In this document: piece by piece, positions 1 to 64,000 of the stretch
How positions within the stretch are numbered: the stretch's first letter is position 1
Layout of the letters: each line of letters begins with the position of its first letter
Assembly: GCA_013360195.1 (NCBI GenBank)
Contig: JABWCQ010000010.1
Location: 62,001-126,000 of the forward strand
Direction of reading: 5' to 3'
Source: a bacterium
Lineage (GTDB): Bacteria > Electryoneota > RPQS01
DNA: 64,000 nt
Notes under the pieces: model-generated
Told to the model about the DNA's origin: nothing
The model's database searches: none
The model's input: the letters and a program-made list of their open reading frames with translations, nothing else
Made by a program: the position numbers and the translations under genes

Positions 1-1006
1 TCAAAGCTTCAAGCCGTTCCGGCTCAGGATGTCCCTCAGGTTTCTGACCAACAACCTGTCTTATTGCTCGCTTGAGTTCTTCGTCGTCCGCATCACTTCT
101 CATCAGGGTCCGCAATTGTCCTTGCGCAGGATAGAACAAGCACGCCTTTAGTGCGCCGTCCGACGTCAGTCTGAGCCGAGAGCATGCGGAACAAAAACTT
201 CTGGTCATGGAGGCGATAATGCTGATTCTTCCGCGAAAACCGGGGATCGTGAAGTCTTCTGCGATGCGGTTTGTCGTGAATGTTTCAGGCAGTGCGTGCA
301 GAGGATACATTTGCTCAATCTTGCTGCGCATGTCATCATAAGAGACAATCCCACTGCCTTCCCACCGGTTTCCCTTGAATGGCATGTACTCAATGAACCG
401 GACGTTGAGCGGGTTGTCCTTCGCCAACTCAACAAAGTCCAGCAGTTCGTGCTCATTTACCCCGGCCATTACAACAACGTTTATCTTTACAGCAGCGAAA
501 CCGCACTCTAGCGCCGCATGCACGGAACTCAGCACGTGCTGAAGTGCGTCCCGACGGGCTATTCGTATGAAGTTCTCCCTGTCCAGACTGTCAAGGCTGA
601 TGTTCACGCCGTACAATCCCGCCGCTTTGAGATCCTCGGCAAAGCGTGCAAACAGCACTCCGTTTGTCGTTAAAGAGACTGTTTCTATGCCATCAATGCT
701 GTGTAGCTGAGCGACCAGTCCCGCCAGTCCGGTCCGAGTGGTCGGTTCGCCTCCGGTGAGCCGGATTTTGCGAACGCCCAGGCTTGCCATCACCTTTCCG
801 ACACGCACAATTTCCGCGTCCGTCAAAAGGTCGCTGCGCCGCTTCCAAACTACTCCTTCTGCGGGCATGCAGTAAGTGCAACGCAGATTGCAGCGGTCTG
901 TCACCGAGATTCTCAGGTAGTCCTGAATCCGCCCAAATCTGTCTACAAGCGCTCCGCTCATTTCTGGCCGCCTGCTTGTATGCTTGGAGAGTTCATGCAT
1001 GACCAT
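1..1006 (-). CDS. moaA: GTP 3',8-cyclase MoaA (molybdenum cofactor biosynthesis), 3' end cut by window edge
   Basis: Radical SAM enzyme that starts molybdopterin synthesis by converting GTP to 3',8-cyclo-7,8-dihydro-GTP. The reverse strand reads without a stop from 1006 to the left edge. Near the N-terminus it has the CX3CX2C cluster motif (CNLRCTYC), followed by the TGGEP motif. Near the window edge it has the second CX2CX13C cluster (CSAC then ALKAC) that binds the GTP-side 4Fe-4S. Only the last few residues, including the usual Gly-Gly end, should lie outside. The start at 1006 is preferred because GGGAG lies 9 nt upstream; 1000 is an alternative. The gene overlaps the end of the Rrf2 regulator by 14 bp, so the two are probably cotranscribed. 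Family assignment is confident. Confidence 0.95.
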   Translation of the reverse strand, partial: MVMHELSKHTSRRPEMSGALVDRFGRIQDYLRISVTDRCNLRCTYCMPAEGVVWKRRSDLLTDAEIVRVGKVMASLGVRKIRLTGGEPTTRTGLAGLVAQLHSIDGIETVSLTTNGVLFARFAEDLKAAGLYGVNISLDSLDRENFIRIARRDALQHVLSSVHAALECGFAAVKINVVVMAGVNEHELLDFVELAKDNPLNVRFIEYMPFKGNRWEGSGIVSYDDMRSKIEQMYPLHALPETFTTNRIAEDFTIPGFRGRISIIASMTRSFCSACSRLRLTSDGALKACLFYPAQGQLRTLMRSDADDEELKRAIRQVVGQKPEGHPEPERLEAL

Positions 1007-1439
1007 GGGTGTCATCTCCCGCGTCAGTTCTGTGCTTGCTTCTCATTGCAAGCGCCTCTATTGTAATGAAATCAAGGAAACTGGATATCGCTTCGGAGTG
1101 GTCATGCCATAGCGCGCTCATTGGGCAGCTATTGCAGCTCCCACAGTCGCCGTAGGCCAGCACGCACTCGTTCAGGCGGTCTTCCGAATCAAACAGCGAG
1201 GCAATTCGTCGCAGCGTGATTCGGCTTGGGTCTTCCGCCAGGGCGTACCCGCCGCGTGGTCCGCGAATTGAGTTCACGAAGCCTTCCGCTTTTAGAGTTC
1301 CAAGTACTTTACTAAGATAGGGTTGAGGTATGCGCTCTTCCCTGGCAACGTCTGTGGCCAGCCAGCGTGTCTCTTTCGGTTGGCAGGCCAACCAAACAAG
1401 GGCACGTATGGCATAAGCGGCTGAGTGGGAAAAAAGCAT
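993..1439 (-). CDS. Rrf2-family Fe-S type transcriptional regulator
   Basis: A 148-residue protein with an N-terminal winged helix typical of Rrf2 (SAAYAIRALVWLA, then a recognition region ending GPRGGYAL). Four cysteines lie between residues about 92 and 105 (NEC, GDC, GSC, NSC). In IscR, NsrR and RsrR, cysteines in this region bind a Fe-S cluster, so a redox, NO or iron-sulfur sensor is likely. It is transcribed leftward with moaA and diverges from mobA across a 230-bp AT-rich gap, which places it to control both halves of the Moco locus. The signal sensed cannot be told from sequence. A second Rrf2 gene closes the rightward operon. Confidence 0.9.
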   Translation of the reverse strand: MLFSHSAAYAIRALVWLACQPKETRWLATDVAREERIPQPYLSKVLGTLKAEGFVNSIRGPRGGYALAEDPSRITLRRIASLFDSEDRLNECVLAYGDCGSCNSCPMSALWHDHSEAISSFLDFITIEALAMRSKHRTDAGDDTHGHA

Positions 1440-1669
1440 TTAAGAGTATTGTATCTTTTTATCCAAATATATATTATGAATCTGAGCCTGTCAAGAGGAA
1501 CTGTGGCAATAAGTCAAAATTATTTAGTTATTATTTATATTATGCTTATGGAATTCTCGACGCCCACTGGCGTGACTATTCAATCCTCGATTTTATCCCA
1601 TTTGTGTGTGCTGGCCTCTCAAAAATCTGTCCAGTTTGGTCTGAACTTCAAATTTTAGTACCTTTTTGA
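1440..1669. promoter_or_regulatory. Divergent AT-rich control region between rrf2/moaA and mobA operon
   Basis: The gap between the two divergent Moco transcription units is strongly AT-rich compared with its flanks. It contains a perfect palindrome AATATATATT (1466-1475), 27 bp upstream of the Rrf2 start, and a second AT-rich stretch around 1520-1545. Rrf2 regulators usually bind AT-rich dyads and repress themselves, so an operator here is plausible. No -35/-10 pair is unambiguous. Confidence 0.5.
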
Positions 1670-2281
1670 ATGGCTGGTTCACGCCAAATCACTCTCCCAA
1701 TAGCAGGAGCCATCCTCGCCGGAGGGCACAGCTCGCGCATGGGGGTTCCGAAAGCCGGAATTGTGCTTTCCTCCGGTGAGACTATGTTTGAACTGGTCCT
1801 GCGGCAATTCACCGGCCTAGACCTGCGATGTGTTGTCGTCGGCCACAGCGATGGAATCGACAAGTCCTTATATGATGATGTCATTTTCCTTCCCGACCAG
1901 ATACATGACCGCGGCCCGGTAGGGGCTTTGTTTGGTTTGTTCCAAAGCGGAATTGCCTCGAGTTATCTCGTAGCCGGATGTGATCAAATTCTGTTGAACC
2001 GCCAGCTTCTTGACTCGCTTGTTAAGCAGCCTAATGATAGACCCGTGGTCTTTGCCAATGATACCGGGTCGTTTTCGCCGTTACCGGGACTATATCCTGA
2101 AACAATGCTTCGGATTGTCGAGGAAGTGCTGCAGCAGGAATCCGCTTCGCTGCGCGAGCTCCTGCAAAAGGCTGATACTCGCATGCTAACCCTGCAGCAA
2201 GAGCAGTTTCTGAGACTGCGAAGTGTAAATACGCCGCAAGAACTCAATGAGTACGAACAAACTTTGCTAAGAAAGTCCTAA
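1670..2281 (+). CDS. mobA: Molybdenum cofactor guanylyltransferase MobA
   Basis: Transfers GMP from GTP to molybdopterin to give the guanine dinucleotide cofactor. The 203-residue length fits the family. The N-terminus has the nucleotidyltransferase signature LAGGHSSRMG followed by Lys (residues about 16-28), and the middle has the expected GPVGALFGLF region before an Asp in VAGCDQ that should bind metal. It is first in the rightward Moco operon, 20 bp before the MoaC-MoaB fusion. Presence of MobA suggests that DMSO-reductase-family enzymes with bis-MGD are made somewhere in this genome, although none is encoded here. Confidence 0.92.
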   Translation: MAGSRQITLPIAGAILAGGHSSRMGVPKAGIVLSSGETMFELVLRQFTGLDLRCVVVGHSDGIDKSLYDDVIFLPDQIHDRGPVGALFGLFQSGIASSYLVAGCDQILLNRQLLDSLVKQPNDRPVVFANDTGSFSPLPGLYPETMLRIVEEVLQQESASLRELLQKADTRMLTLQQEQFLRLRSVNTPQELNEYEQTLLRKS

Positions 2282-2301
2282 TAATTCTAAGGGCTTGACC
2301 C

Positions 2302-3231
2302 ATGCTTGATGTTTCAAATAAACACCGCTCGTTGCGCATCGCCGTAGCCGAAGCAGTCATTGCGATTACGCCGTCTGTGCTCGACCGCGTGAAAGACCGA
2401 ACTGTGCCCAAAGGTGACCCCCTTGAAGTTGCACGCGTTGCAGCCATTATGGCAGCCAAAAGAACTTCTGAAATAATCCCGTTTTGCCATCCGTTGCCGA
2501 TCGAATTTTCGTCACTCGAACACACTCTTCTGAAAGATCGTATCGTACTTACTGCTACCGTCAAAGGCATTTATCGCACCGGCATGGAAATGGAAGCGAT
2601 GACTGCGGCTTCTGTTGCGGCGTTAACCGTATACGATATGCTGAAAATGCTTGACGAAAACATGGAGATCTTGTCCATCAGGCTGGTCAAGAAAAGAGGT
2701 GGAAAGTCTGATTTCAAGGAGGCATTCACCCCACCGCTGCGAGCCGCTGTGCTGGTGCTTTCGGACTCAGTTGCCGGCGGCAAAAAGTCCGACACATCAG
2801 GTCTGTTAATACGCGAGCGGCTTGAACAGAATGGTCTCAATGTACAGTTCTATGACATCATTGCGGACGACATTGACCAAATAGTTGCCAAATTGACCCA
2901 CTACAGCGACTCGGAGAAACTCGATCTTGTGGTAACAACCGGAGGAACAGGATTCAGCCCGCGCGATACGACTCCTGAGGCAATGCGGAGGGTAGTTGAA
3001 AAAGACATTCCGGGTATTCCAGAGGCTATTCGCGGCTACGGTCAGGAGCGCACACCATACGCCATGTTGAGCCGTTCAGCCGCGGGAATCCGCGGAAACA
3101 CATTGATGATTAATTTGCCCGGATCCAGTAAGGGCGTGCAAGAGTCCCTCGACGCGCTGTTCCCCGCTGTGCTTCATGCCTTTCAGATGATGTGGGGAGG
3201 AAGTCATGATAGGGCAGGACGAAAGGCGTGA
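2302..3231 (+). CDS. moaCB: Bifunctional MoaC-MoaB/MogA fusion (cyclic pyranopterin phosphate synthase + molybdopterin adenylyltransferase)
   Basis: One 309-residue chain carries two Moco enzymes. Residues 1-145 are MoaC: the IIPFCHPLP motif, GMEMEAMTAASVAALTVYDM and a terminal GGKSDFKE match the family's active-site blocks. Residues about 150-300 are MoaB/MogA: VLVLSDSVAGG, then VVTTGGTGFSPRDTTPEA, then NLPGSSKG, the nucleotide/MPT-binding motifs. MoaC makes cyclic pyranopterin monophosphate from the MoaA product; MogA-type domains adenylylate molybdopterin before metal insertion by MoeA. An in-frame stop just upstream fixes the ATG start, so the protein lacks the usual dozen N-terminal residues of stand-alone MoaC. 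Such fusions are known in FCB bacteria. It overlaps moeA by 4 bp. Confidence 0.93.
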   Translation: MLDVSNKHRSLRIAVAEAVIAITPSVLDRVKDRTVPKGDPLEVARVAAIMAAKRTSEIIPFCHPLPIEFSSLEHTLLKDRIVLTATVKGIYRTGMEMEAMTAASVAALTVYDMLKMLDENMEILSIRLVKKRGGKSDFKEAFTPPLRAAVLVLSDSVAGGKKSDTSGLLIRERLEQNGLNVQFYDIIADDIDQIVAKLTHYSDSEKLDLVVTTGGTGFSPRDTTPEAMRRVVEKDIPGIPEAIRGYGQERTPYAMLSRSAAGIRGNTLMINLPGSSKGVQESLDALFPAVLHAFQMMWGGSHDRAGRKA

Positions 3232-4448
3232 TTTCTTTGATTAGTTATCAAGAAGCGCACAACAGAATTGCTGCGGCTATTCAGATACTTCCGGTACTTG
3301 AATTGCCATTGCTGGAAGCGATCAACCGAACGCTGTCAGCTCCTCTGCAGGCACCATTTCCAATGCCGCGGTTCAATCAAAGTGCGGTTGACGGCTATGC
3401 TGTCAGGGCGCAAGATGTCGAGTCCGCAAGCAATGAGAGTCCGGTCAGGCTCCAATTAGTAAGTGAAGTAAGGACTGGCTCTGTGCCAACTCGTTCGATT
3501 ATGATCGGCGAAGCGTCAAAAGTCTACACCGGTGCCATGATCCCATTCGGCGCAAACACTGTGATCATGATAGAGGATGCAGTGTTTAAGGATGATTACC
3601 TTCGTTTTGACGCACCTGTCAAGCTGGACATGAACATTCGTCACTTTGGCGAAGAATTCATGAAAGGGGATGTCTGTTTGAATCCGGGAATTCGCATGAC
3701 TCCGGCCGCCATCAGTCTTGCAGCATCACTCGGTCTGACTCATATTCCGGTAAGACGTGCACCTCGTGTTGCGCTGATCGTGACGGGTAATGAGCTTGTT
3801 GAACCGGGTGAACCGCTTGAAGATGCTCAAGTCTACGACTCAAATAGATTCGGATTGCTCGCCGCACTCGATCACCTCCGAATACCGGAAGTTACCATCG
3901 CACGCTGCAAAGACGATATTGATTCGCTAACTGATGCGCTTACGCGGGCGATTGAATTCGCAGACTTAGTGATCACCTCCGGCGGCGCGTCTGTTGGTGA
4001 TGTTGACTTCGTAAAGCCCGCCATTTCAAAGCTGGGCGGAACGATAATCTTTGATTCGATCGCAATAAAACCGGGAAAGCCTGTCGTCTTTGCAAATCTA
4101 TCTGGGAAAATTCTGTTCGGACTTCCTGGAAATCCTGTGTCCGCGCTTGTGACTTTTCTGCTGTTCGTCAAACCTGCTTTGCAAGCACTTGAAAACGGCA
4201 ATTACGCTCAGCCCCGCCTTGAAAGCGCATTGCTCACTGAAGACGTTCGCAAGAAAACACCAAGGACGGACTTTGTCAGAGCCACGGCGCACGACCATGA
4301 TGGGAAAGTGCTCGTGTCACCATGTCGCGGACAGGACTCGCACATGTTGGGCGGGCTTGCGACCGCCAATTCTCTCATCGTTTTTGACGGTGAACCTCGA
4401 ACGCTTCCGAAAGGAAGTAATGTAGAGATTGTGAGAATTGAATGGTAA
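3228..4448 (+). CDS. moeA: Molybdopterin molybdenumtransferase MoeA
   Basis: Inserts molybdate into adenylylated molybdopterin. At 406 residues it has the normal length. Motifs seen are NQSAVDGYAV near residue 47, VYTGAMIPFGANTV, the central TGNELVEPGE, TSGGASVGDVDFV and GLPGNPVSA, which together cover the MoeA N domain and the MoCF-biosynthesis domain. The start is GTG, overlapping the stop of the fusion gene (GTGA), so translation is probably coupled. It sits last of the Moco enzymes, directly before the TauE/SafE permease. Confidence 0.95.
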   Translation: MISLISYQEAHNRIAAAIQILPVLELPLLEAINRTLSAPLQAPFPMPRFNQSAVDGYAVRAQDVESASNESPVRLQLVSEVRTGSVPTRSIMIGEASKVYTGAMIPFGANTVIMIEDAVFKDDYLRFDAPVKLDMNIRHFGEEFMKGDVCLNPGIRMTPAAISLAASLGLTHIPVRRAPRVALIVTGNELVEPGEPLEDAQVYDSNRFGLLAALDHLRIPEVTIARCKDDIDSLTDALTRAIEFADLVITSGGASVGDVDFVKPAISKLGGTIIFDSIAIKPGKPVVFANLSGKILFGLPGNPVSALVTFLLFVKPALQALENGNYAQPRLESALLTEDVRKKTPRTDFVRATAHDHDGKVLVSPCRGQDSHMLGGLATANSLIVFDGEPRTLPKGSNVEIVRIEW

Positions 4449-4467
4449 CATGGCAGGAGAGCATGTC

Positions 4468-5217
4468 ATGCCGCTTGATTTGAGCGGTCAGATCGCGCTG
4501 ACTGCGCTCATCTTTCTTGTTGCAATGATTTATGCCTCCGTGGGGCATGGCGGTGCGTCCGGATATCTTGCAGTCCTAAGCCTCTTTTCTTTCCAACAGG
4601 AACAAATGGCTGGTACGGCATTGATCCTAAATGTTGCAGTTTCAAGTCTTGCATTCTGGTCGTTCATGCGACGGGGACATTTGCTGCCGCGCTTTGCATG
4701 GCTGCTTGTGCTGACGTCCATTCCATTCTCATTCATTGGTGGAACGATGCATGTGTCGAGTACTGTCTACAAGGTGCTCCTGGCATTCGCACTTTCGATT
4801 GCAGCCCTTAGATTGCTTTACGAACGCCGCACGTCAAACTATGCATTGACAGAGCCGCATGCCATAATGCTCGGCGGAGTCGGGGGATCCATTGGTCTTG
4901 TTTCGGGAATCGTGGGAGTTGGCGGTGGCATTTTTCTGAGTCCGGTGTCAATCTTTTTCAGATGGACTACCGTCAAATCCGCAGCAACACTGTCCGCTCT
5001 CTTCATACTATCGAACTCTATGTCCGGACTGGCGGGCAGAGTTGTAACCGGGAAACTTGCGGTCGCACCGGTCCTCCCTCTCCTTGCTGCCGCAATTGCC
5101 GGCGGTGTGATAGGCGCATGGCTGGGTTCGGCAAGGTTTTCCAACCGGGCGCTCAGGGTGGTCTTAGCGGCCGTCCTCATGATTGCAGTTCTCAAGCTTC
5201 TTCTGACTGTCAAATGA
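4468..5217 (+). CDS. TauE/SafE family sulfite/organosulfur-type permease
   Basis: Integral membrane protein of 249 residues with about eight hydrophobic segments. The family motif VGHGGASGYLAVL occurs in the first segment and its internal duplication, GIVGVGGGIFLSP, in the middle, as in TauE/SafE (formerly DUF81) anion permeases implicated in sulfite, sulfoacetate or taurine-derived anion export. The ATG at 4468 is chosen because AGGAGA lies 7 nt upstream; a TTG at 4438 and an ATG at 4450 are possible but overlap or abut moeA. Its place inside a Moco operon may mean export of sulfite or another oxyanion, or a link to a sulfur-transforming molybdoenzyme; this is inference. Confidence 0.88.
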   Translation: MPLDLSGQIALTALIFLVAMIYASVGHGGASGYLAVLSLFSFQQEQMAGTALILNVAVSSLAFWSFMRRGHLLPRFAWLLVLTSIPFSFIGGTMHVSSTVYKVLLAFALSIAALRLLYERRTSNYALTEPHAIMLGGVGGSIGLVSGIVGVGGGIFLSPVSIFFRWTTVKSAATLSALFILSNSMSGLAGRVVTGKLAVAPVLPLLAAAIAGGVIGAWLGSARFSNRALRVVLAAVLMIAVLKLLLTVK

Positions 5218-5651
5218 TTTTTTCCAAACCCACAAGTTACGCAATTCGCGCACTTGTCTTCCTTGCGCAGCATTATCAGCAAGGCTCAGTATTCGTCTCC
5301 GAGATTGCTAAGGCCGAGCAACTCCCTGCTCCGTTTCTATCGAAGCTGATACGCGAACTGTCAGCAGCTGGCGTTGTTACGTCATTAAGAGGACCTGGCG
5401 GGGGAATTTCCTTGTCCCACCCGCCGAATCAAGTCTCTCTTTATGACGTGTTCATGCTGTATGATGGACTTACTCTGTCCAATGAGTGTCTACTCGGCCA
5501 CGCGATTTGCAGCGATGAAACAGCTTGCTGTGTTCATCGGCTATGGAAGCCAACGAAAACTGAGATTGAAAGATTCCTGAAGGGAACTTCCATTGCGGAT
5601 TTGCTGGAGATGCGACAGGAACAGCGGGACATCTTGTTACCCCGGCACTGA
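5214..5651 (+). CDS. Second Rrf2-family regulator closing the Moco operon
   Basis: A 145-residue Rrf2 protein starting at an ATG that overlaps the permease stop (ATGA), preceded in the same frame by an open stretch that is not coding. The N-terminal helix-turn-helix resembles the first Rrf2 (PTSYAIRALVFLAQHY, and RGPGGGISLSHPP). It also keeps a Cys-rich segment (NECLLGHAIC, then ETACCVH), again suggesting Fe-S binding, but the spacing differs from the first copy (C-x6-C-x5-CC). Two diverged Rrf2 paralogues at both ends of one Moco locus suggests that each senses a different signal, or that they regulate the locus jointly. Confidence 0.9.
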   Translation: MIFSKPTSYAIRALVFLAQHYQQGSVFVSEIAKAEQLPAPFLSKLIRELSAAGVVTSLRGPGGGISLSHPPNQVSLYDVFMLYDGLTLSNECLLGHAICSDETACCVHRLWKPTKTEIERFLKGTSIADLLEMRQEQRDILLPRH

Positions 5652-5670
5652 GAGCGATACCATGAAAAGT

Positions 5671-5697
5671 AAAAGCCAGCATGACCTGCTGGCTTTT
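5671..5697 (+). terminator. Rho-independent terminator of the Moco operon
   Basis: An 11-bp perfect stem (AAAAGCCAGCA / TGCTGGCTTTT) with a 5-nt loop ends in a run of T, 20 bp after the Rrf2 stop. It may also act for the leftward PAS gene that ends at 5720. Confidence 0.9.
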
Positions 5698-5719
5698 TTG
5701 AATTCCTTTACTCACCATT

Positions 5720-6094
5720 TCACAGCGCTCGGACGAAGTGCCGCAACTCCCAGGGAATCTCCAATGAAATCTCTACATAGCCCATGTACTCGCCATTGAC
5801 AGACCACGGAGTTTGGTAAATCAGCTTTTTCACTCCGTTTTTTTCGATTGTGTACACATTCGTGCTCTTATCTGCAAGCATTTCGGCAAGCTGTGTTCTT
5901 GCCGGTTCTGGATGACAATCAAGCACGTTCGTTCCCACGAGAGCCGCACCTCCCTCTGACTTGAAAGTTGTTATGGACTTTTCATTCATTTCCACGATTA
6001 CTCCAGTCGTATCGCACACGGTTATGGATACCTGGAGTTCTCTCCACCAATTGGAAGTTGCGAGATTCCCATTTTTTTTCAAATCGTGTTCCAT
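5720..6094 (-). CDS. Small single PAS-domain protein
   Basis: A 124-residue soluble protein that is essentially one PAS fold: WWRELQVSITVCDTTGVIVEM begins the domain, followed by the N(V)LDCHPEPA region and a C-terminal beta section (NGEYMGYVEISLEI). PAS domains bind small ligands or cofactors; no kinase, cyclase or DNA-binding output is attached. The ATG at 6094 lies 1 nt after the stop of the transglutaminase-like gene, so the two are cotranscribed and probably translationally coupled. Similar short PAS proteins are widespread, but I know of no defined function. Confidence 0.8.
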   Translation of the reverse strand: MEHDLKKNGNLATSNWWRELQVSITVCDTTGVIVEMNEKSITTFKSEGGAALVGTNVLDCHPEPARTQLAEMLADKSTNVYTIEKNGVKKLIYQTPWSVNGEYMGYVEISLEIPWELRHFVRAL

Positions 6095-6095
6095 T

Positions 6096-7634
6096 TCACC
6101 ACCACACCTGTCCGTCACTGTATGTGAATATCCTCTCTTCCTTGTTCGAGTTTGCCGCAGTAAGCCAATACAAGCCATTTGACGGAACATTTGGAAAGAG
6201 TAGCGGTCCGCCATCAGCTATCCTCTTCCCTACACAAACCCAACCGTCACTCCAATAGCAGAGTACATACTCTGTTCCTACTTCAAAAGCCGCTTTGAGA
6301 ATGCCGTCAGTGGACACTTCGAGCGTCTTCATTGTCGTTGAGTGCAATACCATGTCGATTAACTTGGTCGTATCCGCGACTGCAGGACGGATATCACCTG
6401 CTTTTGTCAGGAGGAACGCCGATCCAACAGGTTTAATCTCACCATTAACATATAATCCGGGTAAATATGCCACGTCAACACCCATCTCATAAAATGTCAC
6501 TGAGTCCGAACGAACTTCGCCCCAATGAATAGCCTTCCATTCCCCGGAATTGAACACGCAGATGTATGCATGTCTTATGGAATCTGGAACACTTATTCTC
6601 ACTCTTACATCACTGACCGACGTGTAATCGGACGTTACATCAATATAACACTTGGACGACAGGTACTTGGGTGCGTCGTCCGGATGATTCACTTGAAATG
6701 CAAGGTTTCTTCTTTGCAACGAAAAAGTCTTGCGATACACTTTTGCAAGCTTATTTGGGAGCCGATATGCTCGCGGATTAGCTTCCGCCCCCATAAATGG
6801 AATCACTTCTCCACCAGTCGTTACTATTGCGTTCCACGCGTGGTTGTTCCCTGAGTTTGCCCAGTACGGAGTGTAATCACTTGTCACAGCCAATCCGTTA
6901 GCTCGCATCGCATAAATCGTGAGATTTGTCATGTCTTCGCAGCGACCGATTTTATTCTGAAGCATTTCTGAGAGACCTTGATCGGTCGGATGATAGTAGA
7001 ATCTTGGATCAAACCGAAACCATGACATGAGGTCCTGATTGATTATACAAGCAGCTTCAATCGGATCTATCGTGTCTTTCATGCCGTGGAACGCGCTGTC
7101 GTAGCGTGTGCTGAAATGACCTCGCCATTTCTCCAAGGGTTCATTGCTGCCCCGATAGGGCAGAATATATTCGCAGAATTGTTCGAACGTGAACGTTTTC
7201 GCCCAGGGACGAGTCTGCCAGGCTTCAAATGCCTTATCTACATGATCAATCACGAATGACGCCGAAATTGCCGAGTCGTCTGAACATACGTCACGAATCT
7301 TGAAGTCAAGCACTCCGTGTGCACTTTCGAGTGTTTTGAATGACGCTTCGAGTTCTTCGCAGCTTTGGAAATTCAGCACATCGAACGGAATCACCTTTCC
7401 CGCCGTGTCGCTCAAGTCAAACGTGATATAGCTGTGCCCTTCCATGTTATCAAATAGAAAGAGAGCGGCTCTGCGTTTCAACGAATCCACATCCCTCAAG
7501 TAGTGTCCGAGAACAATATCCTTGGCACTCTGCGAAACAATGTCAGTCTCGCTGAGTACGATCGTTGTAATTGCAAGCGACAAGGCCAATGAAAACCTGA
7601 TTATCTTCCGGATTGCGAGGCTTAGGCGTGCCAT
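6096..7634 (-). CDS. Exported transglutaminase-like (papain-fold) protein
   Basis: A 512-residue protein with an N-terminal signal or anchor segment (residues about 10-28). The core of a transglutaminase-like domain lies at 228-290: GRCEDMTNL supplies the nucleophile Cys232, NNHAWNAI supplies His265, and an acidic residue follows in MGAEANP (Glu284 where Asp is usual). Bacterial members act as periplasmic or surface proteases, peptidases or amidases. The rest of the chain (residues about 330-512) looks beta-rich and unassigned. It is sandwiched in a tight leftward unit, 3 bp after ettA and 1 bp before the PAS gene. Specific substrate unknown. Confidence 0.8.
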   Translation of the reverse strand: MARLSLAIRKIIRFSLALSLAITTIVLSETDIVSQSAKDIVLGHYLRDVDSLKRRAALFLFDNMEGHSYITFDLSDTAGKVIPFDVLNFQSCEELEASFKTLESAHGVLDFKIRDVCSDDSAISASFVIDHVDKAFEAWQTRPWAKTFTFEQFCEYILPYRGSNEPLEKWRGHFSTRYDSAFHGMKDTIDPIEAACIINQDLMSWFRFDPRFYYHPTDQGLSEMLQNKIGRCEDMTNLTIYAMRANGLAVTSDYTPYWANSGNNHAWNAIVTTGGEVIPFMGAEANPRAYRLPNKLAKVYRKTFSLQRRNLAFQVNHPDDAPKYLSSKCYIDVTSDYTSVSDVRVRISVPDSIRHAYICVFNSGEWKAIHWGEVRSDSVTFYEMGVDVAYLPGLYVNGEIKPVGSAFLLTKAGDIRPAVADTTKLIDMVLHSTTMKTLEVSTDGILKAAFEVGTEYVLCYWSDGWVCVGKRIADGGPLLFPNVPSNGLYWLTAANSNKEERIFTYSDGQVWW

Positions 7635-7637
7635 ATT

Positions 7638-9308
7638 CTATGCCGTGAGCTTACGATAAAGTGAACGGCGCGGACGATCAAAATTGGAGCCCAGTTCTGT
7701 TCTGCGCTGCTGCTCATAGGCTTCAAAATTGCCTTCAAACCAGCGAACCTTGCCGTTGCCTTCAAATGCCAGAATGTGCGTGCATATGCGGTCCAGAAAG
7801 AAGCGATCGTGACTGATCACCATAACACAACCGTTGAATTCGAGCAGTGCGTTTTCGAGCATTCTAAGAGTGGTGATGTCAAGATCGTTGCTTGGCTCGT
7901 CAAGCAGCAGAAAGTTACCTCCCTTTCGAAGAAGTTTCGCGAGATGTACCCGGTTTCTTTCACCTCCAGAAAGATTACCGACATACTTCTGCTGATCTGA
8001 CCCGCGGAAATTGAACTTGGATACGTAGGCTCGCGACGAAATCTCCTTGCCTCCCATCAGAATTGTGTCCGTTCCACCGGTGATTTCCTCAAAGATCGTC
8101 TTCTTGTCGTCGAGGTCATCCCGCATTTGGTTTACATACTCAAGTACAACGGACGGTCCAAGCCTGATTGTCCCGCTGTCCGGCTGCTCGTGACCGTTGA
8201 TTAAGCGAAATAGAGTGGACTTTCCCGCTCCGTTGGGACCAATTACACCGGTAATACTTCCCGGCGGAATGAAGAGATTCAAGTCTTTAATTAGTGCATT
8301 GTCACCGTAGCTCTTGGATACGCCATTTAATTCCAGTACGACATCTCCAAGGTGCGGACCGGGCGCGATCTGAATCATCATGTTCTGGTCGCTTACTTCG
8401 AAGACTTCCTTTGATCGTTTTTCATACTCCGTCAGGTGCTTATGGCTAAGTTCGAGGCGGTCGCGCTGTGAGAGTTTGATCCAAGCGAGTTCCCGTTTAA
8501 GTGCCGCAAGTTTTGCGGACACCTTTTTGTCCGGCTGCTCCATTTGCTCAATCTTCTGTTCAAGCCAATGTGAATAATTCCCTTCCCACGGTATTCCTCG
8601 TCCTGCATCCAGTTCCAGAATCCATTTCGTAATGTTATCGAGAAAGTAGCGGTCATGGGTCGATATTATCACCGTTCCTTCAAACTCTCGCAATTGCTTC
8701 TCCAGCCAAAGAACTGTCTCAGCATCCAAGTGGTTGGTCGGCTCGTCCAGAAGAAGGATATCAGGTTTTTCAATGAGAGCCTTGCAGAGTGCCACTCGCC
8801 TTCGTTCTCCTCCTGAAATCCGGGAAACCGGCAAGTCTCCGTCAGGCAAGAACAAAGCATCAGACGCAACTTCGACTTGATGTTCCAGGTTCCAGCCGTC
8901 CACCTTGTCGATTTCGTCCTGAAGCTTTTGCATTTTGTCCAGCGCTTTTTCCATGGCATCTCCGTCCATGGTTGCCATGTCTTCGGCAAGCTTATTGTAC
9001 TTTTCTATCAAACTAAGCGTTGGTGCAAAAGCCATTTCCACGTTTTCGCGCACGGTTTTATTCAAATCAAGCTGAGGTTCCTGGGCGACGAGGACTGCCC
9101 GTACTCCTTTAGCAGGCTCAGCAGAGCCTTGAAAATCTTTGTCCAATCCCGCCATAATGCGCAATAGTGTGGATTTGCCCGAACCATTGTCTCCTACCAA
9201 ACCAATCTTTGCACCGGGATAAAACGCAAGATTAATGTCGTCAAGTACTTTTGTCGTGCCATACAACTTGACGAGGTGCTGCATGACGAAGATGTACTGT
9301 GGGGCCAT
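7638..9308 (-). CDS. ettA: Energy-dependent translational throttle protein EttA (ABC-F ATPase)
   Basis: Cytosolic ABC-F protein of 556 residues, the same length as E. coli EttA (555). It has two ATPase cassettes with Walker A GDNGSGKST and GPNGAGKST, signatures SGGERRRVALC and SGGERNRVHLAK, and Walker B LLLDEPTNHLD and LLLDEPSNDLD. Long stretches match EttA, for example the FYPGAKIG, IPWEGNYSHWLEQK and GPHLGDVVLE regions. The family binds the ribosomal E site and gates entry of 70S complexes into elongation according to the ATP/ADP ratio. It is the first gene of a leftward unit with the transglutaminase-like and PAS genes. Confidence 0.95.
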   Translation of the reverse strand: MAPQYIFVMQHLVKLYGTTKVLDDINLAFYPGAKIGLVGDNGSGKSTLLRIMAGLDKDFQGSAEPAKGVRAVLVAQEPQLDLNKTVRENVEMAFAPTLSLIEKYNKLAEDMATMDGDAMEKALDKMQKLQDEIDKVDGWNLEHQVEVASDALFLPDGDLPVSRISGGERRRVALCKALIEKPDILLLDEPTNHLDAETVLWLEKQLREFEGTVIISTHDRYFLDNITKWILELDAGRGIPWEGNYSHWLEQKIEQMEQPDKKVSAKLAALKRELAWIKLSQRDRLELSHKHLTEYEKRSKEVFEVSDQNMMIQIAPGPHLGDVVLELNGVSKSYGDNALIKDLNLFIPPGSITGVIGPNGAGKSTLFRLINGHEQPDSGTIRLGPSVVLEYVNQMRDDLDDKKTIFEEITGGTDTILMGGKEISSRAYVSKFNFRGSDQQKYVGNLSGGERNRVHLAKLLRKGGNFLLLDEPSNDLDITTLRMLENALLEFNGCVMVISHDRFFLDRICTHILAFEGNGKVRWFEGNFEAYEQQRRTELGSNFDRPRRSLYRKLTA

Positions 9309-9513
9309 TTAACTCACAACTCTGAATTCTATTGTTGCTTTTCAAGGGCAATATAGCACATTCGAGCGAATCCTGCACATTACACTTTTCTCACCTATTT
9401 CATAGGTTTTGCTGCCAAGCTACTAACATTTAATGGTTTAGGACTTATCTGCCAACGACTCGTCACGCGAAATGAGGAATAGAGTCGTGCGCGTTCTTCT
9501 GCGTGAGTTTGAA

Positions 9514-9535
9514 AAGGCCGCCCGACGGCGGCCTT
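9514..9535 (-). terminator. Terminator of the fibre operon
   Basis: A 9-bp perfect stem (AAGGCCGCC / GGCGGCCTT) with a 4-nt loop, followed on the minus strand by TTTTC, lies about 20 bp after the stop of the last gene of the leftward surface operon. The rest of 9309-9556 shows no gene. Confidence 0.85.
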
Positions 9536-9556
9536 CTGAGTCCAAGTATCTGGTAT

Positions 9557-10585
9557 TTATCTAATCAGTGTCATTCTACGTGTCATTTGCTCGCCGCCTG
9601 CCGCGATACGGGCAAAATAGTTGCCACTCGCCCAAGTGTCCGCGTTGAGGCTCAGTTCGTGGCTCCCTGCAGGCAGAAAGATGTTCTCGTCTCTTACGAT
9701 TCTCCCAGTGGCGTCAAATACCTGCAAATGAACTGTCGCAGCCTTTGCTATCTGGAACGGAAGGCGAGTTTCTGAATTGAATGGATTCGGATAGTTCTGA
9801 TGTAGATACAGGTTCCGTGGCAACACCCCGACTTGCGGTCCGACCGGCATGGCCTCTTCGTTCATTTCGATGATACCGTAATCGAAATTCGGATCAGTTA
9901 CATCAATGTCCGAATCCACATTTACGACAGCAACGGCGAATTGGTCTACCCAAGCATAGCTCAGAAACTCGGAAGACACCAGCAGCACATCATTCAGATA
10001 TGTTTCGCTGTAATGGTGCGTGGCAAGACGCAAGACGTTAAACTCGCCGAACGGAGTTGACACGGTTCCCCACCCGTCAACAAGAACATGTCCGGAATCC
10101 TTCAGGGTCATTACCATTCCCGGTTCCAATTCCTGCGTTACGCTAATCACCATATCCCAAGTTGATTGATAATTAACCGGCAATGTCATTTCCACAGGTG
10201 CAGGATCATACACACGCACTTCCTCCTCTGAACCGACGCCAAGCATGTAACAGGCATCTTCTACTATACGTTCGTAGAGGTAACTTCCGCTTCCGTCTGC
10301 ATGAATTGCTCTTGTCGCATTCTGAAAGTCCTCCCAGTACGGTGTTTCGCTGGGATCAAGGATTAGGGTGTATTGATCGACTTCCCAATCGTAGTTGCCA
10401 AAACTCCATTGTTGCTCCGCACCGGCCGAACCCACATCGAAAACTGCGCCCGATAGGACCTGATGTGAAATGAATGCCGCACCCGACCCGAGGAAATTGC
10501 TTTGTGAAATAGTTATTTGCGCTGACGTGGGACTAAAGCTCAGCGCAATATTCACAATGACTGCCAAGAAAACCCAGTTCTTCAT
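9557..10585 (-). CDS. Exported protein with type IX-like C-terminal sorting domain
   Basis: A 342-residue protein with a Sec signal peptide (MKNWVFLAVIVNIALSF, cleavage near TSAQ) and strong Shine-Dalgarno AAGGAGA before the ATG at 10585. The middle 200 residues are beta-rich and not recognised. The last 85 residues are a sorting domain: YPNPFNSETRLPF, then HLQVFDATGRIV, then a terminal segment ending RRMTLIR, the pattern used for outer-membrane transport and surface attachment by type IX systems. It is the last gene of the five-gene fibre operon, 10 bp after the preceding gene. Role unknown; surface exposure is inferred. Confidence 0.8.
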   Translation of the reverse strand: MKNWVFLAVIVNIALSFSPTSAQITISQSNFLGSGAAFISHQVLSGAVFDVGSAGAEQQWSFGNYDWEVDQYTLILDPSETPYWEDFQNATRAIHADGSGSYLYERIVEDACYMLGVGSEEEVRVYDPAPVEMTLPVNYQSTWDMVISVTQELEPGMVMTLKDSGHVLVDGWGTVSTPFGEFNVLRLATHHYSETYLNDVLLVSSEFLSYAWVDQFAVAVVNVDSDIDVTDPNFDYGIIEMNEEAMPVGPQVGVLPRNLYLHQNYPNPFNSETRLPFQIAKAATVHLQVFDATGRIVRDENIFLPAGSHELSLNADTWASGNYFARIAAGGEQMTRRMTLIR

Positions 10586-10595
10586 GGATCTCTCC

Positions 10596-11105
10596 TTACT
10601 TGGCGAAGTGTTTTGTCTGAGCACCTCCGCCGAAAGTTGTTGAGCTGTTTACAAGTATGATGTAGTATTGCTGAACAGGCGGACTGCTAAGTACGCCTGT
10701 GTCAGTATAAGTTGTGTCGTTGACAGTGGCAACGAAATTGCTCTGCAGCGGCTGAAATTCGAATGCAGTATCTCTATATATGGAGTAGCTTGCAGCCCCA
10801 GGTATTGCCTCCCACCAGAGTCTTGCGTCGTTTCCAAGCGGCAGAATTACGAGTTCCTGAATTGGTGACAACGGCGAGACAGAGAGCAGCGGGTTAAGGA
10901 AGCCGGCATACAAGACAAAGTTGGTTGACGATTGTGCTCCGACCGGCGTCGGCTGACCGAATGCAGACAAGAGCCGGAAGTTGGCGGATTCTGAAATACC
11001 GCCACCGGCATCCATAACGGACTTAGCGAGCCTGAAATGCTCACTTTGCGGCGGTTGCGCAAGCAGCAGAGCCGGCACAAGCAGGAAGAATAGCGGCTTT
11101 TTCAT
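10596..11105 (-). CDS. Exported fibronectin type III-like small protein
   Basis: A 169-residue protein with a signal peptide (KKPLFFLLVPALLLAQ). Residues 20-75 have a SANFRLLSAFGQ-type motif that recurs in secreted FCB proteins. Residues about 85-160 look like a fibronectin III fold (ARLWWEAIPGAASYSIYRDT, then the TYTDTGV turn). AAAGGA lies 10 nt before the ATG. Its start lies 65 bp inside the 3' end of the first fibre gene in another frame, a larger overlap than is common. It may be an accessory to the fibres, by context only. Confidence 0.7.
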   Translation of the reverse strand: MKKPLFFLLVPALLLAQPPQSEHFRLAKSVMDAGGGISESANFRLLSAFGQPTPVGAQSSTNFVLYAGFLNPLLSVSPLSPIQELVILPLGNDARLWWEAIPGAASYSIYRDTAFEFQPLQSNFVATVNDTTYTDTGVLSSPPVQQYYIILVNSSTTFGGGAQTKHFAK

Positions 11106-13113
11106 AACGTTTGTCCTTTGAAGTAGTTAGTGTGAATCCCGCCTGCAGCGATGTAATCTGTGCCTGCAGTTTGTCGATACTTGCGCGAAGCTCGCGGTTT
11201 TGATTGGCAAGCTCTTGAATTGCGGCGAGCGCCACGCCCGAAGGGTCGAGCATTGAAATGGTCTTGTTGTCTTCACCGAGTGAAAACAAGGCATAAAAAT
11301 CCTGCGCCATCGGCCCGACGTGTTGGATATTCTCGTCTTGCGTCTTGTAACTCCAGCGCTCAATAGGAAGCTCTGTTACCTTGTCGAGAATATCCCTCGT
11401 GTTTACACGACCAAATCGACGCTTGGTGGTGGAATCAGAGAGGGAGGACCATGTTCCACTTCCCGCAGGAAGAGTTGCGCCGACCGTAGTTGACGAAGTG
11501 GCGGTGTAGAATCTGACACCTCCAGGAGCGCGTGCGGTGAAACTATTCGTCGCGAAGGAGTTCGTTGTATCCCCTCCGGAACTCCATACGAAACTCCCGT
11601 TTTGAGCGGCGAATGCGTAGGCACCCGCAGCGAAAGCGACTTCGCCGGTGGCACTGTTATGCTGGCCACCGGGGACAGTCGAGTAATGGCTTGCAGTTCG
11701 ATTATTGTATCCCCCCCCGATTGAGCAATATGACCCTGTGGCTTCGTTGGAATATCCACCGCTGATGTTGGCCCAGTTCGCCATGGTGTAATTCCTTGAC
11801 CCTCCGCCAATCGAACAGTAGGCGGAAACGCTGTTGGAGTCTGCCTCGTTAACCCCGCCTCCGCCCGCGATGACGGAGAAGTTTCCGCGGGCATTGTTGT
11901 AGCGGCCTCCTGCGACCGTCGCGGCGTAGCCGTTAGAGAGGTTTTCATAGCCTCCTCCGACCGTCGCGGCCGTGTTTGAAGCCTCGTTATAGTAGCCGCC
12001 AGCCACTGTGGCTCCGGCGACCGTTGCATCGTTCTGATACCCGCCTCCGACCACTGTGGCGGCGGAAGTGGCACTGTTTTGAAAACCGCCTGCGATGGTG
12101 GCATTTGTTGCGGACGCAACATTGTCATTTCCACCGCCAATTGTGGCGTAAATTCCCGACGAGCTGTTGCTGTATCCGCCGGCAACGGTGGCATAATCGG
12201 ACTGAATAGTGTTGACGAAGCCGCCTGATATCGTTGCGTATTCAGCGTTGTTGATCCAATTGCTCGTGCCTCCGCCGCAGACAGCGCTTTCGCCTTCGAC
12301 ATGATTGCCATGTCCGCCGGCCACGACCACATGCTCCTGCATAACGTAATTGGAGTCACCGCTCAATATGGCCGAGTAGTTGCCGCCGCAATAGTTGGCG
12401 CGTCCGCCGGTTACCACTGCATACTGGCCAAGCGCCCAGTTCGCATAGCCTCCTCCGATAGTGGAGTAGGTTTGTGGAGCTTGATTCGCTCTGCCTCCGA
12501 GAATGGCCGCCCAATTAGCGCTTGCGCGGTTCGAATCCGCAGGGAGCGCACCACCTCCTCCTCCGATGACGGCGTAGCTTCCGGCGGCAAGATTATAGGC
12601 ACCGCCACCAACAGCCGAATAGTGTCCTGTGGCAGAGTTGTTCGCGCCACACACAAAAGCGCTCGCGCCCGAGTTGGAATTTCCAATGCCAATATTGGCT
12701 TTGCCGGAAATATTCACGTCACCCTCGATGTTTCCACCGGTCGCTCCGTCCACGGTACCCACGCGGAAAGCATGCGCCACGGTTTGAAACTGCTCTCGGG
12801 GGATCATTTCAGCGTCTGCTCCAATTGTGATACCGAGCCAGCGGTTTGCCGTGAAGTCGTCGGAGAGTGGCGCAAGTGAACCAAGTGCAACGTTGAAAAG
12901 CCCCTCCGAAACCACGACTGCCGGATGTGTCTCCGACCAAATGAGATCCCCATCAGCAAGTGCGTCATAAATCCCAAAAGAAATTGAAACAATGGTATCC
13001 AGCGGCGCTCCGCCCGCTGACGTTAGATAACCTTGATAGTTGATGGACTGTGGCACTGCCCAGCACGGGGCGACGGCAGAGGCGAGTACAATTGTGATAA
13101 GAAATTTCCACAT
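11041..13113 (-). CDS. Fibre-like surface protein, YadA-head-like repeats plus S74 chaperone domain (paralogue 1)
   Basis: 690 residues. A signal peptide is followed by an N-terminal domain (residues about 22-120: INYQGYLTSAGGAPLDT, then WSETHPAVV, then GLFNVALG) seen in secreted proteins of several phyla. Residues about 140-520 are more than 20 copies of a 14-16-residue repeat of the type GGGxxNxAxGxxAT, like the left-handed beta-roll of trimeric autotransporter heads. From about 559 comes a peptidase S74/tailspike-type chaperone domain (SDSTTKRRF, ERWSYKTQD, VGPMAQDF, GVALAAIQELA) ending in a short coiled coil. S74 domains trimerise and then cleave themselves from phage fibres. No YadA anchor is present. 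AGGAGA precedes the ATG. Translation runs on into the next gene for 65 bp, so the true C-terminus may be shorter. Confidence 0.85.
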   Translation of the reverse strand: MWKFLITIVLASAVAPCWAVPQSINYQGYLTSAGGAPLDTIVSISFGIYDALADGDLIWSETHPAVVVSEGLFNVALGSLAPLSDDFTANRWLGITIGADAEMIPREQFQTVAHAFRVGTVDGATGGNIEGDVNISGKANIGIGNSNSGASAFVCGANNSATGHYSAVGGGAYNLAAGSYAVIGGGGGALPADSNRASANWAAILGGRANQAPQTYSTIGGGYANWALGQYAVVTGGRANYCGGNYSAILSGDSNYVMQEHVVVAGGHGNHVEGESAVCGGGTSNWINNAEYATISGGFVNTIQSDYATVAGGYSNSSSGIYATIGGGNDNVASATNATIAGGFQNSATSAATVVGGGYQNDATVAGATVAGGYYNEASNTAATVGGGYENLSNGYAATVAGGRYNNARGNFSVIAGGGGVNEADSNSVSAYCSIGGGSRNYTMANWANISGGYSNEATGSYCSIGGGYNNRTASHYSTVPGGQHNSATGEVAFAAGAYAFAAQNGSFVWSSGGDTTNSFATNSFTARAPGGVRFYTATSSTTVGATLPAGSGTWSSLSDSTTKRRFGRVNTRDILDKVTELPIERWSYKTQDENIQHVGPMAQDFYALFSLGEDNKTISMLDPSGVALAAIQELANQNRELRASIDKLQAQITSLQAGFTLTTSKDKRYEKAAILPACAGSAACATAAK

Positions 13114-13134
13114 GAATAGATCTCCTATTTGGAG

Positions 13135-15192
13135 TTAGCCTGCTTGTCGCCTGCAAGCAGTGTTTGTATCTGTACCTGAAGTTGCCGATTCTGCTCTTCG
13201 AGCTTTGCGCACCGCTTCGCCAGTTCCTGTATCGCCGCACAGGCTGTCGTCGCCCACGTGGAATGCACTCCAGAAATCCTGCGCCATAGGACCGATGTGC
13301 TCGACCGACGGGTCTTGCGACTTGTAGCTCCATTTCTTGATAGGAAGCGTCAAGACTTTCTCAAGCATGTCCTTCGTGTCCACCAAACGGATGTTCTGTT
13401 TCTTGGTAGAATCAGAGACAGCGTTCCATGCGCTTCCTCCTGAAGGAAGATTGACTCCGGAAGTCTCGGACAAGTTGGTGAAGAAGTAAACACCGCCGGT
13501 CGAGCGAACTGCGAAACAATTCGAGTTGCTTACGATGAAATCAGCATCATTGGCGTCGCTCCAGACGAAGGTGCCGTTGCCACCCGCATACGCGCGGTTT
13601 CCAGCCGCAAAAGAGTAGGCTGCATAAGCACGATTGTTATAGCCACCGGGAACGGTGGCATAGAGCCCGGACGCCCAATTCGATTGACCACCTCCGATTG
13701 TTCCAGCGTAGCCTCCGATAGTATTGCTTATTCCTCCACCAATTGTCGCATAGTTGTTGTTCGCCCAGTTAGACTGACCACCACCCACCACGCACCCAGC
13801 GTATGACGCTGTATTTGCGTACCCACCGGAAATCGTTGCGTCTTGCCCACAGACAATGTTCGCGGCCCCTCCGCCAACGGTGGACGAAAATGCTCCAGTT
13901 GCTTGATTGCCGGAACCTCCGCTGATCGTCGCATAGGTTCCACTCGCGTAGTTGCCTCTTCCGCCCGAAATGACCGACTGCGCACCCGTTGCGGAATTCG
14001 AATCTGAGTGCGTTTGACCGCCGCCGCCGCCAACTACCGCAAATTCGCCACGCGCATGGTTGACAATTCCACCGCCAACCGTTGCCCCAATGCCGGTCGC
14101 GTTGTTATTGCCGCCACCTCCAACGGTTGTATTCCAATTACTGGCCTGGTTATTATTGCCGCCACCGATCACAGACATTTGACCACTCACTGTGTTCAGG
14201 AAGCCTCCTCCAATTGTTGAGTAGTCCGCAATAGATTGGTTGGCGTTGCCGCCGCCAACGGTACTGGCAAACGCGCTTGCGAAATTCAATCGCCCACCAC
14301 CGATCACAGAATTTGAACCGGATGCCGAGTTGGCATCTGCAGAAGATGCGCCGCCGCCGCCGCCGACAAATGAGTAGCTTCCCGATGCCGAATTGTAGTT
14401 TCCGCCTCCTACGAAACCAGTAGTACCGATCGAGTTGTTTGAGCCGCGAAGGTAGCCCATTGAATTGACCCAAGTTCGCGTCGCATCCCATAAAGACGTG
14501 TCACTGTCATTCTGAAGCGGAGCCAGATTGGCTTTCGTAGCGTCCCAAGTCGTCGTGTCTGCATCCGCTTGCAGAGGACCAAGTTGCGAGTTCACCCAAG
14601 TGCGAGTAGCATCCCATGTTATTGTATCGGAATTCGACTGTTTCAACGAGACCTGCACGCTGGTCCAGGCACGCGTTGCGTCGTAGCTGTTCGTATCCGC
14701 GTACTGCTGGCCGGCAACGCTGGCTGTGAACTGTGTTGTTCCGTCCAGAAAACGAATGCCCTCCGCTTGAAGTGTCGTGTCTGTTGAGAGCGGACCCGAA
14801 ATAACACCACCTTTCGCACCATCAACGGAGCTTACTCGATAGGAGTAGGGCACAGAAGACAGGAAGTTCCGTGGAACCATTTCGTCGTCGGCACCAACCG
14901 TGACTCCGAGCCACAGTTGCGGTTGATTGAATATGCCGTCCGGGAGTGGAATGACCTGTCCCAACCGCACATTGAAAAGACCATTTATTGAGGAAACTGC
15001 ACTGCGAGTTTCCGTCCATAACAAGCTTCCGCTTGTGGAATCCGTGTATATCCGGAAAGTCATGCTAACGGTTGTGTCCACAAGGTTTCCGCCGTTGTTC
15101 ACAAGTAGACCTTGGAAGTTAACCTGTTGCGGAATCGCCCAGCAAGGAAATGCAATGACGAGCCAACAGAGCCTGGCAAAAACCTTTAACAT
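13135..15192 (-). CDS. Fibre-like surface protein paralogue 2, C-terminus frameshifted
   Basis: 685 residues with the same plan as its neighbours: signal peptide, VNFQGLL domain, GGGxxNxA beta-roll repeats (about 255-520) and an S74-type domain from about 593 (SDSTKKQNI, KKWSYKSQD, HIGPMAQDF). It alone has a segment at about 165-245 with four WDAT-containing repeats of about 24 residues. After GDDSL the reading frame is wrong: the 3' DNA is identical to that of paralogue 3, where it encodes AAIQELAKRC and a coiled coil, but here it is read in another frame as an Arg-rich tail. Shifting one base restores the coiled coil and a stop at 13125-13127, 11 bp before the next ATG, the same spacing as between paralogues 3 and 2. 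Either the gene is damaged or the assembly is wrong there. Confidence 0.8.
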   Translation of the reverse strand: MLKVFARLCWLVIAFPCWAIPQQVNFQGLLVNNGGNLVDTTVSMTFRIYTDSTSGSLLWTETRSAVSSINGLFNVRLGQVIPLPDGIFNQPQLWLGVTVGADDEMVPRNFLSSVPYSYRVSSVDGAKGGVISGPLSTDTTLQAEGIRFLDGTTQFTASVAGQQYADTNSYDATRAWTSVQVSLKQSNSDTITWDATRTWVNSQLGPLQADADTTTWDATKANLAPLQNDSDTSLWDATRTWVNSMGYLRGSNNSIGTTGFVGGGNYNSASGSYSFVGGGGGASSADANSASGSNSVIGGGRLNFASAFASTVGGGNANQSIADYSTIGGGFLNTVSGQMSVIGGGNNNQASNWNTTVGGGGNNNATGIGATVGGGIVNHARGEFAVVGGGGGQTHSDSNSATGAQSVISGGRGNYASGTYATISGGSGNQATGAFSSTVGGGAANIVCGQDATISGGYANTASYAGCVVGGGQSNWANNNYATIGGGISNTIGGYAGTIGGGQSNWASGLYATVPGGYNNRAYAAYSFAAGNRAYAGGNGTFVWSDANDADFIVSNSNCFAVRSTGGVYFFTNLSETSGVNLPSGGSAWNAVSDSTKKQNIRLVDTKDMLEKVLTLPIKKWSYKSQDPSVEHIGPMAQDFWSAFHVGDDSLCGDTGTGEAVRKARRAESATSGTDTNTACRRQAG
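13140..13240. repeat. 101-bp perfect direct repeat, copy 1 (3' end of paralogue 2)
   Basis: Base-for-base identical to 15219-15319 at the 3' end of paralogue 3, although the genes differ immediately beyond 13240. In paralogue 2 it is out of frame. The identity points to recent gene conversion, duplication of a 3' cassette, or an assembly artefact. Confidence 0.95.
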
Positions 15193-15203
15193 TGCGGTCT
15201 CTC

Positions 15204-17504
15204 CTATTTAGAGTGTGTCTGCTTGTCGCCTGCAAGCAGTGTTTGTATCTGTACCTGAAGTTGCCGATTCTGCTCTTCGAGCTTTGCGCACCGCTTCGCC
15301 AGTTCCTGTATCGCCGCACCGTAGCCGAACAAGGCATGGAACGACTGTGCCATCGGGCCGATATGGGTATTGCTCTCGTCCTGATGTGAATAATTCCACT
15401 CTTCGATCCGCAATTGCGTAATCTTGTCGAGGATTTCTGACGTATTGACGGCCTTGCGATTCGTCTTCTTGGTGCTGTCCGAAAGAACTTCCCACGCCGT
15501 GTCCCCGTTGTCGAGCTTCACTCCGACTGTTCCAGTGGTCGTTGTGGCAATACGCACACCGCCGGATGAACGCAGACTGAATTGATTGCTGGCCGTGGAC
15601 GCAAAGTCAGCGACGGTGTTATCGGCCCATACAAATGAGCCGGTGTGGTTTGCCTTGGCGCGAAAACCCATTGCTGTCGAAAAACTTCCCGTCGCTTCGT
15701 TCCCGACGCCGCCAGGGACAGTCGTACCTGAACCGCTTGCCACGTTCTGGAATCCGCCGCCGACGGTTGCATCTTGATTAGAAGCGGTATTCAGCGATCC
15801 TGCCCCGACAAATGAGCGCAGGCCACTTGCTGTGTTCCCTTGCCCTCCGCCGCAGAATGACTTTTCGCCCGTGCTCGCATTGCTTAGTCCTCCGCAGACA
15901 ACTGATTGCAACCCCTCGGCATTGCCCTTTTGACCACCGCCAACAAAGGAGTAGCTTCCGCGTGCGGAGTTGGAATCCGCCGATACGGATCCGCCACCGC
16001 CGACGACAACTGAGTATTCACCGCGAGCGCGGTTGTTTCTTCCTCCACCTATAAAAGAGTAACTTGAATTCAGAGGACTTGTTGCATCTTCAATGCGGTT
16101 TCCGTCGCCGCCGCCAATCACGGCGTTGTTGCCCGTGATCTTGTTCGAAACTCCTGCGCCGACCATTGAAAAATTACCGGTTACGACGTTCCGTGAGCCC
16201 GCTCCAATGAAAGAGTTAAGTCCATTTATGTAGTTGGAGTCAATGAGTGAACCACCGCCGCCAGCGATGACAGAGTAATTATTGCGAACGCGATTGAATG
16301 CTCCGCCGCAGATTGAGGACTGGATCCCCTCCACAACATTTCCTTGCCCGCCGCCTATGAATGCATCTTGAGACAGTATGGTGTTCTGTTGACCGCCTGC
16401 TATTGCTGCCGCAAAACCTGTCGCTTGATTTGTCCCGCCTCCGCCGACAAAAGCAATGCTGCCGGACGCGGAGTTGTTGAACCCGCCTGATACTGCTGAA
16501 CGCTGACCGCTTGCCGTGTTGCTTTCACCTCCTAGTATCGCAGCCCGGAATTGCGATACAGTGTTTCCACTTCCGCCTCCAATAATCGAGTGCTCGCCAC
16601 TTGCGTTGTTGCCCTGCCCACCGCCGACAATCGAGTATGCGCCTGTTGCGCGGTTGCTCCTTCCGCCGCTGATTGTTGAAGCCGTTCCTGTCGCCAAATT
16701 TGAGTCTCCAGCCAGTGGTCCGCCGCCGCCGGCAATCGTTGCGTACTCACCGAACACCCGGTTACGAGAACCGCCCCCTATCGTTCCACCCGTGCTCGTC
16801 GCAACGTTTTCGTAACCTCCGCCAATAACGTTATAGTTTCCGGATCCGGTAATGTCATTGTGGTAACCTCCACCGATAACATTAGAAGATCCGGCAGAAC
16901 TCATTTCATTTCCATATCCCCCGCCGCAAACACCGCCCGCTGAGTTGACCTCGTTATATATACCTGCGCCGATAAATCCGTAGGTGGCTGTTACAGAGTT
17001 GCCGCTGCCACCGGCAATTGTTGCAGGACTCACAGTTATGACGTGATCGCCACCGACAGCAAAACTTTCATATGAAGGTATCGAGTTCGTGTTGCCAACA
17101 GAGAGGCTGCTATACAAGGTTCCGCCAGTCGCACCATCTACAGTCCCCGTTCGAAATGCGTACGGCACCGTGTGACTCTGAATCATCGGAGACATCGGAA
17201 GGTCAGACCCAACTGTTACCTCCAGTAAAGCAATCCCTGATGCAAAAATGCTGTCGGTAATAAAAACTTCGCTGCCGAGTATCACATTGAAGTAACCGTC
17301 GGATACGGTCACTGCAGGATGTGATTCGGTCCAAATCAGCTCATGCATGAATCCGTAGAACTTGAAAGTCATCGAAACTGTCGTATCCAACGGTGTTCCG
17401 GTTGGATTGGTCAGGTAGCCCTGATAGTTGATATAGAGCGGAACGGCAGATGCGAATGATGCGCTCATCAGTAATGCAAACAAGATTGTCAAGTAGCGTT
17501 TCAT
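15204..17504 (-). CDS. Fibre-like surface protein, YadA-head-like repeats plus S74 domain (paralogue 3)
   Basis: 766 residues from the ATG at 17504, which opens a clean signal peptide (MKRYLTILFALLMSASFASA); the open frame extends 33 codons further upstream. The order is: INYQGYLTNPTGTPLDTT domain, then the longest repeat region of the three (about 130-620, with many GGGxxNxASG units and occasional Asp-rich variants such as GGGGSVSADSNSA), then an S74-type domain from about 675 (SDSTKKTNRK, EEWNYSHQD, HIGPMAQSF) and a coiled-coil end (KLEEQNRQLQVQIQ). Compared with paralogue 1 it lacks the segment around MLDPSGV between MAQ and AAIQELA, but stays in frame. It is the first gene of the operon. 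Confidence 0.88.
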   Translation of the reverse strand: MKRYLTILFALLMSASFASAVPLYINYQGYLTNPTGTPLDTTVSMTFKFYGFMHELIWTESHPAVTVSDGYFNVILGSEVFITDSIFASGIALLEVTVGSDLPMSPMIQSHTVPYAFRTGTVDGATGGTLYSSLSVGNTNSIPSYESFAVGGDHVITVSPATIAGGSGNSVTATYGFIGAGIYNEVNSAGGVCGGGYGNEMSSAGSSNVIGGGYHNDITGSGNYNVIGGGYENVATSTGGTIGGGSRNRVFGEYATIAGGGGPLAGDSNLATGTASTISGGRSNRATGAYSIVGGGQGNNASGEHSIIGGGSGNTVSQFRAAILGGESNTASGQRSAVSGGFNNSASGSIAFVGGGGTNQATGFAAAIAGGQQNTILSQDAFIGGGQGNVVEGIQSSICGGAFNRVRNNYSVIAGGGGSLIDSNYINGLNSFIGAGSRNVVTGNFSMVGAGVSNKITGNNAVIGGGDGNRIEDATSPLNSSYSFIGGGRNNRARGEYSVVVGGGGSVSADSNSARGSYSFVGGGQKGNAEGLQSVVCGGLSNASTGEKSFCGGGQGNTASGLRSFVGAGSLNTASNQDATVGGGFQNVASGSGTTVPGGVGNEATGSFSTAMGFRAKANHTGSFVWADNTVADFASTASNQFSLRSSGGVRIATTTTGTVGVKLDNGDTAWEVLSDSTKKTNRKAVNTSEILDKITQLRIEEWNYSHQDESNTHIGPMAQSFHALFGYGAAIQELAKRCAKLEEQNRQLQVQIQTLLAGDKQTHSK
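15219..15319. repeat. 101-bp perfect direct repeat, copy 2 (3' end of paralogue 3)
   Basis: Identical to 13140-13240. Here the sequence is in frame and encodes the coiled-coil end after the S74 domain, so this copy is probably the source. Confidence 0.95.
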
Positions 17505-18060
17505 CGTGGAAGTCCTTGCAGAAAAAATTGGAAAGGATATATCATCGTCTTGCTGATTTAGTGTGTAATCATTCTGCCATAACCTAATGGCAAAGCACTT
17601 CAATTACGCAAGTGCAATTTGTGTTGGTGGGTCTGCAACAGTCAAAAACAAACGAGCGAGTCCTCACCGATGCCGGCGACGACTCGCTCGTACTCCATCC
17701 CCTGCCGAAGTCTGAATCTCCGGCAAAAAAGATTCTTGTATTTAATGTATCACTATCGATAACGAGAGTCAATAAACTGTTTCAATGCACCAGTGACTAT
17801 GTCACTTGTCGTGCACATCGAGTGGTTGCAATTATGCACAGATGCTATCGAATGCACTTTGCATGCTCCAATGCACATTTAAGCTAATCCTCCATCGCGT
17901 TTGCAACGTGCCCCGTCAAGGGTGCATCTGCATGCCAAGCGGAACCAACCTGATCATACACCGATCTCGGGGGTTCCGCCTGGCAATGCCGCTGGTCTAT
18001 TACAGGTTGAAAGTTTCCATTGGATATCGTATTTTCTTGTAAACAACTTTCGAGGGAATT
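17505..18060. other. Non-coding divergent region with inverted repeat and ATGCAC cluster
   Basis: No credible gene lies here, between the fibre operon and the rightward DUF4412-like gene. It contains an 11-bp inverted repeat ACGAGCGAGTC / GACTCGCTCGT (17652-17662 and 17681-17691) without a T-tract. Five ATGCAC/GTGCAC words lie within 92 bp (17785, 17811, 17834, 17852, 17871). Both look like possible regulator-binding sites for the divergent promoters. Confidence 0.5.
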
Positions 18061-19032
18061 ATGCATTTACATTTGGTATTACTTATCACACTGGGATTGG
18101 CGTTCTCGGCACAGGCTGACGTCAAAAGGGAGTACCGGTCGCAATCTACCGTCGGCAAACTCGGCACGAACCAGACGACGGGTACGGATTTCTACAGTTC
18201 TGACAAGCACTGTGGCGAATCCATAGTTCAATGGACTGCCGGTTTCATGAAGACAGCCACGCGCGGCAAGCCTGTTGAGGGAGCTACCATCACTCGACTT
18301 GACAAGGATTCTGTCTTCACTGTCAACCATTCGAAGGAAACGTACAGTGCTATGTCACTGGCCGAGTTTCGCGAGCAACTCAAAAAGGGTATGATTGACA
18401 CTGAGGGTGCCGAGCCTGAAGAAGAGGAGGATACGACCGCAGCACCACCTGAGCAATATGAATGGACTATTGAAGACATATCCGACACCGACCCCAAAGT
18501 TATCAATGGCTGGACTTGCCGGAACGCACATGTTGTGGCAACCGGGGTCAACAAGCAGGATTCACTGGACAGAGTTATCATCACTCTTAATATCTGGAAC
18601 AGCGAAGATGTACCAGGCGCGGCGGAGATTGCCGAGTATTCCAAGAACTATCTGGCAGCCCTTGGGCTTGACGAAATTGCGATGACAGAAGGCCTCATGT
18701 CAGCAGCGTTCCTTTATGCGGCAAAAATAGATGAGGTGCTTGACAAGGCCAAAAATGCGCGTGGCGAGTCCGTCGAAAGCCTTATTAAGGTCGAGCATAA
18801 TCGTCGTAAGGGGAAGAGCCTTGGGCAAGTAGCCAAGGAAGGAGCAGCGGAAGAGCTTGCAAAGAAGGTTCCGTTCGGTCTTGGCAAGAAGAAGAAAGCG
18901 GAAGAGAGGCCGGAATACATCCTGAAAACCGTTTTCAGTTCAGAACGCACGCTTGTAAGTGCAGCCGTTGAGGCCGTCGATCCAGCTACGTTTGAGGTTC
19001 CGGCAAATTACAAATTGAAAAAACAGGATTGA
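18061..19032 (+). CDS. Exported DUF4412-like protein
   Basis: 323 residues with a signal peptide ending at AQAD. Residues 20-125 match the style of DUF4412 proteins: a TITRLDKDSVFTVNHSKETY segment and a following SLAEFREQL, which in this family describe a protein usually found in FCB and Acidobacteria with no known function. A Glu-rich linker (residues about 117-125) separates it from a domain with one Cys pair region (GWTCRNAHV) at about 155. Lys-rich stretches occur near 265-285. It is 7 bp before the DHH phosphoesterase gene, so probably cotranscribed. The family link is moderate. Confidence 0.65.
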   Translation: MHLHLVLLITLGLAFSAQADVKREYRSQSTVGKLGTNQTTGTDFYSSDKHCGESIVQWTAGFMKTATRGKPVEGATITRLDKDSVFTVNHSKETYSAMSLAEFREQLKKGMIDTEGAEPEEEEDTTAAPPEQYEWTIEDISDTDPKVINGWTCRNAHVVATGVNKQDSLDRVIITLNIWNSEDVPGAAEIAEYSKNYLAALGLDEIAMTEGLMSAAFLYAAKIDEVLDKAKNARGESVESLIKVEHNRRKGKSLGQVAKEGAAEELAKKVPFGLGKKKKAEERPEYILKTVFSSERTLVSAAVEAVDPATFEVPANYKLKKQD

Positions 19033-19039
19033 CAGGCGA

Positions 19040-20023
19040 ATGCCGGTTGAACTGAACTGCATTGTCACTCATGATGACTTCGACGGCGTTGTCGGCGCGT
19101 CCCTCCTGTCTTGGGGCTTTGATATATCCGATGTTCGCTTTGCAGGGCCAATTACTATTTCCAGGGCCGAGATTCCAATCTCTCTGGCTGATATTGTCTG
19201 TGATCTACCCTATCCGCTTGAGTGCGGAATGTGGTTTGATCATCACATCGGAAACCTTGAGGAGTTGCGCCTGCGCAGGATTGATCCTTCAACGATCCCC
19301 GGCCGATTTGCCGACGCACCTTCCTGTGTTCGTGTCATTCATGACTACTTCGCCGAGAACGAGGATGTCCCTGAAGATTTTCGAGTTCTTGCCGATGTCT
19401 CTGATTTGATTGACAGCTTCGCCTATCCGTCCATGGAGGCATGGCGCGAAGACACGCCTGCAAATCGCATTGACCGCGCGATCAAGTGCCCATCTTCCTC
19501 CAAGTTTGAGCATGCGGAATTCCTGCGATCTTTGGTCTTCGACCTTCGCGATCTATCTCTGGATGAAGTGGCCGATCAACCGCTGGTCATTTCAAGAGCT
19601 GCAAAATACGGTGAAACGGAAGCCCGCATGCTGGAGAACATACAGAAGTACCGACTTATGCTTCCCGAAGACACCGGTCAGGAACTTTATATCGTCGATT
19701 TAACCTCGTTCAGTCAGCCCGTCAGAGTGGACAAGAAATTGATCGGGCTTGTTGATCCGGCCGCAAAGGGTTATGTGGAGCTGAAACCTGTATTCAAGCA
19801 AGGGCATAAGACAAATAACATTGCGGTCAGCCTTTCTCTTGCTTTGCGAATGCAGCATGAGTCACATCAAAAGGACATGGGCGAAATTGTCCGGCTGTTG
19901 AACCTTGGTGACGGGCACAGAGGTGCCGCCGCAGGTGTGAAAGAGTCAGGATCGGCACACCTTTTTCAACGTGCGCGCAGCGAACTTCCGCTGAAAATCC
20001 TCGAGATATGGAAAAAGATGTAA
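19040..20023 (+). CDS. DHH/DHHA1-family phosphoesterase
   Basis: 327-residue cytosolic protein. The first DHH-family block is THDDFDGVVGASLL (residues 9-22), the name motif is WFDHHIGN (about 71-78), and the DHHA1 block GDGHRGAAAG lies near the C-terminus. Such proteins hydrolyse phosphodiester or phosphoanhydride bonds: oligoribonucleotides, cyclic dinucleotides or polyphosphate. The residues between the blocks do not let me choose among NrnA-like, GdpP-like or exopolyphosphatase-like activity. It follows the exported gene by 7 bp and is closed by a strong terminator. Confidence 0.88.
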   Translation: MPVELNCIVTHDDFDGVVGASLLSWGFDISDVRFAGPITISRAEIPISLADIVCDLPYPLECGMWFDHHIGNLEELRLRRIDPSTIPGRFADAPSCVRVIHDYFAENEDVPEDFRVLADVSDLIDSFAYPSMEAWREDTPANRIDRAIKCPSSSKFEHAEFLRSLVFDLRDLSLDEVADQPLVISRAAKYGETEARMLENIQKYRLMLPEDTGQELYIVDLTSFSQPVRVDKKLIGLVDPAAKGYVELKPVFKQGHKTNNIAVSLSLALRMQHESHQKDMGEIVRLLNLGDGHRGAAAGVKESGSAHLFQRARSELPLKILEIWKKM

Positions 20024-20026
20024 ACA

Positions 20027-20058
20027 AAAAAAGCCCGCGAATCCTCGCGGGCTTTTTT
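20027..20058. terminator. Bidirectional terminator
   Basis: A 14-bp stem (AAAAAAGCCCGCGA / TCGCGGGCTTTTTT) with a 4-nt ATCC loop has A and T tracts on both sides, so it can serve the rightward DHH gene and the leftward gene ending at 20075. Confidence 0.92.
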
Positions 20059-20074
20059 CTGATAGGGCGCCGGG

Positions 20075-20539
20075 TTATTTCGACTTGCACGGAGTCGGAT
20101 CGACCGTCCACTCCTTAAATTCATAATCCGCAAGCCCGCTCGACAATTTGACAACATTGCTGACCAGCTGTTTATCGCCCAGACAAATTCGCAAATAGTA
20201 TGTGGAAGGTTTGGGCAGGGTACCGACGATGTTAAACATCGGATCAGTGATGAACTTGCCGGGGCCCATCCCCATCTCAACACCGTTCAGCTTGAACGTG
20301 TTGAAGTTCGCGTTGCCGGCTTCAGTACCGACGACCGGCTGAGGGTCCTTTGCATCAGGCCCGTTTTCATCCCAGTCCCAATACACCTTCACTTCGGTCC
20401 CATCTGGCAACGGCTGTTTCTCCGCCAATCCGGTGGCAGTCAGGGTACCTGCTTCTAGAAAAAAGGCGGCAACCGGTGGCGTGTCCTGTCCAACTGCTAT
20501 TGAAAAGAGCAGAAGAAGCCCAATCATCATTAATTTCAT
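20075..20539 (-). CDS. Exported protein of unknown function
   Basis: 154 residues from the ATG at 20539 (a GTG 9 nt upstream is closer to the GGAG ribosome site). A signal peptide (MKLMMIGLLLLFSIAVGQ) is followed by a beta-rich domain with a DWDENG acidic turn and two cysteines (RICLG and TPCKSK). I do not recognise the family. It is alone between the DHH gene and the Cys-rich modular protein. Confidence 0.65.
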   Translation of the reverse strand: MKLMMIGLLLLFSIAVGQDTPPVAAFFLEAGTLTATGLAEKQPLPDGTEVKVYWDWDENGPDAKDPQPVVGTEAGNANFNTFKLNGVEMGMGPGKFITDPMFNIVGTLPKPSTYYLRICLGDKQLVSNVVKLSSGLADYEFKEWTVDPTPCKSK

Positions 20540-20940
20540 TGCGTTCACACTTAGCTCCAAGCTGTTCAATATTCTTCACACCCAATATACGAATTGAATC
20601 GCGATTTACCAACGGTTTCCACGCTCCTTTTCGCCTGCTGGCAACTGCATGAGAGGCCATCTTTCTCGACCGAAACAGAAGATTCTGGATTGTAGGACAA
20701 AGGCCTACTCTTAAACCCTTTATGAACAAATTTATATGAAAGTGACCTCCAAGACTCGTCCTCGAAATTGTTATAAATTCCAGTTCCTAAGTAAGTGTGA
20801 ATCATCTGATAACATCGTATATTGTATCCCGCGATTTAGCGAATATCGACACAATTTGACATGTATCCCTTGAGATTTTGGTAGTCCCGATCAAGAGTTC
20901 TTTCTTGACCACAAACAACATGACTGAGGAGAGTTGCAAG
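20540..20940. other. Non-coding divergent region
   Basis: Upstream of both the small exported gene and the large Cys-rich gene. AT-rich in its right half, but no -35/-10 pair or dyad stands out. AGGAG at 20925-20932 is the ribosome site of the rightward gene. Confidence 0.45.
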
Positions 20941-23900
20941 ATGATTAAAAACAAATGGATATGGACAGGCATTCTGATTTGCTCCTGTATCGCCGCGGCT
21001 GTGGCCGTGCGACCTGGGGCGACCAAGCTCGTTACCAACACAACTGATCTGACTTCAATAACAGCCGATGTCGTGTCGGACGTTGCAGTTATGACGGTCG
21101 ATGAAGGTAAGATGACCCGCCAGCCGAAGACCAATGCCTTTTCGATGGACATGTTGCGTCCGGTCACTGACATTGACCGGAATATGCTTAGCAGCAGTAG
21201 ACGGTCTGTCACGGAAGCTGAGAAGGACGCGGCAGCTCGCGCAAACTCAGTTGACCAGCGCCAGCCGCGCAATCCAAGTCTTGATCAAGGATCTGACAAC
21301 TGTACCGGTGTTCCTGATCTTGGCTCTGTTCTTGGAACCTCCGTGGCCACGGGCACTACGGTTGGCTTCACCAACAACATCGATACAACTGGCTGGGGTG
21401 GTGTTGTTCCCGCCTGCTGGCAGGGTGGCGCGTTCACCCCGTCACTCGCCGGACCGGACGTGTTCTACAAGTGGACAGCGCCGGCGGATGGCGAATACAC
21501 TTTCTCTCTCTGCAACGGTCAGGCCAACGGAAACACCTATGACACCGGCATTTCGCTGTGGAACTTTACCTGTCCTGCCGCCCCAGTTTATCCCGGTGAT
21601 TTCATTTGCGGAAATGATGATGGCGGTATTTGCGTTGACAATTTCGGCTCCGAGTTGGCTTGTATTCCCTTGACGGCCAACCAGCAGATTCTGATCGTCA
21701 TAGACGGATACTCTACAGAAGCCGGCACCTATGTTCTTGACATCGTAGCATGTGGTCAATGTGATTTGGTGTGCGAAGACGGTCGTCCGGAAAATGAACC
21801 GCTTTGCGGCCCGGATTATGTGGACGTTACCAATGGCGGCTGTAACTCGGTCAATCCTGTATTCACGAACATTACGTGCGAAGACACCATCTGTGCCGAG
21901 TCCGGAACTTACTTAGTTGATGACACTCTGCAGATTCGTGATACCGACTGGTACCGGATCGTCCTCACCGATACGACCCGCATCACCTATGGCGCGGTTG
22001 CAGAATTTGACCTTCTGAATTTCGTCATTTTCCCCGGTCCAACCGGCTTCGAATGTGACAGCTTGTCAACTGCCGGACCTTTCTCCGCAGTTGCATGTGA
22101 GACTCTTGAAGTTTCCGGATGCTTCCCTCCGGGAGAATACTGGCTGTTCTTTGCGCCTACGACTTTTGACGGTGTTGAGTGCGGTGCAGATTATGAGTTC
22201 TGGGTGAATTGCGAACCGTGCGCCATTGATACGTCGTGTGCAGACCTCGTTCTCAACGTCTCTTGCCCCGGTCCTTCCACGATTTCGGGAACTACCGTTG
22301 GAGCAGGTGATGATTGCCGGGTTTCGGGTGCCGGTCAGGCCGATTCTTTAAGCCAGGACGTAATCGTCCAAATCAACATCGCGCAAAACGGACTATACAC
22401 CTTCTCGCTTTGCGGCGGAACAGCATGGGATTCGTTCATTCACCTGACGACCGGTTGCTGCGCAGGCTCAATCCTCGAAAGTGATGACGATGATTGCGGC
22501 ACCGTCGGCGGTTTGTCACGTATTAATTGCCGCAGCCTGACCGCAGGTACTTACTATCTTATCGTCGAAGGCTGGTCGCAGGCCGATGCCGGTCCGTTCA
22601 CGTTGACCGTGACCTGCTGCACCCCCTGTGATGTGACGTGCGTTGATAGTGAGACCGAGGGTGATTGTTCTGACGGTTTCGTTGGTACCAATGACGGCTG
22701 TAACCTCGCGGTCCCGGCCTTTGAAGCCATTACCTGTGGCACGACAAAGTGCGGTTCGTCCGGCAACTATCAAATCAATGACTCGACCAATGGCCGTGAC
22801 ATTGACTGGTACTCTCTGACGGTCACCGACACGACGCAAATCACGTGGACTTGGAATGCTGAGTTCATCGCTCGCGGCTGGATTCTCAATTCGGATTGTA
22901 ATGCGCTGGTAACGTTAGCAACAGATACGTCCCTTGCCTGCTCGACCAAGACCATTTCGGCTTGCGTTCGTCCGGGCACCTACCTGTTGCTCGTCGCTCC
23001 GACCCAGTTCGTCGGGACGCCTTGCGGTTCTCAGTATACCGCTACCGTCAACTGCGTTGACTGCGTCATTCCGCCGTCTGTGACGGATTGTGCCGGTGAT
23101 GCCATCAATTCTCAGCGTGCGCACCTCGCGACAGAATCGTGGGGTCTTTCAGGCGCTGACCGTGCTTGGTCTGCAACTACTGGATTGAAAGTGTTTGATA
23201 ACTTCACGCTGCAGACTGGCGAAGTAGTTGGCGGCTTCACATTCTGGGGTGCATTTGTCCAGCCGACGACCTTCAACAACTGCGTTGCAACATCAGACTC
23301 TTTTGAAGTCGCGTTCTGGGCGGATTCATCCAATCGCACCCCCGACTTCTCAACCGGTCCGTTGTGCCGCGATACCGTCTTCCTGCAAGCATTCTCGAAC
23401 GGCAACGTGTACCATTCGACTTTCCAGATTCAGGGACAATTCTTCAGCTATGAGTATCCTGAAGGTATGTGCTGTTCGCTCGCAACAGGCGTTCAACACT
23501 GGATTAGTATTCAGTCAGTCGGCGCGGGTACTTGCCGCTTCATGTCGCTCTCCAGCCCCAACGGCAGTAACCTGACTGTTAACCCGGGTACTGGAGCTGT
23601 GAACACTCGAAGCTTGCAATATACTTATCCCGCAGGTACGGTTGCTGCTGATACGGTTCGCAATCGCTCATTCTGTTTGAATCCCTGCGCTGTGCCGTGC
23701 TTTGAAGTCATTAACCTGACTGTTTACAATGCTCCCGGTAATGGCGCGGCTTGGTTGAACTTTACGGCCCCGCAGTCGGCTATCTACCAAATCTACAGCA
23801 CGACGAACCCGAACGCGGATGCCGATCCGAACAACGGCGGCGATCCGGATTACACGCTTGAAGCGAGCGTCTTCTTCCCGGCAGGTGCGGCTCAATGGAC

Positions 23901-23958
23901 CGCTCCGGCAGGATTCGCCAACTACAAGAAGTTTGTGGTCATTGCAAACTGTAACTGA
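20941..23958 (+). CDS. Large Cys-rich exported protein with alternating beta-sandwich modules
   Basis: 1005 residues from the ATG at 20941, preceded by GAGGAG. A signal peptide is followed by two kinds of module in A-B-A-B order. A modules (about 120-275 and 435-560) resemble pre-peptidase C-terminal (PPC) domains: ADGEYTFSLCNG, then AGTYVLDIVACGQC; and NGLYTFSLCGG, then AGTYYLIVEG. B modules (about 275-435 and 560-715) share GGCNSVNP/DGCNLAVP, DTDWYRI/DIDWYSL and GEYWLFFAPTTF/GTYLLLVAPTQF. The rest is a unique domain without the sorting tail seen in neighbours. Dozens of cysteines suggest disulfides outside the cytoplasm. Function unknown; adhesion or matrix role would be a guess. Confidence 0.75.
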   Translation: MIKNKWIWTGILICSCIAAAVAVRPGATKLVTNTTDLTSITADVVSDVAVMTVDEGKMTRQPKTNAFSMDMLRPVTDIDRNMLSSSRRSVTEAEKDAAARANSVDQRQPRNPSLDQGSDNCTGVPDLGSVLGTSVATGTTVGFTNNIDTTGWGGVVPACWQGGAFTPSLAGPDVFYKWTAPADGEYTFSLCNGQANGNTYDTGISLWNFTCPAAPVYPGDFICGNDDGGICVDNFGSELACIPLTANQQILIVIDGYSTEAGTYVLDIVACGQCDLVCEDGRPENEPLCGPDYVDVTNGGCNSVNPVFTNITCEDTICAESGTYLVDDTLQIRDTDWYRIVLTDTTRITYGAVAEFDLLNFVIFPGPTGFECDSLSTAGPFSAVACETLEVSGCFPPGEYWLFFAPTTFDGVECGADYEFWVNCEPCAIDTSCADLVLNVSCPGPSTISGTTVGAGDDCRVSGAGQADSLSQDVIVQINIAQNGLYTFSLCGGTAWDSFIHLTTGCCAGSILESDDDDCGTVGGLSRINCRSLTAGTYYLIVEGWSQADAGPFTLTVTCCTPCDVTCVDSETEGDCSDGFVGTNDGCNLAVPAFEAITCGTTKCGSSGNYQINDSTNGRDIDWYSLTVTDTTQITWTWNAEFIARGWILNSDCNALVTLATDTSLACSTKTISACVRPGTYLLLVAPTQFVGTPCGSQYTATVNCVDCVIPPSVTDCAGDAINSQRAHLATESWGLSGADRAWSATTGLKVFDNFTLQTGEVVGGFTFWGAFVQPTTFNNCVATSDSFEVAFWADSSNRTPDFSTGPLCRDTVFLQAFSNGNVYHSTFQIQGQFFSYEYPEGMCCSLATGVQHWISIQSVGAGTCRFMSLSSPNGSNLTVNPGTGAVNTRSLQYTYPAGTVAADTVRNRSFCLNPCAVPCFEVINLTVYNAPGNGAAWLNFTAPQSAIYQIYSTTNPNADADPNNGGDPDYTLEASVFFPAGAAQWTAPAGFANYKKFVVIANCN

Positions 23959-23981
23959 CCACGATTAGACTGACACAAGAA

Positions 23982-24013
23982 CGGGGCGCTCCGCAAGGGG
24001 CGCCCCGACTTTT
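23982..24013 (+). terminator. Terminator of the Cys-rich protein gene
   Basis: An 11-bp GC-rich stem with one G-T wobble (CGGGGCGCTCC / GGGGCGCCCCG) is capped by a GCAA tetraloop and followed by ACTTTTTC. Confidence 0.9.
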
Positions 24014-24035
24014 TCTTGCATCGATTCTAACCTGC

Positions 24036-25148
24036 CTAACTGCCTGTAGATTCCAACTTCCTCCAGGCATTCGAAACTGCCTCAAAACTGTGTTCGCGAA
24101 CTATCAATTCCCGTCCATTAAATGCATAGCGTTCTCTTTTCTTTTCGTCCGTGAGCAAAGAGTGAATGGCAGCTGCATATGCATCCGGATTATCTCCGTC
24201 AAGTATCAATTCGCCCGTCTCCCCACTGCGCACAACTTCAGCCATATCCCCCGCATCGCTCGTCACCGGAACAGCTCCCGCCGCCATCGCTTCCATCGTT
24301 GCACAAGACAGACCTTCTGAGACTGAGTTGAGCAGATAGACCTTAGCACGTCTGTCATAACTCAAGACATCGTCTGTGTGCCCAATCATCGCCGTGTGCT
24401 TGGCTATTGGTGAATCCAACACCATTCTCTTCACGTCGTCCCGCAGGTGGCCGTCGCCGATCCACACGAATTTCGCATCCGGCTTCAACTTCTGAATACG
24501 TTCAAGAACTCTGACCGTCAACTCCGGGCGTTTCCGCTTTTGCAGATTCGAGATAACAAGTACGTCGATATCCCGCTCTCTGCCGTCCGGACAATAAGTT
24601 TCAGGGTCCACCGCACTGTGAATGTTCACGATTTTTCGAGAATTCACACCGCACTCCAGCAGAAACTCCCGTGCTCTGCAGCCTGGAACGAAAAGCCGGT
24701 CACAATGCTTGAATGCAATCCTGCGCACCCAATTCTCTATCCACTTCGGATTATTCAGCCTTCTGACGACACGATTCACCATCACTTCGGGACGATCCGC
24801 GAAATCCAAATCCAATCGCCCCGCAATCAGATGCACATCAAGCTTCTTTCTGAACATCCACGCCGGTGGATGTGCGAGCATCAAATGTGGCACAGCATTG
24901 TATACCATCACCCGTTCAATGCCCTTGCGTGCGACTTCACGCCACAGTATCAACTCACGCGACAGCAACCTTCCCGTTATTTTTCGCAGCCAGCGCGGAG
25001 GCACTACCCAGCGAACTCGCTCTATCTCTGGCCCGACCCTGTCAGAAACGAAGGTGATTTCAAGGTCTGGCAGCGCATTCAGGAGGGGCGGCAGCTTAGC
25101 CTTCAGGAGATTGTTGTTCAGGGTTGTCGTGATCAGCCAGTGCCGCAA
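24036..25148 (-). CDS. Glycosyltransferase family 4 protein
   Basis: 370-residue cytosolic or membrane-peripheral GT-B enzyme. The C-terminal half has the GT4 features: ISNLQKRKRPELTV, VWIGDGHLRDDV, then SEGLSCATMEAMAAGAVPVTSDAGDMAEVV with the EX7E acidic motif, and GELILDGDN. It should move a sugar from a nucleotide donor to a glycan or lipid, but the substrates are not evident. The frame opens with TTG just after an in-frame stop, so TTG is the only good start. It lies 15 bp after the LRR lipoprotein gene and is probably cotranscribed with it. Confidence 0.88.
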   Translation of the reverse strand: MRHWLITTTLNNNLLKAKLPPLLNALPDLEITFVSDRVGPEIERVRWVVPPRWLRKITGRLLSRELILWREVARKGIERVMVYNAVPHLMLAHPPAWMFRKKLDVHLIAGRLDLDFADRPEVMVNRVVRRLNNPKWIENWVRRIAFKHCDRLFVPGCRAREFLLECGVNSRKIVNIHSAVDPETYCPDGRERDIDVLVISNLQKRKRPELTVRVLERIQKLKPDAKFVWIGDGHLRDDVKRMVLDSPIAKHTAMIGHTDDVLSYDRRAKVYLLNSVSEGLSCATMEAMAAGAVPVTSDAGDMAEVVRSGETGELILDGDNPDAYAAAIHSLLTDEKKRERYAFNGRELIVREHSFEAVSNAWRKLESTGS

Positions 25149-25163
25149 TAGTTACATCCAGGT

Positions 25164-26321
25164 TTATTCGTAGTAAACTTCCACACCACGCTGCTGCATG
25201 CGCGGTATCCAGTAAAAACGCGAACTGTCCGAAAGCGGGTTCTCAAATAGGTAGACGGTGTCAAACGCGCTTAATCCCGAATTCTCGTCCAATGCCAGAA
25301 CTCGTGATATCTGATTCCCCGACAGATACACAACCTGAAGCATCTGCGCATCCTCAAGCACGTCTATGTCCGTGACAAGATTGTTTGACAAATCGAGTGT
25401 GGTGATGTTGTTGAGGTTTGCAAGATACGACACATCACTTATCTGATTGTCGGCAAGATTCAACGATGTTACTTGAGCAAGATTCCGCAGCGGCTCGATT
25501 GAAGTTATCTGGTTGTTGGACAGATAGAGCTGTGTCAAAGAGGTCAGCGTTCGCAGCGGTTCCAGAGATTCAACGTGACTCTCTGTCAGCCAGAGGACTT
25601 CGAGAAATCGAAGCTGCGAAAGCGGGGCAAAATCCTGAACGCCAGAATCTTGAATATACAACCTCCGCAGATTTGAGGCCTGAATGATTGTGCTGATGTC
25701 CGTTGCCGGACAATTACCGATGTCCAGCGCTTCAAGCAGTCTTAAGTCGGCAAGAAAACTCATGTCCGAGATGGGATTCCCGCGAACATACAACTCCCGC
25801 AGTTGCGGACAGGTGCGAAGCGGCTCGGTATTCTCAATCCCGTTAAAGCTCGCATCAAGAGAACGCAGAAACTGGCTGTTGGCGATTGGGCTAATATCGC
25901 TGGCATCATTCCCTGCTATGGCCAGCATCCGGAGCCCGAGCAACTGAATAAGCGGTCCGATATCGCCGATCGAGTTGTAGTTGAGAATCACTGTGTCCAA
26001 TGTTGTCAGCTCCGCGAGTTGCGGAATACTGTCCAGCGCGTTGGCCGACAAATCCAGATACGTGAGGGAGCGCATATACTCAATTCCCGTGAGATCACGT
26101 ATCCCCCATTCTGCCGCATAGAAGTGTGTCAGCCCTTCCAGGTCTCCGACAGTAATCGGGTCTGTAGGTTCCTGCAGGGCCGCCCGCACGGCGTTTTCCA
26201 GGGCAGTATCCGGGAAAGTCACGATCTGGCCGGAAGCCGTAGCCCCCGTAATCGTCTTATCTCGCTCGCAACCCCACTGCAAAACGGCGAAAGCCCATAG
26301 TATCAATAGTGTGGTTCGCAT
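25164..26321 (-). CDS. Leucine-rich-repeat lipoprotein
   Basis: 385 residues. AAGGAGG lies 6 nt before the ATG at 26321. The N-terminus is a lipoprotein signal with lipobox LQWGC (Cys at about 18). Residues about 45-370 are internalin-type LRRs of 21-23 residues (LxxLxxLxLxxNxIxDIxPL), for example LTQLYLSNNQITSIEPL and VTSLNLADNQISDVSYL, about 14 repeats. Such solenoids bind proteins or glycans. The protein should be tethered to the outer membrane. Ligand unknown. It precedes the glycosyltransferase gene. Confidence 0.85.
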   Translation of the reverse strand: MRTTLLILWAFAVLQWGCERDKTITGATASGQIVTFPDTALENAVRAALQEPTDPITVGDLEGLTHFYAAEWGIRDLTGIEYMRSLTYLDLSANALDSIPQLAELTTLDTVILNYNSIGDIGPLIQLLGLRMLAIAGNDASDISPIANSQFLRSLDASFNGIENTEPLRTCPQLRELYVRGNPISDMSFLADLRLLEALDIGNCPATDISTIIQASNLRRLYIQDSGVQDFAPLSQLRFLEVLWLTESHVESLEPLRTLTSLTQLYLSNNQITSIEPLRNLAQVTSLNLADNQISDVSYLANLNNITTLDLSNNLVTDIDVLEDAQMLQVVYLSGNQISRVLALDENSGLSAFDTVYLFENPLSDSSRFYWIPRMQQRGVEVYYE

Positions 26322-26428
26322 TATTCCCTCCTTCAAGGGTAGTTAACCCTAATTTACGATACAAACCCGCCAAAGACAACTTTCATCCGCAACGTGCATT
26401 TTCTTTGAACCCCCATTCATCTCTATAC

Positions 26429-26457
26429 TTGACAATTGTATCTAAATTTCGTTTATT
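26429..26457 (+). promoter_or_regulatory. Candidate sigma70-type promoter for the barrel/cytochrome pair
   Basis: TTGACA (26429-26434) is followed after 17 bp by TTTATT (26452-26457), about 95 bp upstream of the ATG at 26552. The -35 is perfect and the -10 is weak. Confidence 0.5.
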
Positions 26458-26551
26458 GTCATTAATGAAAGTTAGACCCGTAGAACATTGCCTTTGAAGC
26501 AATTCGCTCGCTGTTTTGCAATGTTAAACTTTTGTTAAATGGAGATTAAGA

Positions 26552-27268
26552 ATGTTTTTGCGATTTGGGTTGGTTCTTTCGACAATTGCGATATTGTCAC
26601 TTTCATCTACTTTAGCCCTCGCTGACCGCCGTTTCTATGTCTGGACTTACCAATACCAAACAATGCCGCAGGGCAATACGGAGCTTGAGCTGTATCAAAC
26701 AACCAAAATGCGAGAGGTGGACCAAAACGAATTCCGGATCGAAATCGAGCACGGCCTGACCTCGCGGTGGGACGCGTCGTTGTATGAAATCTTCGTCCAA
26801 AACGAAGGCAGCGCCATGAAGTGGGACGCTTGGCAACTACGCACTCGCTATCGTTTTGGAGAAGTTGATCAGTACTTCATGGACCCGCTGGTCTATATAG
26901 AATATAACCGCAAGACGGAGACTTCTTCTCCCAACAAGCTGGAAGGCAAACTGATTCTTGCCAAGACAGTGGACAAATGGAACATCGCCGTGAATCCTGT
27001 GTATGAGTACTTTTTCGCTCCAGACACCAAACATGAGGTTGGTTTTGACTTAGGCACATCCATTGAATTCCACCCCAAATTCGTGGCAGGTCTGGAATCC
27101 ACAACCCGCGTGGAGTTCGAAGAGGATGAGAATGTCACTGAAAGCTATCTGGGCCCTACCGTATCATTTGCCTCAGGCGGACTGTGGTTATCGGCTGGAA
27201 TCGCGGCAGGCATAACGGATGACAGCGATGATTCAAGATTCCGCATGATTATGGGTATTGACCTGTGA
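26552..27268 (+). CDS. Small outer-membrane beta-barrel-like protein
   Basis: 238 residues with a signal peptide (cleavage near ALAD). The mature part alternates polar and hydrophobic residues in short strands rich in Tyr, Trp and Phe (RRFYVWTYQYQ, DAWQLRTRYRF, NIAVNPVYEYFF), with acidic turns, and ends in a strand MIMGIDL. This suggests a barrel of 10-12 strands. The sequence is not a family I can name. Its 3' end overlaps a small cytochrome lipoprotein gene by 4 bp (GTGA). Confidence 0.7.
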   Translation: MFLRFGLVLSTIAILSLSSTLALADRRFYVWTYQYQTMPQGNTELELYQTTKMREVDQNEFRIEIEHGLTSRWDASLYEIFVQNEGSAMKWDAWQLRTRYRFGEVDQYFMDPLVYIEYNRKTETSSPNKLEGKLILAKTVDKWNIAVNPVYEYFFAPDTKHEVGFDLGTSIEFHPKFVAGLESTTRVEFEEDENVTESYLGPTVSFASGGLWLSAGIAAGITDDSDDSRFRMIMGIDL

Positions 27269-27522
27269 TTCGTAAAACCCTCATTCTTACGACCTTGTGG
27301 CTGCTCGCTGGATGTGCAGCTAAGGAGATCAAGCCCTCCGCGCCTTTGTCAGACGGCGAGAGGCTCTATCGAGCGAACTGCGCGTCCTGCCACTCACTGC
27401 GTAAGGCTTCGGACTTTACGGATGATGAATGGCCTATTTATGTGGAGCGTTACGGTGCCAAGCTTCACCTTACCGCCGAGCAGCGAGCACTTATACTGAA
27501 TCACCTTAAGACATCAAATTAG
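27265..27522 (+). CDS. Small c-type cytochrome-like lipoprotein
   Basis: 85 residues starting at a GTG that overlaps the barrel gene. The signal has lipobox LLAGC (Cys17), so the mature protein of about 69 residues is lipid-anchored. CASCH at about 39-43 is a heme-c attachment motif. No Met suited to be an axial ligand follows it, so coordination may be His/other or penta-coordinate. Coupling to an outer-membrane barrel gene suggests that the two proteins work together in the envelope, perhaps in electron transfer, but this rests on context alone. Confidence 0.8.
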   Translation: MIRKTLILTTLWLLAGCAAKEIKPSAPLSDGERLYRANCASCHSLRKASDFTDDEWPIYVERYGAKLHLTAEQRALILNHLKTSN

Positions 27523-27541
27523 TCGTCAGACCTGATAGACA

Positions 27542-27574
27542 AGCCCCCCGGTGCGGAGCAAGCACCGGGGGGCT
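27542..27574. terminator. Convergent hairpin terminator
   Basis: A 13-bp perfect stem (AGCCCCCCGGTGC / GCACCGGGGGGCT) with a 7-nt loop stands between two converging genes. T-tracts are poor on both sides, so efficiency is uncertain. Confidence 0.7.
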
Positions 27575-27599
27575 ATTTGTAAGGGAGATCGGAAGTCCC

Positions 27600-29837
27600 T
27601 TATTTCAGGAGCATCATCTTCTTCATGTCAGTAAACTCAGCCGTCTGAAGACGATAGAAGTACATTCCGCTCGGTAATCCGGTCGCATCAAAACTAACCG
27701 TATACTTTCCGGCATCCTGACGTCCGTTGACCAAGCTTGCAACCTCACGTCCCAACAGGTCGAATATCACAAGAGAGACATCTGTGGCACTCGCCAGTTC
27801 AAATGCGATCTCTGTCGTCGGATTGAACGGGTTGGGGAAATTTTGGTGCAACGTGAATGTTTCGACAGTCGTGTTTACCGGTTCAACATGCCCGCTGACT
27901 TCCGCCACAGGCATTCTGTTGCCGTTTAGATCTATCGTTACAAGTCTGTAACGATAGCTTAGGCCTTCCTCCACATTCCGGTCGGCAAATACGTATTGGT
28001 GCGTACTGACGGACGTTCCCGCACCCGCGACAAGATCACCCGCACGAAGCCAGCCGGAGCCGTTCCAGCGCTGAACCTCATAGGCGTCATTGTCTTGTTC
28101 TGAAGCAGTGGTCCAGCTGAGCAGCATATGTCCGTTGATGCTGGTCGCTGTGAACGAAATCAGTTGAACGGGGAGCTGCAGATCGGCGATAATGTAATCT
28201 TCCGTTTCGCCAAGAATATCGTCTACATAAGTCTGTGCCGAACTGCAGTCCAGGAGATCACCTTCGCGTGTCGGAGTCTCGCCTCCGCAGGAAAGCAAGC
28301 GGAATCTCAAATGGCCGTCATAGCGTCCGAACTCGAGCGTGCCTGGATCCAGGAAGCAAACTTCCGTCGTGAACATGGTATTCGGACCTTCTGCATAGTA
28401 AAGGTAGCCGGGGATGATGCACTCGCTTGCAGTGAAGTCACCGAAGCTGAATTCATCATCGAAGTCGCAGTCAAGATTTCCGTCTTTCCACGCCCACAGG
28501 TACAGAGGTGTTCCAGGCAGATATGAGGGTCCGGTCGTTATGGCTACTTCAACACAAACTGTTTCACCGGGCATCCACGAGCCGCCGGGATTATCTTCCG
28601 GCAAGAAGAATACACCGTCGTCACATATGTCCGCGTCAACTGTATTCGGAAACTGCTCATGAGTGACACACTCGCCCAACCACGCTATCTGCTGTTCGCT
28701 TGCGAATACTGCATTGGCAGGTCCGCCGCTTTCAGGAGTATTCGTCGGATAACATGGCTGTTCCTCCTCATTCAGGTTGGGAAGGTCGCCAAGATCATAT
28801 CCATCCGGACCCGGAGGGATCTGACGGCATGACATGTACACAACTAGTTTCGATGACCATATTTCAGTCGCCCAGGCGCATTGATCAGAAAAAGCGTCAA
28901 TGTCCACAAAGACCTCAACCTCACCGTCTTCGAGATCACCAAGCGAAACAGGGAATTTGGTCTCTGACAATGAAAGGTTGTTGCCGGGTTCCACCCACGG
29001 ATTTAAGATGCCAGTCGGAAAGTCATCACTGTCAATCCAAACTTCATCCCACTGGCAACGTGAAGCGTCACGAGACGGATCACCTTGACCGCAGTAGTCA
29101 TTTTCATACGCGCAAATGATGACACATGCCGAGTCGATCGTGAAATCCTGACACTCAATACCTTCAGTGCTGAAGAAATGACTCCAGCCGAAGTCCTGAT
29201 TGTACCAATTGTAATAGCCAAAACCGACCCACTCGCCGTCTTCATTTGCAGAGCTTTCCTGACACGGCACTCCTTCCGTAAGCCAGGGTCCGTTGTAGTT
29301 CGGTTCCGACGAATTCGCATCCACCGTCTCAACAAAGATTATTGAGTTGCCTTCGAACGTAAGACCGTCCTCCAGACCGATGGATCCGCACGGAGAGTTG
29401 CAGGCATTGATGTAAAGCTGCATTTCGCCGTCACCTTCCACCGTAAGATAGTAGGTGCCTTGCTCCAGCCAAGCACATTCAATCTCCCTGTACGAACCCA
29501 CTAAACCGCGTGGAAAAAGCTGTTCACCGTCACAGCAGCCGGACAGCAAGTAAAGCCATCCGCTTTCACCGTCGGTATCAAGACTGATGCTGTAAAGCCC
29601 GTTCTCTTGTACGAGCAGTTGAAAAGTCTGATCACCGGATGGTCGGCGGCCACAGTTGCTTTCATCATCAACATCAATGTAGAAGTCATACAAGAAATCA
29701 TCCGTCTCTGAGTTCAAATTGAACTCAGCAGAGGCTGAACATTCATCCAAACTTCGCGGACCGCTTCGGCCATCCGCCCACGCATGTGATGCTGTCATCA
29801 CTGCGAGGATCATTAACATACATTGCAAGAGTTTCAC
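27600..29837 (-). CDS. Large secreted protein with GEVED domain and type IX-like sorting domain
   Basis: 745 residues with a signal peptide (cleavage after SHAWA). Residues about 30-145 form a PPC-like module (NGLYSISLDTDG, then GTYYLTVEGDGE). The middle holds a GEVED-type domain: GVFFLPEDNPGGSWMPGETV, then YLWAWKDGNLDCDFDDEF, and GETEDYI at its end. A fibronectin-like stretch (SWTTASEQDNDAYEVQRW) leads to the sorting domain, with NPFNPTTEIAF, SLVIFDLLGREV and a terminal MKKMMLLK. This is the clearest type IX-like C-terminus in the window. Very acidic with many Cys; probably cell-surface or released. Function unknown. Confidence 0.85.
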   Translation of the reverse strand: MKLLQCMLMILAVMTASHAWADGRSGPRSLDECSASAEFNLNSETDDFLYDFYIDVDDESNCGRRPSGDQTFQLLVQENGLYSISLDTDGESGWLYLLSGCCDGEQLFPRGLVGSYREIECAWLEQGTYYLTVEGDGEMQLYINACNSPCGSIGLEDGLTFEGNSIIFVETVDANSSEPNYNGPWLTEGVPCQESSANEDGEWVGFGYYNWYNQDFGWSHFFSTEGIECQDFTIDSACVIICAYENDYCGQGDPSRDASRCQWDEVWIDSDDFPTGILNPWVEPGNNLSLSETKFPVSLGDLEDGEVEVFVDIDAFSDQCAWATEIWSSKLVVYMSCRQIPPGPDGYDLGDLPNLNEEEQPCYPTNTPESGGPANAVFASEQQIAWLGECVTHEQFPNTVDADICDDGVFFLPEDNPGGSWMPGETVCVEVAITTGPSYLPGTPLYLWAWKDGNLDCDFDDEFSFGDFTASECIIPGYLYYAEGPNTMFTTEVCFLDPGTLEFGRYDGHLRFRLLSCGGETPTREGDLLDCSSAQTYVDDILGETEDYIIADLQLPVQLISFTATSINGHMLLSWTTASEQDNDAYEVQRWNGSGWLRAGDLVAGAGTSVSTHQYVFADRNVEEGLSYRYRLVTIDLNGNRMPVAEVSGHVEPVNTTVETFTLHQNFPNPFNPTTEIAFELASATDVSLVIFDLLGREVASLVNGRQDAGKYTVSFDATGLPSGMYFYRLQTAEFTDMKKMMLLK

Positions 29838-30227
29838 ATGCTCCTCCGATCCTATCTATTTCACCAATACAATATCTCTTTTGAAATCTGTTGCGCCTCC
29901 GCAACAATCAGCTGACCAAAACAAAAACCACCGATTCAACTCTTATATTTACAAAATCTTGCGTTCTTTGTCCGAGAAATTCGTTATTACATATAAAAGT
30001 ATATCCCCGCTCACCTATCCGCAATGATTCCAGAACACTAAGACCGACATGTCCGGGTCTCTTACCCTAACTCATATTGTTGTTATTCTGACACTTGTGC
30101 TTAATATAGTTGGTATGGTCTACGTCTCACCGGACCGTTAACTTATCACTGGTGTCGTAACCAACAACAAGCCAGCTTTTCCGCTTGACAATTGCCGGGG
30201 TGTTGATTACATTGCGGTTTCCTTTTC
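29838..30227. other. Gene-free gap upstream of tRNA-Phe
   Basis: AT-rich DNA between the GEVED gene start and the tRNA. Apart from the tRNA promoter at its right end I see no gene or repeat. Confidence 0.5.
30185..30213 (+). promoter_or_regulatory. Promoter of tRNA-Phe
   Basis: TTGACA (30185-30190), a 17-bp spacer and TACATT (30208-30213) place the start of transcription a few bases before the tRNA at 30228. Confidence 0.75.
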
Positions 30228-30300
<73 letters not shown>

Positions 30301-30907
30301 CCTCAAAGCCTGTCACCTCTGTGATGGGCTTTTCTCTTGCAAAATGCAATTGCCCCTGTTTGCACCGAACCCCGCACCGCCGGGAGATTCGGCTGGTGCG
30401 GGGTTCAAAAAACTTTCCACCTCGGATGACCGGCACGTACAACTCCCGTTGTTACGTTCCAAGCCTAATTTAGCCTCTGAAACAGGGCAAAGTCAATTCA
30501 AAACATTGTCTTACGAAATTTTTGTGATGTCAATTCCTTCAACACCCGCATCCTTCTTGTTTCCTTACACTTCACGGCCTTCAGTGTTATGTCCATCCTC
30601 ATAACACCTTTCAGTAAGTCTGCAGAGAGAACTAAAGTTTCCAGAACGCCATGCCTCCGATCAAGCACATTGCCTTCTTCGCGTAGAATTCACTGCAACA
30701 ATTTATCAGCTGATTGGTCTTATCATTTGTAGGGGGGATAAATCATTATAAGTAGCATTGGTGGAGATCCGCCAAGGCTTTATCAAGAGCTTGCTTGGCC
30801 TTTTGCGCGATCTGACGCGGGACCCATGATCGCAGGGAGCCAAAGCAATAGAAACCCCCGACAATGACACCGGTCGGGGGTTTCGCCATTTCATGCCTTA
30901 AGTCTAA
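30301..30907. other. Gene-free region downstream of tRNA-Phe
   Basis: About 600 bp without a convincing reading frame, integrase remnant or duplicated tRNA end. A weak GCCAAG/CTTGGC dyad occurs near 30770-30800. The only strong feature is the terminator at 30851-30884. Confidence 0.5.
30851..30884 (-). terminator. Terminator of the DUF2135-like lipoprotein gene
   Basis: A 12-bp perfect stem (GAAACCCCCGAC / GTCGGGGGTTTC) with a 10-nt loop lies 23 bp after the stop at 30908. It is followed on the minus strand by TATTGC, a poor T-tract. Confidence 0.75.
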
Positions 30908-32569
30908 TTAGCGTCGCGCCATGATGGGTAACTTGGTGATATGCGGTGGAGGCGAGGAGTGAAAAAGGCCCCCAGGAGGGTACATTCTCAAAGCTCCATG
31001 ATAGACTTCAAATTGCGCCACTTCTAGTGATTGTTCATTAGGCAGCACACGGTCATACGTTTCGACCTGAACGCCGTTCACTAGCCTCACGTTGAACGGC
31101 ATCTGCGACAAGCCGTTGCCGCAATCTGACCACCAGTCAACCCAGATTGAATACTCGCCGTCCGGAGCAGTCTGCCAAAAAATATTCTCAGGTGTTCCGT
31201 TCTGATAATTTCCGCAGAGATTGTCCCGGTCAAGAGTTCCACCGGTTGCTGTCGATGCATTGCCAAAGTAACATCGTTCGCCGGATGGTTCATAGACCCA
31301 TAGGTCTAAATCAATCGAGGCCTCGCTGAACCACTGAAGTGTCACTTGTACCTCTCCCGTCCCAACGGGGACAGAAGGCTCCGGTATACAGCCACAGGTA
31401 CCGTCAACGGGTTGCGGGATCGACCCGTCCGTGATGAAATCGGTCCATTCCGCAACACAGTTTCCTCCACCCTCCCATTCGCGTGCCGCAGGTTGATTTA
31501 TAACCACCGACCGCGACTGTCTCTGCCACACTCCGTTGCTGCCCAATCGCTGCATACAAATGGTGTAGCTGCCTTGCGGCAGAAACCAACGCCCGTTCTC
31601 TTCCCAGCCGAATGCGCTGTTCGCGTAGGCGATGTTTAGCCCGTTTTGCGGAACAAACAGCTGGTCACGCAGCGGATAGGTCAACAAGTAGTTCTCCACA
31701 CAAAGCTGCACCCAGTCGGCATTCCCCGCATCCACTTGCACACAACCCCAACCCTGCGGGTCGAGGCCGCTGGACGTCGAGGCCGCCGCAAACCATGTCG
31801 AAAGCTCGTACGTCTGCGCCGTGATAGAATGAAATCCTGCGTCGTATACACCGCCGAAACTCTCAAGCTCTGAGGTCGTCGGATTAATCCGGTATAGCGT
31901 GACTTCACGGTTTTCGACATTTGCGTTGTCCAGCAACGGAAGAGTCAGCTCCAGTGGATATCGGAATACGAAGCCTCCGGGTGTGAAGCGATAGTAGTTG
32001 GAAACACGTGTCTCGCCCTGCGGCGGCTGAACGGTCGCGGTGGTATCGCGTGAAATTGAAAAAACCATCGTCGCAACGCGATTCTCTTCGTCGAGCGGCA
32101 CCGCGCCTAACGGGATGCGAAGCTGGGCCCCATGACGGGTACGGATCACCCCATTGTTGTCGGAGCGAAAGACTCCTGTCGCCACATCCGCGTTTACCAC
32201 ATCAACTCGCTGCTCGTCCTCACCGGACCTCCCGACATTGTCGTATGCAACGACACGAATGTCATATACTCCATCGCCAAGTGTTTCAGTGTTCCATTCC
32301 CATGAGCTTGACGGACTGCCCGCGCCTGGGTTCGGGTCGGTGTACAAGGCCTCATCCTCCACGAAATACACAATCCGATCCAACGCATTCCCGTTCGCAT
32401 CGTGGCCAAATACTTCAACAGTAACAGTACCGCTCAGTTCGCCGCTGCCTGATGGGGTCAGTATCGTAACTGTCGGATTTCCGACCGTCGGTTCGGTGGA
32501 TTCCTCTTCACAGGCCGTGATGAAAATCAACAGCAGCATCGTGCAGAGTGCAAGAGTGTTGCCTGACAT
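30908..32569 (-). CDS. Lipoprotein with Ig-like, ZU5-like and DUF2135/YfaP-like domains
   Basis: 553 residues. Lipobox FITAC (Cys at about 20) follows a short hydrophobic segment. Residues about 30-125 are an Ig-like domain (TVTILTPSGSGELSGTVTVEV). Residues about 140-240 hold a ZU5-like block (GAQLRIPLGAVPL). Residues about 430-535 resemble DUF2135/YfaP: VQVTLQWFSEASIDLDLWVYEP and NGTPENIFWQTAPDGEYSIWVDWWS. The mixture is typical of surface lipoproteins in this window. No catalytic motif seen. Confidence 0.75.
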   Translation of the reverse strand: MSGNTLALCTMLLLIFITACEEESTEPTVGNPTVTILTPSGSGELSGTVTVEVFGHDANGNALDRIVYFVEDEALYTDPNPGAGSPSSSWEWNTETLGDGVYDIRVVAYDNVGRSGEDEQRVDVVNADVATGVFRSDNNGVIRTRHGAQLRIPLGAVPLDEENRVATMVFSISRDTTATVQPPQGETRVSNYYRFTPGGFVFRYPLELTLPLLDNANVENREVTLYRINPTTSELESFGGVYDAGFHSITAQTYELSTWFAAASTSSGLDPQGWGCVQVDAGNADWVQLCVENYLLTYPLRDQLFVPQNGLNIAYANSAFGWEENGRWFLPQGSYTICMQRLGSNGVWQRQSRSVVINQPAAREWEGGGNCVAEWTDFITDGSIPQPVDGTCGCIPEPSVPVGTGEVQVTLQWFSEASIDLDLWVYEPSGERCYFGNASTATGGTLDRDNLCGNYQNGTPENIFWQTAPDGEYSIWVDWWSDCGNGLSQMPFNVRLVNGVQVETYDRVLPNEQSLEVAQFEVYHGALRMYPPGGLFHSSPPPHITKLPIMARR

Positions 32570-32622
32570 AGTCGCTCCTCATAGTTAATCACTATGAATA
32601 GAGCAAAGACCGTGCACAAAAA

Positions 32623-32644
32623 AGGACGACCAGGTGGCCGTCCT
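32623..32644 (-). terminator. Terminator of the beta-helix gene
   Basis: AGGACG / CGTCCT stem continued inward by CCA/TGG with one mismatch. On the minus strand it is followed by TTTTTTG, 20 bp after the stop at 32666. Confidence 0.85.
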
Positions 32645-32665
32645 ATAACTTATTGCAGAGGCAAT

Positions 32666-34246
32666 CTACTTTATGAGCGCGAGCTTTATCACCTTGGAGG
32701 CACTCCAAACGCTGTTGCCGGTAAGCCGTGCGAAATAGGTACCGCTTGCAGTGGCCAAGGCGTCCCACTCGATCGTGTACGAACCGGAGGATCGCGATTC
32801 GTTGAGCAGGTCAGCAACCAGCCGCCCCTGGATATCGAAGATTTTCAATTCCATTTCTTGGAGCCTTGCAGTCGTGAACTCAATTGTCACCCGCGAGTTG
32901 AAAGGGTTCGGAAATGCGCGGATAGAAAATTCCTCGATCACCTCTGGACTACTGTCCTCCACTGATGTCACAGTATCTTCGAGCCATGGCACAAACAGCA
33001 TTGAACCTGTTATCGTATCGCCCAATCCTCCTGGATTCTCAAACTCATGATAGGGTCCGCTCGGGTCTCCCCAGTAGTTAGAGCGGGCATCAGCCGGAGG
33101 ATAAAGTGACGCCGCATAGCCGCAATCTTCCCAAACATTATTCCGAAGTGTTAACGGCGACGGCTGAAACGGTGAACCTGATCTGATGGATGGCAATCCG
33201 TTCTGCGCGTCACGAATAAACCGGTTGTTCTCAATGAGTGCCGGAAAGAAGGGAACGACAAAAATGTCGTCAACCGTTTGATTTGAGGAACACTCTGTAA
33301 AGGTATTACCGCTGATAAGAATACCTCGACCCTCAGCATTGCCTTGTTCAATATAGACAGTCCCACGCGGCGTCAGCAATGAGTCTGCTCCAATACAGTG
33401 CGTGAACGAGTTATTGACGATTTCTGCGGAATCTCCTATTGCAACTTGAAACTCAAGCACACTTTTGCTATGAACACAATCAACGAAGACATTGTCCGAA
33501 AACCGGATGGTACCGTTACCCATGTCAACTATACTCTCGTCCCAAATCGATCGTGTTACTGCAGGCCCAAAAGTGCAATTGGTCACGACATGATTTCCGG
33601 ACCAACAGTAAAGTAGACCGGCGGATCCCTCACTTGTAAAATAACACGAATCAATTGTGGACTCGCTTGATACTACCATTGAACGGCTCCTGTCTGTTCC
33701 GCCGCCAACAAAAGTACTCCCGATTGCACGCAATCTATTGCCTCTGCTTATTCTCACGGTGTAGTCCGTGTTGCCCCAGAACATGCTATTCTTAATCGAA
33801 ACTAATGCGTCGAGGCTATCACGATCGAAGACAAGGCCATCAACGGTTGAGTAGACCGCGCAGTTTTCCAAGGTTATGCCACGACCAGTACAAACAATCC
33901 CTTTTCTTCCCACGTTCTGAAATTCGAAGTTCTCGACCATTGCAAGTGAATTGTCCGGAAAACGAAACACCGGTGTTGAATCCGGTGTTTCAAGTATAGT
34001 AGGATCAATCAACGGACGAAAATACCCTGTGGAATCATCCGACAACTCCCCAAGCATTACAAACTCAAACGGCGGTGCCTGCAAATTTTCTGGGTAAACA
34101 CCGATATGTACAAAAAGTGTATCCCTCTCGCCGATTTCGTCCAAACCTGATTGTACGGTTGGCACATCATCGGGTACAGTTATCACTCTTCCTTCGATAC
34201 CTCCGCTGAAGAGCGGCAAACACAGCAGCAGAAAAGGAACTCTCAC
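32666..34246 (-). CDS. Secreted right-handed beta-helix protein with type IX-like sorting domain
   Basis: 526 residues starting at a GTG that overlaps the stop of the preceding gene by 1 nt (TAGTG). After a signal peptide, residues about 20-420 show the repeated pattern of parallel beta-helix proteins (VQSGLDEIGERDTLFVHIGVYPENL, then runs such as LENCAVYSTVDGLVF, VTNCTFGPA, IENNRFIRD, LRNNVWEDCGY, NYWGDPSGP). These folds often bind or cut polysaccharide, but no lyase or hydrolase residues can be assigned. The C-terminus is a sorting domain: FPNPFNSRVTIEF, LKIFDIQGRLV, ending VIKLALIK. Confidence 0.85.
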   Translation of the reverse strand: MRVPFLLLCLPLFSGGIEGRVITVPDDVPTVQSGLDEIGERDTLFVHIGVYPENLQAPPFEFVMLGELSDDSTGYFRPLIDPTILETPDSTPVFRFPDNSLAMVENFEFQNVGRKGIVCTGRGITLENCAVYSTVDGLVFDRDSLDALVSIKNSMFWGNTDYTVRISRGNRLRAIGSTFVGGGTDRSRSMVVSSESTIDSCYFTSEGSAGLLYCWSGNHVVTNCTFGPAVTRSIWDESIVDMGNGTIRFSDNVFVDCVHSKSVLEFQVAIGDSAEIVNNSFTHCIGADSLLTPRGTVYIEQGNAEGRGILISGNTFTECSSNQTVDDIFVVPFFPALIENNRFIRDAQNGLPSIRSGSPFQPSPLTLRNNVWEDCGYAASLYPPADARSNYWGDPSGPYHEFENPGGLGDTITGSMLFVPWLEDTVTSVEDSSPEVIEEFSIRAFPNPFNSRVTIEFTTARLQEMELKIFDIQGRLVADLLNESRSSGSYTIEWDALATASGTYFARLTGNSVWSASKVIKLALIK

Positions 34247-34725
34247 TAATCACAGCTTAATTGCGACTTCGAAATTATGCCCCATGCTTCGCAATCGTAC
34301 TGTCCTCCGCAGCAGGTCTCTCCATCAACCTCGTTGCATGGCACTAAACAGACTGATAAATAATACGTCCCCGAAGAAGTAGGAGTCCAAGAGGCGCTGT
34401 CGCAATATTCGACCTCTTCACACTCTGCTTCAGTGTTTAACTGAAACAACGGAGTGCCACTCATGTCGGTTATCTTTACACACGCGGCACAATGAGCATT
34501 GTTGGTACCGTCACAATCTGTATAAGCCTTAATCCAATAAACATCGGTCGGACATACTATTGTGAATTGCGTTCTTGGACAATTCGTCGCCGTCGCGCAT
34601 GTTGATGTGCTTACGCATGTTGTGTCCTTCTGAGTCGCATATAGATTGCAACCCGGATCGTCCGTTTGGCAAAAGCCTGTTGAACACAATGCAAGGAGCA
34701 TTCCCGCAATAATTACCTTCTTCAT
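34246..34725 (-). CDS. Small Cys-rich exported protein
   Basis: 159 residues from the ATG at 34725, which gives a clean signal peptide (MKKVIIAGMLLALCSTGFC). The mature part of about 140 residues holds some 18 cysteines, several in close pairs (CVSTSTC, CAAC, CC), consistent with a disulfide-rich extracellular protein. It ends one base into the beta-helix gene, so the two are translated together. No family recognised. Confidence 0.7.
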   Translation of the reverse strand: MKKVIIAGMLLALCSTGFCQTDDPGCNLYATQKDTTCVSTSTCATATNCPRTQFTIVCPTDVYWIKAYTDCDGTNNAHCAACVKITDMSGTPLFQLNTEAECEEVEYCDSASWTPTSSGTYYLSVCLVPCNEVDGETCCGGQYDCEAWGIISKSQLSCD

Positions 34726-34891
34726 CGCAACCTCCAAAACGTGAATGAACGCGCTACGAAAACCACTTCGCAACTGGGTTGCTATCATTATTTCAAAAAA
34801 AAAAAGTCAAAGTCAAGCCCTGTTATCTTCAGGAAGCCCCAGGTTTGCCTGAAGTGTATGTTTTACAGACAGTTCTTTACCACAAAAGAAA

Positions 34892-34915
34892 CCGGGCGGC
34901 ATCGCTGCCGCCCGG
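34892..34915 (-). terminator. Terminator of the outer-membrane barrel gene
   Basis: A 9-bp perfect stem (CCGGGCGGC / GCCGCCCGG) with a 6-nt loop and a T-containing tail on the minus strand (TTTCTTTTG), 28 bp past the stop at 34943. Confidence 0.85.
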
Positions 34916-34942
34916 CCAAATGTGCGTTACGCTTTAGGCGAA

Positions 34943-36103
34943 TTACTCTTTGTCGAAGTTGATCTTCACCGAAGCACGCGTGAAAATCATGTCGGTATAA
35001 CCAGATACGAAGTTCGGGCCATAGCCGAAGAACGACGGATGAACAAGCAAGTCGGCCTGGAAGCGATTCCAGCGCGTCGTCGCACCAACATAGGTGCTCG
35101 TGATGCTGCTCGACCACTCCGGTTGACCAACCACGGATTCCCACGTCGCGCCAACCCAGTCACGCTCGGCGCCGAAACGGCCCCACAGCCACGGGAAGAT
35201 CTCGGATTCAACACCGATTCTCCAGAAGATGTCCATTTCGGAATCGCTGGTTTCCTCGCCACCATCCGGCTTCATCGTCTCACTGATACTGCGAAGACCG
35301 AGCTCCGAAATCACCAGCAAGTTTTCCTTCGGCGTCCAGTTGTTACCAACGCCCAGACGGAATGCCGTCACGCCGTACTCATTGGAGGCATCACCCATCT
35401 TGGTGTTGTCCGTGTGCATGCCGAGAGCAAGGCTCGGGATAATGGAGTACGTTTCGCTCGCTTCGTGCCAATAACGGCCAGCCAGCATAATGTCGCTCGC
35501 GCCATCGGCCTCGGCAAGCGTTGCGCCGCCATGGTCAACGGTGTAACCACCCGTGCGGAATCCCAACGACACGTCGAGCTTCTCTTCCATCGCAGTCAAT
35601 CCAAGCATCAAGCCGATTTCGCTGTACGAATCGTCGAAATCGCCGCCGTCTTCGTTCGTCTTCAAGCTCTTGCCTGCCCAATGCAGATTCACACCGATAA
35701 GCATGTCGTCGCCCATCGGACGGCCATAGGTGATGTTCAGCTTGTTGTAGCCGCCCGGAACGTTGTCAAGATCCGAAAGCTCGTTTCCTGCAAGCATGCC
35801 GTAATTGCGGTGGTTCAGCTTGTCAAGAGCAAACTGAAGTACTGACGACTCCGTGCCGAAGTCGTAATTCACGTAGGCCTTCTGAAGATCCCAACCATCG
35901 TGGGTATAGAATTCCATACCCGACTGCATTCCGTAGTGCTTCACTAACTGCGGCCACACTGATGAGTTGTAGGCATCACGCAGAATGAAATTGGCGTCCT
36001 CGCCACCCAATCCGATCACACGGGTAATGGTGGCGTTCGACGTGGCCGGCAGGACTACAACTGCCAGCAGCAATGCGACAAACAGTGTCTTACGAAGAGT
36101 CAT
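34943..36103 (-). CDS. Outer-membrane beta-barrel protein
   Basis: 386 residues from the ATG at 36103, with AAGGAG upstream and a signal peptide ending near SNAT. The mature protein is a series of amphipathic strands with Gly/Asp/Asn turns (KLNITYGRPMGDDMLIGVNLHW, EIGLMLGLTAMEEKLDVSLGFR, NRFQADLLVHPSFFG) and ends in an aromatic-containing strand (TRASVKINFDKE), suggesting about 14-16 strands. No gate or plug domain. It looks like a porin or general barrel; family not named. It has its own promoter and terminator. Confidence 0.75.
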   Translation of the reverse strand: MTLRKTLFVALLLAVVVLPATSNATITRVIGLGGEDANFILRDAYNSSVWPQLVKHYGMQSGMEFYTHDGWDLQKAYVNYDFGTESSVLQFALDKLNHRNYGMLAGNELSDLDNVPGGYNKLNITYGRPMGDDMLIGVNLHWAGKSLKTNEDGGDFDDSYSEIGLMLGLTAMEEKLDVSLGFRTGGYTVDHGGATLAEADGASDIMLAGRYWHEASETYSIIPSLALGMHTDNTKMGDASNEYGVTAFRLGVGNNWTPKENLLVISELGLRSISETMKPDGGEETSDSEMDIFWRIGVESEIFPWLWGRFGAERDWVGATWESVVGQPEWSSSITSTYVGATTRWNRFQADLLVHPSFFGYGPNFVSGYTDMIFTRASVKINFDKE

Positions 36104-36143
36104 GTACTTTATCTCCTTGGTTTCCCTTTGCGGAACTTGCGCA

Positions 36144-36172
36144 AATATAGAACAATCTAAGCCGAAAAGCAA
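36144..36172 (-). promoter_or_regulatory. Promoter of the outer-membrane barrel gene
   Basis: On the minus strand TTGCTT (36172-36167), a 17-bp spacer and TATATT (36149-36144) predict a start near 36137 and a leader of about 34 nt containing AAGGAG before the ATG. Confidence 0.7.
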
Positions 36173-36527
36173 GTCATTTCTCTTGAATTGCAAGGATTTA
36201 GACCTCTGCAATTCCCTTGAGAGACAATACCTTATGAACGCCTTCGACTTGTGTAATGTTTCACGAAGTTCCTTCTAACTTCATGTTCGGAAGGTTGAAA
36301 AAACCATGAAAATACTCAACTTATCAACATATCCACAATTCTGTCGCTGTTCGTCTACATTTGTGTTAGATTCGTATTACTCCTCCTTGCTCCTACCACC
36401 CGTGAAGAGGTCTAACCCTTTCTTGATTCCCAAGTTAGTCCTCTCTTCTGCTCCGATTGCAGTCCGGCAGACCCGGCACGGCCTTTGCGGACAGATGTGA
36501 AAGAAATTTCGCTCCTTTGCCGGGAAA
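36173..36527. other. Gene-free divergent region
   Basis: AT-rich upstream region of the response regulator gene. It has two near-consensus DnaA-like 9-mers side by side (TTATCAACA at 36321, ATATCCACA at 36329). No gene. Confidence 0.4.
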
Positions 36528-36911
36528 ATGACAGGAACAGAAATGCTTAAGTGCTTGGTTGTAGATGATGATAGGAGCATGCTCGAGATGCTCGCGCAGT
36601 GCGTGTCGGATTTGGGATATGAGCCGATTCTTGCCGAGGATGGTGACCAGGCCTTTCTGGCATTTGAACAGCACCGACCCTCGCTGGTAATTTCGGACAT
36701 TCATATGCCGAATCGAAACGGTCTGTTGCTATTGAAAGACATCAAGGCCAGCGACGCTGCGACACCGGTTATTCTAATTACCGGCTGGGTGCACTATAAG
36801 GCCGCCATCAACATGGCACCACCGCGGCCGGATGCCTTCCTGGAGAAGCCTTTTTCGCTTGACCAGCTTCGCCACGCCATTGAAGGTGTCAGGCTAAAGC
36901 AGACTGCCTGA
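36528..36911 (+). CDS. Receiver-only response regulator (CheY-like)
   Basis: A 127-residue stand-alone receiver domain. The acidic pocket is VVDDDRS (Asp13-15), the phosphoacceptor is Asp57 in VISDIHMPNRNG, Thr85 lies in ILITGW, and Lys107 in FLEKPF. There is no output domain, so it must act by protein contact or as a phosphorelay intermediate. ATG 36528 is listed; ATG 36543 is also likely because AGGA lies 8 nt before it. No kinase gene is adjacent. It is flanked by a leftward barrel gene and a terminator. Confidence 0.9.
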   Translation: MTGTEMLKCLVVDDDRSMLEMLAQCVSDLGYEPILAEDGDQAFLAFEQHRPSLVISDIHMPNRNGLLLLKDIKASDAATPVILITGWVHYKAAINMAPPRPDAFLEKPFSLDQLRHAIEGVRLKQTA

Positions 36912-36954
36912 GTTTTGCGAGTAAGCCGCCCCGCGAGAGCGGCCTCGATATTAA

Positions 36955-36984
36955 AAAGCCCGGTGCGTTGACGCATCGGGCTTT
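36955..36984. terminator. Bidirectional terminator between response regulator and subtilase genes
   Basis: A 13-bp stem (AAAGCCCGGTGCG / CGCATCGGGCTTT, one G-T pair) with a TTGA loop. It has CTTTCTTTT on the plus side and A-rich sequence on the other. A GCCGC/GCGGC hairpin precedes it at 36925. Confidence 0.85.
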
Positions 36985-37006
36985 CTTTTGTCAAGACAGT
37001 AACTCC

Positions 37007-40000
37007 CTATTTCAGAAACAAAATCTTGCGCGCGGCGACCGTGCTGCCATTTGCCTCCATCCGCACAAAGTATATTCCTGTCGACAATCCTGTCGCATTG
37101 AAATTCACTGAGTGGGTCCCGGCTTGCACGGTTCCGTCTGTTATCACTGCCGTTTCGCGCCCCGTCACATCATAGAGCTTCAAGGTAACTGCGCTCGATT
37201 GCGGGACTGTGAAACGGAAGGTCGTCTGCGAGTTAAATGGATTAGGATAGTTCTGCATCAGAACGAAGTCGCGGGGCACCACACCCGGACCATCATCGGC
37301 AGATTCATAGACATCCGTTGTGAAACGGATTGCCCGGCCCGCACGCACCGGAGCCGCTCCAGCCGCGTAAAACAGTTGAAATGCGTACTGCAATCCGTCC
37401 GTCCCGCTTGCATTCTCAATTCCGATAGATGTCTCAAGCCTTCCCTGATAGTCCTCAAAGTGAATCTCTATGACACTATTTCCAAGATGGTCACCGTTAA
37501 ACGCCGGGTCGTAAATATGCACCTGGAAAGTCGCACGCCCGGTTTCAAACCACTCCGGCACATCCTCCCATTGCACTATCGCACGATGATTCTCAGCGTC
37601 ATAATGGTAATAGACTCCGCCGCCAAGCTCCGGACGGTAGTCCTGCCAAAACACTGAGATGTAATTGTTGGGAGCATCCGGTGCCGGAATTGGCCAACGG
37701 CTCCAATCCTGACTGCACGGCGTTCCGAATTCAACATGCCCGTTGGCGCTGATGTTAATCTGATTCGTTTGCGCACCGTAGAACTGTAAATTGAATGGGA
37801 GCGTCCGACTGGCACAGCCGTCACCCGAGATATTCAGATTGTCCCCAAGTCCTTCTGAAAGCTCCACCCAGTCGAACAACGGGCCGCCGAAGTCCAAGTC
37901 ATCATAGGCAATGTACCCGTATTGATCAGGCAAAGTCGGACCTGCGAGGCGCGAACGTTCCAATTCAGCGGGAACCGTGTTTTGACCTGCCTGAAGAGAT
38001 GGCGTTATGGACAATCTCTCAAACATCTCGACATTTTCGCCGATGATGAATTCATTGATTCCGCTGTACATCACGGGAAAGGAAGCGATTCCCTCGAAAT
38101 TGGTGAAGGTCTCTTGACCGCTAAGTTGGTGCCGGACTAAAACATCCTGCAACAAGACTTCGTCTCCGTCTGTGACAACGACTGATACGCTGGCATCGGC
38201 GGCGAGACTCAAGGTCAAATTTCCGTCATCCACTTGACCCGCGATGATGTTGATATTACGCAGTACGGTCTGATAGCCAAATTTCTCATATGCTCCGGTA
38301 TATGTCCCCGGCCGCAGGAATAACTCGTAATTCCCGTTTGCATCTGTCCATACCGGCTGTGCGCCTTCGACCGTAACTCTCACGCCCTCCAGCAAGTCAC
38401 CGCTTGGCGATTCCGACACGGTTCCTGCAACAGAGCCGAGCGTATCGTCCCCGCGCTGTATCGCCGACAGCAATCTAAGCTTACCAAATCCCCATGTCGT
38501 ATCCGGACCCGCGTCACCCGCATCCAGAGCACCGTTTACCAAGACCAGATAGGCTTCCTCGGGTGTAATCCCCGGAAATGCAGAATAGATTACAGCCAAT
38601 GCTCCACCGACATGCGGCGTCGCACCGGACGTGCCGTTGATACTCGAGCAACCGCATGTCGAAGCGACAGCATCCACAACCGTAGGTGCGGTTATATCTG
38701 GCTTCAGCAGTCCATGTTCACCCGAGGCATACGGATAATCTTCAAATTCCTCAGGATACTCGCTCGGTGTTCCCTCCGGACCACACCATGGCACTCGTGG
38801 ATGAACACAAATATCTTGTCGAGACCATGCTGAAGGACCGATCCCGCTGAAGCTTCCATGCGTACCATTGGCGTTATATGCTCCAACTGCGACAACTGAA
38901 CTCACCCCGCCCTGTTGATAGTGACCGGGCGTCATTGCGGGTGGTGGACAATCTGACGGAGCAGATGTAGAAAGCGGACGTGGATTGGATAGGCCATCAT
39001 TGCCGGTGGAGTTCGCGTGAATGATTCCTGCCGCCAATTCCATCTCCGAGACCCAGCGAAACCCAACGCGATTCGGACATTCGCGCAGATTTGGGCTGTT
39101 GCATTCGCTTTGCTTGAAACTCAAGCTCGCTGAAATAACGTTGGCACCATTTTCAAGTGCATATTGACTCGATTCAAACACCGCTCCCTGCGTCAAGTAA
39201 CCGAGTAGAACCATCAGCGTAGCTTGCGGAGCAACAGAAACGGTGTCACATGTTCCTGTGGTCGGATTGGAGCTGATGACTGACCCCGTGCGGGTTCCAT
39301 GCCCGTTGTTGTCACTCACCGTATTCGTGTTGTCGTCAAAGTTCCAGCCGTTAAAATCGTCAATGTAACCGTTCCCGTCATCGTCAACGCCGTTTTGGTC
39401 GGCACCGTCCAATTGCCCGTCATGGTTGACATCTTCACCGAGATTCATCCAAATGCGATCTGCGAATCGGGCGCAGCCAGCAAAGTTAATTCCTGAGTCC
39501 TTGTGCCCGACAATAACACCCTGACCACGAGCTCCGAATTGACTCCAAACTTGAGGAGCGCCAATTTCGGCAACACCCCAACCGGTGTCAAGCGTATTCT
39601 CATATACAGGGTCATGCGCAACATAAATGACTTCCGGAAAATCGCTTGCCAGCTTGATGAGCACGTCTTTGGTTGCCGTCAGACGAATCGCATTCATTAT
39701 CCAAAGCGGCCTTAGCAACGAAACGTCACCTGTCTTTGTGAAGCCTTCAAGATATTTCATCACATCGGAGCTCATCAGAGCAAACCGCTCTTTCAGGACG
39801 CGCACCACGTATTCGCGGCGTGGTCCCATCGGCAGTTGTTTCGCCTCCGGATATACCTCATCCATCGATAGTTTCGAGTCGAGAAATACGATAACCGCGA
39901 TTTGGTCTGTGGCACTCGCAGATGACAAAATGTCGGGCAAGGTCGGAGACAGTTCGGCGGCTCGGGCTGGCATCAGCGCGGCAGCACAAATCATTAGGGT

Positions 40001-40018
40001 GAGTAGGGCGAGTTTCAT
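37007..40018 (-). CDS. Secreted subtilisin-like serine protease (S8) with type IX-like sorting domain
   Basis: 1003 residues from ATG 40018 (AAGGGAG upstream). Signal peptide 1-20; residues about 38-135 are propeptide-like. The catalytic triad is Asp174 (HKDSGINF), His240 (NGHGTRTG) and Ser464 (NGTSGATPHVGGA), with oxyanion Asn340. Ca-binding-like Asp/Asn repeats lie at 197-222 (DVNHDGQLD, DDDGNGYID). Then come a carboxypeptidase-regulatory-like domain (about 560-625), a second beta domain, and a nidogen-like region (about 740-890: ISANGHVEFGT, ISVFWQDYRP). The tail is NPFNSQTTFRF, LKLYDVTGRET, ending ARKILFLK. All residues for activity are present, so an active extracellular protease is expected. 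Confidence 0.92.
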   Translation of the reverse strand: MKLALLTLMICAAALMPARAAELSPTLPDILSSASATDQIAVIVFLDSKLSMDEVYPEAKQLPMGPRREYVVRVLKERFALMSSDVMKYLEGFTKTGDVSLLRPLWIMNAIRLTATKDVLIKLASDFPEVIYVAHDPVYENTLDTGWGVAEIGAPQVWSQFGARGQGVIVGHKDSGINFAGCARFADRIWMNLGEDVNHDGQLDGADQNGVDDDGNGYIDDFNGWNFDDNTNTVSDNNGHGTRTGSVISSNPTTGTCDTVSVAPQATLMVLLGYLTQGAVFESSQYALENGANVISASLSFKQSECNSPNLRECPNRVGFRWVSEMELAAGIIHANSTGNDGLSNPRPLSTSAPSDCPPPAMTPGHYQQGGVSSVVAVGAYNANGTHGSFSGIGPSAWSRQDICVHPRVPWCGPEGTPSEYPEEFEDYPYASGEHGLLKPDITAPTVVDAVASTCGCSSINGTSGATPHVGGALAVIYSAFPGITPEEAYLVLVNGALDAGDAGPDTTWGFGKLRLLSAIQRGDDTLGSVAGTVSESPSGDLLEGVRVTVEGAQPVWTDANGNYELFLRPGTYTGAYEKFGYQTVLRNINIIAGQVDDGNLTLSLAADASVSVVVTDGDEVLLQDVLVRHQLSGQETFTNFEGIASFPVMYSGINEFIIGENVEMFERLSITPSLQAGQNTVPAELERSRLAGPTLPDQYGYIAYDDLDFGGPLFDWVELSEGLGDNLNISGDGCASRTLPFNLQFYGAQTNQINISANGHVEFGTPCSQDWSRWPIPAPDAPNNYISVFWQDYRPELGGGVYYHYDAENHRAIVQWEDVPEWFETGRATFQVHIYDPAFNGDHLGNSVIEIHFEDYQGRLETSIGIENASGTDGLQYAFQLFYAAGAAPVRAGRAIRFTTDVYESADDGPGVVPRDFVLMQNYPNPFNSQTTFRFTVPQSSAVTLKLYDVTGRETAVITDGTVQAGTHSVNFNATGLSTGIYFVRMEANGSTVAARKILFLK

Positions 40019-40089
40019 GGGAACTCCCTTCAAGTAGATGAATGTTCCGGCCAATGGAATATGCGAACTGAGATTCATATATTCAGGGT

Positions 40090-41991
40090 ATGCGAAGTCT
40101 TGTTTCTGACCGTTGGCTCTGGTTAATCCTTGCCGGCGCGCTTACCTTGCGCGTTTGGCATCTTTACTTTGCATCCGGCAGTCCGACCTTCTGGGCTCCG
40201 GCTGTGGACCCGTTGTGGTATCACGAGGCCGCAACAAGGGCCGCCTCCGGTGAATTCGGGCCATGGCCGCTCTTTCGTGCGCCGCTTTATCCGTGGCTCT
40301 TAGGCTTCGTCTACGCCCTTGTGGACAATGACCTGCTGTGGGCCAGACTGCTCAATCTTATTCTGCAATTGGCGACACTTGCAATCCTGTATCGTGTCGT
40401 TCACTGTTATTTCGGATCCCTCGCCGCACGCATCGCCGGAGCGTTGTTCGCCGTGAACGGCATGGTCATTTTCTTCAGCGCCGAAATTCTCTCGACCAGT
40501 CTCGAAATGCTGATGGCCGTATTGGCAGGTTGGAGCACACTTGCTCTGCGAAAATCCCCTTCGCTCAGGCAGGCACTCCTCTGCGGAATTGTCTGGGGGC
40601 TTGCTTCGATTACCAGGCCGAACTTTCTACCGGTCGCACCGTTTGCTTTTGCCTTTGCCCTGTGGCCGCTGTGGAGGCCGCTGTCAGCTCGAATCGCTAT
40701 CGCAGGCCTGTTCGGGCTCTCTGTGCCCATTGCGCCGATAACACTGGCCAACTGGACAATGGGGTACGAGCCCGTCCTCATCGCCACCCAAGGCGGGGTC
40801 AACTTCTGGATTGGCAATAACCCTCAGGCAGACGGCATAGCGTCCATTTTGCCCGGCGCAGACCGGTTTTGGACCTTGGAGGAGGCGAATGCCATGGCAG
40901 AGCGCGAGACTCGCCGCGATATGGGCCCCGGCGAAGTCTCCGACTTCTACTATCAGAAGGGTCAGGAATTCTGGCTTTCCGAGCCGGTTACCTCTCTTAA
41001 GCTTATGGTACGAAAGACCCTGCTGTTTTTCAACCGCTTCGAAGTCTCAAATAACAAACACATAGCCTACTTTTCAGGGCAAACACCGGGCCTTAGCCTG
41101 CTTATTCTGCTGAATTTTACACTTTTGCTTCCCTTAGCCGCCCTGTCCTTGTACAGACGCGAGGCAAGGCTGCTATGGGGACTGGTGCTCGCTTATGCCG
41201 TCAGTGTCATCCTTTTTTTCATCGCCAGCCGCTTTCGAATGCCGATTGTCCCGTGGCTTTGCACACTCGCAGGCGCTGGAGTTACGACCTACCTCTCCCT
41301 TGGGAGAGCACTGCGCGCACGAGCGGCAGCAGTTGCCCTTACGTTTTTTATAATAGCTGTAATCAACCCTTTCAATGCGCGCGAAGCCAACGTCGGCGCA
41401 GCGCATTACATGGAAGGGAATGCTTACCTTGCACTTGGCAGACTTGATGAAGCGCGGAAGAGTTTCACTCTTGCTCAAACTGATCCTGGCTCCCGCGAAT
41501 TGGCACTACTGAATCTCGCTGTTGTCGAGCAGAAGTCGAACAACCTGAATCAGGCACAGGCAATTTTACTTGACTTGCTCAAACAGAATTCACAGTCTGC
41601 ACCGGCATGGAATAATCTCGCCGTGGTCTTTGAGGCCAAGCAGGACACAGCCAGCGCTCTTGATGCCTATCATCGCGCATTGCATGCCGATTCGTCACAC
41701 GAAGATGCCCGAACCAACCTCGCGCGCTTGCTTCTTGAACGAGGCAAGCGCTTTCTCCGCGATGGCGACGCGGCCTCCGCACAGCTTCCGCTGAAAGAGT
41801 GTGTCGCACTTATCCCCTCCGCTCCGGGTTACTACCACCTCGCGCTTGCGTTCGGACAGAATGCACAGGAAAATGCGGCCCGTGAAGCCCTCGCCCGCGC
41901 CCTCCGTATCGACCCCGCCTACATTCCCGCGCTTAGTTTGCTTCAGCAGCTTGAAGCCGGTCGCGAAGCGCCTGCGCGGGTCTCAGAGTAG
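40090..41991 (+). CDS. Polytopic membrane glycosyltransferase-like (GT39/ArnT type) with TPR tail
   Basis: 633 residues. Residues 1-430 have about 11 transmembrane segments in the layout of GT39/PMT-type enzymes: a short first segment, then a luminal acidic region (APAVDPLWYHEAA) and the FRAPLYPWLLG motif, typical of lipid-linked sugar transferases to protein or lipid A. From about 440 to 620 there are four or five TPR units (AHYMEGNAYLALGRLDEARKSF, SAPAWNNLAVVFEAKQDTASALDAYHRAL). It diverges from the protease gene with 71 bp between. Its last 59 bp overlap antisense with the next gene, which also ends in TPRs. Confidence 0.78.
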   Translation: MRSLVSDRWLWLILAGALTLRVWHLYFASGSPTFWAPAVDPLWYHEAATRAASGEFGPWPLFRAPLYPWLLGFVYALVDNDLLWARLLNLILQLATLAILYRVVHCYFGSLAARIAGALFAVNGMVIFFSAEILSTSLEMLMAVLAGWSTLALRKSPSLRQALLCGIVWGLASITRPNFLPVAPFAFAFALWPLWRPLSARIAIAGLFGLSVPIAPITLANWTMGYEPVLIATQGGVNFWIGNNPQADGIASILPGADRFWTLEEANAMAERETRRDMGPGEVSDFYYQKGQEFWLSEPVTSLKLMVRKTLLFFNRFEVSNNKHIAYFSGQTPGLSLLILLNFTLLLPLAALSLYRREARLLWGLVLAYAVSVILFFIASRFRMPIVPWLCTLAGAGVTTYLSLGRALRARAAAVALTFFIIAVINPFNAREANVGAAHYMEGNAYLALGRLDEARKSFTLAQTDPGSRELALLNLAVVEQKSNNLNQAQAILLDLLKQNSQSAPAWNNLAVVFEAKQDTASALDAYHRALHADSSHEDARTNLARLLLERGKRFLRDGDAASAQLPLKECVALIPSAPGYYHLALAFGQNAQENAAREALARALRIDPAYIPALSLLQQLEAGREAPARVSE

Positions 41992-43780
41992 AATCAATCT
42001 CGAGCGCACGCTCGACAGCCTTTAGAGCATCGTAATTCTTCCCCAACCTTGCCAGCGCAACCGCCATGTTGTGATGCGCCTCTGCGCGATTCGGATTCAG
42101 GCGGACAATATCGTTCTGCAGAAATAACGCGCGTTTGTTATCTCCCGCCTGAGTAGCTCGTCCTGCCTCCTTCTCAAGCAGAGGAATCCACTCCGGATCC
42201 GCTCGGTTCATCACAATCTGATACAATCTCCATTGCGAACGATACAGATTGCCGCAGTTGACCAGCGTCATCTTGTGCGGCCACACCGGCTTGTTGTTTG
42301 GAAACGTTTTAATCAGCAAGCTGTCTGATGACATCAGATGCAGCCACACGCTATCCAGGCGCAGCTCGTAGAATTGAACGAACAGGCTTTTTAGCTCATC
42401 GCCGCTGGAGGCTACAAAGAACTCCGTGTTATCCCACAAGCCTGCGAGATCAATTGCCTGAGACCGCGAGGTTGTCACCAACGGGGTCCCAATGTGCGGC
42501 AGCAACCGTTCCTCATGGTCGCGTGACTCCACCATGCGGGCGTACACGACAACACCGGAGTGAATGCCTTGAATCAATGACAACAAAACAAGCGCGTTAA
42601 ACGCCGTTGACCTGTGCAGGTTGGCCTTGTACAAGGCGATGACAAACAACGGCGCGGCAAACAGCAGCAGTCGCGGTCCCCAGTGCACTCCGGTTGATTG
42701 CGGCAGCAGAAGGATTCCCACTGCGAGCGCGGCAAACGCATAAGGCATTGCCTTGGTTCGCCATGCATCCCGCTTCGTTACCAGCCACAGCATCCACGGC
42801 ATTGCGAATGCAATGGAGCCTGTTGATAACATCGCGAAAGGCGGATAGCTGCGCTCCCAGACCACTTTGACTATCATGAACGCGTACACCGATACGCCGA
42901 GCCAACCAAGAAGCCGGAAAACGCGTGGAGTGCCTTCTTTATCTAGAACGAAAAGTGAAACAAGCAGAATTGCAATCAGAATTCCTGAGACATAGAGATT
43001 TGGACCGATTGAAAAAACCGTATCTATAACAGCCGTCACGCGAGTGCTGAGCGACCAGTCCGCGTGACTTCTATTCAAGAGAACCTGCCGGAACACCTCA
43101 TCTGTCCCTGCCCACATAATAAGAGTGCCAAAACAAACGGCGCTTCCCGCAAGGAGAAGCATGCCTTCCTTGATTCTTCTCGTATGTAACATGTAGATCA
43201 TTCCCGCAAGCAGGAGTAATCCATGTTCAGGCCTCAGCATTGTCGCCGCCGCAAGCAAAATTCCGCAGACGGCCGCCAAAGCCGTGTGAATATGTTCTTT
43301 ACAAAGCAAAGCGATCAGCGCGATCGTCGAGAGGCAAAGCGCAAATCCATGCTCCCACGGAACAAGCCCATAGAATGTCAACGGCAGCAGCACGAATCCC
43401 CATGCAAGTCTTGCAGCGAAGAATGTCCACCCAACACCGATGGCGATTATCGCCGTCACGACTAATAACGCCCGACGAGAGAACTCCCCTTCGATACCGG
43501 CAAGCATTCTTGAAAAAGGAGAAAACCCAGGCGCAACCCCATTTTCTATTCGCTCCGCAAATGGCTCGACAAACACCGGATAAGCAGCAGAGTTGGAAAG
43601 TTTCCCACGAAGTGTGTCATCCGGAATCGGACTGCCGAACATTCCTTGCCCGCGTGTTGCGGATATGGACTTGATTCCATCATCAATCGTCCAATAGCCC
43701 GTCGGCTGCCAAACCGCCAGGCCCATCAACACCACCGACCAGAGGATGATCAGATTGCGGGGAGAGTGTTCATTAAACAT
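41933..43780 (-). CDS. Polytopic membrane protein with C-terminal TPR
   Basis: 615 residues from ATG 43780; a TTG at 43792 lies in the upstream terminator stem and is less likely. About 11 transmembrane segments occupy residues 12-420 (IILWSVVLMGLAVW, FVLLPLTFYGLVPW, and others). A luminal acidic motif (YWTIDDGIKSI) lies in the first loop, as in GT39-like or dolichyl-phosphate-mannose-type membrane transferases, but sequence support for that family is weak. The last 70 residues are two TPR units (AEAHHNMAVALARLGKNYDALKAVERAL). It converges on the previous gene with a 59-bp overlap. Confidence 0.68.
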   Translation of the reverse strand: MFNEHSPRNLIILWSVVLMGLAVWQPTGYWTIDDGIKSISATRGQGMFGSPIPDDTLRGKLSNSAAYPVFVEPFAERIENGVAPGFSPFSRMLAGIEGEFSRRALLVVTAIIAIGVGWTFFAARLAWGFVLLPLTFYGLVPWEHGFALCLSTIALIALLCKEHIHTALAAVCGILLAAATMLRPEHGLLLLAGMIYMLHTRRIKEGMLLLAGSAVCFGTLIMWAGTDEVFRQVLLNRSHADWSLSTRVTAVIDTVFSIGPNLYVSGILIAILLVSLFVLDKEGTPRVFRLLGWLGVSVYAFMIVKVVWERSYPPFAMLSTGSIAFAMPWMLWLVTKRDAWRTKAMPYAFAALAVGILLLPQSTGVHWGPRLLLFAAPLFVIALYKANLHRSTAFNALVLLSLIQGIHSGVVVYARMVESRDHEERLLPHIGTPLVTTSRSQAIDLAGLWDNTEFFVASSGDELKSLFVQFYELRLDSVWLHLMSSDSLLIKTFPNNKPVWPHKMTLVNCGNLYRSQWRLYQIVMNRADPEWIPLLEKEAGRATQAGDNKRALFLQNDIVRLNPNRAEAHHNMAVALARLGKNYDALKAVERALEIDSTLRPAQALRDRLQAAEAN

Positions 43781-43792
43781 GGTTAGAAACAA

Positions 43793-43820
43793 GAGCCGCG
43801 GGACGTCTGTTCCGCGGCTC
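43793..43820 (-). terminator. Hairpin after the lipoprotein gene of the TonB receptor operon
   Basis: A 9-bp stem (GAGCCGCGG / CCGCGGCTC) with a 10-nt loop and a short TTGTTT tail, 30 bp after the stop at 43850. It separates the operon from the membrane protein gene. Confidence 0.7.
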
Positions 43821-43849
43821 CAGTGTATTAAATGCGGAGACTCTTCTGA

Positions 43850-45991
43850 TTAATTGAAGCTGAAGTCGAGGTTCTGATTAAAGAACAACAGCTCATTTGC
43901 AATCAACAAACTGACTGCCGGTACATCACCAAGTATCGGATGAGTGTACAGCTCGTTCTTCATGTACGACAGCGGGAACGTAAAGAAGCAGCTCCGGAAC
44001 CGCGGCGTCGCAAAAATGCGCGTGCGAATCGTCTCTCCGACTTGAATTATTTCAATCGTTCCGTCGTACTTGATGAAGTTCAGTGCTATCGGCTCATCAT
44101 GGTCAGCGGAAAGAGGTATGAAACGATACGTTACTTCGAGCGTATCGGCCGTTGTCCATTCACCACCACCGACCGGAATGGACGCAAAAATCCGCCACTT
44201 CGGTTGAAGCAAGTTTGAACTGATATTGCGCACGTGCATGAACTCGCCGTTGACGCCACGCGAAACATTGCGAATCGTTGAAGCCGACAACAACGGCAAA
44301 GTCTCATCCAAAGGAATCAAGGCAACCGTTGTCTCGTTTGACCAATTCGTATCCACCGCACAGTCGTAATTCTCAACAAGGTTCGTGTACAGCGACGTGT
44401 CAGCGGTGCTTGACTTGTAATTGTACAAGGTAATCGCGAAGTCAAAGTTCACCGGCGCGTTGGATCGTCCGAAGTACTCGATTTCCGGCGGGTAGGTCAC
44501 CCCCTGATTCAAATAACGCAGCTTGGACACCATGTTCGAATCAATATTCAAATCCGGATACTGCGGGTCGCCGGCCACTGCGCCGACAAAATCCGCGATT
44601 CCGGAATTAACGACGTTGTTACTGTAAACTGCTTTCGAACGAATGGCAAAGATGTTGAAGTACTCGCGCAGGAAGTCGTTTGGCGCTGTACCGACAGCGC
44701 GATTCAACGATTTATTGAACAATCTGCGGCCAGTGTACATTACATTACCACCGACATTCATGTAGTCGGCCAGTACTTTCGTGTAGGCCGTTGCTTCAGC
44801 CGCCGTCCTGCCCGGCGATGAATTATCGTCATCGATAATCCAGACTACCGCAAACTGGCTGATGTATTCGTAAGACAACACATCTCCGTCAACATTATCC
44901 AACCAGGCAATGCTGTCAAAATCAAAATGGCGTATTGGCGGCGATCCTGGCGGCTGAGCAATTGGCGCAAGCGTGTTGGCGATATCGATTGCATCGCGCA
45001 GCACTCCGCCTGTACCGTTTACTCCAAGATAGAACGCTTTCAAGGTGTCGGCGTCAATACCGCCGCGATTCAGTTCAAGCGCAGAGGGCGGTCGATTCTC
45101 ATTGACAATCAACAGCTGCCCGGTCAACTGGGGCTTTACCACTGTGAAAGTGGCATGCGCCATGTTATTTGCCAGCGTGAACCCGTCATCGCGCACCCGA
45201 ACATAAAACGTATAATTGCCGCTCTCAAGTCCGTAGAATGCAATCTGAGTCTCGTTGCCCCAGTTGCTCCAGCCGGCGCGATACCCGACGACATGATTAC
45301 TGTCATTTCTGACCGGGAGCGCGATCGAGTCGCCTTGGCCGTTAACAAGCGCATAGCTGAACTGGAGAGGAATCACATTAGACGTGCGTGAATCCGGATC
45401 GCTGCCCTGCCAGAGCAGGCGTAGCCCGTTGTAAGTAATAGTCAACGTGTCGCCGACAAGCTGCGTATCCGCGATTGCCACAACGGTATCATAGTCCGTG
45501 CTTGTGCTCTCCGCCCAGCGCAACTGAGGCGTGTTCGGCGGCTGATTGGAACGGAAAAATGTTCTCGCCGCGATCGTTGACTTCGCACCAAGATTGTCCA
45601 CCGAGCGCACAAGGAAGATGTGCTCCGTCACTTCGCCGACCTCCGTCAGCAAGTATATCTGCTCGCTGGCCTCTTCGGTCAACGTCCAGATATTTGCATC
45701 CGCAATTGTATTCAAATAGGCTTGAAACGCGGCGTCGCCCGCTCGATAAGCGTTCAACGCTTCCTCGGAGACATCGTCGTAATATTCAAAACCCGTCACA
45801 AATCCGTCCGGGTCGAATCCCTGCCAGTAAATGATTGGAGCATAGGAAAACTCCGTGCTGTCAACGGGGAAATTCACGAATCGCACGGTCGGAGATTGGT
45901 TCGAACTCGGCGTGTCGTTCAACCTGTCACAGCCGACAGCAAGAGCCATCAGCAAACCTGTGAATAAAAGTATTTTTGTATTTCGGGACAT
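43850..45991 (-). CDS. Large surface lipoprotein with Ig-like N-terminal region
   Basis: 713 residues. Lipobox LAVGC (Cys21) after a short signal. Residues about 35-135 and 160-290 look like Ig/Fn-like beta domains (SPTVRFVNFPVDSTEFSYAPIIYWQGFDPDG). A central segment (about 300-480) resembles a GATase/DUF4350-like Rossmann fold: LLIVNENRP, FAVVWIIDDDNSS, LADYMNVGGNVMYTGRRLF. The C-terminal 150 residues are beta-rich. Last gene of the TonB receptor unit, 15 bp after the PorV-like gene. Function unknown. Confidence 0.75.
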   Translation of the reverse strand: MSRNTKILLFTGLLMALAVGCDRLNDTPSSNQSPTVRFVNFPVDSTEFSYAPIIYWQGFDPDGFVTGFEYYDDVSEEALNAYRAGDAAFQAYLNTIADANIWTLTEEASEQIYLLTEVGEVTEHIFLVRSVDNLGAKSTIAARTFFRSNQPPNTPQLRWAESTSTDYDTVVAIADTQLVGDTLTITYNGLRLLWQGSDPDSRTSNVIPLQFSYALVNGQGDSIALPVRNDSNHVVGYRAGWSNWGNETQIAFYGLESGNYTFYVRVRDDGFTLANNMAHATFTVVKPQLTGQLLIVNENRPPSALELNRGGIDADTLKAFYLGVNGTGGVLRDAIDIANTLAPIAQPPGSPPIRHFDFDSIAWLDNVDGDVLSYEYISQFAVVWIIDDDNSSPGRTAAEATAYTKVLADYMNVGGNVMYTGRRLFNKSLNRAVGTAPNDFLREYFNIFAIRSKAVYSNNVVNSGIADFVGAVAGDPQYPDLNIDSNMVSKLRYLNQGVTYPPEIEYFGRSNAPVNFDFAITLYNYKSSTADTSLYTNLVENYDCAVDTNWSNETTVALIPLDETLPLLSASTIRNVSRGVNGEFMHVRNISSNLLQPKWRIFASIPVGGGEWTTADTLEVTYRFIPLSADHDEPIALNFIKYDGTIEIIQVGETIRTRIFATPRFRSCFFTFPLSYMKNELYTHPILGDVPAVSLLIANELLFFNQNLDFSFN

Positions 45992-46006
45992 GATTCTCTC
46001 CGCGGA

Positions 46007-47092
46007 TTACAGCAGGTGCTTGGTGAAGCGATAGCCCAGCGAGAAACGATGGATGTTCTCAAGGAACGAAATGCCCGTGAATGCGTAGTCAATCGTTAGG
46101 CCTGCTTTCGCCAGATTCAATCCCGCACCAATCGTCGCGCCGTTGCCGAAAAACGTGCCGTTGCGGCTGAATAACGGAAACTCGTAAAACGGATTGTCCC
46201 CGGATGCGTCCTCACCTGCATTAATAGCAGCGCGATACTCGTCCCAGGATTTGCGTGACCAACCGTTCAACTTCTTGCCCGCACGCAAAAACACCGTATT
46301 CATGTACCCGTATTCCAGACCGAAGTTATAGACTTCCAAATTGTCGTTAGGATGCGACCAGGCCATTGAGGCAAGCAACGAATGAGTACCCAGCGAATCC
46401 GAACCGTTCCACCAGTCGCGGTCGTTCGTGTTCACAAGATACATCGAAGCTCCAAACGTAAAATTCATCGGCAGGGGAAACTCCTCGTTCACGAACTTCA
46501 TGTCCGGACCGAAATTCGACGTCAACATCGCCAACCGGACTGTCTTCCAGCCCGTGTCATAAAATGTGCCGACGTCCGCCGCCCAACCTGTCGCGGACTT
46601 GTCTGCCAAAGTCTCATTGACAAGTTTCAGCGTTCCTCCAACCGAGAACTTGTCGGTCAGCATTTGACTGTAGGACAACCCCACGGCCAAGTCACCCGCT
46701 GTAAACGTCCGGCCTGTGCCGTCCGGCATTTCCGGTGTGGTTTCCTTCATTTCATCGGTTGTCAAATAGCTCACCGAGGCTGCCATCGTACCGTTTAGTT
46801 TTTCGACCGGTTGCGATACGCCAAGATAACCATACTGCAATCCTGCCGCGTAATCTATCCAGCTGACCACCGCTTCAGGTTTTTCCAGACGAGCTAGTGC
46901 GCCCGGATTGTGCCAGATAGCGCTGGCATCTGTGGCAACCGCCACGTAGGCCTCGCCCATGCCGACCGCGCGGCACGACGGGCTTATCTTCAAAAACTGT
47001 ACGCCGGCGGTGCCGACCTTTGCCTGAGCCCACAGCATCGAGGGAGCGATCAGACAGGCCAAAAGCAGTCCGAATAGTCGCCAACGCTTCAT
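46007..47092 (-). CDS. PorV/UPF0164-family outer-membrane protein
   Basis: 361 residues from ATG 47092, 7 nt after AAGGA. A signal peptide (cleavage at WAQA) is followed by the family start: GTAGVQFLKISPSCRAVGMGEAYVAVATDASAI then WHNPGALA. The rest alternates like a FadL-related barrel and ends SLGYRFTKHLL. In type IX systems PorV shuttles cargo bearing C-terminal sorting domains to the attachment complex; many FCB genomes have several paralogues beside cargo genes, as here, where the neighbouring 996-residue gene ends in a sorting domain. Confidence 0.85.
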   Translation of the reverse strand: MKRWRLFGLLLACLIAPSMLWAQAKVGTAGVQFLKISPSCRAVGMGEAYVAVATDASAIWHNPGALARLEKPEAVVSWIDYAAGLQYGYLGVSQPVEKLNGTMAASVSYLTTDEMKETTPEMPDGTGRTFTAGDLAVGLSYSQMLTDKFSVGGTLKLVNETLADKSATGWAADVGTFYDTGWKTVRLAMLTSNFGPDMKFVNEEFPLPMNFTFGASMYLVNTNDRDWWNGSDSLGTHSLLASMAWSHPNDNLEVYNFGLEYGYMNTVFLRAGKKLNGWSRKSWDEYRAAINAGEDASGDNPFYEFPLFSRNGTFFGNGATIGAGLNLAKAGLTIDYAFTGISFLENIHRFSLGYRFTKHLL

Positions 47093-47134
47093 GTGCACAT
47101 CCTTCCGTCTATGAACACGATTCTAAATTCTGGG

Positions 47135-50125
47135 TTAACGGATAATGACGAACTTGCCTGTCGTAATCGAATGATCCGAAAGATCTTCGACACTGAACAG
47201 GTAAAGTCCTGACACTACTTGCTGATTGTTGCGGGAATTCAAATCCCACTTTTCCGAATTCAAGCTTGCCCACGAACTCCGGTCGCCGTCCGTGTTGTGA
47301 GGGATTACCTGCACGAGGTCACCGGCCGTAGTGAAAATGCGAATCAACGCCTTCTCGGGGAGATTCATGAATTCTATACGCCGGTCAACCTGTGGAAAGA
47401 AATCGTTCGTTCCGTCATTCTGATTTTCCCACGATTGACCGCGATAGTCCGAAGTATAATCTTGATACGCGCGGTACGGATTTGGCACAACGGTAACCTC
47501 ACGACGCTCTGACCCGGCGGGTGCAAGCAACACCGCATTCGCGGTGGCGCGTGTGCTAAGCGTGGTCAAGCCCGACTTCGGATCACCGTAGTCGAACGCA
47601 GTCACGGCATAGTATCTCGGTGCCAAAGTTTGCGCAGGTATCCGGTACTCATAAATGCCCTCGTACGCGCTCAGGATTTCATCGATTCCCGTGTTCGGGC
47701 CAACCGGACCGAGTGTGCCATGCACACCGATAATTGTCGTGTCCGGCGCGAGCGTATCCGGACGACTTGTCTGCACAGGAACCGTCATCATCGAATCCGA
47801 GCCATCGGCAAAATAGGCGTAATCCTCAACGTCAAATTGAGCCAGCAGCTCGAAGCTGTTTTCTTGATTCACCGTTGCGACGTGAATGCGATACCCTTCG
47901 AAGTCCTGCAGACGGCTGAACGGATCCCTGTAGGTCGGCGCCTCCGAAGAACGCTTCGACCAGCGCAGAATCACTTCCTTGTCGCGCAGCTCGTAGCCGA
48001 GACCGCCCGTCGCACATTGACCCTCGGGTGTAATCTTCACAATGCCGCCCTGATGCTGCGCAGAATTGTATGTATTCGGCACGCACTCGATCAACGCAGG
48101 AATCGGCGGAGGCGGAGGACCCGTAAAATCAGGAATGCCGTCACCCATATCCAGAACACCGTTTCCACTCATCCAGCCCATGTCCCACGGACCAAGCTGA
48201 AGCGGATGAAACGCGTTGAAGGCATAAACGAGATCCTGCGGAATGATGTTGTCTTCTGAAGTCACCGGGAACGGCGTTCTGCCCTGGAGAATTGGATTGT
48301 TGTCGACATCAGTGACGCGGCCGTCGCGTTCACCTTCATCAGGTCCGGTGTACCAGCCGACCGTAATGGTCGCGCCGCCCATTCCCAATAGGTTGGCGCC
48401 AATGAAGTACGTCACTTCAATACTGTCAACGCCCGGAGGACGGACACCGTAGATACCGTCCCGGCCGACGTCTTCGCCGTACCACCCGTCTCCGGTATCT
48501 AGAATTCCATCACCCTGAGAACTGTCCGCATCCAAGCTATCCGGATCGCCGTCAAATCCCCAGTCGAAAATCGGCGTGTCGAACATACGATTGTCGTACA
48601 CATCCTTCGCCCAGCGCGCATTGTCTTTCAAATCACGGAAGTCGAACTTCGACGTGTCAATATTCGTGTTGTTCGTTTGCGGATTATTGGGATTGTGGAA
48701 GTTCTCACCACCGACATAGGCAATCGTCATCTTGAACTTCTCACCCGGATTCAGTCGGTAAATATCATTTCCTGCGCCATCAGTGAAGTCATAGATTCCG
48801 AGCGGCCCCCAAGACAGCAGGTAGCGCGTGTCATATCCGTTTGCGATATCTTCCGCGGTCGCAGGGTCAACCACACCCGCATCGGAGAAGATTTGCACAG
48901 GATACCCGGAGTACTTGTACAGTTCCGAGTCCGCCAGAACAACGCCTGCGGACAGCTCATCCACTGACGTCTGCCAAAAGTCAAATTCGCCGTTGCTCAT
49001 CAGCTGATACTTGTGTGCGTCACCTTCCGGTGTGCCCCAGGTCGCCGTCCAGCCCATACCCAGACTATCACGGTCGGCATATGCCTCCCAGGCCGGGCCG
49101 TAATCGAGGTTGACGTCACCATTGGGATTGTACCAGTTAAAAGACGTGAATAGTCGCGGGTTCGGCGCCCGAATGACACGTGTGCCGGTTACATGAGGAA
49201 TCGTAAACGGCCCGCCGAACGTCTGGTCCGGATAGCCGTCGTTATCGGCAATCCATGCCACGTCAATGCGCACTTTTGTCGTGTCGCCTTCAGCACTGAT
49301 TTCATCAACTTCGCGAACAAAACCGCAAATATCGTCCGTGTGTTCGTTGTTGTCGCCCGCGACGCCGCAGTCTGCGTCAACATATAAACCGACATAAACG
49401 TTCTTCAGAAAGTTCGATGCGATATTCTCGATTTCGTAATCAATAATTATGAAATCCTCCGCAAATGCCTGACTGAACGAATACGACTTTTGAGTGATTT
49501 TGATACCAAGCGGGCGATGCGGGCCGTCGTCCGGATCATCGCGAACAAACAACTCTTCGGTCAACGTGTCAGCCATAGTCGCCACGAAATCCTGATCGGA
49601 AACCGCCAATGAATCATAAACAACTTCGCCAAAGCAGTTCGTGAATCCGGGGCGGTTAGAACGCTCAATAATTCCGCTGCCGGGCAAGCCTGCTTCCGGC
49701 GCGTGAAATTCGTTGATGGACGGGTTTTGCCAGCCGTCCGTACCCACCGAGACGCGCGTCGTGAAAAATCCGTCCTCTTCAATCAACGCGCCAATCCACA
49801 GCGCGCCTTGAAACAGATATTGTTGTCCCGAACCGCCGGGGAACTCGCACTGCGGCGCCCAATTTCCCGGAGGACACGGATCATCCAGCGCACCGGTCTG
49901 TGAAGGACCGTCGTTGCCAAAATAGCCGTAGTTCGTGATGTTCATCCACATTTTGCCGGCATCATGCACGCGGTTTTGATCATCAGGGTTGGCCACGTCC
50001 AAATGACGCACCGGCCCGCGAATGTCTCCTCTTGAGTACGGCATGTTTCGTGCCGTCACAAGTCCCGTGCAAAGCCCAAGCAAAAGTAGGGCGGTTAACA
50101 AAAATGTGTAGGTATTCCTGCGCAT
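47135..50125 (-). CDS. Very large secreted protein with C-terminal sorting-like domain
   Basis: 996 residues with a signal peptide (cleavage near VTARN). The main body is acidic and not assigned; it has Asp-rich turns of the DGDPDSLDADSSQGDGILD and GVLDMGDGIPD types that could bind calcium. A fibronectin-like stretch (residues about 730-860, RLQDFEGYRIHVATVN) precedes the tail: VTVVPNPYRAYQDY, MNLPEKALIRIFTTAGDLVQVI, and a terminal KFVIIR, a variant of the type IX-like sorting domain with PNPY in place of PNPFN. It lies between the beta-helix lipoprotein and PorV-like genes in one leftward run and is probably PorV cargo (inference). Confidence 0.8.
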   Translation of the reverse strand: MRRNTYTFLLTALLLLGLCTGLVTARNMPYSRGDIRGPVRHLDVANPDDQNRVHDAGKMWMNITNYGYFGNDGPSQTGALDDPCPPGNWAPQCEFPGGSGQQYLFQGALWIGALIEEDGFFTTRVSVGTDGWQNPSINEFHAPEAGLPGSGIIERSNRPGFTNCFGEVVYDSLAVSDQDFVATMADTLTEELFVRDDPDDGPHRPLGIKITQKSYSFSQAFAEDFIIIDYEIENIASNFLKNVYVGLYVDADCGVAGDNNEHTDDICGFVREVDEISAEGDTTKVRIDVAWIADNDGYPDQTFGGPFTIPHVTGTRVIRAPNPRLFTSFNWYNPNGDVNLDYGPAWEAYADRDSLGMGWTATWGTPEGDAHKYQLMSNGEFDFWQTSVDELSAGVVLADSELYKYSGYPVQIFSDAGVVDPATAEDIANGYDTRYLLSWGPLGIYDFTDGAGNDIYRLNPGEKFKMTIAYVGGENFHNPNNPQTNNTNIDTSKFDFRDLKDNARWAKDVYDNRMFDTPIFDWGFDGDPDSLDADSSQGDGILDTGDGWYGEDVGRDGIYGVRPPGVDSIEVTYFIGANLLGMGGATITVGWYTGPDEGERDGRVTDVDNNPILQGRTPFPVTSEDNIIPQDLVYAFNAFHPLQLGPWDMGWMSGNGVLDMGDGIPDFTGPPPPPIPALIECVPNTYNSAQHQGGIVKITPEGQCATGGLGYELRDKEVILRWSKRSSEAPTYRDPFSRLQDFEGYRIHVATVNQENSFELLAQFDVEDYAYFADGSDSMMTVPVQTSRPDTLAPDTTIIGVHGTLGPVGPNTGIDEILSAYEGIYEYRIPAQTLAPRYYAVTAFDYGDPKSGLTTLSTRATANAVLLAPAGSERREVTVVPNPYRAYQDYTSDYRGQSWENQNDGTNDFFPQVDRRIEFMNLPEKALIRIFTTAGDLVQVIPHNTDGDRSSWASLNSEKWDLNSRNNQQVVSGLYLFSVEDLSDHSITTGKFVIIR

Positions 50126-50192
50126 GTGCGAGAACCTCTATAGAATAAGGCAGGCGAACGCTGTTAGGCCTTCGCAATCAAAATTATTTCTC

Positions 50193-52205
50193 TTATCGTT
50201 GCGCCATCAAGCGCTGTATCATTCCCCGGCCAACCGCACCGGCGCCCGGGCCGCCCCATGCGCCGATGTCATTTCGCGAACCGTCAGGATCATTGTACTG
50301 CGAATCCGGGTGTCCGGAATTCACACAAGGAGAGGCGGCGGCAAGCCTGTAGGCATTGTCCGAGAACTGCGGATCCTGGCTGATACTCGCACCGACATCC
50401 AACGTGGCCGGCATATAATTGGCCGGATTCGTGTCCCGCAAACCGTTGTTCCAAATGTCGCAATAGTCAATAAACGGCAAAGACGACTGCTCTGCGAATA
50501 CACCATAACGTCCGCAGTGCGCAACGATATTGTTTAGCAGCGTCGGATTGCAGTTCTGCCGCATGTGAATTCCATAGTAGCCGCCACCCACAAACGTGTT
50601 GTTCACAATTAGCGGGCTGCAGAAATCCTCCATGGACAGCGTCGTAACGGAGCAGGCTTCGACAACGGTATTGAATATTTGTACGCCGTTTCCGACGTTG
50701 TTCATGGTGATGCCCTGTCCACGCGAACCGAATATTCTTGAATTCGATATAATCACGGAAGACGATAGCACCTGTACTGCCCACGCACCAACGTCTGTAA
50801 AAATGCACTCATCAAACACTACCGCACTATCGAGCGCGGTCGTGCCCGTAGCCACCTGCGCACCGCCGAGGAAGCCCGTGTTGAACTCACAATCCTCGAA
50901 CCGGACACCTGCCTTATTGACGGTCACGCGATTGAAGTCGTTCAGAATGAAATTTCTCAAGATCGAAGGCTCGTCACCACGATCAAGAAACAGCAAACCG
51001 CCGACGAAATCCTGATTCGCAGTTTGACAGGCACAAAGCTCCACGGGGCTGTTCGCAGTTCCCTCGACCAGCAATTTGCCGTATACTTCAAAATTGAACA
51101 GTCCTGTCGCCTCAATTTTTGCGCCCTCACCGATGACGACCGTTACACCCGGCGGTATTACGACATCGCACGACATGCGATACACACCTGCACTCAAGTT
51201 CGTCTCAAGCCGTCCGCGCAGTTCACCCGCCGCCTGTGCATAGGGTTTAGCTCCCATGTCGGCGCGAGTGCCGTCCGGATCCGGATCTGTTCCGACTGGA
51301 CCTGCATCTACGCACGGCGAGCACGATTGCAGCTCATAATTGGCAAACCGGGTCTGTAGGTCCTCCGCCGGATCGACAAACAACGGCAGAATGTCAATAT
51401 TGAAGTGCGAATCACACGAATCCAGATTCACATTAACCGTCGTCGGATCACCAAATATGCGGCGCGTTCCCGCTACTGTGTCGGGATTGTCGTTCGTCAT
51501 AATAAACGCCGGCGCGCTGTTATCAGAGATACAATTATACGAGATATCCAAGTCCTGCGGAAATACGCTGGAGTCGGCACGCACGCCGGACGCGTCATTT
51601 CGCGTGAATATATTGTAGCGAATGACGGGGCGGCTCGCACTGTTCGTAATGAACACCGCATTGTTTTGATTCTGCGTCACTATGCAGTGCTCAATCGTCG
51701 GACTGCTATTATTGATGGCCAGCATGCCCTTGTAGTTCTGCGCGTCACGGCCAATAGGAGTCAGTGTATCACTATCAAAGTACGCGCCATATGTGAATAT
51801 ACAATGACGGAACTCCGATCCTTCTGCCTGATTGTGCAGCTTGAAGCCCCGCCACTGCCCAAGGTCTGGGGACGTGTGCGCGCTCGTGAAAATGATCGGG
51901 CTTCCCGCCGTGCCTTGGGCGACAATCTTCCCCTGAACATCGATCCAGAACAGCCCGGCCACCATTATCTCCGTGCCCGGTTGCACCGTCACCGTTACCC
52001 CTTGCGGAATAACATAATTTGTGTCAATCAGATACGGCTTGTCTTGCGGCGCCAAAGTCACGTCGCTGGTCGGAGATTCCAGGCGAATCCCCTCCCTGAA
52101 CGGTGAAGGCGGGACAATCGGATTCGATTCGGGATCCGAACAACCCAGTATCACTAGCGCCGTTGCTGCACCGGCTAATGCGATCAAACGCAAAGTTGCG
52201 AACAT
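50193..52205 (-). CDS. Right-handed beta-helix lipoprotein
   Basis: 670 residues. Lipobox VILGC (Cys22). Two beta-helix blocks start with almost the same phrase, YVIPQGVTVTVQPGTEIMVAGLFWI (about 64-88) and DVVIPPGVTVVIGEGAKIEATGLFNF (about 345-370). Coil repeats such as SPTIEHCIVTQNQNNAVFI and NPTLLNNIVAHCGRYGVFA follow. The internal duplication implies two stacked helices. Such proteins bind or process polysaccharides; no catalytic site is evident. Its start is 48 bp after the TonB receptor stop, so it may be the receptor's surface partner. Confidence 0.85.
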   Translation of the reverse strand: MFATLRLIALAGAATALVILGCSDPESNPIVPPSPFREGIRLESPTSDVTLAPQDKPYLIDTNYVIPQGVTVTVQPGTEIMVAGLFWIDVQGKIVAQGTAGSPIIFTSAHTSPDLGQWRGFKLHNQAEGSEFRHCIFTYGAYFDSDTLTPIGRDAQNYKGMLAINNSSPTIEHCIVTQNQNNAVFITNSASRPVIRYNIFTRNDASGVRADSSVFPQDLDISYNCISDNSAPAFIMTNDNPDTVAGTRRIFGDPTTVNVNLDSCDSHFNIDILPLFVDPAEDLQTRFANYELQSCSPCVDAGPVGTDPDPDGTRADMGAKPYAQAAGELRGRLETNLSAGVYRMSCDVVIPPGVTVVIGEGAKIEATGLFNFEVYGKLLVEGTANSPVELCACQTANQDFVGGLLFLDRGDEPSILRNFILNDFNRVTVNKAGVRFEDCEFNTGFLGGAQVATGTTALDSAVVFDECIFTDVGAWAVQVLSSSVIISNSRIFGSRGQGITMNNVGNGVQIFNTVVEACSVTTLSMEDFCSPLIVNNTFVGGGYYGIHMRQNCNPTLLNNIVAHCGRYGVFAEQSSLPFIDYCDIWNNGLRDTNPANYMPATLDVGASISQDPQFSDNAYRLAAASPCVNSGHPDSQYNDPDGSRNDIGAWGGPGAGAVGRGMIQRLMAQR

Positions 52206-52253
52206 GTTTTATCTTGCTCCAGAAATCGTTTCTTGTGGGACCCGCAAGGCTGT

Positions 52254-55200
52254 TTAGAAATCCAACTTCAAGTGCAGCAGCACTTGTCGCGGCGGGAAGT
52301 AGTTCCGCGGATTGTGATCCAAGTCCTTGCCCAAGTTGCCGTCGTCCGCCTCGTTCTGATTCTCCTCATGTGACGAGTCGTACGCATTTCCCGTCTCCGA
52401 ATAAATGTCCCTGACATTCTTGCGATTGAACAAATTGAATATCTCAAAGCCCGTCGAAATCTTCATTCCGTTGCCGATTTCCCAGAACTTGTCGAACCGG
52501 AAATCCGTCGTTGAAGTTGCCGGCTTGCGTGCCGAATTGGCAAGGATCAAGTTCGCGCTCTGTCCCGTTGTATAAGTTGACGGCGTGTACGGCAAACCTG
52601 AGCCGTACGAGAACTCCACAGTCGATAGCCAGTTTGAAGGCAGCGTTACACCCAGCACGCGCGGGTGCTGATCCTTCGCAACCATCATCGTCAAAAATGC
52701 TGACACTCGGTGCGTCTCATCCCAATCCAGCGGATGCTCGTTGCGGTTCTCCGGCACACCATTCAAACGGTCCAGCAATCCTTCCGCCGCCGCAGACTCT
52801 TTGCCGTAGGCGAATGAAAAGTCGTAGTTTGCCGTCAGTGCCCACATGCTGCTGAATTTCTTGTCCAGTGAGAACTCAAATCCGCGTGCCCGGGCATAAC
52901 CAAGATTGAAGTAGCGGTTCAGAGTCAACGGTCCGATGCGCTCCTCCACTGTTCCAATCTGATTGTAAACGTCACGGTAGTAGCCAGCCACATCAACCAC
53001 CCAATTCTCGGCGAACTCCGTGCTCACACCGACTTCATAGGACACCGTCTTCTCGTACTCGAGATTCGGATTTCCAATTTCTGTGTTCGGGGAGATGTTC
53101 GCCGTTGCACTGCGGTAGAAGTACTGGAACGAAGGCGTCTGATAGTAGTGCCCGTAGTTGAAATACAATTTAGACGACGCCGACACGGGATGCGAGATAC
53201 CCAAACGCGGCGCAATCACATACCGCCCGCGCTCCGCCAGCAGTGCTCCCGGCTGGTTGCGATCAACCTGATCCTGGAATTGCTGCAGCAGGCCGTCGCC
53301 CTGTATAATAAAGTCCGACCGTAAGCCCGCGCGAACGATCAAGCCCTCGAACTCCATTTTGTCCTGGAAGTAAACCGAACCTTCCCACGGCTTGTGATTG
53401 TAGAAGTCACGTGTGCCGCCGACCCCAATATACGGTGAACCTTCCGGCAGCGGGAAATCCTCGTTGTCGTACGGCTCGTCCGGACCCTGAATGGACTGCA
53501 TCTGCAAGTCGCGGTACTTGATTTCAATACCCGACTTCAACTCGTGCGCCTTGTTCACTTGGCTCGTGATGTCAAATTTGCCCGAATACTCGACAGACAA
53601 ACGGTCCTGCCAGAATGCGATTTCGTCCCACTGACCCGGATTCAGGAAGTCATCGGGATTCGAATCCCACACGCCGTTCTTGTTGTAATCGTAGAAGAAC
53701 TCTCCGTCGTCCGCAAAGAAATTCGGAATATCATAGACCGGTGCCTCAACATCGTCCAACGTGCGGTTGATCCACGTAGAACGGCCTTCGATATAATGGA
53801 AGTAAAGAGGAATAAAGTTCTGGTCAAATCCCATGCTGAGCCATTCGGGTTCACCGGCCGGAAACTCCTCCAGAATGTTTGCCCAGGTATAAATTACCGG
53901 CAAGCGGGGATCCATGCCGTATCCCAAGGAAGACGGAATACAGAAGAGCTCGTAGTCGTCGGCTTGCCCGTTCGGTCCGTCATACTGTCCGTTTCGCGTT
54001 GGCTGCAGACGACCGCCGCCCAGAGAAACACCGCTGGGCAAATCAAGCCAAACTTCACCTGCATCCCATGTCCCATTGAAATAACCGTTTTCGTCCGGCG
54101 AATCAATGAACGGCTCACCTGTGTCATAGACGAAGTCCCCGTCCAACAATCCTTCGCCGGTGTCGTCGGCGTCTTCGAAATTCGTCTTCTTGTCAATCGA
54201 ACCGTTGGCATTGCGGTCATCATAGCCTTCGCCCCAACCGTCATAGCGGCCGTTGTCGTTGGCGTCCTGAAACCGCTCTCCGTCCCACACTCCGTTGCCG
54301 TTCCAATCCTGCTCGGCAAGCTGAGGCTCTGCATCATCCCAGCGGCCGTTGCCGTTGACATCCACGTAGGGATCCCACGGATCATAAACACCAGGATTGT
54401 TCTCACCCTGTGAATTCGAACGGTCAACCCATGGTTCGGCTTGATCAAACACGCCGTTGCCGTTCAAGTCAACCCAATCTTCACCGCGATCCCAGCGACC
54501 GTTCGCGTTGACGTCGTCGTAGCCTTCACCTTCTCCGTTATATTCGCCGTCGCCGTTCGCGTCGCGATATCCGTCAGGGATACCGTTCTGATTCACGTCC
54601 GCGCCGCCGCCGCCGCCAAATCCGCCTTGTGTGAAGATCCGGTCGTCTTCGACTTCCGTGTCGAGAGTGAATTCATCCGGATTCTTGCCCCGCGGCCGAA
54701 CCTGCGTCGCAGTCTTGAAGCGTCCAACAGAAACTTCATAGAACGTCTTCTGCGTCACGTTGTGCTGATACTGCAGGTTGTACGAATCACGTATGTTCCG
54801 TGAAAAAGGACGATTTTCCACGTTGTACTTGTACTGCCAGCCATAATTTCCAGATATCGAGGCTTCGCCGTCCGGATAGATATCCCAGAGCGAGTGTTCG
54901 CGAGTATATGAGAAGTTGAACTTGCGCGCCGGATCCATGCGGTACGTCAGCTTCCAGAAAGTCGAGTAGTCGTTCGACTGCCGTTCCGGAAGGTCAAAAC
55001 CGAAGTCAAGGTAATCGCTTGGGTCTCGCCGGATACTGTATGGCGTGTAGGTATTCGTCAATTTCGCCGTTCCCGATGTGAAGAAGCTGAACTTGTTCTC
55101 CTTCATGTTGAACAGCTCTTTTACAAACGGTACAGGTCCACTAAATGCGTAGTCGGCCTGATCCTGGTCGAAACTGTAAGTGTCGAACAAACGGTCCGTG

Positions 55201-55922
55201 CGGTACTCGATGGTTCCATTGTAGGCATCCATCTTGCCTTCCGGCGTCGTCACGCGAATCAAAGCAGACTGGTAGCCGCCCGTCGATGCGTCACCGCCCG
55301 TCAGAATCTCGATTTCTTCTACATTCAGCGCGCTCGTATTGATCAAGCGCTTTGAACTGTTGTAGAGCGCGTCCGACTTGGATTGACCGTCCACAACGTA
55401 CTTCGCCTCCGTATCACGGCCGCCGCGTACGTGCAGACCGCCGTCCGGGTCAACTTTGAAACCCGGTTGCTTGGCGATAATCGAAACCGGTGACTGGCCG
55501 CGCATCAGGATTTCCTCTCGTCCGATGCGGTCCTGCTTGCCTGTCGTTCCCAATTCCACCGGAGGTTTCTTGTAGACAATCTCCTGCTCACCAATCTGAA
55601 TTGCCTCTTCGACCAGCGTGAAATTCAGCGTTGTCGTCAAGTCGGAGCTTACTTGCACTCCTTTGATGAGCTGCGGACCGTAACCGACGGCAGTCACCCT
55701 GACTGAATAATCGCCCGGCGCGACACCAAGGATTGCATACGAGCCGTCAACGCCCGCTGTTGCGCCCTGTTGTGTCTCGACTATCTGCACGGCCGCAAAC
55801 AACACTGCGTCACCGTTGGCGTCTATTACGGTACCTGCAATCTTTCCTGTTCCCGCGAAAGCCGCTGCCGTCAGTGTAAACAGGACAATGATGTGTAAAA
55901 ATGTGGTCAGACTACGCTTCAT
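52254..55922 (-). CDS. TonB-dependent receptor with inserted Asp/Asn-rich repeats
   Basis: 1222 residues from ATG 55922 (GAGGA upstream). Signal peptide 1-23; carboxypeptidase-regulatory-like domain about 25-105 (GKIAGTVIDANGDAVLFAAVQI); plug domain about 125-230 (ILMRGQSPVSIIAKQPGF, GLHVRGGRDTEAKYVVDG, VEEIEILTGG). The rest is a 22-strand-type barrel ending VLLHLKLDF. Residues 440-630 form an inserted loop of nine or ten DxNxNGxxD units, as in dockerin or thrombospondin type 3 calcium sites. No clear TonB box was found. It is the first gene of a leftward run of five surface genes; its substrate is unknown. Confidence 0.92.
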   Translation of the reverse strand: MKRSLTTFLHIIVLFTLTAAAFAGTGKIAGTVIDANGDAVLFAAVQIVETQQGATAGVDGSYAILGVAPGDYSVRVTAVGYGPQLIKGVQVSSDLTTTLNFTLVEEAIQIGEQEIVYKKPPVELGTTGKQDRIGREEILMRGQSPVSIIAKQPGFKVDPDGGLHVRGGRDTEAKYVVDGQSKSDALYNSSKRLINTSALNVEEIEILTGGDASTGGYQSALIRVTTPEGKMDAYNGTIEYRTDRLFDTYSFDQDQADYAFSGPVPFVKELFNMKENKFSFFTSGTAKLTNTYTPYSIRRDPSDYLDFGFDLPERQSNDYSTFWKLTYRMDPARKFNFSYTREHSLWDIYPDGEASISGNYGWQYKYNVENRPFSRNIRDSYNLQYQHNVTQKTFYEVSVGRFKTATQVRPRGKNPDEFTLDTEVEDDRIFTQGGFGGGGGADVNQNGIPDGYRDANGDGEYNGEGEGYDDVNANGRWDRGEDWVDLNGNGVFDQAEPWVDRSNSQGENNPGVYDPWDPYVDVNGNGRWDDAEPQLAEQDWNGNGVWDGERFQDANDNGRYDGWGEGYDDRNANGSIDKKTNFEDADDTGEGLLDGDFVYDTGEPFIDSPDENGYFNGTWDAGEVWLDLPSGVSLGGGRLQPTRNGQYDGPNGQADDYELFCIPSSLGYGMDPRLPVIYTWANILEEFPAGEPEWLSMGFDQNFIPLYFHYIEGRSTWINRTLDDVEAPVYDIPNFFADDGEFFYDYNKNGVWDSNPDDFLNPGQWDEIAFWQDRLSVEYSGKFDITSQVNKAHELKSGIEIKYRDLQMQSIQGPDEPYDNEDFPLPEGSPYIGVGGTRDFYNHKPWEGSVYFQDKMEFEGLIVRAGLRSDFIIQGDGLLQQFQDQVDRNQPGALLAERGRYVIAPRLGISHPVSASSKLYFNYGHYYQTPSFQYFYRSATANISPNTEIGNPNLEYEKTVSYEVGVSTEFAENWVVDVAGYYRDVYNQIGTVEERIGPLTLNRYFNLGYARARGFEFSLDKKFSSMWALTANYDFSFAYGKESAAAEGLLDRLNGVPENRNEHPLDWDETHRVSAFLTMMVAKDQHPRVLGVTLPSNWLSTVEFSYGSGLPYTPSTYTTGQSANLILANSARKPATSTTDFRFDKFWEIGNGMKISTGFEIFNLFNRKNVRDIYSETGNAYDSSHEENQNEADDGNLGKDLDHNPRNYFPPRQVLLHLKLDF

Positions 55923-56051
55923 GTGAAAATCCTCTTCGCGGCAATCCCGCCCGTAGCGGGCGATGCAACTTTTGGACTGTTTGTTTCGTCTATGCAGATA
56001 GGGGAACTCCATCTCTGAAGCAACCCAAATTTCAAAAATCTAACTAAAAAT

Positions 56052-56081
56052 CGTGGCGGCGGAAGGCATTTCACCGCCACG
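56052..56081 (-). terminator. Terminator of icd
   Basis: An 8-bp stem (CGTGGCGG / CCGCCACG) followed on the minus strand by ATTTTTAG, directly after the icd stop at 56091. Confidence 0.85.
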
Positions 56082-56090
56082 CAAACGGGA

Positions 56091-57332
56091 CTACATATTC
56101 GCGATAATCTCCGTCGCGAATTCCGAGGTCTTGAGCTTCGTTGCACCCGGCATCTGACGTTCGAGGTCGTAGGTCACACGCTTCTTGCCAATGGCTCCTT
56201 CGAGTCCCTTTACAATCAACTTCGCCACCGGATCCCAACCAAGATATTCAAACATCATCACACCGGACAAAATTACGGAACCCGGATTGATGACATCCTT
56301 ATCTGCGTACTTCGGAGCCGTGCCGTGCGTCGCTTCAAACACCGCGTATGCGTCGCTGATGTTGCCTCCCGGAGCCAAACCTAAACCACCCACCTGAGCC
56401 GCACACGCGTCGCTCAAGTAGTCGCCGTTCAAGTTCGGCGTCACGATGACCTGATACTCGTCAGGACGCAAGAGCAATTGCTGGAACATCGCGTCGGCAA
56501 TGCGGTCGTTCAAGAGAATCTTACCCGCGGGCAACTTACCCTCAAACTTGTCCCACAAGTCTTTCTCCGAGACAACCTTATCCGAGAATTCCCTAGCTGC
56601 AAGCTCATAGCCCCATTCGCGGAATGCGCCTTCGGTGAACTTCATAATATTGCCCTTGTGGACAATCGTCACCATTGTCAGCCCGCGGTCAATCGCATAT
56701 TGAATGGCCTTGCGTACGATGCGCTCACTGCCATATTTTGAAATCGGTTTGATTCCCACACCCGAATCATGCCGAATGTTCTTCCCCATGCCCTTAACAA
56801 ATTCGATAAGTCTCGCTGCTTCCGCTGAACCGGATTTCCATTCGATACCGGAGTAAACGTCTTCAGTATTTTCGCGGAAGATAACCACATTCAGTTTACC
56901 CGGGTCCTTCACCGGAGCCGGAACTCCTTCAAACCAGCGAACCGGACGCACGCAAGCGTACAAATCTAAAACCTGTCGTAACGTCACATTCAAAGAGCGA
57001 ATCCCGCCGCCCACTGGCGTGGTCAACGGCCCCTTAATCGCAACGATATACTCTTTAATAGCGGTTAATGTATCATCCGGCAGCCAGACATTTTCCCCAT
57101 AAACTTTCAGCGATTTCTCGCCGGCATATACTTCAAACCATACGACTTTCTTCTTTCCGCCAAATGCCTTCTCTATCGCGGCATCAAACACGCGCTGCGA
57201 GGCGCGCCATATGTCCGGGCCGGTTCCGTCTCCTTCTATAAAAGGAATAATCGGATCGTCGGGGACGACAAGCCGGCCCTCAGCAACAGTGATCTTCGAC
57301 CCCTTTGCTGGAGCTGTCAATTTTTCATACAC
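56091..57332 (-). CDS. icd: Isocitrate dehydrogenase, NADP-dependent
   Basis: TCA-cycle enzyme converting isocitrate to 2-oxoglutarate, CO2 and NADPH. 413 residues, close to E. coli Icd (416). The substrate Ser113 lies in GGGIRSLNV, with the Arg residues of the NVTLRQ and CVRPVRW region. The metal site is [16 protein letters not shown] specificity is shown by [15 protein letters not shown] (Lys-Tyr) and TYDLERQM (Tyr...Arg), which replace the acidic residue of NAD enzymes. Ser113 is also the site used by AceK in enterics, but no aceK is present here. Single-gene unit with its own promoter and terminator. Confidence 0.96.
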
Positions 57333-57600
57333 GGTAGTTTTCCTCTGACGAACGGGGGCGCGAGGTTCGCGATCGCGTAGCCAAGCCTGATGTTGTACGT
57401 CTGTTTGTGGTGAGGCAGGTAGGACATTACGACGACCCCGGGCGGCATCGCAACGTGGTAGGACTATTCTATTATCTGGTGACTTGCCTCATGACCCAAT
57501 GAGACAAATCAATTTACGAGGCAACGGCGGATAGCTAAGCAACTCCGATCCCGAAGTTTACATGCCTTATCGTATTTGCTAAGCCATCTTATGAACTTCT
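57333..57600 (-). promoter_or_regulatory. Long icd leader with nested hairpins
   Basis: From the promoter at 57601-57629 the icd transcript should carry about 260 nt of untranslated leader. It contains nested inverted repeats: TTGCCTC (57484-57490) with GAGGCAA (57518-57524), enclosing CTCAT/ATGAG (57488-57492, 57499-57503). No known riboswitch class is recognised. Confidence 0.5.
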
Positions 57601-57629
57601 AATATACCGATCAACCAAAGGATTGTCAA
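57601..57629 (-). promoter_or_regulatory. Promoter of icd
   Basis: On the minus strand TTGACA (57629-57624), a 17-bp spacer and TATATT (57606-57601): near-consensus sigma70 boxes. Confidence 0.8.
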
Positions 57630-57711
57630 CCCCAAACTTGCACACAAACCAACTTGTTAACTTTTCTTAATTCACTATTCTCAATAAGTTTGAACTTATC
57701 CACCCAAAAAC

Positions 57712-57738
57712 AAAACACCGCTGCGAGGGCGGTGTTTT
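57712..57738 (-). terminator. Terminator upstream of icd promoter
   Basis: A 10-bp perfect stem (AAAACACCGC / GCGGTGTTTT) with a 7-nt loop, followed on the minus strand by GTTTTTGG. It would stop leftward transcripts entering from the structured region to the right, implying that this region is transcribed leftward. Confidence 0.85.
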
Positions 57739-58468
57739 AAATTATCCGAGTCACACGCGCATTTTCGCGCGTGTCCATGTCTTGGAAGAGACAGATTCAG
57801 TCACCGAGAACCGTGTTGCAGAGTCTGAGTGAGCCGTGCAGGGGCCGCAAGCAGGAGCGAAAGAAACCGTGCCATTTGCCCTCGGTAACTGAATCCGTGT
57901 CTTTCCAAAGATCATTTCCGAATGATAGGTGCAAGAAAGAGAAAGGGAGGGCCTCACGAGTTCCGAAGCCGAAACAAGGAGGAAAAAGCGTCGTCACAAA
58001 GTAGCAGGGAGACTGGGAAGAAAACCGCGCAATGACGAGGTTCCCGCAAGGCCCCTTAACTTCCTTCCTCTATACTTGGGAGGGATCATTACCCGTTGGT
58101 GCCGCGCGGGGTAATCATCCTTGCCAGATCAAACCCGGCATGGGACCCGGGCGAACGGACATGGCCCATTCACTTTATGACTATGGCAACGGCTGTGCCA
58201 TCGAGATTTTCGTGATTAAGTATTGTATTTACAATGTTCTGTATATTCAATTCTGCGTAATTAATTACGCAGAGTTTGCACGACTTCACACTTTCTGCGC
58301 ACTCTGGGAATATGGGGGTGTCAAATGAGGCGAGTCAGGGGTGTGGCTAAGTTCAGAATCTGCGTTAAATCCTGACAACTCGGCAAACAAGGGTTGAGGA
58401 AAGACAGGAGGATAATTTTCGGGGTTCGAGAGGCCGGAGGCTTACCGGGGGAAAGGGGATGAACGGAG
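57739..58468. other. Gene-free, hairpin-rich region
   Basis: About 730 bp with only short, unconvincing reading frames. It holds an ACACGCGC/GCGCGTGT hairpin (57753-57774), a long imperfect inverted repeat (57781-57910), ATCATT/AATGAT (57911-57926), and GGATCATTACCC with GGGTAATCATCC (58083-58120, one mismatch). The last 90 bp resemble low-complexity purine-rich spacer. It may encode a structured RNA or be the remnant of a mobile element. Confidence 0.55.
57781..57910. repeat. Long imperfect inverted repeat (hairpin of about 130 nt)
   Basis: Left arm 57781-57808 begins CTTGGAAGAGACAGATTC and right arm 57881-57910 is its near complement, with a few mismatches and small bulges, around a 72-nt middle. 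Paired AGATTCAGT and ACTGAATC cores make chance unlikely. Candidate structured RNA or miniature element end. Confidence 0.6.
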
Positions 58469-58867
58469 TTACGGAGACTTAGCCAGCTTGATTTGCGCAA
58501 GCGTTTTCAGGTGCGCAAGCTGAGCGGGTTTGGTAATTGTGATGCGGATGCCGCGGCCTTCGGCGTAGGGTTTGGCATTCTCGAATTCGGTCTTGATGGA
58601 TTTTGGCAATTTGCTGGCGTAGACTGCGGTGACTGCTTTCTCGCCTAAGACGAAGGCTACGGTGAATTGGCCGTCGTCGGGAACAAGGTAGCAGATTCTG
58701 CGCGCCTTCTGCATCGGTCGGCACGACCAGACGTCTTTCGTCGCTTTCCACTCGTAGGTTATCGGGGCGAACTCAGTTTCGAGGAAGGTGGTGAAGTCGT
58801 GCCAGATGGCGTGACACTCCCCTAATCGTGCGGCAATCTGTTTATCTGTGGGTGGTTTTGAGGGCAA
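58469..58867 (-). CDS. DUF3788-family protein
   Basis: 132-residue soluble protein matching the DUF3788 pattern: PPTDKQIAARLGECHAIWHDF at the start, a Trp-rich middle (TYEWKATKDVWSCRPM), RRICYLVPDDGQFTVAFVLGEKA, and a C-terminal VRITI-like block (RGIRITITKPAQLAHLKTL). The family has no established function. The frame opens with TTG and I see no good ribosome site, so the start is uncertain. It lies downstream of the Panacea toxin-antitoxin pair in the same direction. Confidence 0.75.
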   Translation of the reverse strand: MPSKPPTDKQIAARLGECHAIWHDFTTFLETEFAPITYEWKATKDVWSCRPMQKARRICYLVPDDGQFTVAFVLGEKAVTAVYASKLPKSIKTEFENAKPYAEGRGIRITITKPAQLAHLKTLAQIKLAKSP

Positions 58868-58912
58868 GGGGAGGTGGAAAAGGAAATTGGAAAGGCGAGG
58901 AGGGTAGCGGGG

Positions 58913-59195
58913 TTATTCCTCGTAAAGGGAGTCGGTTGACTCTTCGAGCATGACACCTTCGAGGAAAATCTGATGATCGTTGAAGGAATAGTAAACCGTT
59001 ACATCGTAGCGCAAGTAGCGTGAATTTATGGCCCAGATGTCTGCTGTCGCGGTTTGCTTGCCCATGCGAGGGTTGTGGGCGAGCCCATTCGATGATCAGC
59101 ATGAACTGTTCGAGCCGGCTGTCACGACCGTCGAACTCGCGGAATTGGTCAACGAATCGTTCTGTGCGAACGAACGTCCAGAGCTTCTTGCTCAT
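58913..59195 (-). pseudogene. RelE/ParE-sized putative toxin gene, disrupted by a one-base frameshift
   Basis: The ATG at 59195 overlaps the Panacea gene stop (TGATG). The first 37 codons read MSKKLWTFVRTERFVDQFRE and on to MLIIEW. The frame then continues as non-coding-looking sequence, while the next frame continues sensibly (AHNPRMGKQTATADIW, NSRYLRYDVTVYYSFNDHQI) to a stop at 58913. Removing one G from the GGG at 59084-59086 gives a 93-residue protein. Its size, its beta-strand pattern and its pairing with a Panacea antitoxin suggest a RelE/ParE-like toxin, but the fold is inferred. It may be a true inactivating mutation or a sequencing error. Confidence 0.7.
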
Positions 59196-59719
59196 CAGTT
59201 GGAGCGAAGAGTCTTGGCGAAGGCTTCCTGTTTTTCGGTCAACGGTCTGTTTGAGATAAGGACAGTTGACAACGGGATGACTTCACCGAACTTTGCGAGT
59301 TCCCAACCTACGGTTTGATGCGACAGTTCTGAAACGTCCGTCGCGGTGTGATTGCGAAGTTTGTCTATCACGCGATTGACGACGTCAATCTCTTCGGCGC
59401 TGAAGAGGGAAAGATCGGCTTTGCGCAGTGCGAGAGGTTTCTTCTGTTTGTAGCCTTCAAAGTCAATCTCCTTGACCGCGAGGGCTTTTTCGACCTGCAA
59501 CTGTTTCAGGGTGGCGGACATGTCGCGGGGGACGGGGCCGAAGTCGCGCTTGATGTACTCTTGCTCCGTGATGCCGCGTTCGTGTTTGGCGAAGAAGGAC
59601 AGTTCGGAGAAGAAGAGGATTTTGTTCAGCTTCGTGGCCCCGAAATACGGATCCAGCTCTGAGCGGTCAGAGATGTAAAGTATTAATTCTGCGAACTTTT
59701 TGTCAGGGGTGGTGGACAT
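59195..59719 (-). CDS. Panacea (SocA-like, DUF4065) domain antitoxin
   Basis: 174 residues. The core (residues about 5-120) has the Panacea hallmarks: ATKLNKILFFSELSFFAKH near the N-terminus, then EYIKRDFGPVPRDM (the conserved GP), and a C-terminal helical part after SAEEIDVVNRVIDKL. Panacea domains are universal antitoxin modules that neutralise very different toxins encoded next to them, and include the SocA proteolytic adaptor. The overlapping downstream gene is the expected toxin. The order antitoxin then toxin with a 3-nt overlap is typical of type II pairs. Confidence 0.85.
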   Translation of the reverse strand: MSTTPDKKFAELILYISDRSELDPYFGATKLNKILFFSELSFFAKHERGITEQEYIKRDFGPVPRDMSATLKQLQVEKALAVKEIDFEGYKQKKPLALRKADLSLFSAEEIDVVNRVIDKLRNHTATDVSELSHQTVGWELAKFGEVIPLSTVLISNRPLTEKQEAFAKTLRSN

Positions 59720-59792
59720 GGTTTGCTCCTTTCGGAGCTAATTTACGAAAATTTGAACGAATGGTCAAGTGGTTCCTCGCTTACTCAGGAGG

Positions 59793-59811
59793 GGCACCCG
59801 CAGCGGGTGCC
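59793..59811. repeat. Palindromic intergenic element
   Basis: GGCACCCGC / GCGGGTGCC around a single A. It lies in the 207-bp gap between the Panacea and hpaD-like genes, with GGGG in front, similar in design to the element at 61022. Confidence 0.6.
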
Positions 59812-59926
59812 GCCGGGGGAATAAACAGCCAGAATGGAAACGAAATGCTCAGTCTCCAAGATCGCTGCGTCGTCTCAAGCTCCATTGATCTTGTTTTCAT
59901 CTCTTCTTGCATAGGAAGTACTCCCC

Positions 59927-60973
59927 CTACACCACAAAAGTCGGCCGACCGAAGAACTTGGGTTCGGCGGTGGGCATTAGGTCGTTGGTGACGATGTCTT
60001 CTACGAGGCTTGCTTCGTCGAACCATGACTTGGGCGGGAGGTGGCCCCAGAAGGTAGCGCGGCGCTTGTCGTTGATGCTCCAGCGGACGGGCGGGACGTC
60101 CCAATCGGTCAAGAGATAGTCGCCGCAATAGATTTCGATGCGGTTGTTGTCGTGGTCGCGCAAGTAGAGAAAGAACGCGTTCGACAGGCCGTGACGGCCC
60201 GGGCCGCGCTCGATGTGGTCCACCATGCCCATGCTCGCCAGCACGTCGCAGGCATCCAAGATTGATAATCTGTCGTAGGCCCAAAAGCCGACGTGATGCA
60301 GACGCGGGCCGATGCCGTTCATCATGGCGATGTCGTGCACGTTGGGTTTTCTGTGCAGCCATGTGGCCCACAAATCATCCGTTTCGACGCAGCGCCAACT
60401 GTAGCTCGGATTCGACGCGGAATATTCACCGGGAATCTTCGGCGAGTCGTTGGCCGCTGTGTATTCGCTGCAATGGAAGCCCAAGCGCTTGGTGTACCAC
60501 TCGTAGGCTTTGCGCACGTCGTGGACTTGGCAATTGAAGTGGTCAATGCGCTGAATTTTCGCGCCACGGTGCTCGTGATATTTTTGCAATGACCAGTCGC
60601 GGCGCTCGGCTTCGAAATAGAAGTGAAGCGGAATGCCGTGCGGGTCCTGCATGACCAACGTGCGGCCCATTTTGTATTTCGCGCCTTTGTCGAGCCACTT
60701 GTGAGCCAAGCCGTCTTCGCCCGCAATCCACGCGAGGCCGTCGAGATCACTCTCGCGCTCGACTTTGAAGGCCAAGTGGCCAAGGCCGGGCTGAGCGGAT
60801 TTTCTCAACACGAGCGAATAGGGGTCGCGCTCTTCGATATTGCCTAAGTAGAGGCGCTCGGAATCCTGATGGAGAATCGTGAAGCCGAGGGCGTCCACAT
60901 AAAATGTTTTGGCGCGCTCAAGATCGGTGACGCGGAATTCGGCGTGGGCCGTGCGAAGAATGTTGGGGGTCAT
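59927..60973 (-). CDS. hpaD: Type I extradiol dioxygenase, homoprotocatechuate 2,3-dioxygenase-like
   Basis: Ring-cleaving enzyme for 3,4-dihydroxyphenylacetate or a close catechol. 348 residues from ATG 60973. There are two vicinal-oxygen-chelate domains: residues about 5-125 and 140-290. Metal ligands of the second are His145 (RIDHFNCQV), His226 or His227 (RLHHVGFW) and Glu280 (NRIEIYCGDY), the 2-His-1-carboxylate set for Fe(II) or Mn(II). Length and the C-terminal extension (WDVPPVRWSINDKRRATFWG) match the Brevibacterium/Arthrobacter type of HpaD rather than the short enteric type. Context with hpaB/hpaC-like genes supports a 4-hydroxyphenylacetate route. Confidence 0.88.
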   Translation of the reverse strand: MTPNILRTAHAEFRVTDLERAKTFYVDALGFTILHQDSERLYLGNIEERDPYSLVLRKSAQPGLGHLAFKVERESDLDGLAWIAGEDGLAHKWLDKGAKYKMGRTLVMQDPHGIPLHFYFEAERRDWSLQKYHEHRGAKIQRIDHFNCQVHDVRKAYEWYTKRLGFHCSEYTAANDSPKIPGEYSASNPSYSWRCVETDDLWATWLHRKPNVHDIAMMNGIGPRLHHVGFWAYDRLSILDACDVLASMGMVDHIERGPGRHGLSNAFFLYLRDHDNNRIEIYCGDYLLTDWDVPPVRWSINDKRRATFWGHLPPKSWFDEASLVEDIVTNDLMPTAEPKFFGRPTFVV

Positions 60974-61021
60974 TGCGAGGAAAAATAGAAATTGGAAATT
61001 GGAAACGGGGGAACCGCAGAC

Positions 61022-61041
61022 GGGCACAACGTGTTGTGCCC
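61022..61041. repeat. Palindromic intergenic element
   Basis: GGGCACAAC / GTTGTGCCC with a 2-nt centre, followed by CCTAC, in the gap between the desaturase and hpaD-like genes. Like the element at 59793 it has GGCAC/GTGCC arms and may belong to a dispersed REP-like family, or act as a weak terminator. Confidence 0.6.
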
Positions 61042-61058
61042 CTACGAGCCGTTCGACA

Positions 61059-62210
61059 TTATGCGTACTTTTGTTTCAGCTCTTTGAAGCTGATTAAGCG
61101 CTGCTGCTTGACGTCCCAGACGGAGAGGAACATGGTTTTCAGGCTGGAGAGTATGGTTACTTCGAAGACGTCGTGAAACTCGGGGTTTTCGTTGTAGATT
61201 TTCTCCAAGCGATAGTTCGGGATGCCGGGTGTCAGGTGATGAATGTGATGAAAGCCGATGTTGCCGGTGAACCATTGAAGGATTTTGGGCAACTTGTAAA
61301 ACGAACTGCCTTGCATGGCGGCACGGACGAAGTTCCATTCGGCATCGGGTTTCCAATAGGTGTGCTCGAATTGATGCTGAATGTAAAATAGCCAGATGCC
61401 TGCACCGGCGGCGATGTAGAGTACGGGAAGGGCGATCTTCAGGAATGCGACGGGGCCAATCAGCCACGAAAGTCCGACGAAGGTCACGGCCATCGTGATG
61501 TTTGAGATAACAACGTTGCGCTTGTCTCGCGGGCTGTATTGCTTAGGGTCGGTCCAGTGGCGATTGACATAGAAAAGCAGTACCCACGGGCCAATCAACA
61601 GAAACACGAGCGGATTGCGATAGAGGCGATAGCGAAGGCGCTCCCACTTGTTCATGGCGAGATATTCGTCCACCGTGTAAACATCCATGTCGCCAATGCC
61701 GCGATGATCGAGATTGCCGTTGGACGCGTGATGCAGCGCGTGCTGCCGCTTCCAATAGTAGTAGGGTACCATCGTGAAGAAGCTGCAGATGTAACCCAAG
61801 CGGTCATTCCATTTGCGGCTGGGGAAGAAGGACATGTGGCCGCAATCGTGCTGAATGATAAAGAGCCTGACCGTGAAGAGCGCGGCAAGCACGCCGAGAC
61901 CGAGCGTCAGCCAATAGGTTTGACTAAGACTCAGGTACATTAAGTAGTAAGTCGCGAGGAGCGGAATGAATGTATTGAAAGTCTGCCAAAGCGAAACTTT
62001 GACAGAAGGTACTGTATACGGTTTTAGAATTTGGAACAGATCTTGTTCGTTATTGATCTGCCGCAGCGCGGACTTCTGCTTACGTTCGCGCGGCTTTACG
62101 ATTACTTCGGTGTTAATTGTTCTTGTCCTTGCTGTGAAAACGGAAAAAGAAGATGATATGTTGAGACGATCAGCCTGACCAAGGGTCGAGGAATAGCTGC
62201 GGACCGTCAC
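61059..62210 (-). CDS. Membrane fatty acid desaturase
   Basis: About 383 residues with four or so transmembrane segments and the three His boxes of acyl-lipid desaturases: HDCGH, HALHH and HHIHH (in NIGFHHIHHLTPGIPNYRLEKIY, typical of delta-12/omega types). It should put a double bond in membrane acyl chains using a di-iron centre. The start is unclear: the listed GTG overlaps the flavin reductase gene by 41 bp, and the first conserved residues come only after about 30 codons. No ATG, GTG or TTG is in frame after the preceding stop until well inside, but AAGGA lies just before an ATT near residue 32. Oddly placed in an aromatic cluster. Confidence 0.82.
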   Translation of the reverse strand: MTVRSYSSTLGQADRLNISSSFSVFTARTRTINTEVIVKPRERKQKSALRQINNEQDLFQILKPYTVPSVKVSLWQTFNTFIPLLATYYLMYLSLSQTYWLTLGLGVLAALFTVRLFIIQHDCGHMSFFPSRKWNDRLGYICSFFTMVPYYYWKRQHALHHASNGNLDHRGIGDMDVYTVDEYLAMNKWERLRYRLYRNPLVFLLIGPWVLLFYVNRHWTDPKQYSPRDKRNVVISNITMAVTFVGLSWLIGPVAFLKIALPVLYIAAGAGIWLFYIQHQFEHTYWKPDAEWNFVRAAMQGSSFYKLPKILQWFTGNIGFHHIHHLTPGIPNYRLEKIYNENPEFHDVFEVTILSSLKTMFLSVWDVKQQRLISFKELKQKYA

Positions 62211-62745
62211 CGCTCAAGTCCACGCGGTCGGGTGCGGGTTGACTGAGTTTGCCTGTGAGATCGTGATAGCGGCTCTTGAAGTAGAGCAGCGGGTTATGCG
62301 GCTCGATTCCCATGTGCAATGCGACCACTTTGCCAACGACAATCAGGTGGTCGCCTCCTGTTGGAGTGCTGTCCACTTCGCAGCCGATTGCGGCAAGAAC
62401 ACCTTCGAGCCGAGGTCCGCCGGGCCACGGAACAAATCGGAAGGATGGCTGTTCACCATCTTTTGACCTGCCTGCGAAATGGTTTGATATTGCAATCTGC
62501 TCATCGCGCAACACATTCACGGTGAATTTCGCGCCCGGCTTTGACAGATACTCTGCCATGTGCGCGCGCTTGGCGACGCAGAAGATTATTAACATCGGAT
62601 CGAGCGAGAGCGATGTGACGGCATTGGCGGTCATGCCGTGTGGTCCGGTCTCGCCGTCGGTGGTTATGACGCAAACACCGGTGGCAAACAGGCCAACGGT
62701 GTCGAAGAACGTGCGGGGATCGAGCGGATGAAGGTGGTCCGTCAT
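62170..62745 (-). CDS. hpaC: Flavin reductase domain protein, HpaC-like
   Basis: 191 residues of the FMN-binding split-barrel family that gives reduced flavin to two-component monooxygenases. Motifs: TVGLFATGVCVITTDGETGPHGMTANAVTSLSLDPMLI at the start, and GGDHLIVVGKVV near the end. Its neighbour 12 bp upstream encodes an HpaB-like oxygenase, so it is very probably the reductase component of 4-hydroxyphenylacetate 3-monooxygenase. The gene symbol is by context and family. Confidence 0.85.
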   Translation of the reverse strand: MTDHLHPLDPRTFFDTVGLFATGVCVITTDGETGPHGMTANAVTSLSLDPMLIIFCVAKRAHMAEYLSKPGAKFTVNVLRDEQIAISNHFAGRSKDGEQPSFRFVPWPGGPRLEGVLAAIGCEVDSTPTGGDHLIVVGKVVALHMGIEPHNPLLYFKSRYHDLTGKLSQPAPDRVDLSGDGPQLFLDPWSG

Positions 62746-62757
62746 GCGCAGTATTAT

Positions 62758-64000
62758 TTACGCTTCGGCTGGTTTGCGTGATGTGGCGCTTGCTTCAGCT
62801 TCGGCTTCGTCGCGCATTTTAGAGAGGAAGTGGCGAACCTTTTCCATGGCTTCCTTGCGCGGATGGTTTTTTACAAGCGCGCCGGCCATGCGTACAGGAT
62901 CGCCGAAGAAGAAGTACTCGTATAGTGCCTGACGAGTTCCGAAAGCAGAGATCGAGGCATCCCACGCAAGGCGGAAGAGCGGAATGCGCTCGTAGGCATC
63001 CACACGCGCGCCCTGATAGTATTGTTTAATCTCCTCCTTAAGTGGTCCGTTCAAGTCAGCCTGCGTCGGCATAGCTACCAAACCGCTTGCGCCAAGTTGC
63101 TGTATGATTTGCACGAGCTTCGGATAGGTCTTGGGGAAGAGATTACGCGCTGCATCCAATGGATCCCAGGCAGGACGCATGACTCCGTATTCATCGAGGT
63201 GACAATCCGCCTCTGCAGCGCGCAGGAAGGCCTTCATTGTTTCATGCGCAATCCACAGGTCGGACAACTTCTCGTGCACGTGCTGGAATTGTTCGATTCC
63301 GATGGAGTCTACCATCAGCGAAGCGAGGCCGAGCAGGAATTCGCTCTTGGCGATGTTCTTGCACAAGACCTGATGAGACATATGCACGACCGCGCCGGAA
63401 GCGGCGTATGCCTTGTTGCAGACATCAACATTCTTGTAGAGCAACACTTTTTCCCACGGCACAAAGACGTCATCGAAGATGACAACGGCATCCTGCTCTT
63501 CAAAACGAGAGCCGAGCGGATGATCGTAGCCATTTGGATTATAGCTTACGGTTTCGCGGCACTGGAACTTCAACCCGGGAGTGTTGGACGGAATGCAAAA
63601 GCCGAATGCGTACGGCGCGTCTTCGGGATTGCTGGTAAGAAGTGTCGAGGGAAAGACCATGATTTCATCGGACATCGGCGCGGTGGCCAGCATGCGCGCG
63701 CCGCGAATAACGAAACCGTCCGTGCGTTCCTCTTTTATCCGCGCTCCAAGATAAGGATCCTTCTGCGCGGCGACAGATACTGCGCGATTGGCCTGCGGAT
63801 TAATCAGAGTATGTGTCATGCACAAGTCATTTTGTGACAGGTGACGATGCAAGCTTTTCGCGTTCTCCCCAAAACGCGGATCCTGCTCGGCAAGATACTT
63901 CCAACCGCCGGCATAGGAAGCCATGGCACGATTCAAATAGTCCGGCGACCGTCCCATCATGCCGCAGGAGAATTCAGCAATCTTTAGCATGCATTGTGAG
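62758..64000 (-). CDS. hpaB: 4-hydroxyphenylacetate 3-monooxygenase oxygenase component (HpaB-like), N-terminus beyond window
   Basis: The frame is open through the right edge; an internal ATG at 63990 is not the true start, since the first residues (AEFSCGMMGRSPDY) align with the AEWSRLSYGWMGRTPDY region about 110 residues into HpaB. The acyl-CoA-dehydrogenase-like fold is recognisable: NPQANR, RGARMLATAP, then YDHPLGSRFEEQDAVVIFDDVFVPWEKVL and RIPLFRLAWDASISAFGTR. The enzyme uses reduced flavin to hydroxylate 4-hydroxyphenylacetate or a similar phenol to a catechol, which the hpaD product cleaves. Confidence 0.88.
   Translation of the reverse strand, partial: SQCMLKIAEFSCGMMGRSPDYLNRAMASYAGGWKYLAEQDPRFGENAKSLHRHLSQNDLCMTHTLINPQANRAVSVAAQKDPYLGARIKEERTDGFVIRGARMLATAPMSDEIMVFPSTLLTSNPEDAPYAFGFCIPSNTPGLKFQCRETVSYNPNGYDHPLGSRFEEQDAVVIFDDVFVPWEKVLLYKNVDVCNKAYAASGAVVHMSHQVLCKNIAKSEFLLGLASLMVDSIGIEQFQHVHEKLSDLWIAHETMKAFLRAAEADCHLDEYGVMRPAWDPLDAARNLFPKTYPKLVQIIQQLGASGLVAMPTQADLNGPLKEEIKQYYQGARVDAYERIPLFRLAWDASISAFGTRQALYEYFFFGDPVRMAGALVKNHPRKEAMEKVRHFLSKMRDEAEAEASATSRKPAEA

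Follow-up and report, generated by a model that had tools for sequence, protein, structure and literature searches.

MAT-like S74 fibre genes and an adjoining GQ-domain gene in a genome of the Electryoneota

The fibre triplet and its neighbours

The window, a stretch of 64,000 nucleotides, carries three adjacent paralogous genes for fibre-like proteins, g3, g2 and g1. All three point the same way on the minus strand, separated by short gaps, and are followed by a gene of 169 aa and then by a gene for a secreted protein with a sorting domain of the type IX secretion system (T9SS). The triplet had been recognised in a sequence-only reading of this DNA, whose division of the proteins into a Sec-type leader, a YadA-like beta-roll and an S74 domain proved correct for all three genes. 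Each fibre has a hydrophobic N-terminal leader, an INYQG-type domain (the N domain), a roll of GGGxxN repeats and an S74 domain; a C-terminal helix is present in g1 and g3. The features of the run are:

15204..17504, minus strand: g3, MAT-like S74 fibre, 766 aa, ATG at 17504
About 17130-17444, minus strand: g3 N domain (Bdello_MAT_N, 31.5 bits)
About 15525-17087, minus strand: g3 beta-roll
15327-15482, minus strand: g3 S74 domain, dyad Ser675/Lys680; a C-terminal coil runs on to the stop
15200..15319, minus strand: g3 3' tail, in-frame counterpart of the g2 tail, encoding a coiled coil
13135..15192, minus strand: g2, MAT-like S74 fibre, 685 aa, C-terminal coil lost via a frameshift
About 14815-15135, minus strand: g2 N domain
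13261-13416, minus strand: g2 S74 domain, dyad Ser593/Lys598
13121..13240, minus strand: g2 3' tail, 97% identical to the g3 tail and read in another frame
11041..13113, minus strand: g1, MAT-like S74 fibre, 690 aa, roll matched to the UspA1 head and modelled
About 12739-13056, minus strand: g1 N domain
About 11494-12666, minus strand: g1 beta-roll
11284-11439, minus strand: g1 S74 domain, dyad Ser559/Lys564
11092-11244, minus strand: g1 C-terminal helix
10596..11105, minus strand: partner gene, 169 aa, with leader, GQ domain and FN3-like tail
About 10884-11105, minus strand: partner leader and GQ domain
10644-10877, minus strand: partner FN3-like C-terminal tail
9557..10624, minus strand: final gene of the run, encoding a secreted protein of 355 aa, likely start ATG near 10585
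9572-9793, minus strand: type A T9SS sorting domain of the last gene (PF18962, 35.5 bits)

The 3' end of g1 overlaps the partner gene (10596-11105) by 65 bases. According to that reading the fibres show no visible membrane anchor or sorting tail, and this was borne out: Pfam gave no match to the C-terminal YadA membrane anchor in the three fibres at E<=1, and the sorting domain (PF18962/TIGR04183) was not found on them in Pfam and NCBIfam scans. The last gene of the run does carry such a domain, as had also been claimed; a passage in PMC9143113 describes type A sorting-domain proteins as anchored to surface LPS. The genome encodes the T9SS translocon SprA and contains at least 150 sorting-domain matches. 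The 355-aa T9SS gene was considered as a member of the core module and was dropped, as it is not conserved at other fibre loci.

Just upstream of g3 and on its strand, at about 17600-17700 of the window, a GC-rich inverted repeat (CGAGCGAGTC...GACTCGCTCG) is followed by a T-rich run, forming a possible leader or attenuator. The terminator scan did not pick up this repeat, the promoter and terminator scans gave results at chance level, and Rfam had no match within 9000-18300.

The 3' ends of g2 and g3 share a tail of 120 bp with 97% identity, which g2 reads out of frame, so that its coiled coil is lost. The homogenised tail appears recent and could reflect either conversion between the paralogues or a slip in assembly. 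Interrupted fibre copies are also present in three related arrays, one copy in each, through a frameshift or a TAG stop (L024 6250-6620; L029 13150-13480; L041 5000-5350).

A search of the whole genome found four S74 genes, comprising the triplet and one gene on contig 15; downstream of this fourth gene lies a paralogue that closely resembles the 169-aa gene. S74 genes are present in 10 of the 11 sampled genomes of the family (the window's own genome counted), at one to six per genome and often in tandem, while none was found in the other sampled families of the phylum. Relatives with a name are MAGs that go under candidate division KSB1, Calditrichaeota or bacterium. Across the family the paralogues are 39-49% identical to g1 and are therefore old.

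S74 domain, beta-roll and N domain

The S74 model PF13884 matched all three fibres at 33.2, 42.8 and 32.8 bits, above its curated gathering score of 22 bits, and the Ser-x4-Lys dyad of the Peptidase_S74/endosialidase chaperone is intact with its spacing kept (SDSTKK/SDSTTK). The fibres are thus probably self-cutting; we infer S74 self-cleavage from this conserved dyad together with a tested homologue, Bdellovibrio Bd3182, which cleaves itself at the serine of SDxxxK (PMC10769870). Among the relatives, several S74 domains are natural variants with Cys where the nucleophilic Ser is expected (L028 6608-8419; L029 7004-9181; L031 6395-8062; L033 1696-3960; L034 169-2361); a Lys five residues after the Cys is obvious in each of these except L031.

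The beta-roll has a repeat period of 15 residues and matches the UspA1 head (3pr7) by sequence with E=2.1e-18. In a monomer model, residues 200-410 form beta-strands at a pLDDT of about 83-95, and the repeat region is therefore not disordered. The two outcomes named beforehand as speaking against the sequence-only reading, an S74 domain without a match and repeats predicted to be disordered, were thus not encountered; the head and stalk models that it had expected to hit, PF05658/PF05662, gave no match in the three fibres at E<=1. The S74 region itself was modelled with low confidence (pLDDT about 30-60), as would be expected for an obligate trimer modelled as a monomer from a 12-sequence alignment. 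Structure searches with the fibre monomer returned nothing below 1e-3 from the PDB, and phage and giant-virus beta-roll or S74 proteins from BFVD.

The fibres had been interpreted as lying between known kinds, a claim that the literature refutes: Sec-exported S74 fibres were described in 2024 as the mosaic adhesive trimer (MAT) superfamily of Bdellovibrio (PMC10769870). Since the kind was already known, the reading of the fibres as a new hybrid holds only in part. MAT proteins consist of a signal peptide, an N domain and a trimeric fibre, with an S74 end in 13 of 21 members; they are displayed on the Bdellovibrio surface, where they are used to recognise prey (PMC10769870), and surface display together with binding to glycans on cell surfaces characterises the superfamily. 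The N domain matches Bdello_MAT_N (NF053851) over the first ~78 of its 162 positions at 28-35 bits (E about 1e-6 to 1e-8), below the curated cut-off of 60 bits, and strict MAT membership is therefore not claimed; the triplet is best described as MAT-like. When 13 diverse N domains were scanned against NCBIfam, 10 matched Bdello_MAT_N and no other family, in every case with a score under the curated cut-off. The N domain had no sequence match in the PDB, and one query run against 50,697 phage records did not find it there. MAT-related N domains were detected in 71 of 386 sampled genomes belonging to many families, so such fibres are probably far commoner than predators.

The GQ domain and its pairing with fibre genes

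The surface element bound by the MAT N domain is left open in PMC10769870, in agreement with the sequence-only reading, which had treated the attachment route of the fibres as an open question. The small gene at 10596-11105, overlooked in that reading, is the gene most relevant to this question and merits follow-up. The N-terminal part of its product contains the GQ domain, of ~60 residues, which has no Pfam model and no PDB sequence match; an AlphaFold model of the partner reached a pLDDT of only 38.6. The sorting domain PF18962/TIGR04183 was not found in this protein, which has the FN3-like tail instead.

Throughout the family, the 169-aa partner gene usually comes after the fibre genes, whether there is one of these or an array of several, and within the window's order the complete partner occurs at MAT-type loci. 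When the two halves were searched separately across the phylum, the N-terminal half was found at fibre loci, apart from a copy on contig 223 of genome G010, which starts so close to the contig end that its setting cannot be read, and one weak match in another family; the FN3-like half was often seen at the C-terminal end of other proteins. In G006 (L032) and G010 (L137), both from the window's own family, the GQ domain is joined to a T9SS sorting domain in place of the FN3-like tail, a swap on the same domain that suggests the two tails do the same job.

MAT-type N domains were sought in 386 genomes, 60 loci were fetched, and an iterative profile search over them revealed the GQ domain beside fibres in many other lineages. 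In these loci, the distance to a fibre gene, on whichever side, is at most 150 nt for 48 of 55 GQ genes, and the tails of the 55 partners are T9SS sorting domains (24), FN3-like domains (19) or others, including dockerins. Because the fetched loci had been chosen for the fibre, the pairing test was redone genome-wide, with each domain searched independently in 17 genomes. Here 32 of 33 GQ genes share their strand with a MAT-type N domain no more than 5 kb away, against 0.39 such neighbours expected from the density of hits; 16 of the 33 had been in the training set of the GQ profile, and 16 of the 17 outside it also adjoin a MAT_N gene. GQ genes are present in all 13 genomes with MAT-type genes and in none of the four without. 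The converse is weaker, as a GQ gene was detected within 9 kb for 40 of the 71 MAT_N genes in these genomes and none was detected within that distance for the other 31; since the profile derives from members linked to fibres, it could miss GQ domains of a different type at other places in the genomes. The fibre may stand upstream or downstream of the GQ gene, and this variable order favours selection acting on the pair over a single inherited arrangement. No ORF containing both GQ and MAT_N was found. When profiles of the family GQ domain and of six divergent T9SS partners were compared directly, no significant match emerged; three of the six partners were linked to the domain via intermediates and the other three were not recovered. 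At the level of gene neighbourhoods, these counts show that GQ and fibre genes are paired. No report of the pairing was found in the open-licence literature, and the GQ gene looks to be a new part of the locus.

Two further observations concern the tails. GQ partners with a type I dockerin lie beside MAT-type fibres at L195 1480-1968 and L196 1635-2546, in a genome of 5 Mb on a single contig, where 23 matches to MAT-type N domains were found. In the window's genome, 30 proteins (L100-L129) were inspected, and nearly all have an FN3-like domain of ~78 residues at their very C-terminus or close to it; the NPFN motif of T9SS sorting domains is absent from all 30. The FN3-like domain may serve in sorting or attachment from the C-terminus without having been recognised as such.

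A model for fibre display and its relation to known systems

The data presented above have led us to propose a model, which we judge to have about an even chance of being right, whereby the locus encodes MAT-type adhesive surface fibres along with a dedicated partner. Each fibre chain would be exported by Sec, after which the S74 domain would drive trimerisation of the beta-roll shaft and then sever itself ahead of its serine, so that the mature fibre would consist of N domain and shaft. The N domain, at the cell, would bind the GQ domain of the partner, and the C-terminal module of the partner would take the complex to, or hold it on, the outside; this module would be the FN3-like tail here and, in other lineages, a T9SS sorting domain or a dockerin. 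One partner would serve several paralogous fibres, which together would offer a range of binding specificities. We infer the trimerisation, the docking of N domain and GQ domain, and the export or anchoring through the tail; the small partner may be what holds the fibres on the cell surface. More tentatively, and with somewhat less than even confidence, GQ may be a docking partner for MAT-type N domains in general, across bacterial phyla, its tail being swapped to suit the surface machinery of each lineage so that self-trimming trimers are carried or held through it.

The same partner could instead be an export factor that carries the folded trimer across the outer membrane, via the T9SS pore where one is present, with the fibre afterwards released or held by something else. 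That many partners bear T9SS sorting domains while the fibres themselves have none, in a genome with SprA, fits such a role, but SprA is the only T9SS component examined, some partners bear dockerins or other tails without a sorting domain, and Bdellovibrio MATs reach the surface with no partner described (PMC10769870); we consider it unlikely. Fibres and GQ protein might also be co-regulated surface proteins that never touch, such as separate adhesins for the same target. Adjacency alone cannot prove contact, and some GQ partners bear long extra domains, for example a beta-helix; the recurrence of the pair in many lineages, whichever gene comes first and with varied partner tails, nevertheless exceeds what is seen for an ordinary operon neighbour and makes this explanation improbable. 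A domesticated or decaying prophage tail-fibre remnant, already disfavoured, is very improbable despite the phage relatives of the S74 domain and beta-roll, the frameshift in g2 and the related arrays with one broken copy, given the Sec-type leader, an N domain not found with one query in 50,697 phage records, multiple copies conserved in 10 of 11 family genomes and a conserved bacterial partner gene.

The GQ protein is a concrete candidate for the attachment or export step in a system whose anchoring on the cell PMC10769870 leaves open. Where present, the GQ gene is almost always beside a fibre gene, which provides a handle for finding and classifying such fibres in uncultured bacteria, and the GQ partners connect phage-like fibres that probably trim themselves with the T9SS.

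Among the closest known systems is the S74 subgroup of MAT proteins (e.g. Bd3182; PMC10769870), which shares with the window fibres the signal peptide, an N domain of about 130 residues, a trimeric beta fibre (the trimer being predicted here), a C-terminal S74 domain with SDxxxK and many paralogues per genome. The window fibres differ in their shaft, a long UspA1/YadA-like roll of 15-residue repeats, in an N domain scoring below the NCBIfam cut-off, in a host lineage that carries T9SS and in the adjoining GQ-domain partner gene, PMC10769870 describing no partner for Bdellovibrio. The only NCBIfam relative of GQ is the N-terminal part of PamT (NF058579), by name a CPR pilus protein, which matches GQ in 12 of 30 partners (best 1.6e-7), far below the full-length cut-off. 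Trimeric autotransporter adhesins (UspA1, YadA; type Vc) share the head beta-roll repeats, but the window fibres have no YadA membrane anchor and end in S74. With phage S74 tail fibres (phrog_1980; endosialidase family) they share a beta-roll and S74 stretch that aligns to phrog_1980 (4.2e-6), and the C-terminal S74 regions of phages Itty13 and PEp14 are 36-38% identical to theirs; in contrast to these phage proteins, the window fibres have a cellular Sec leader.
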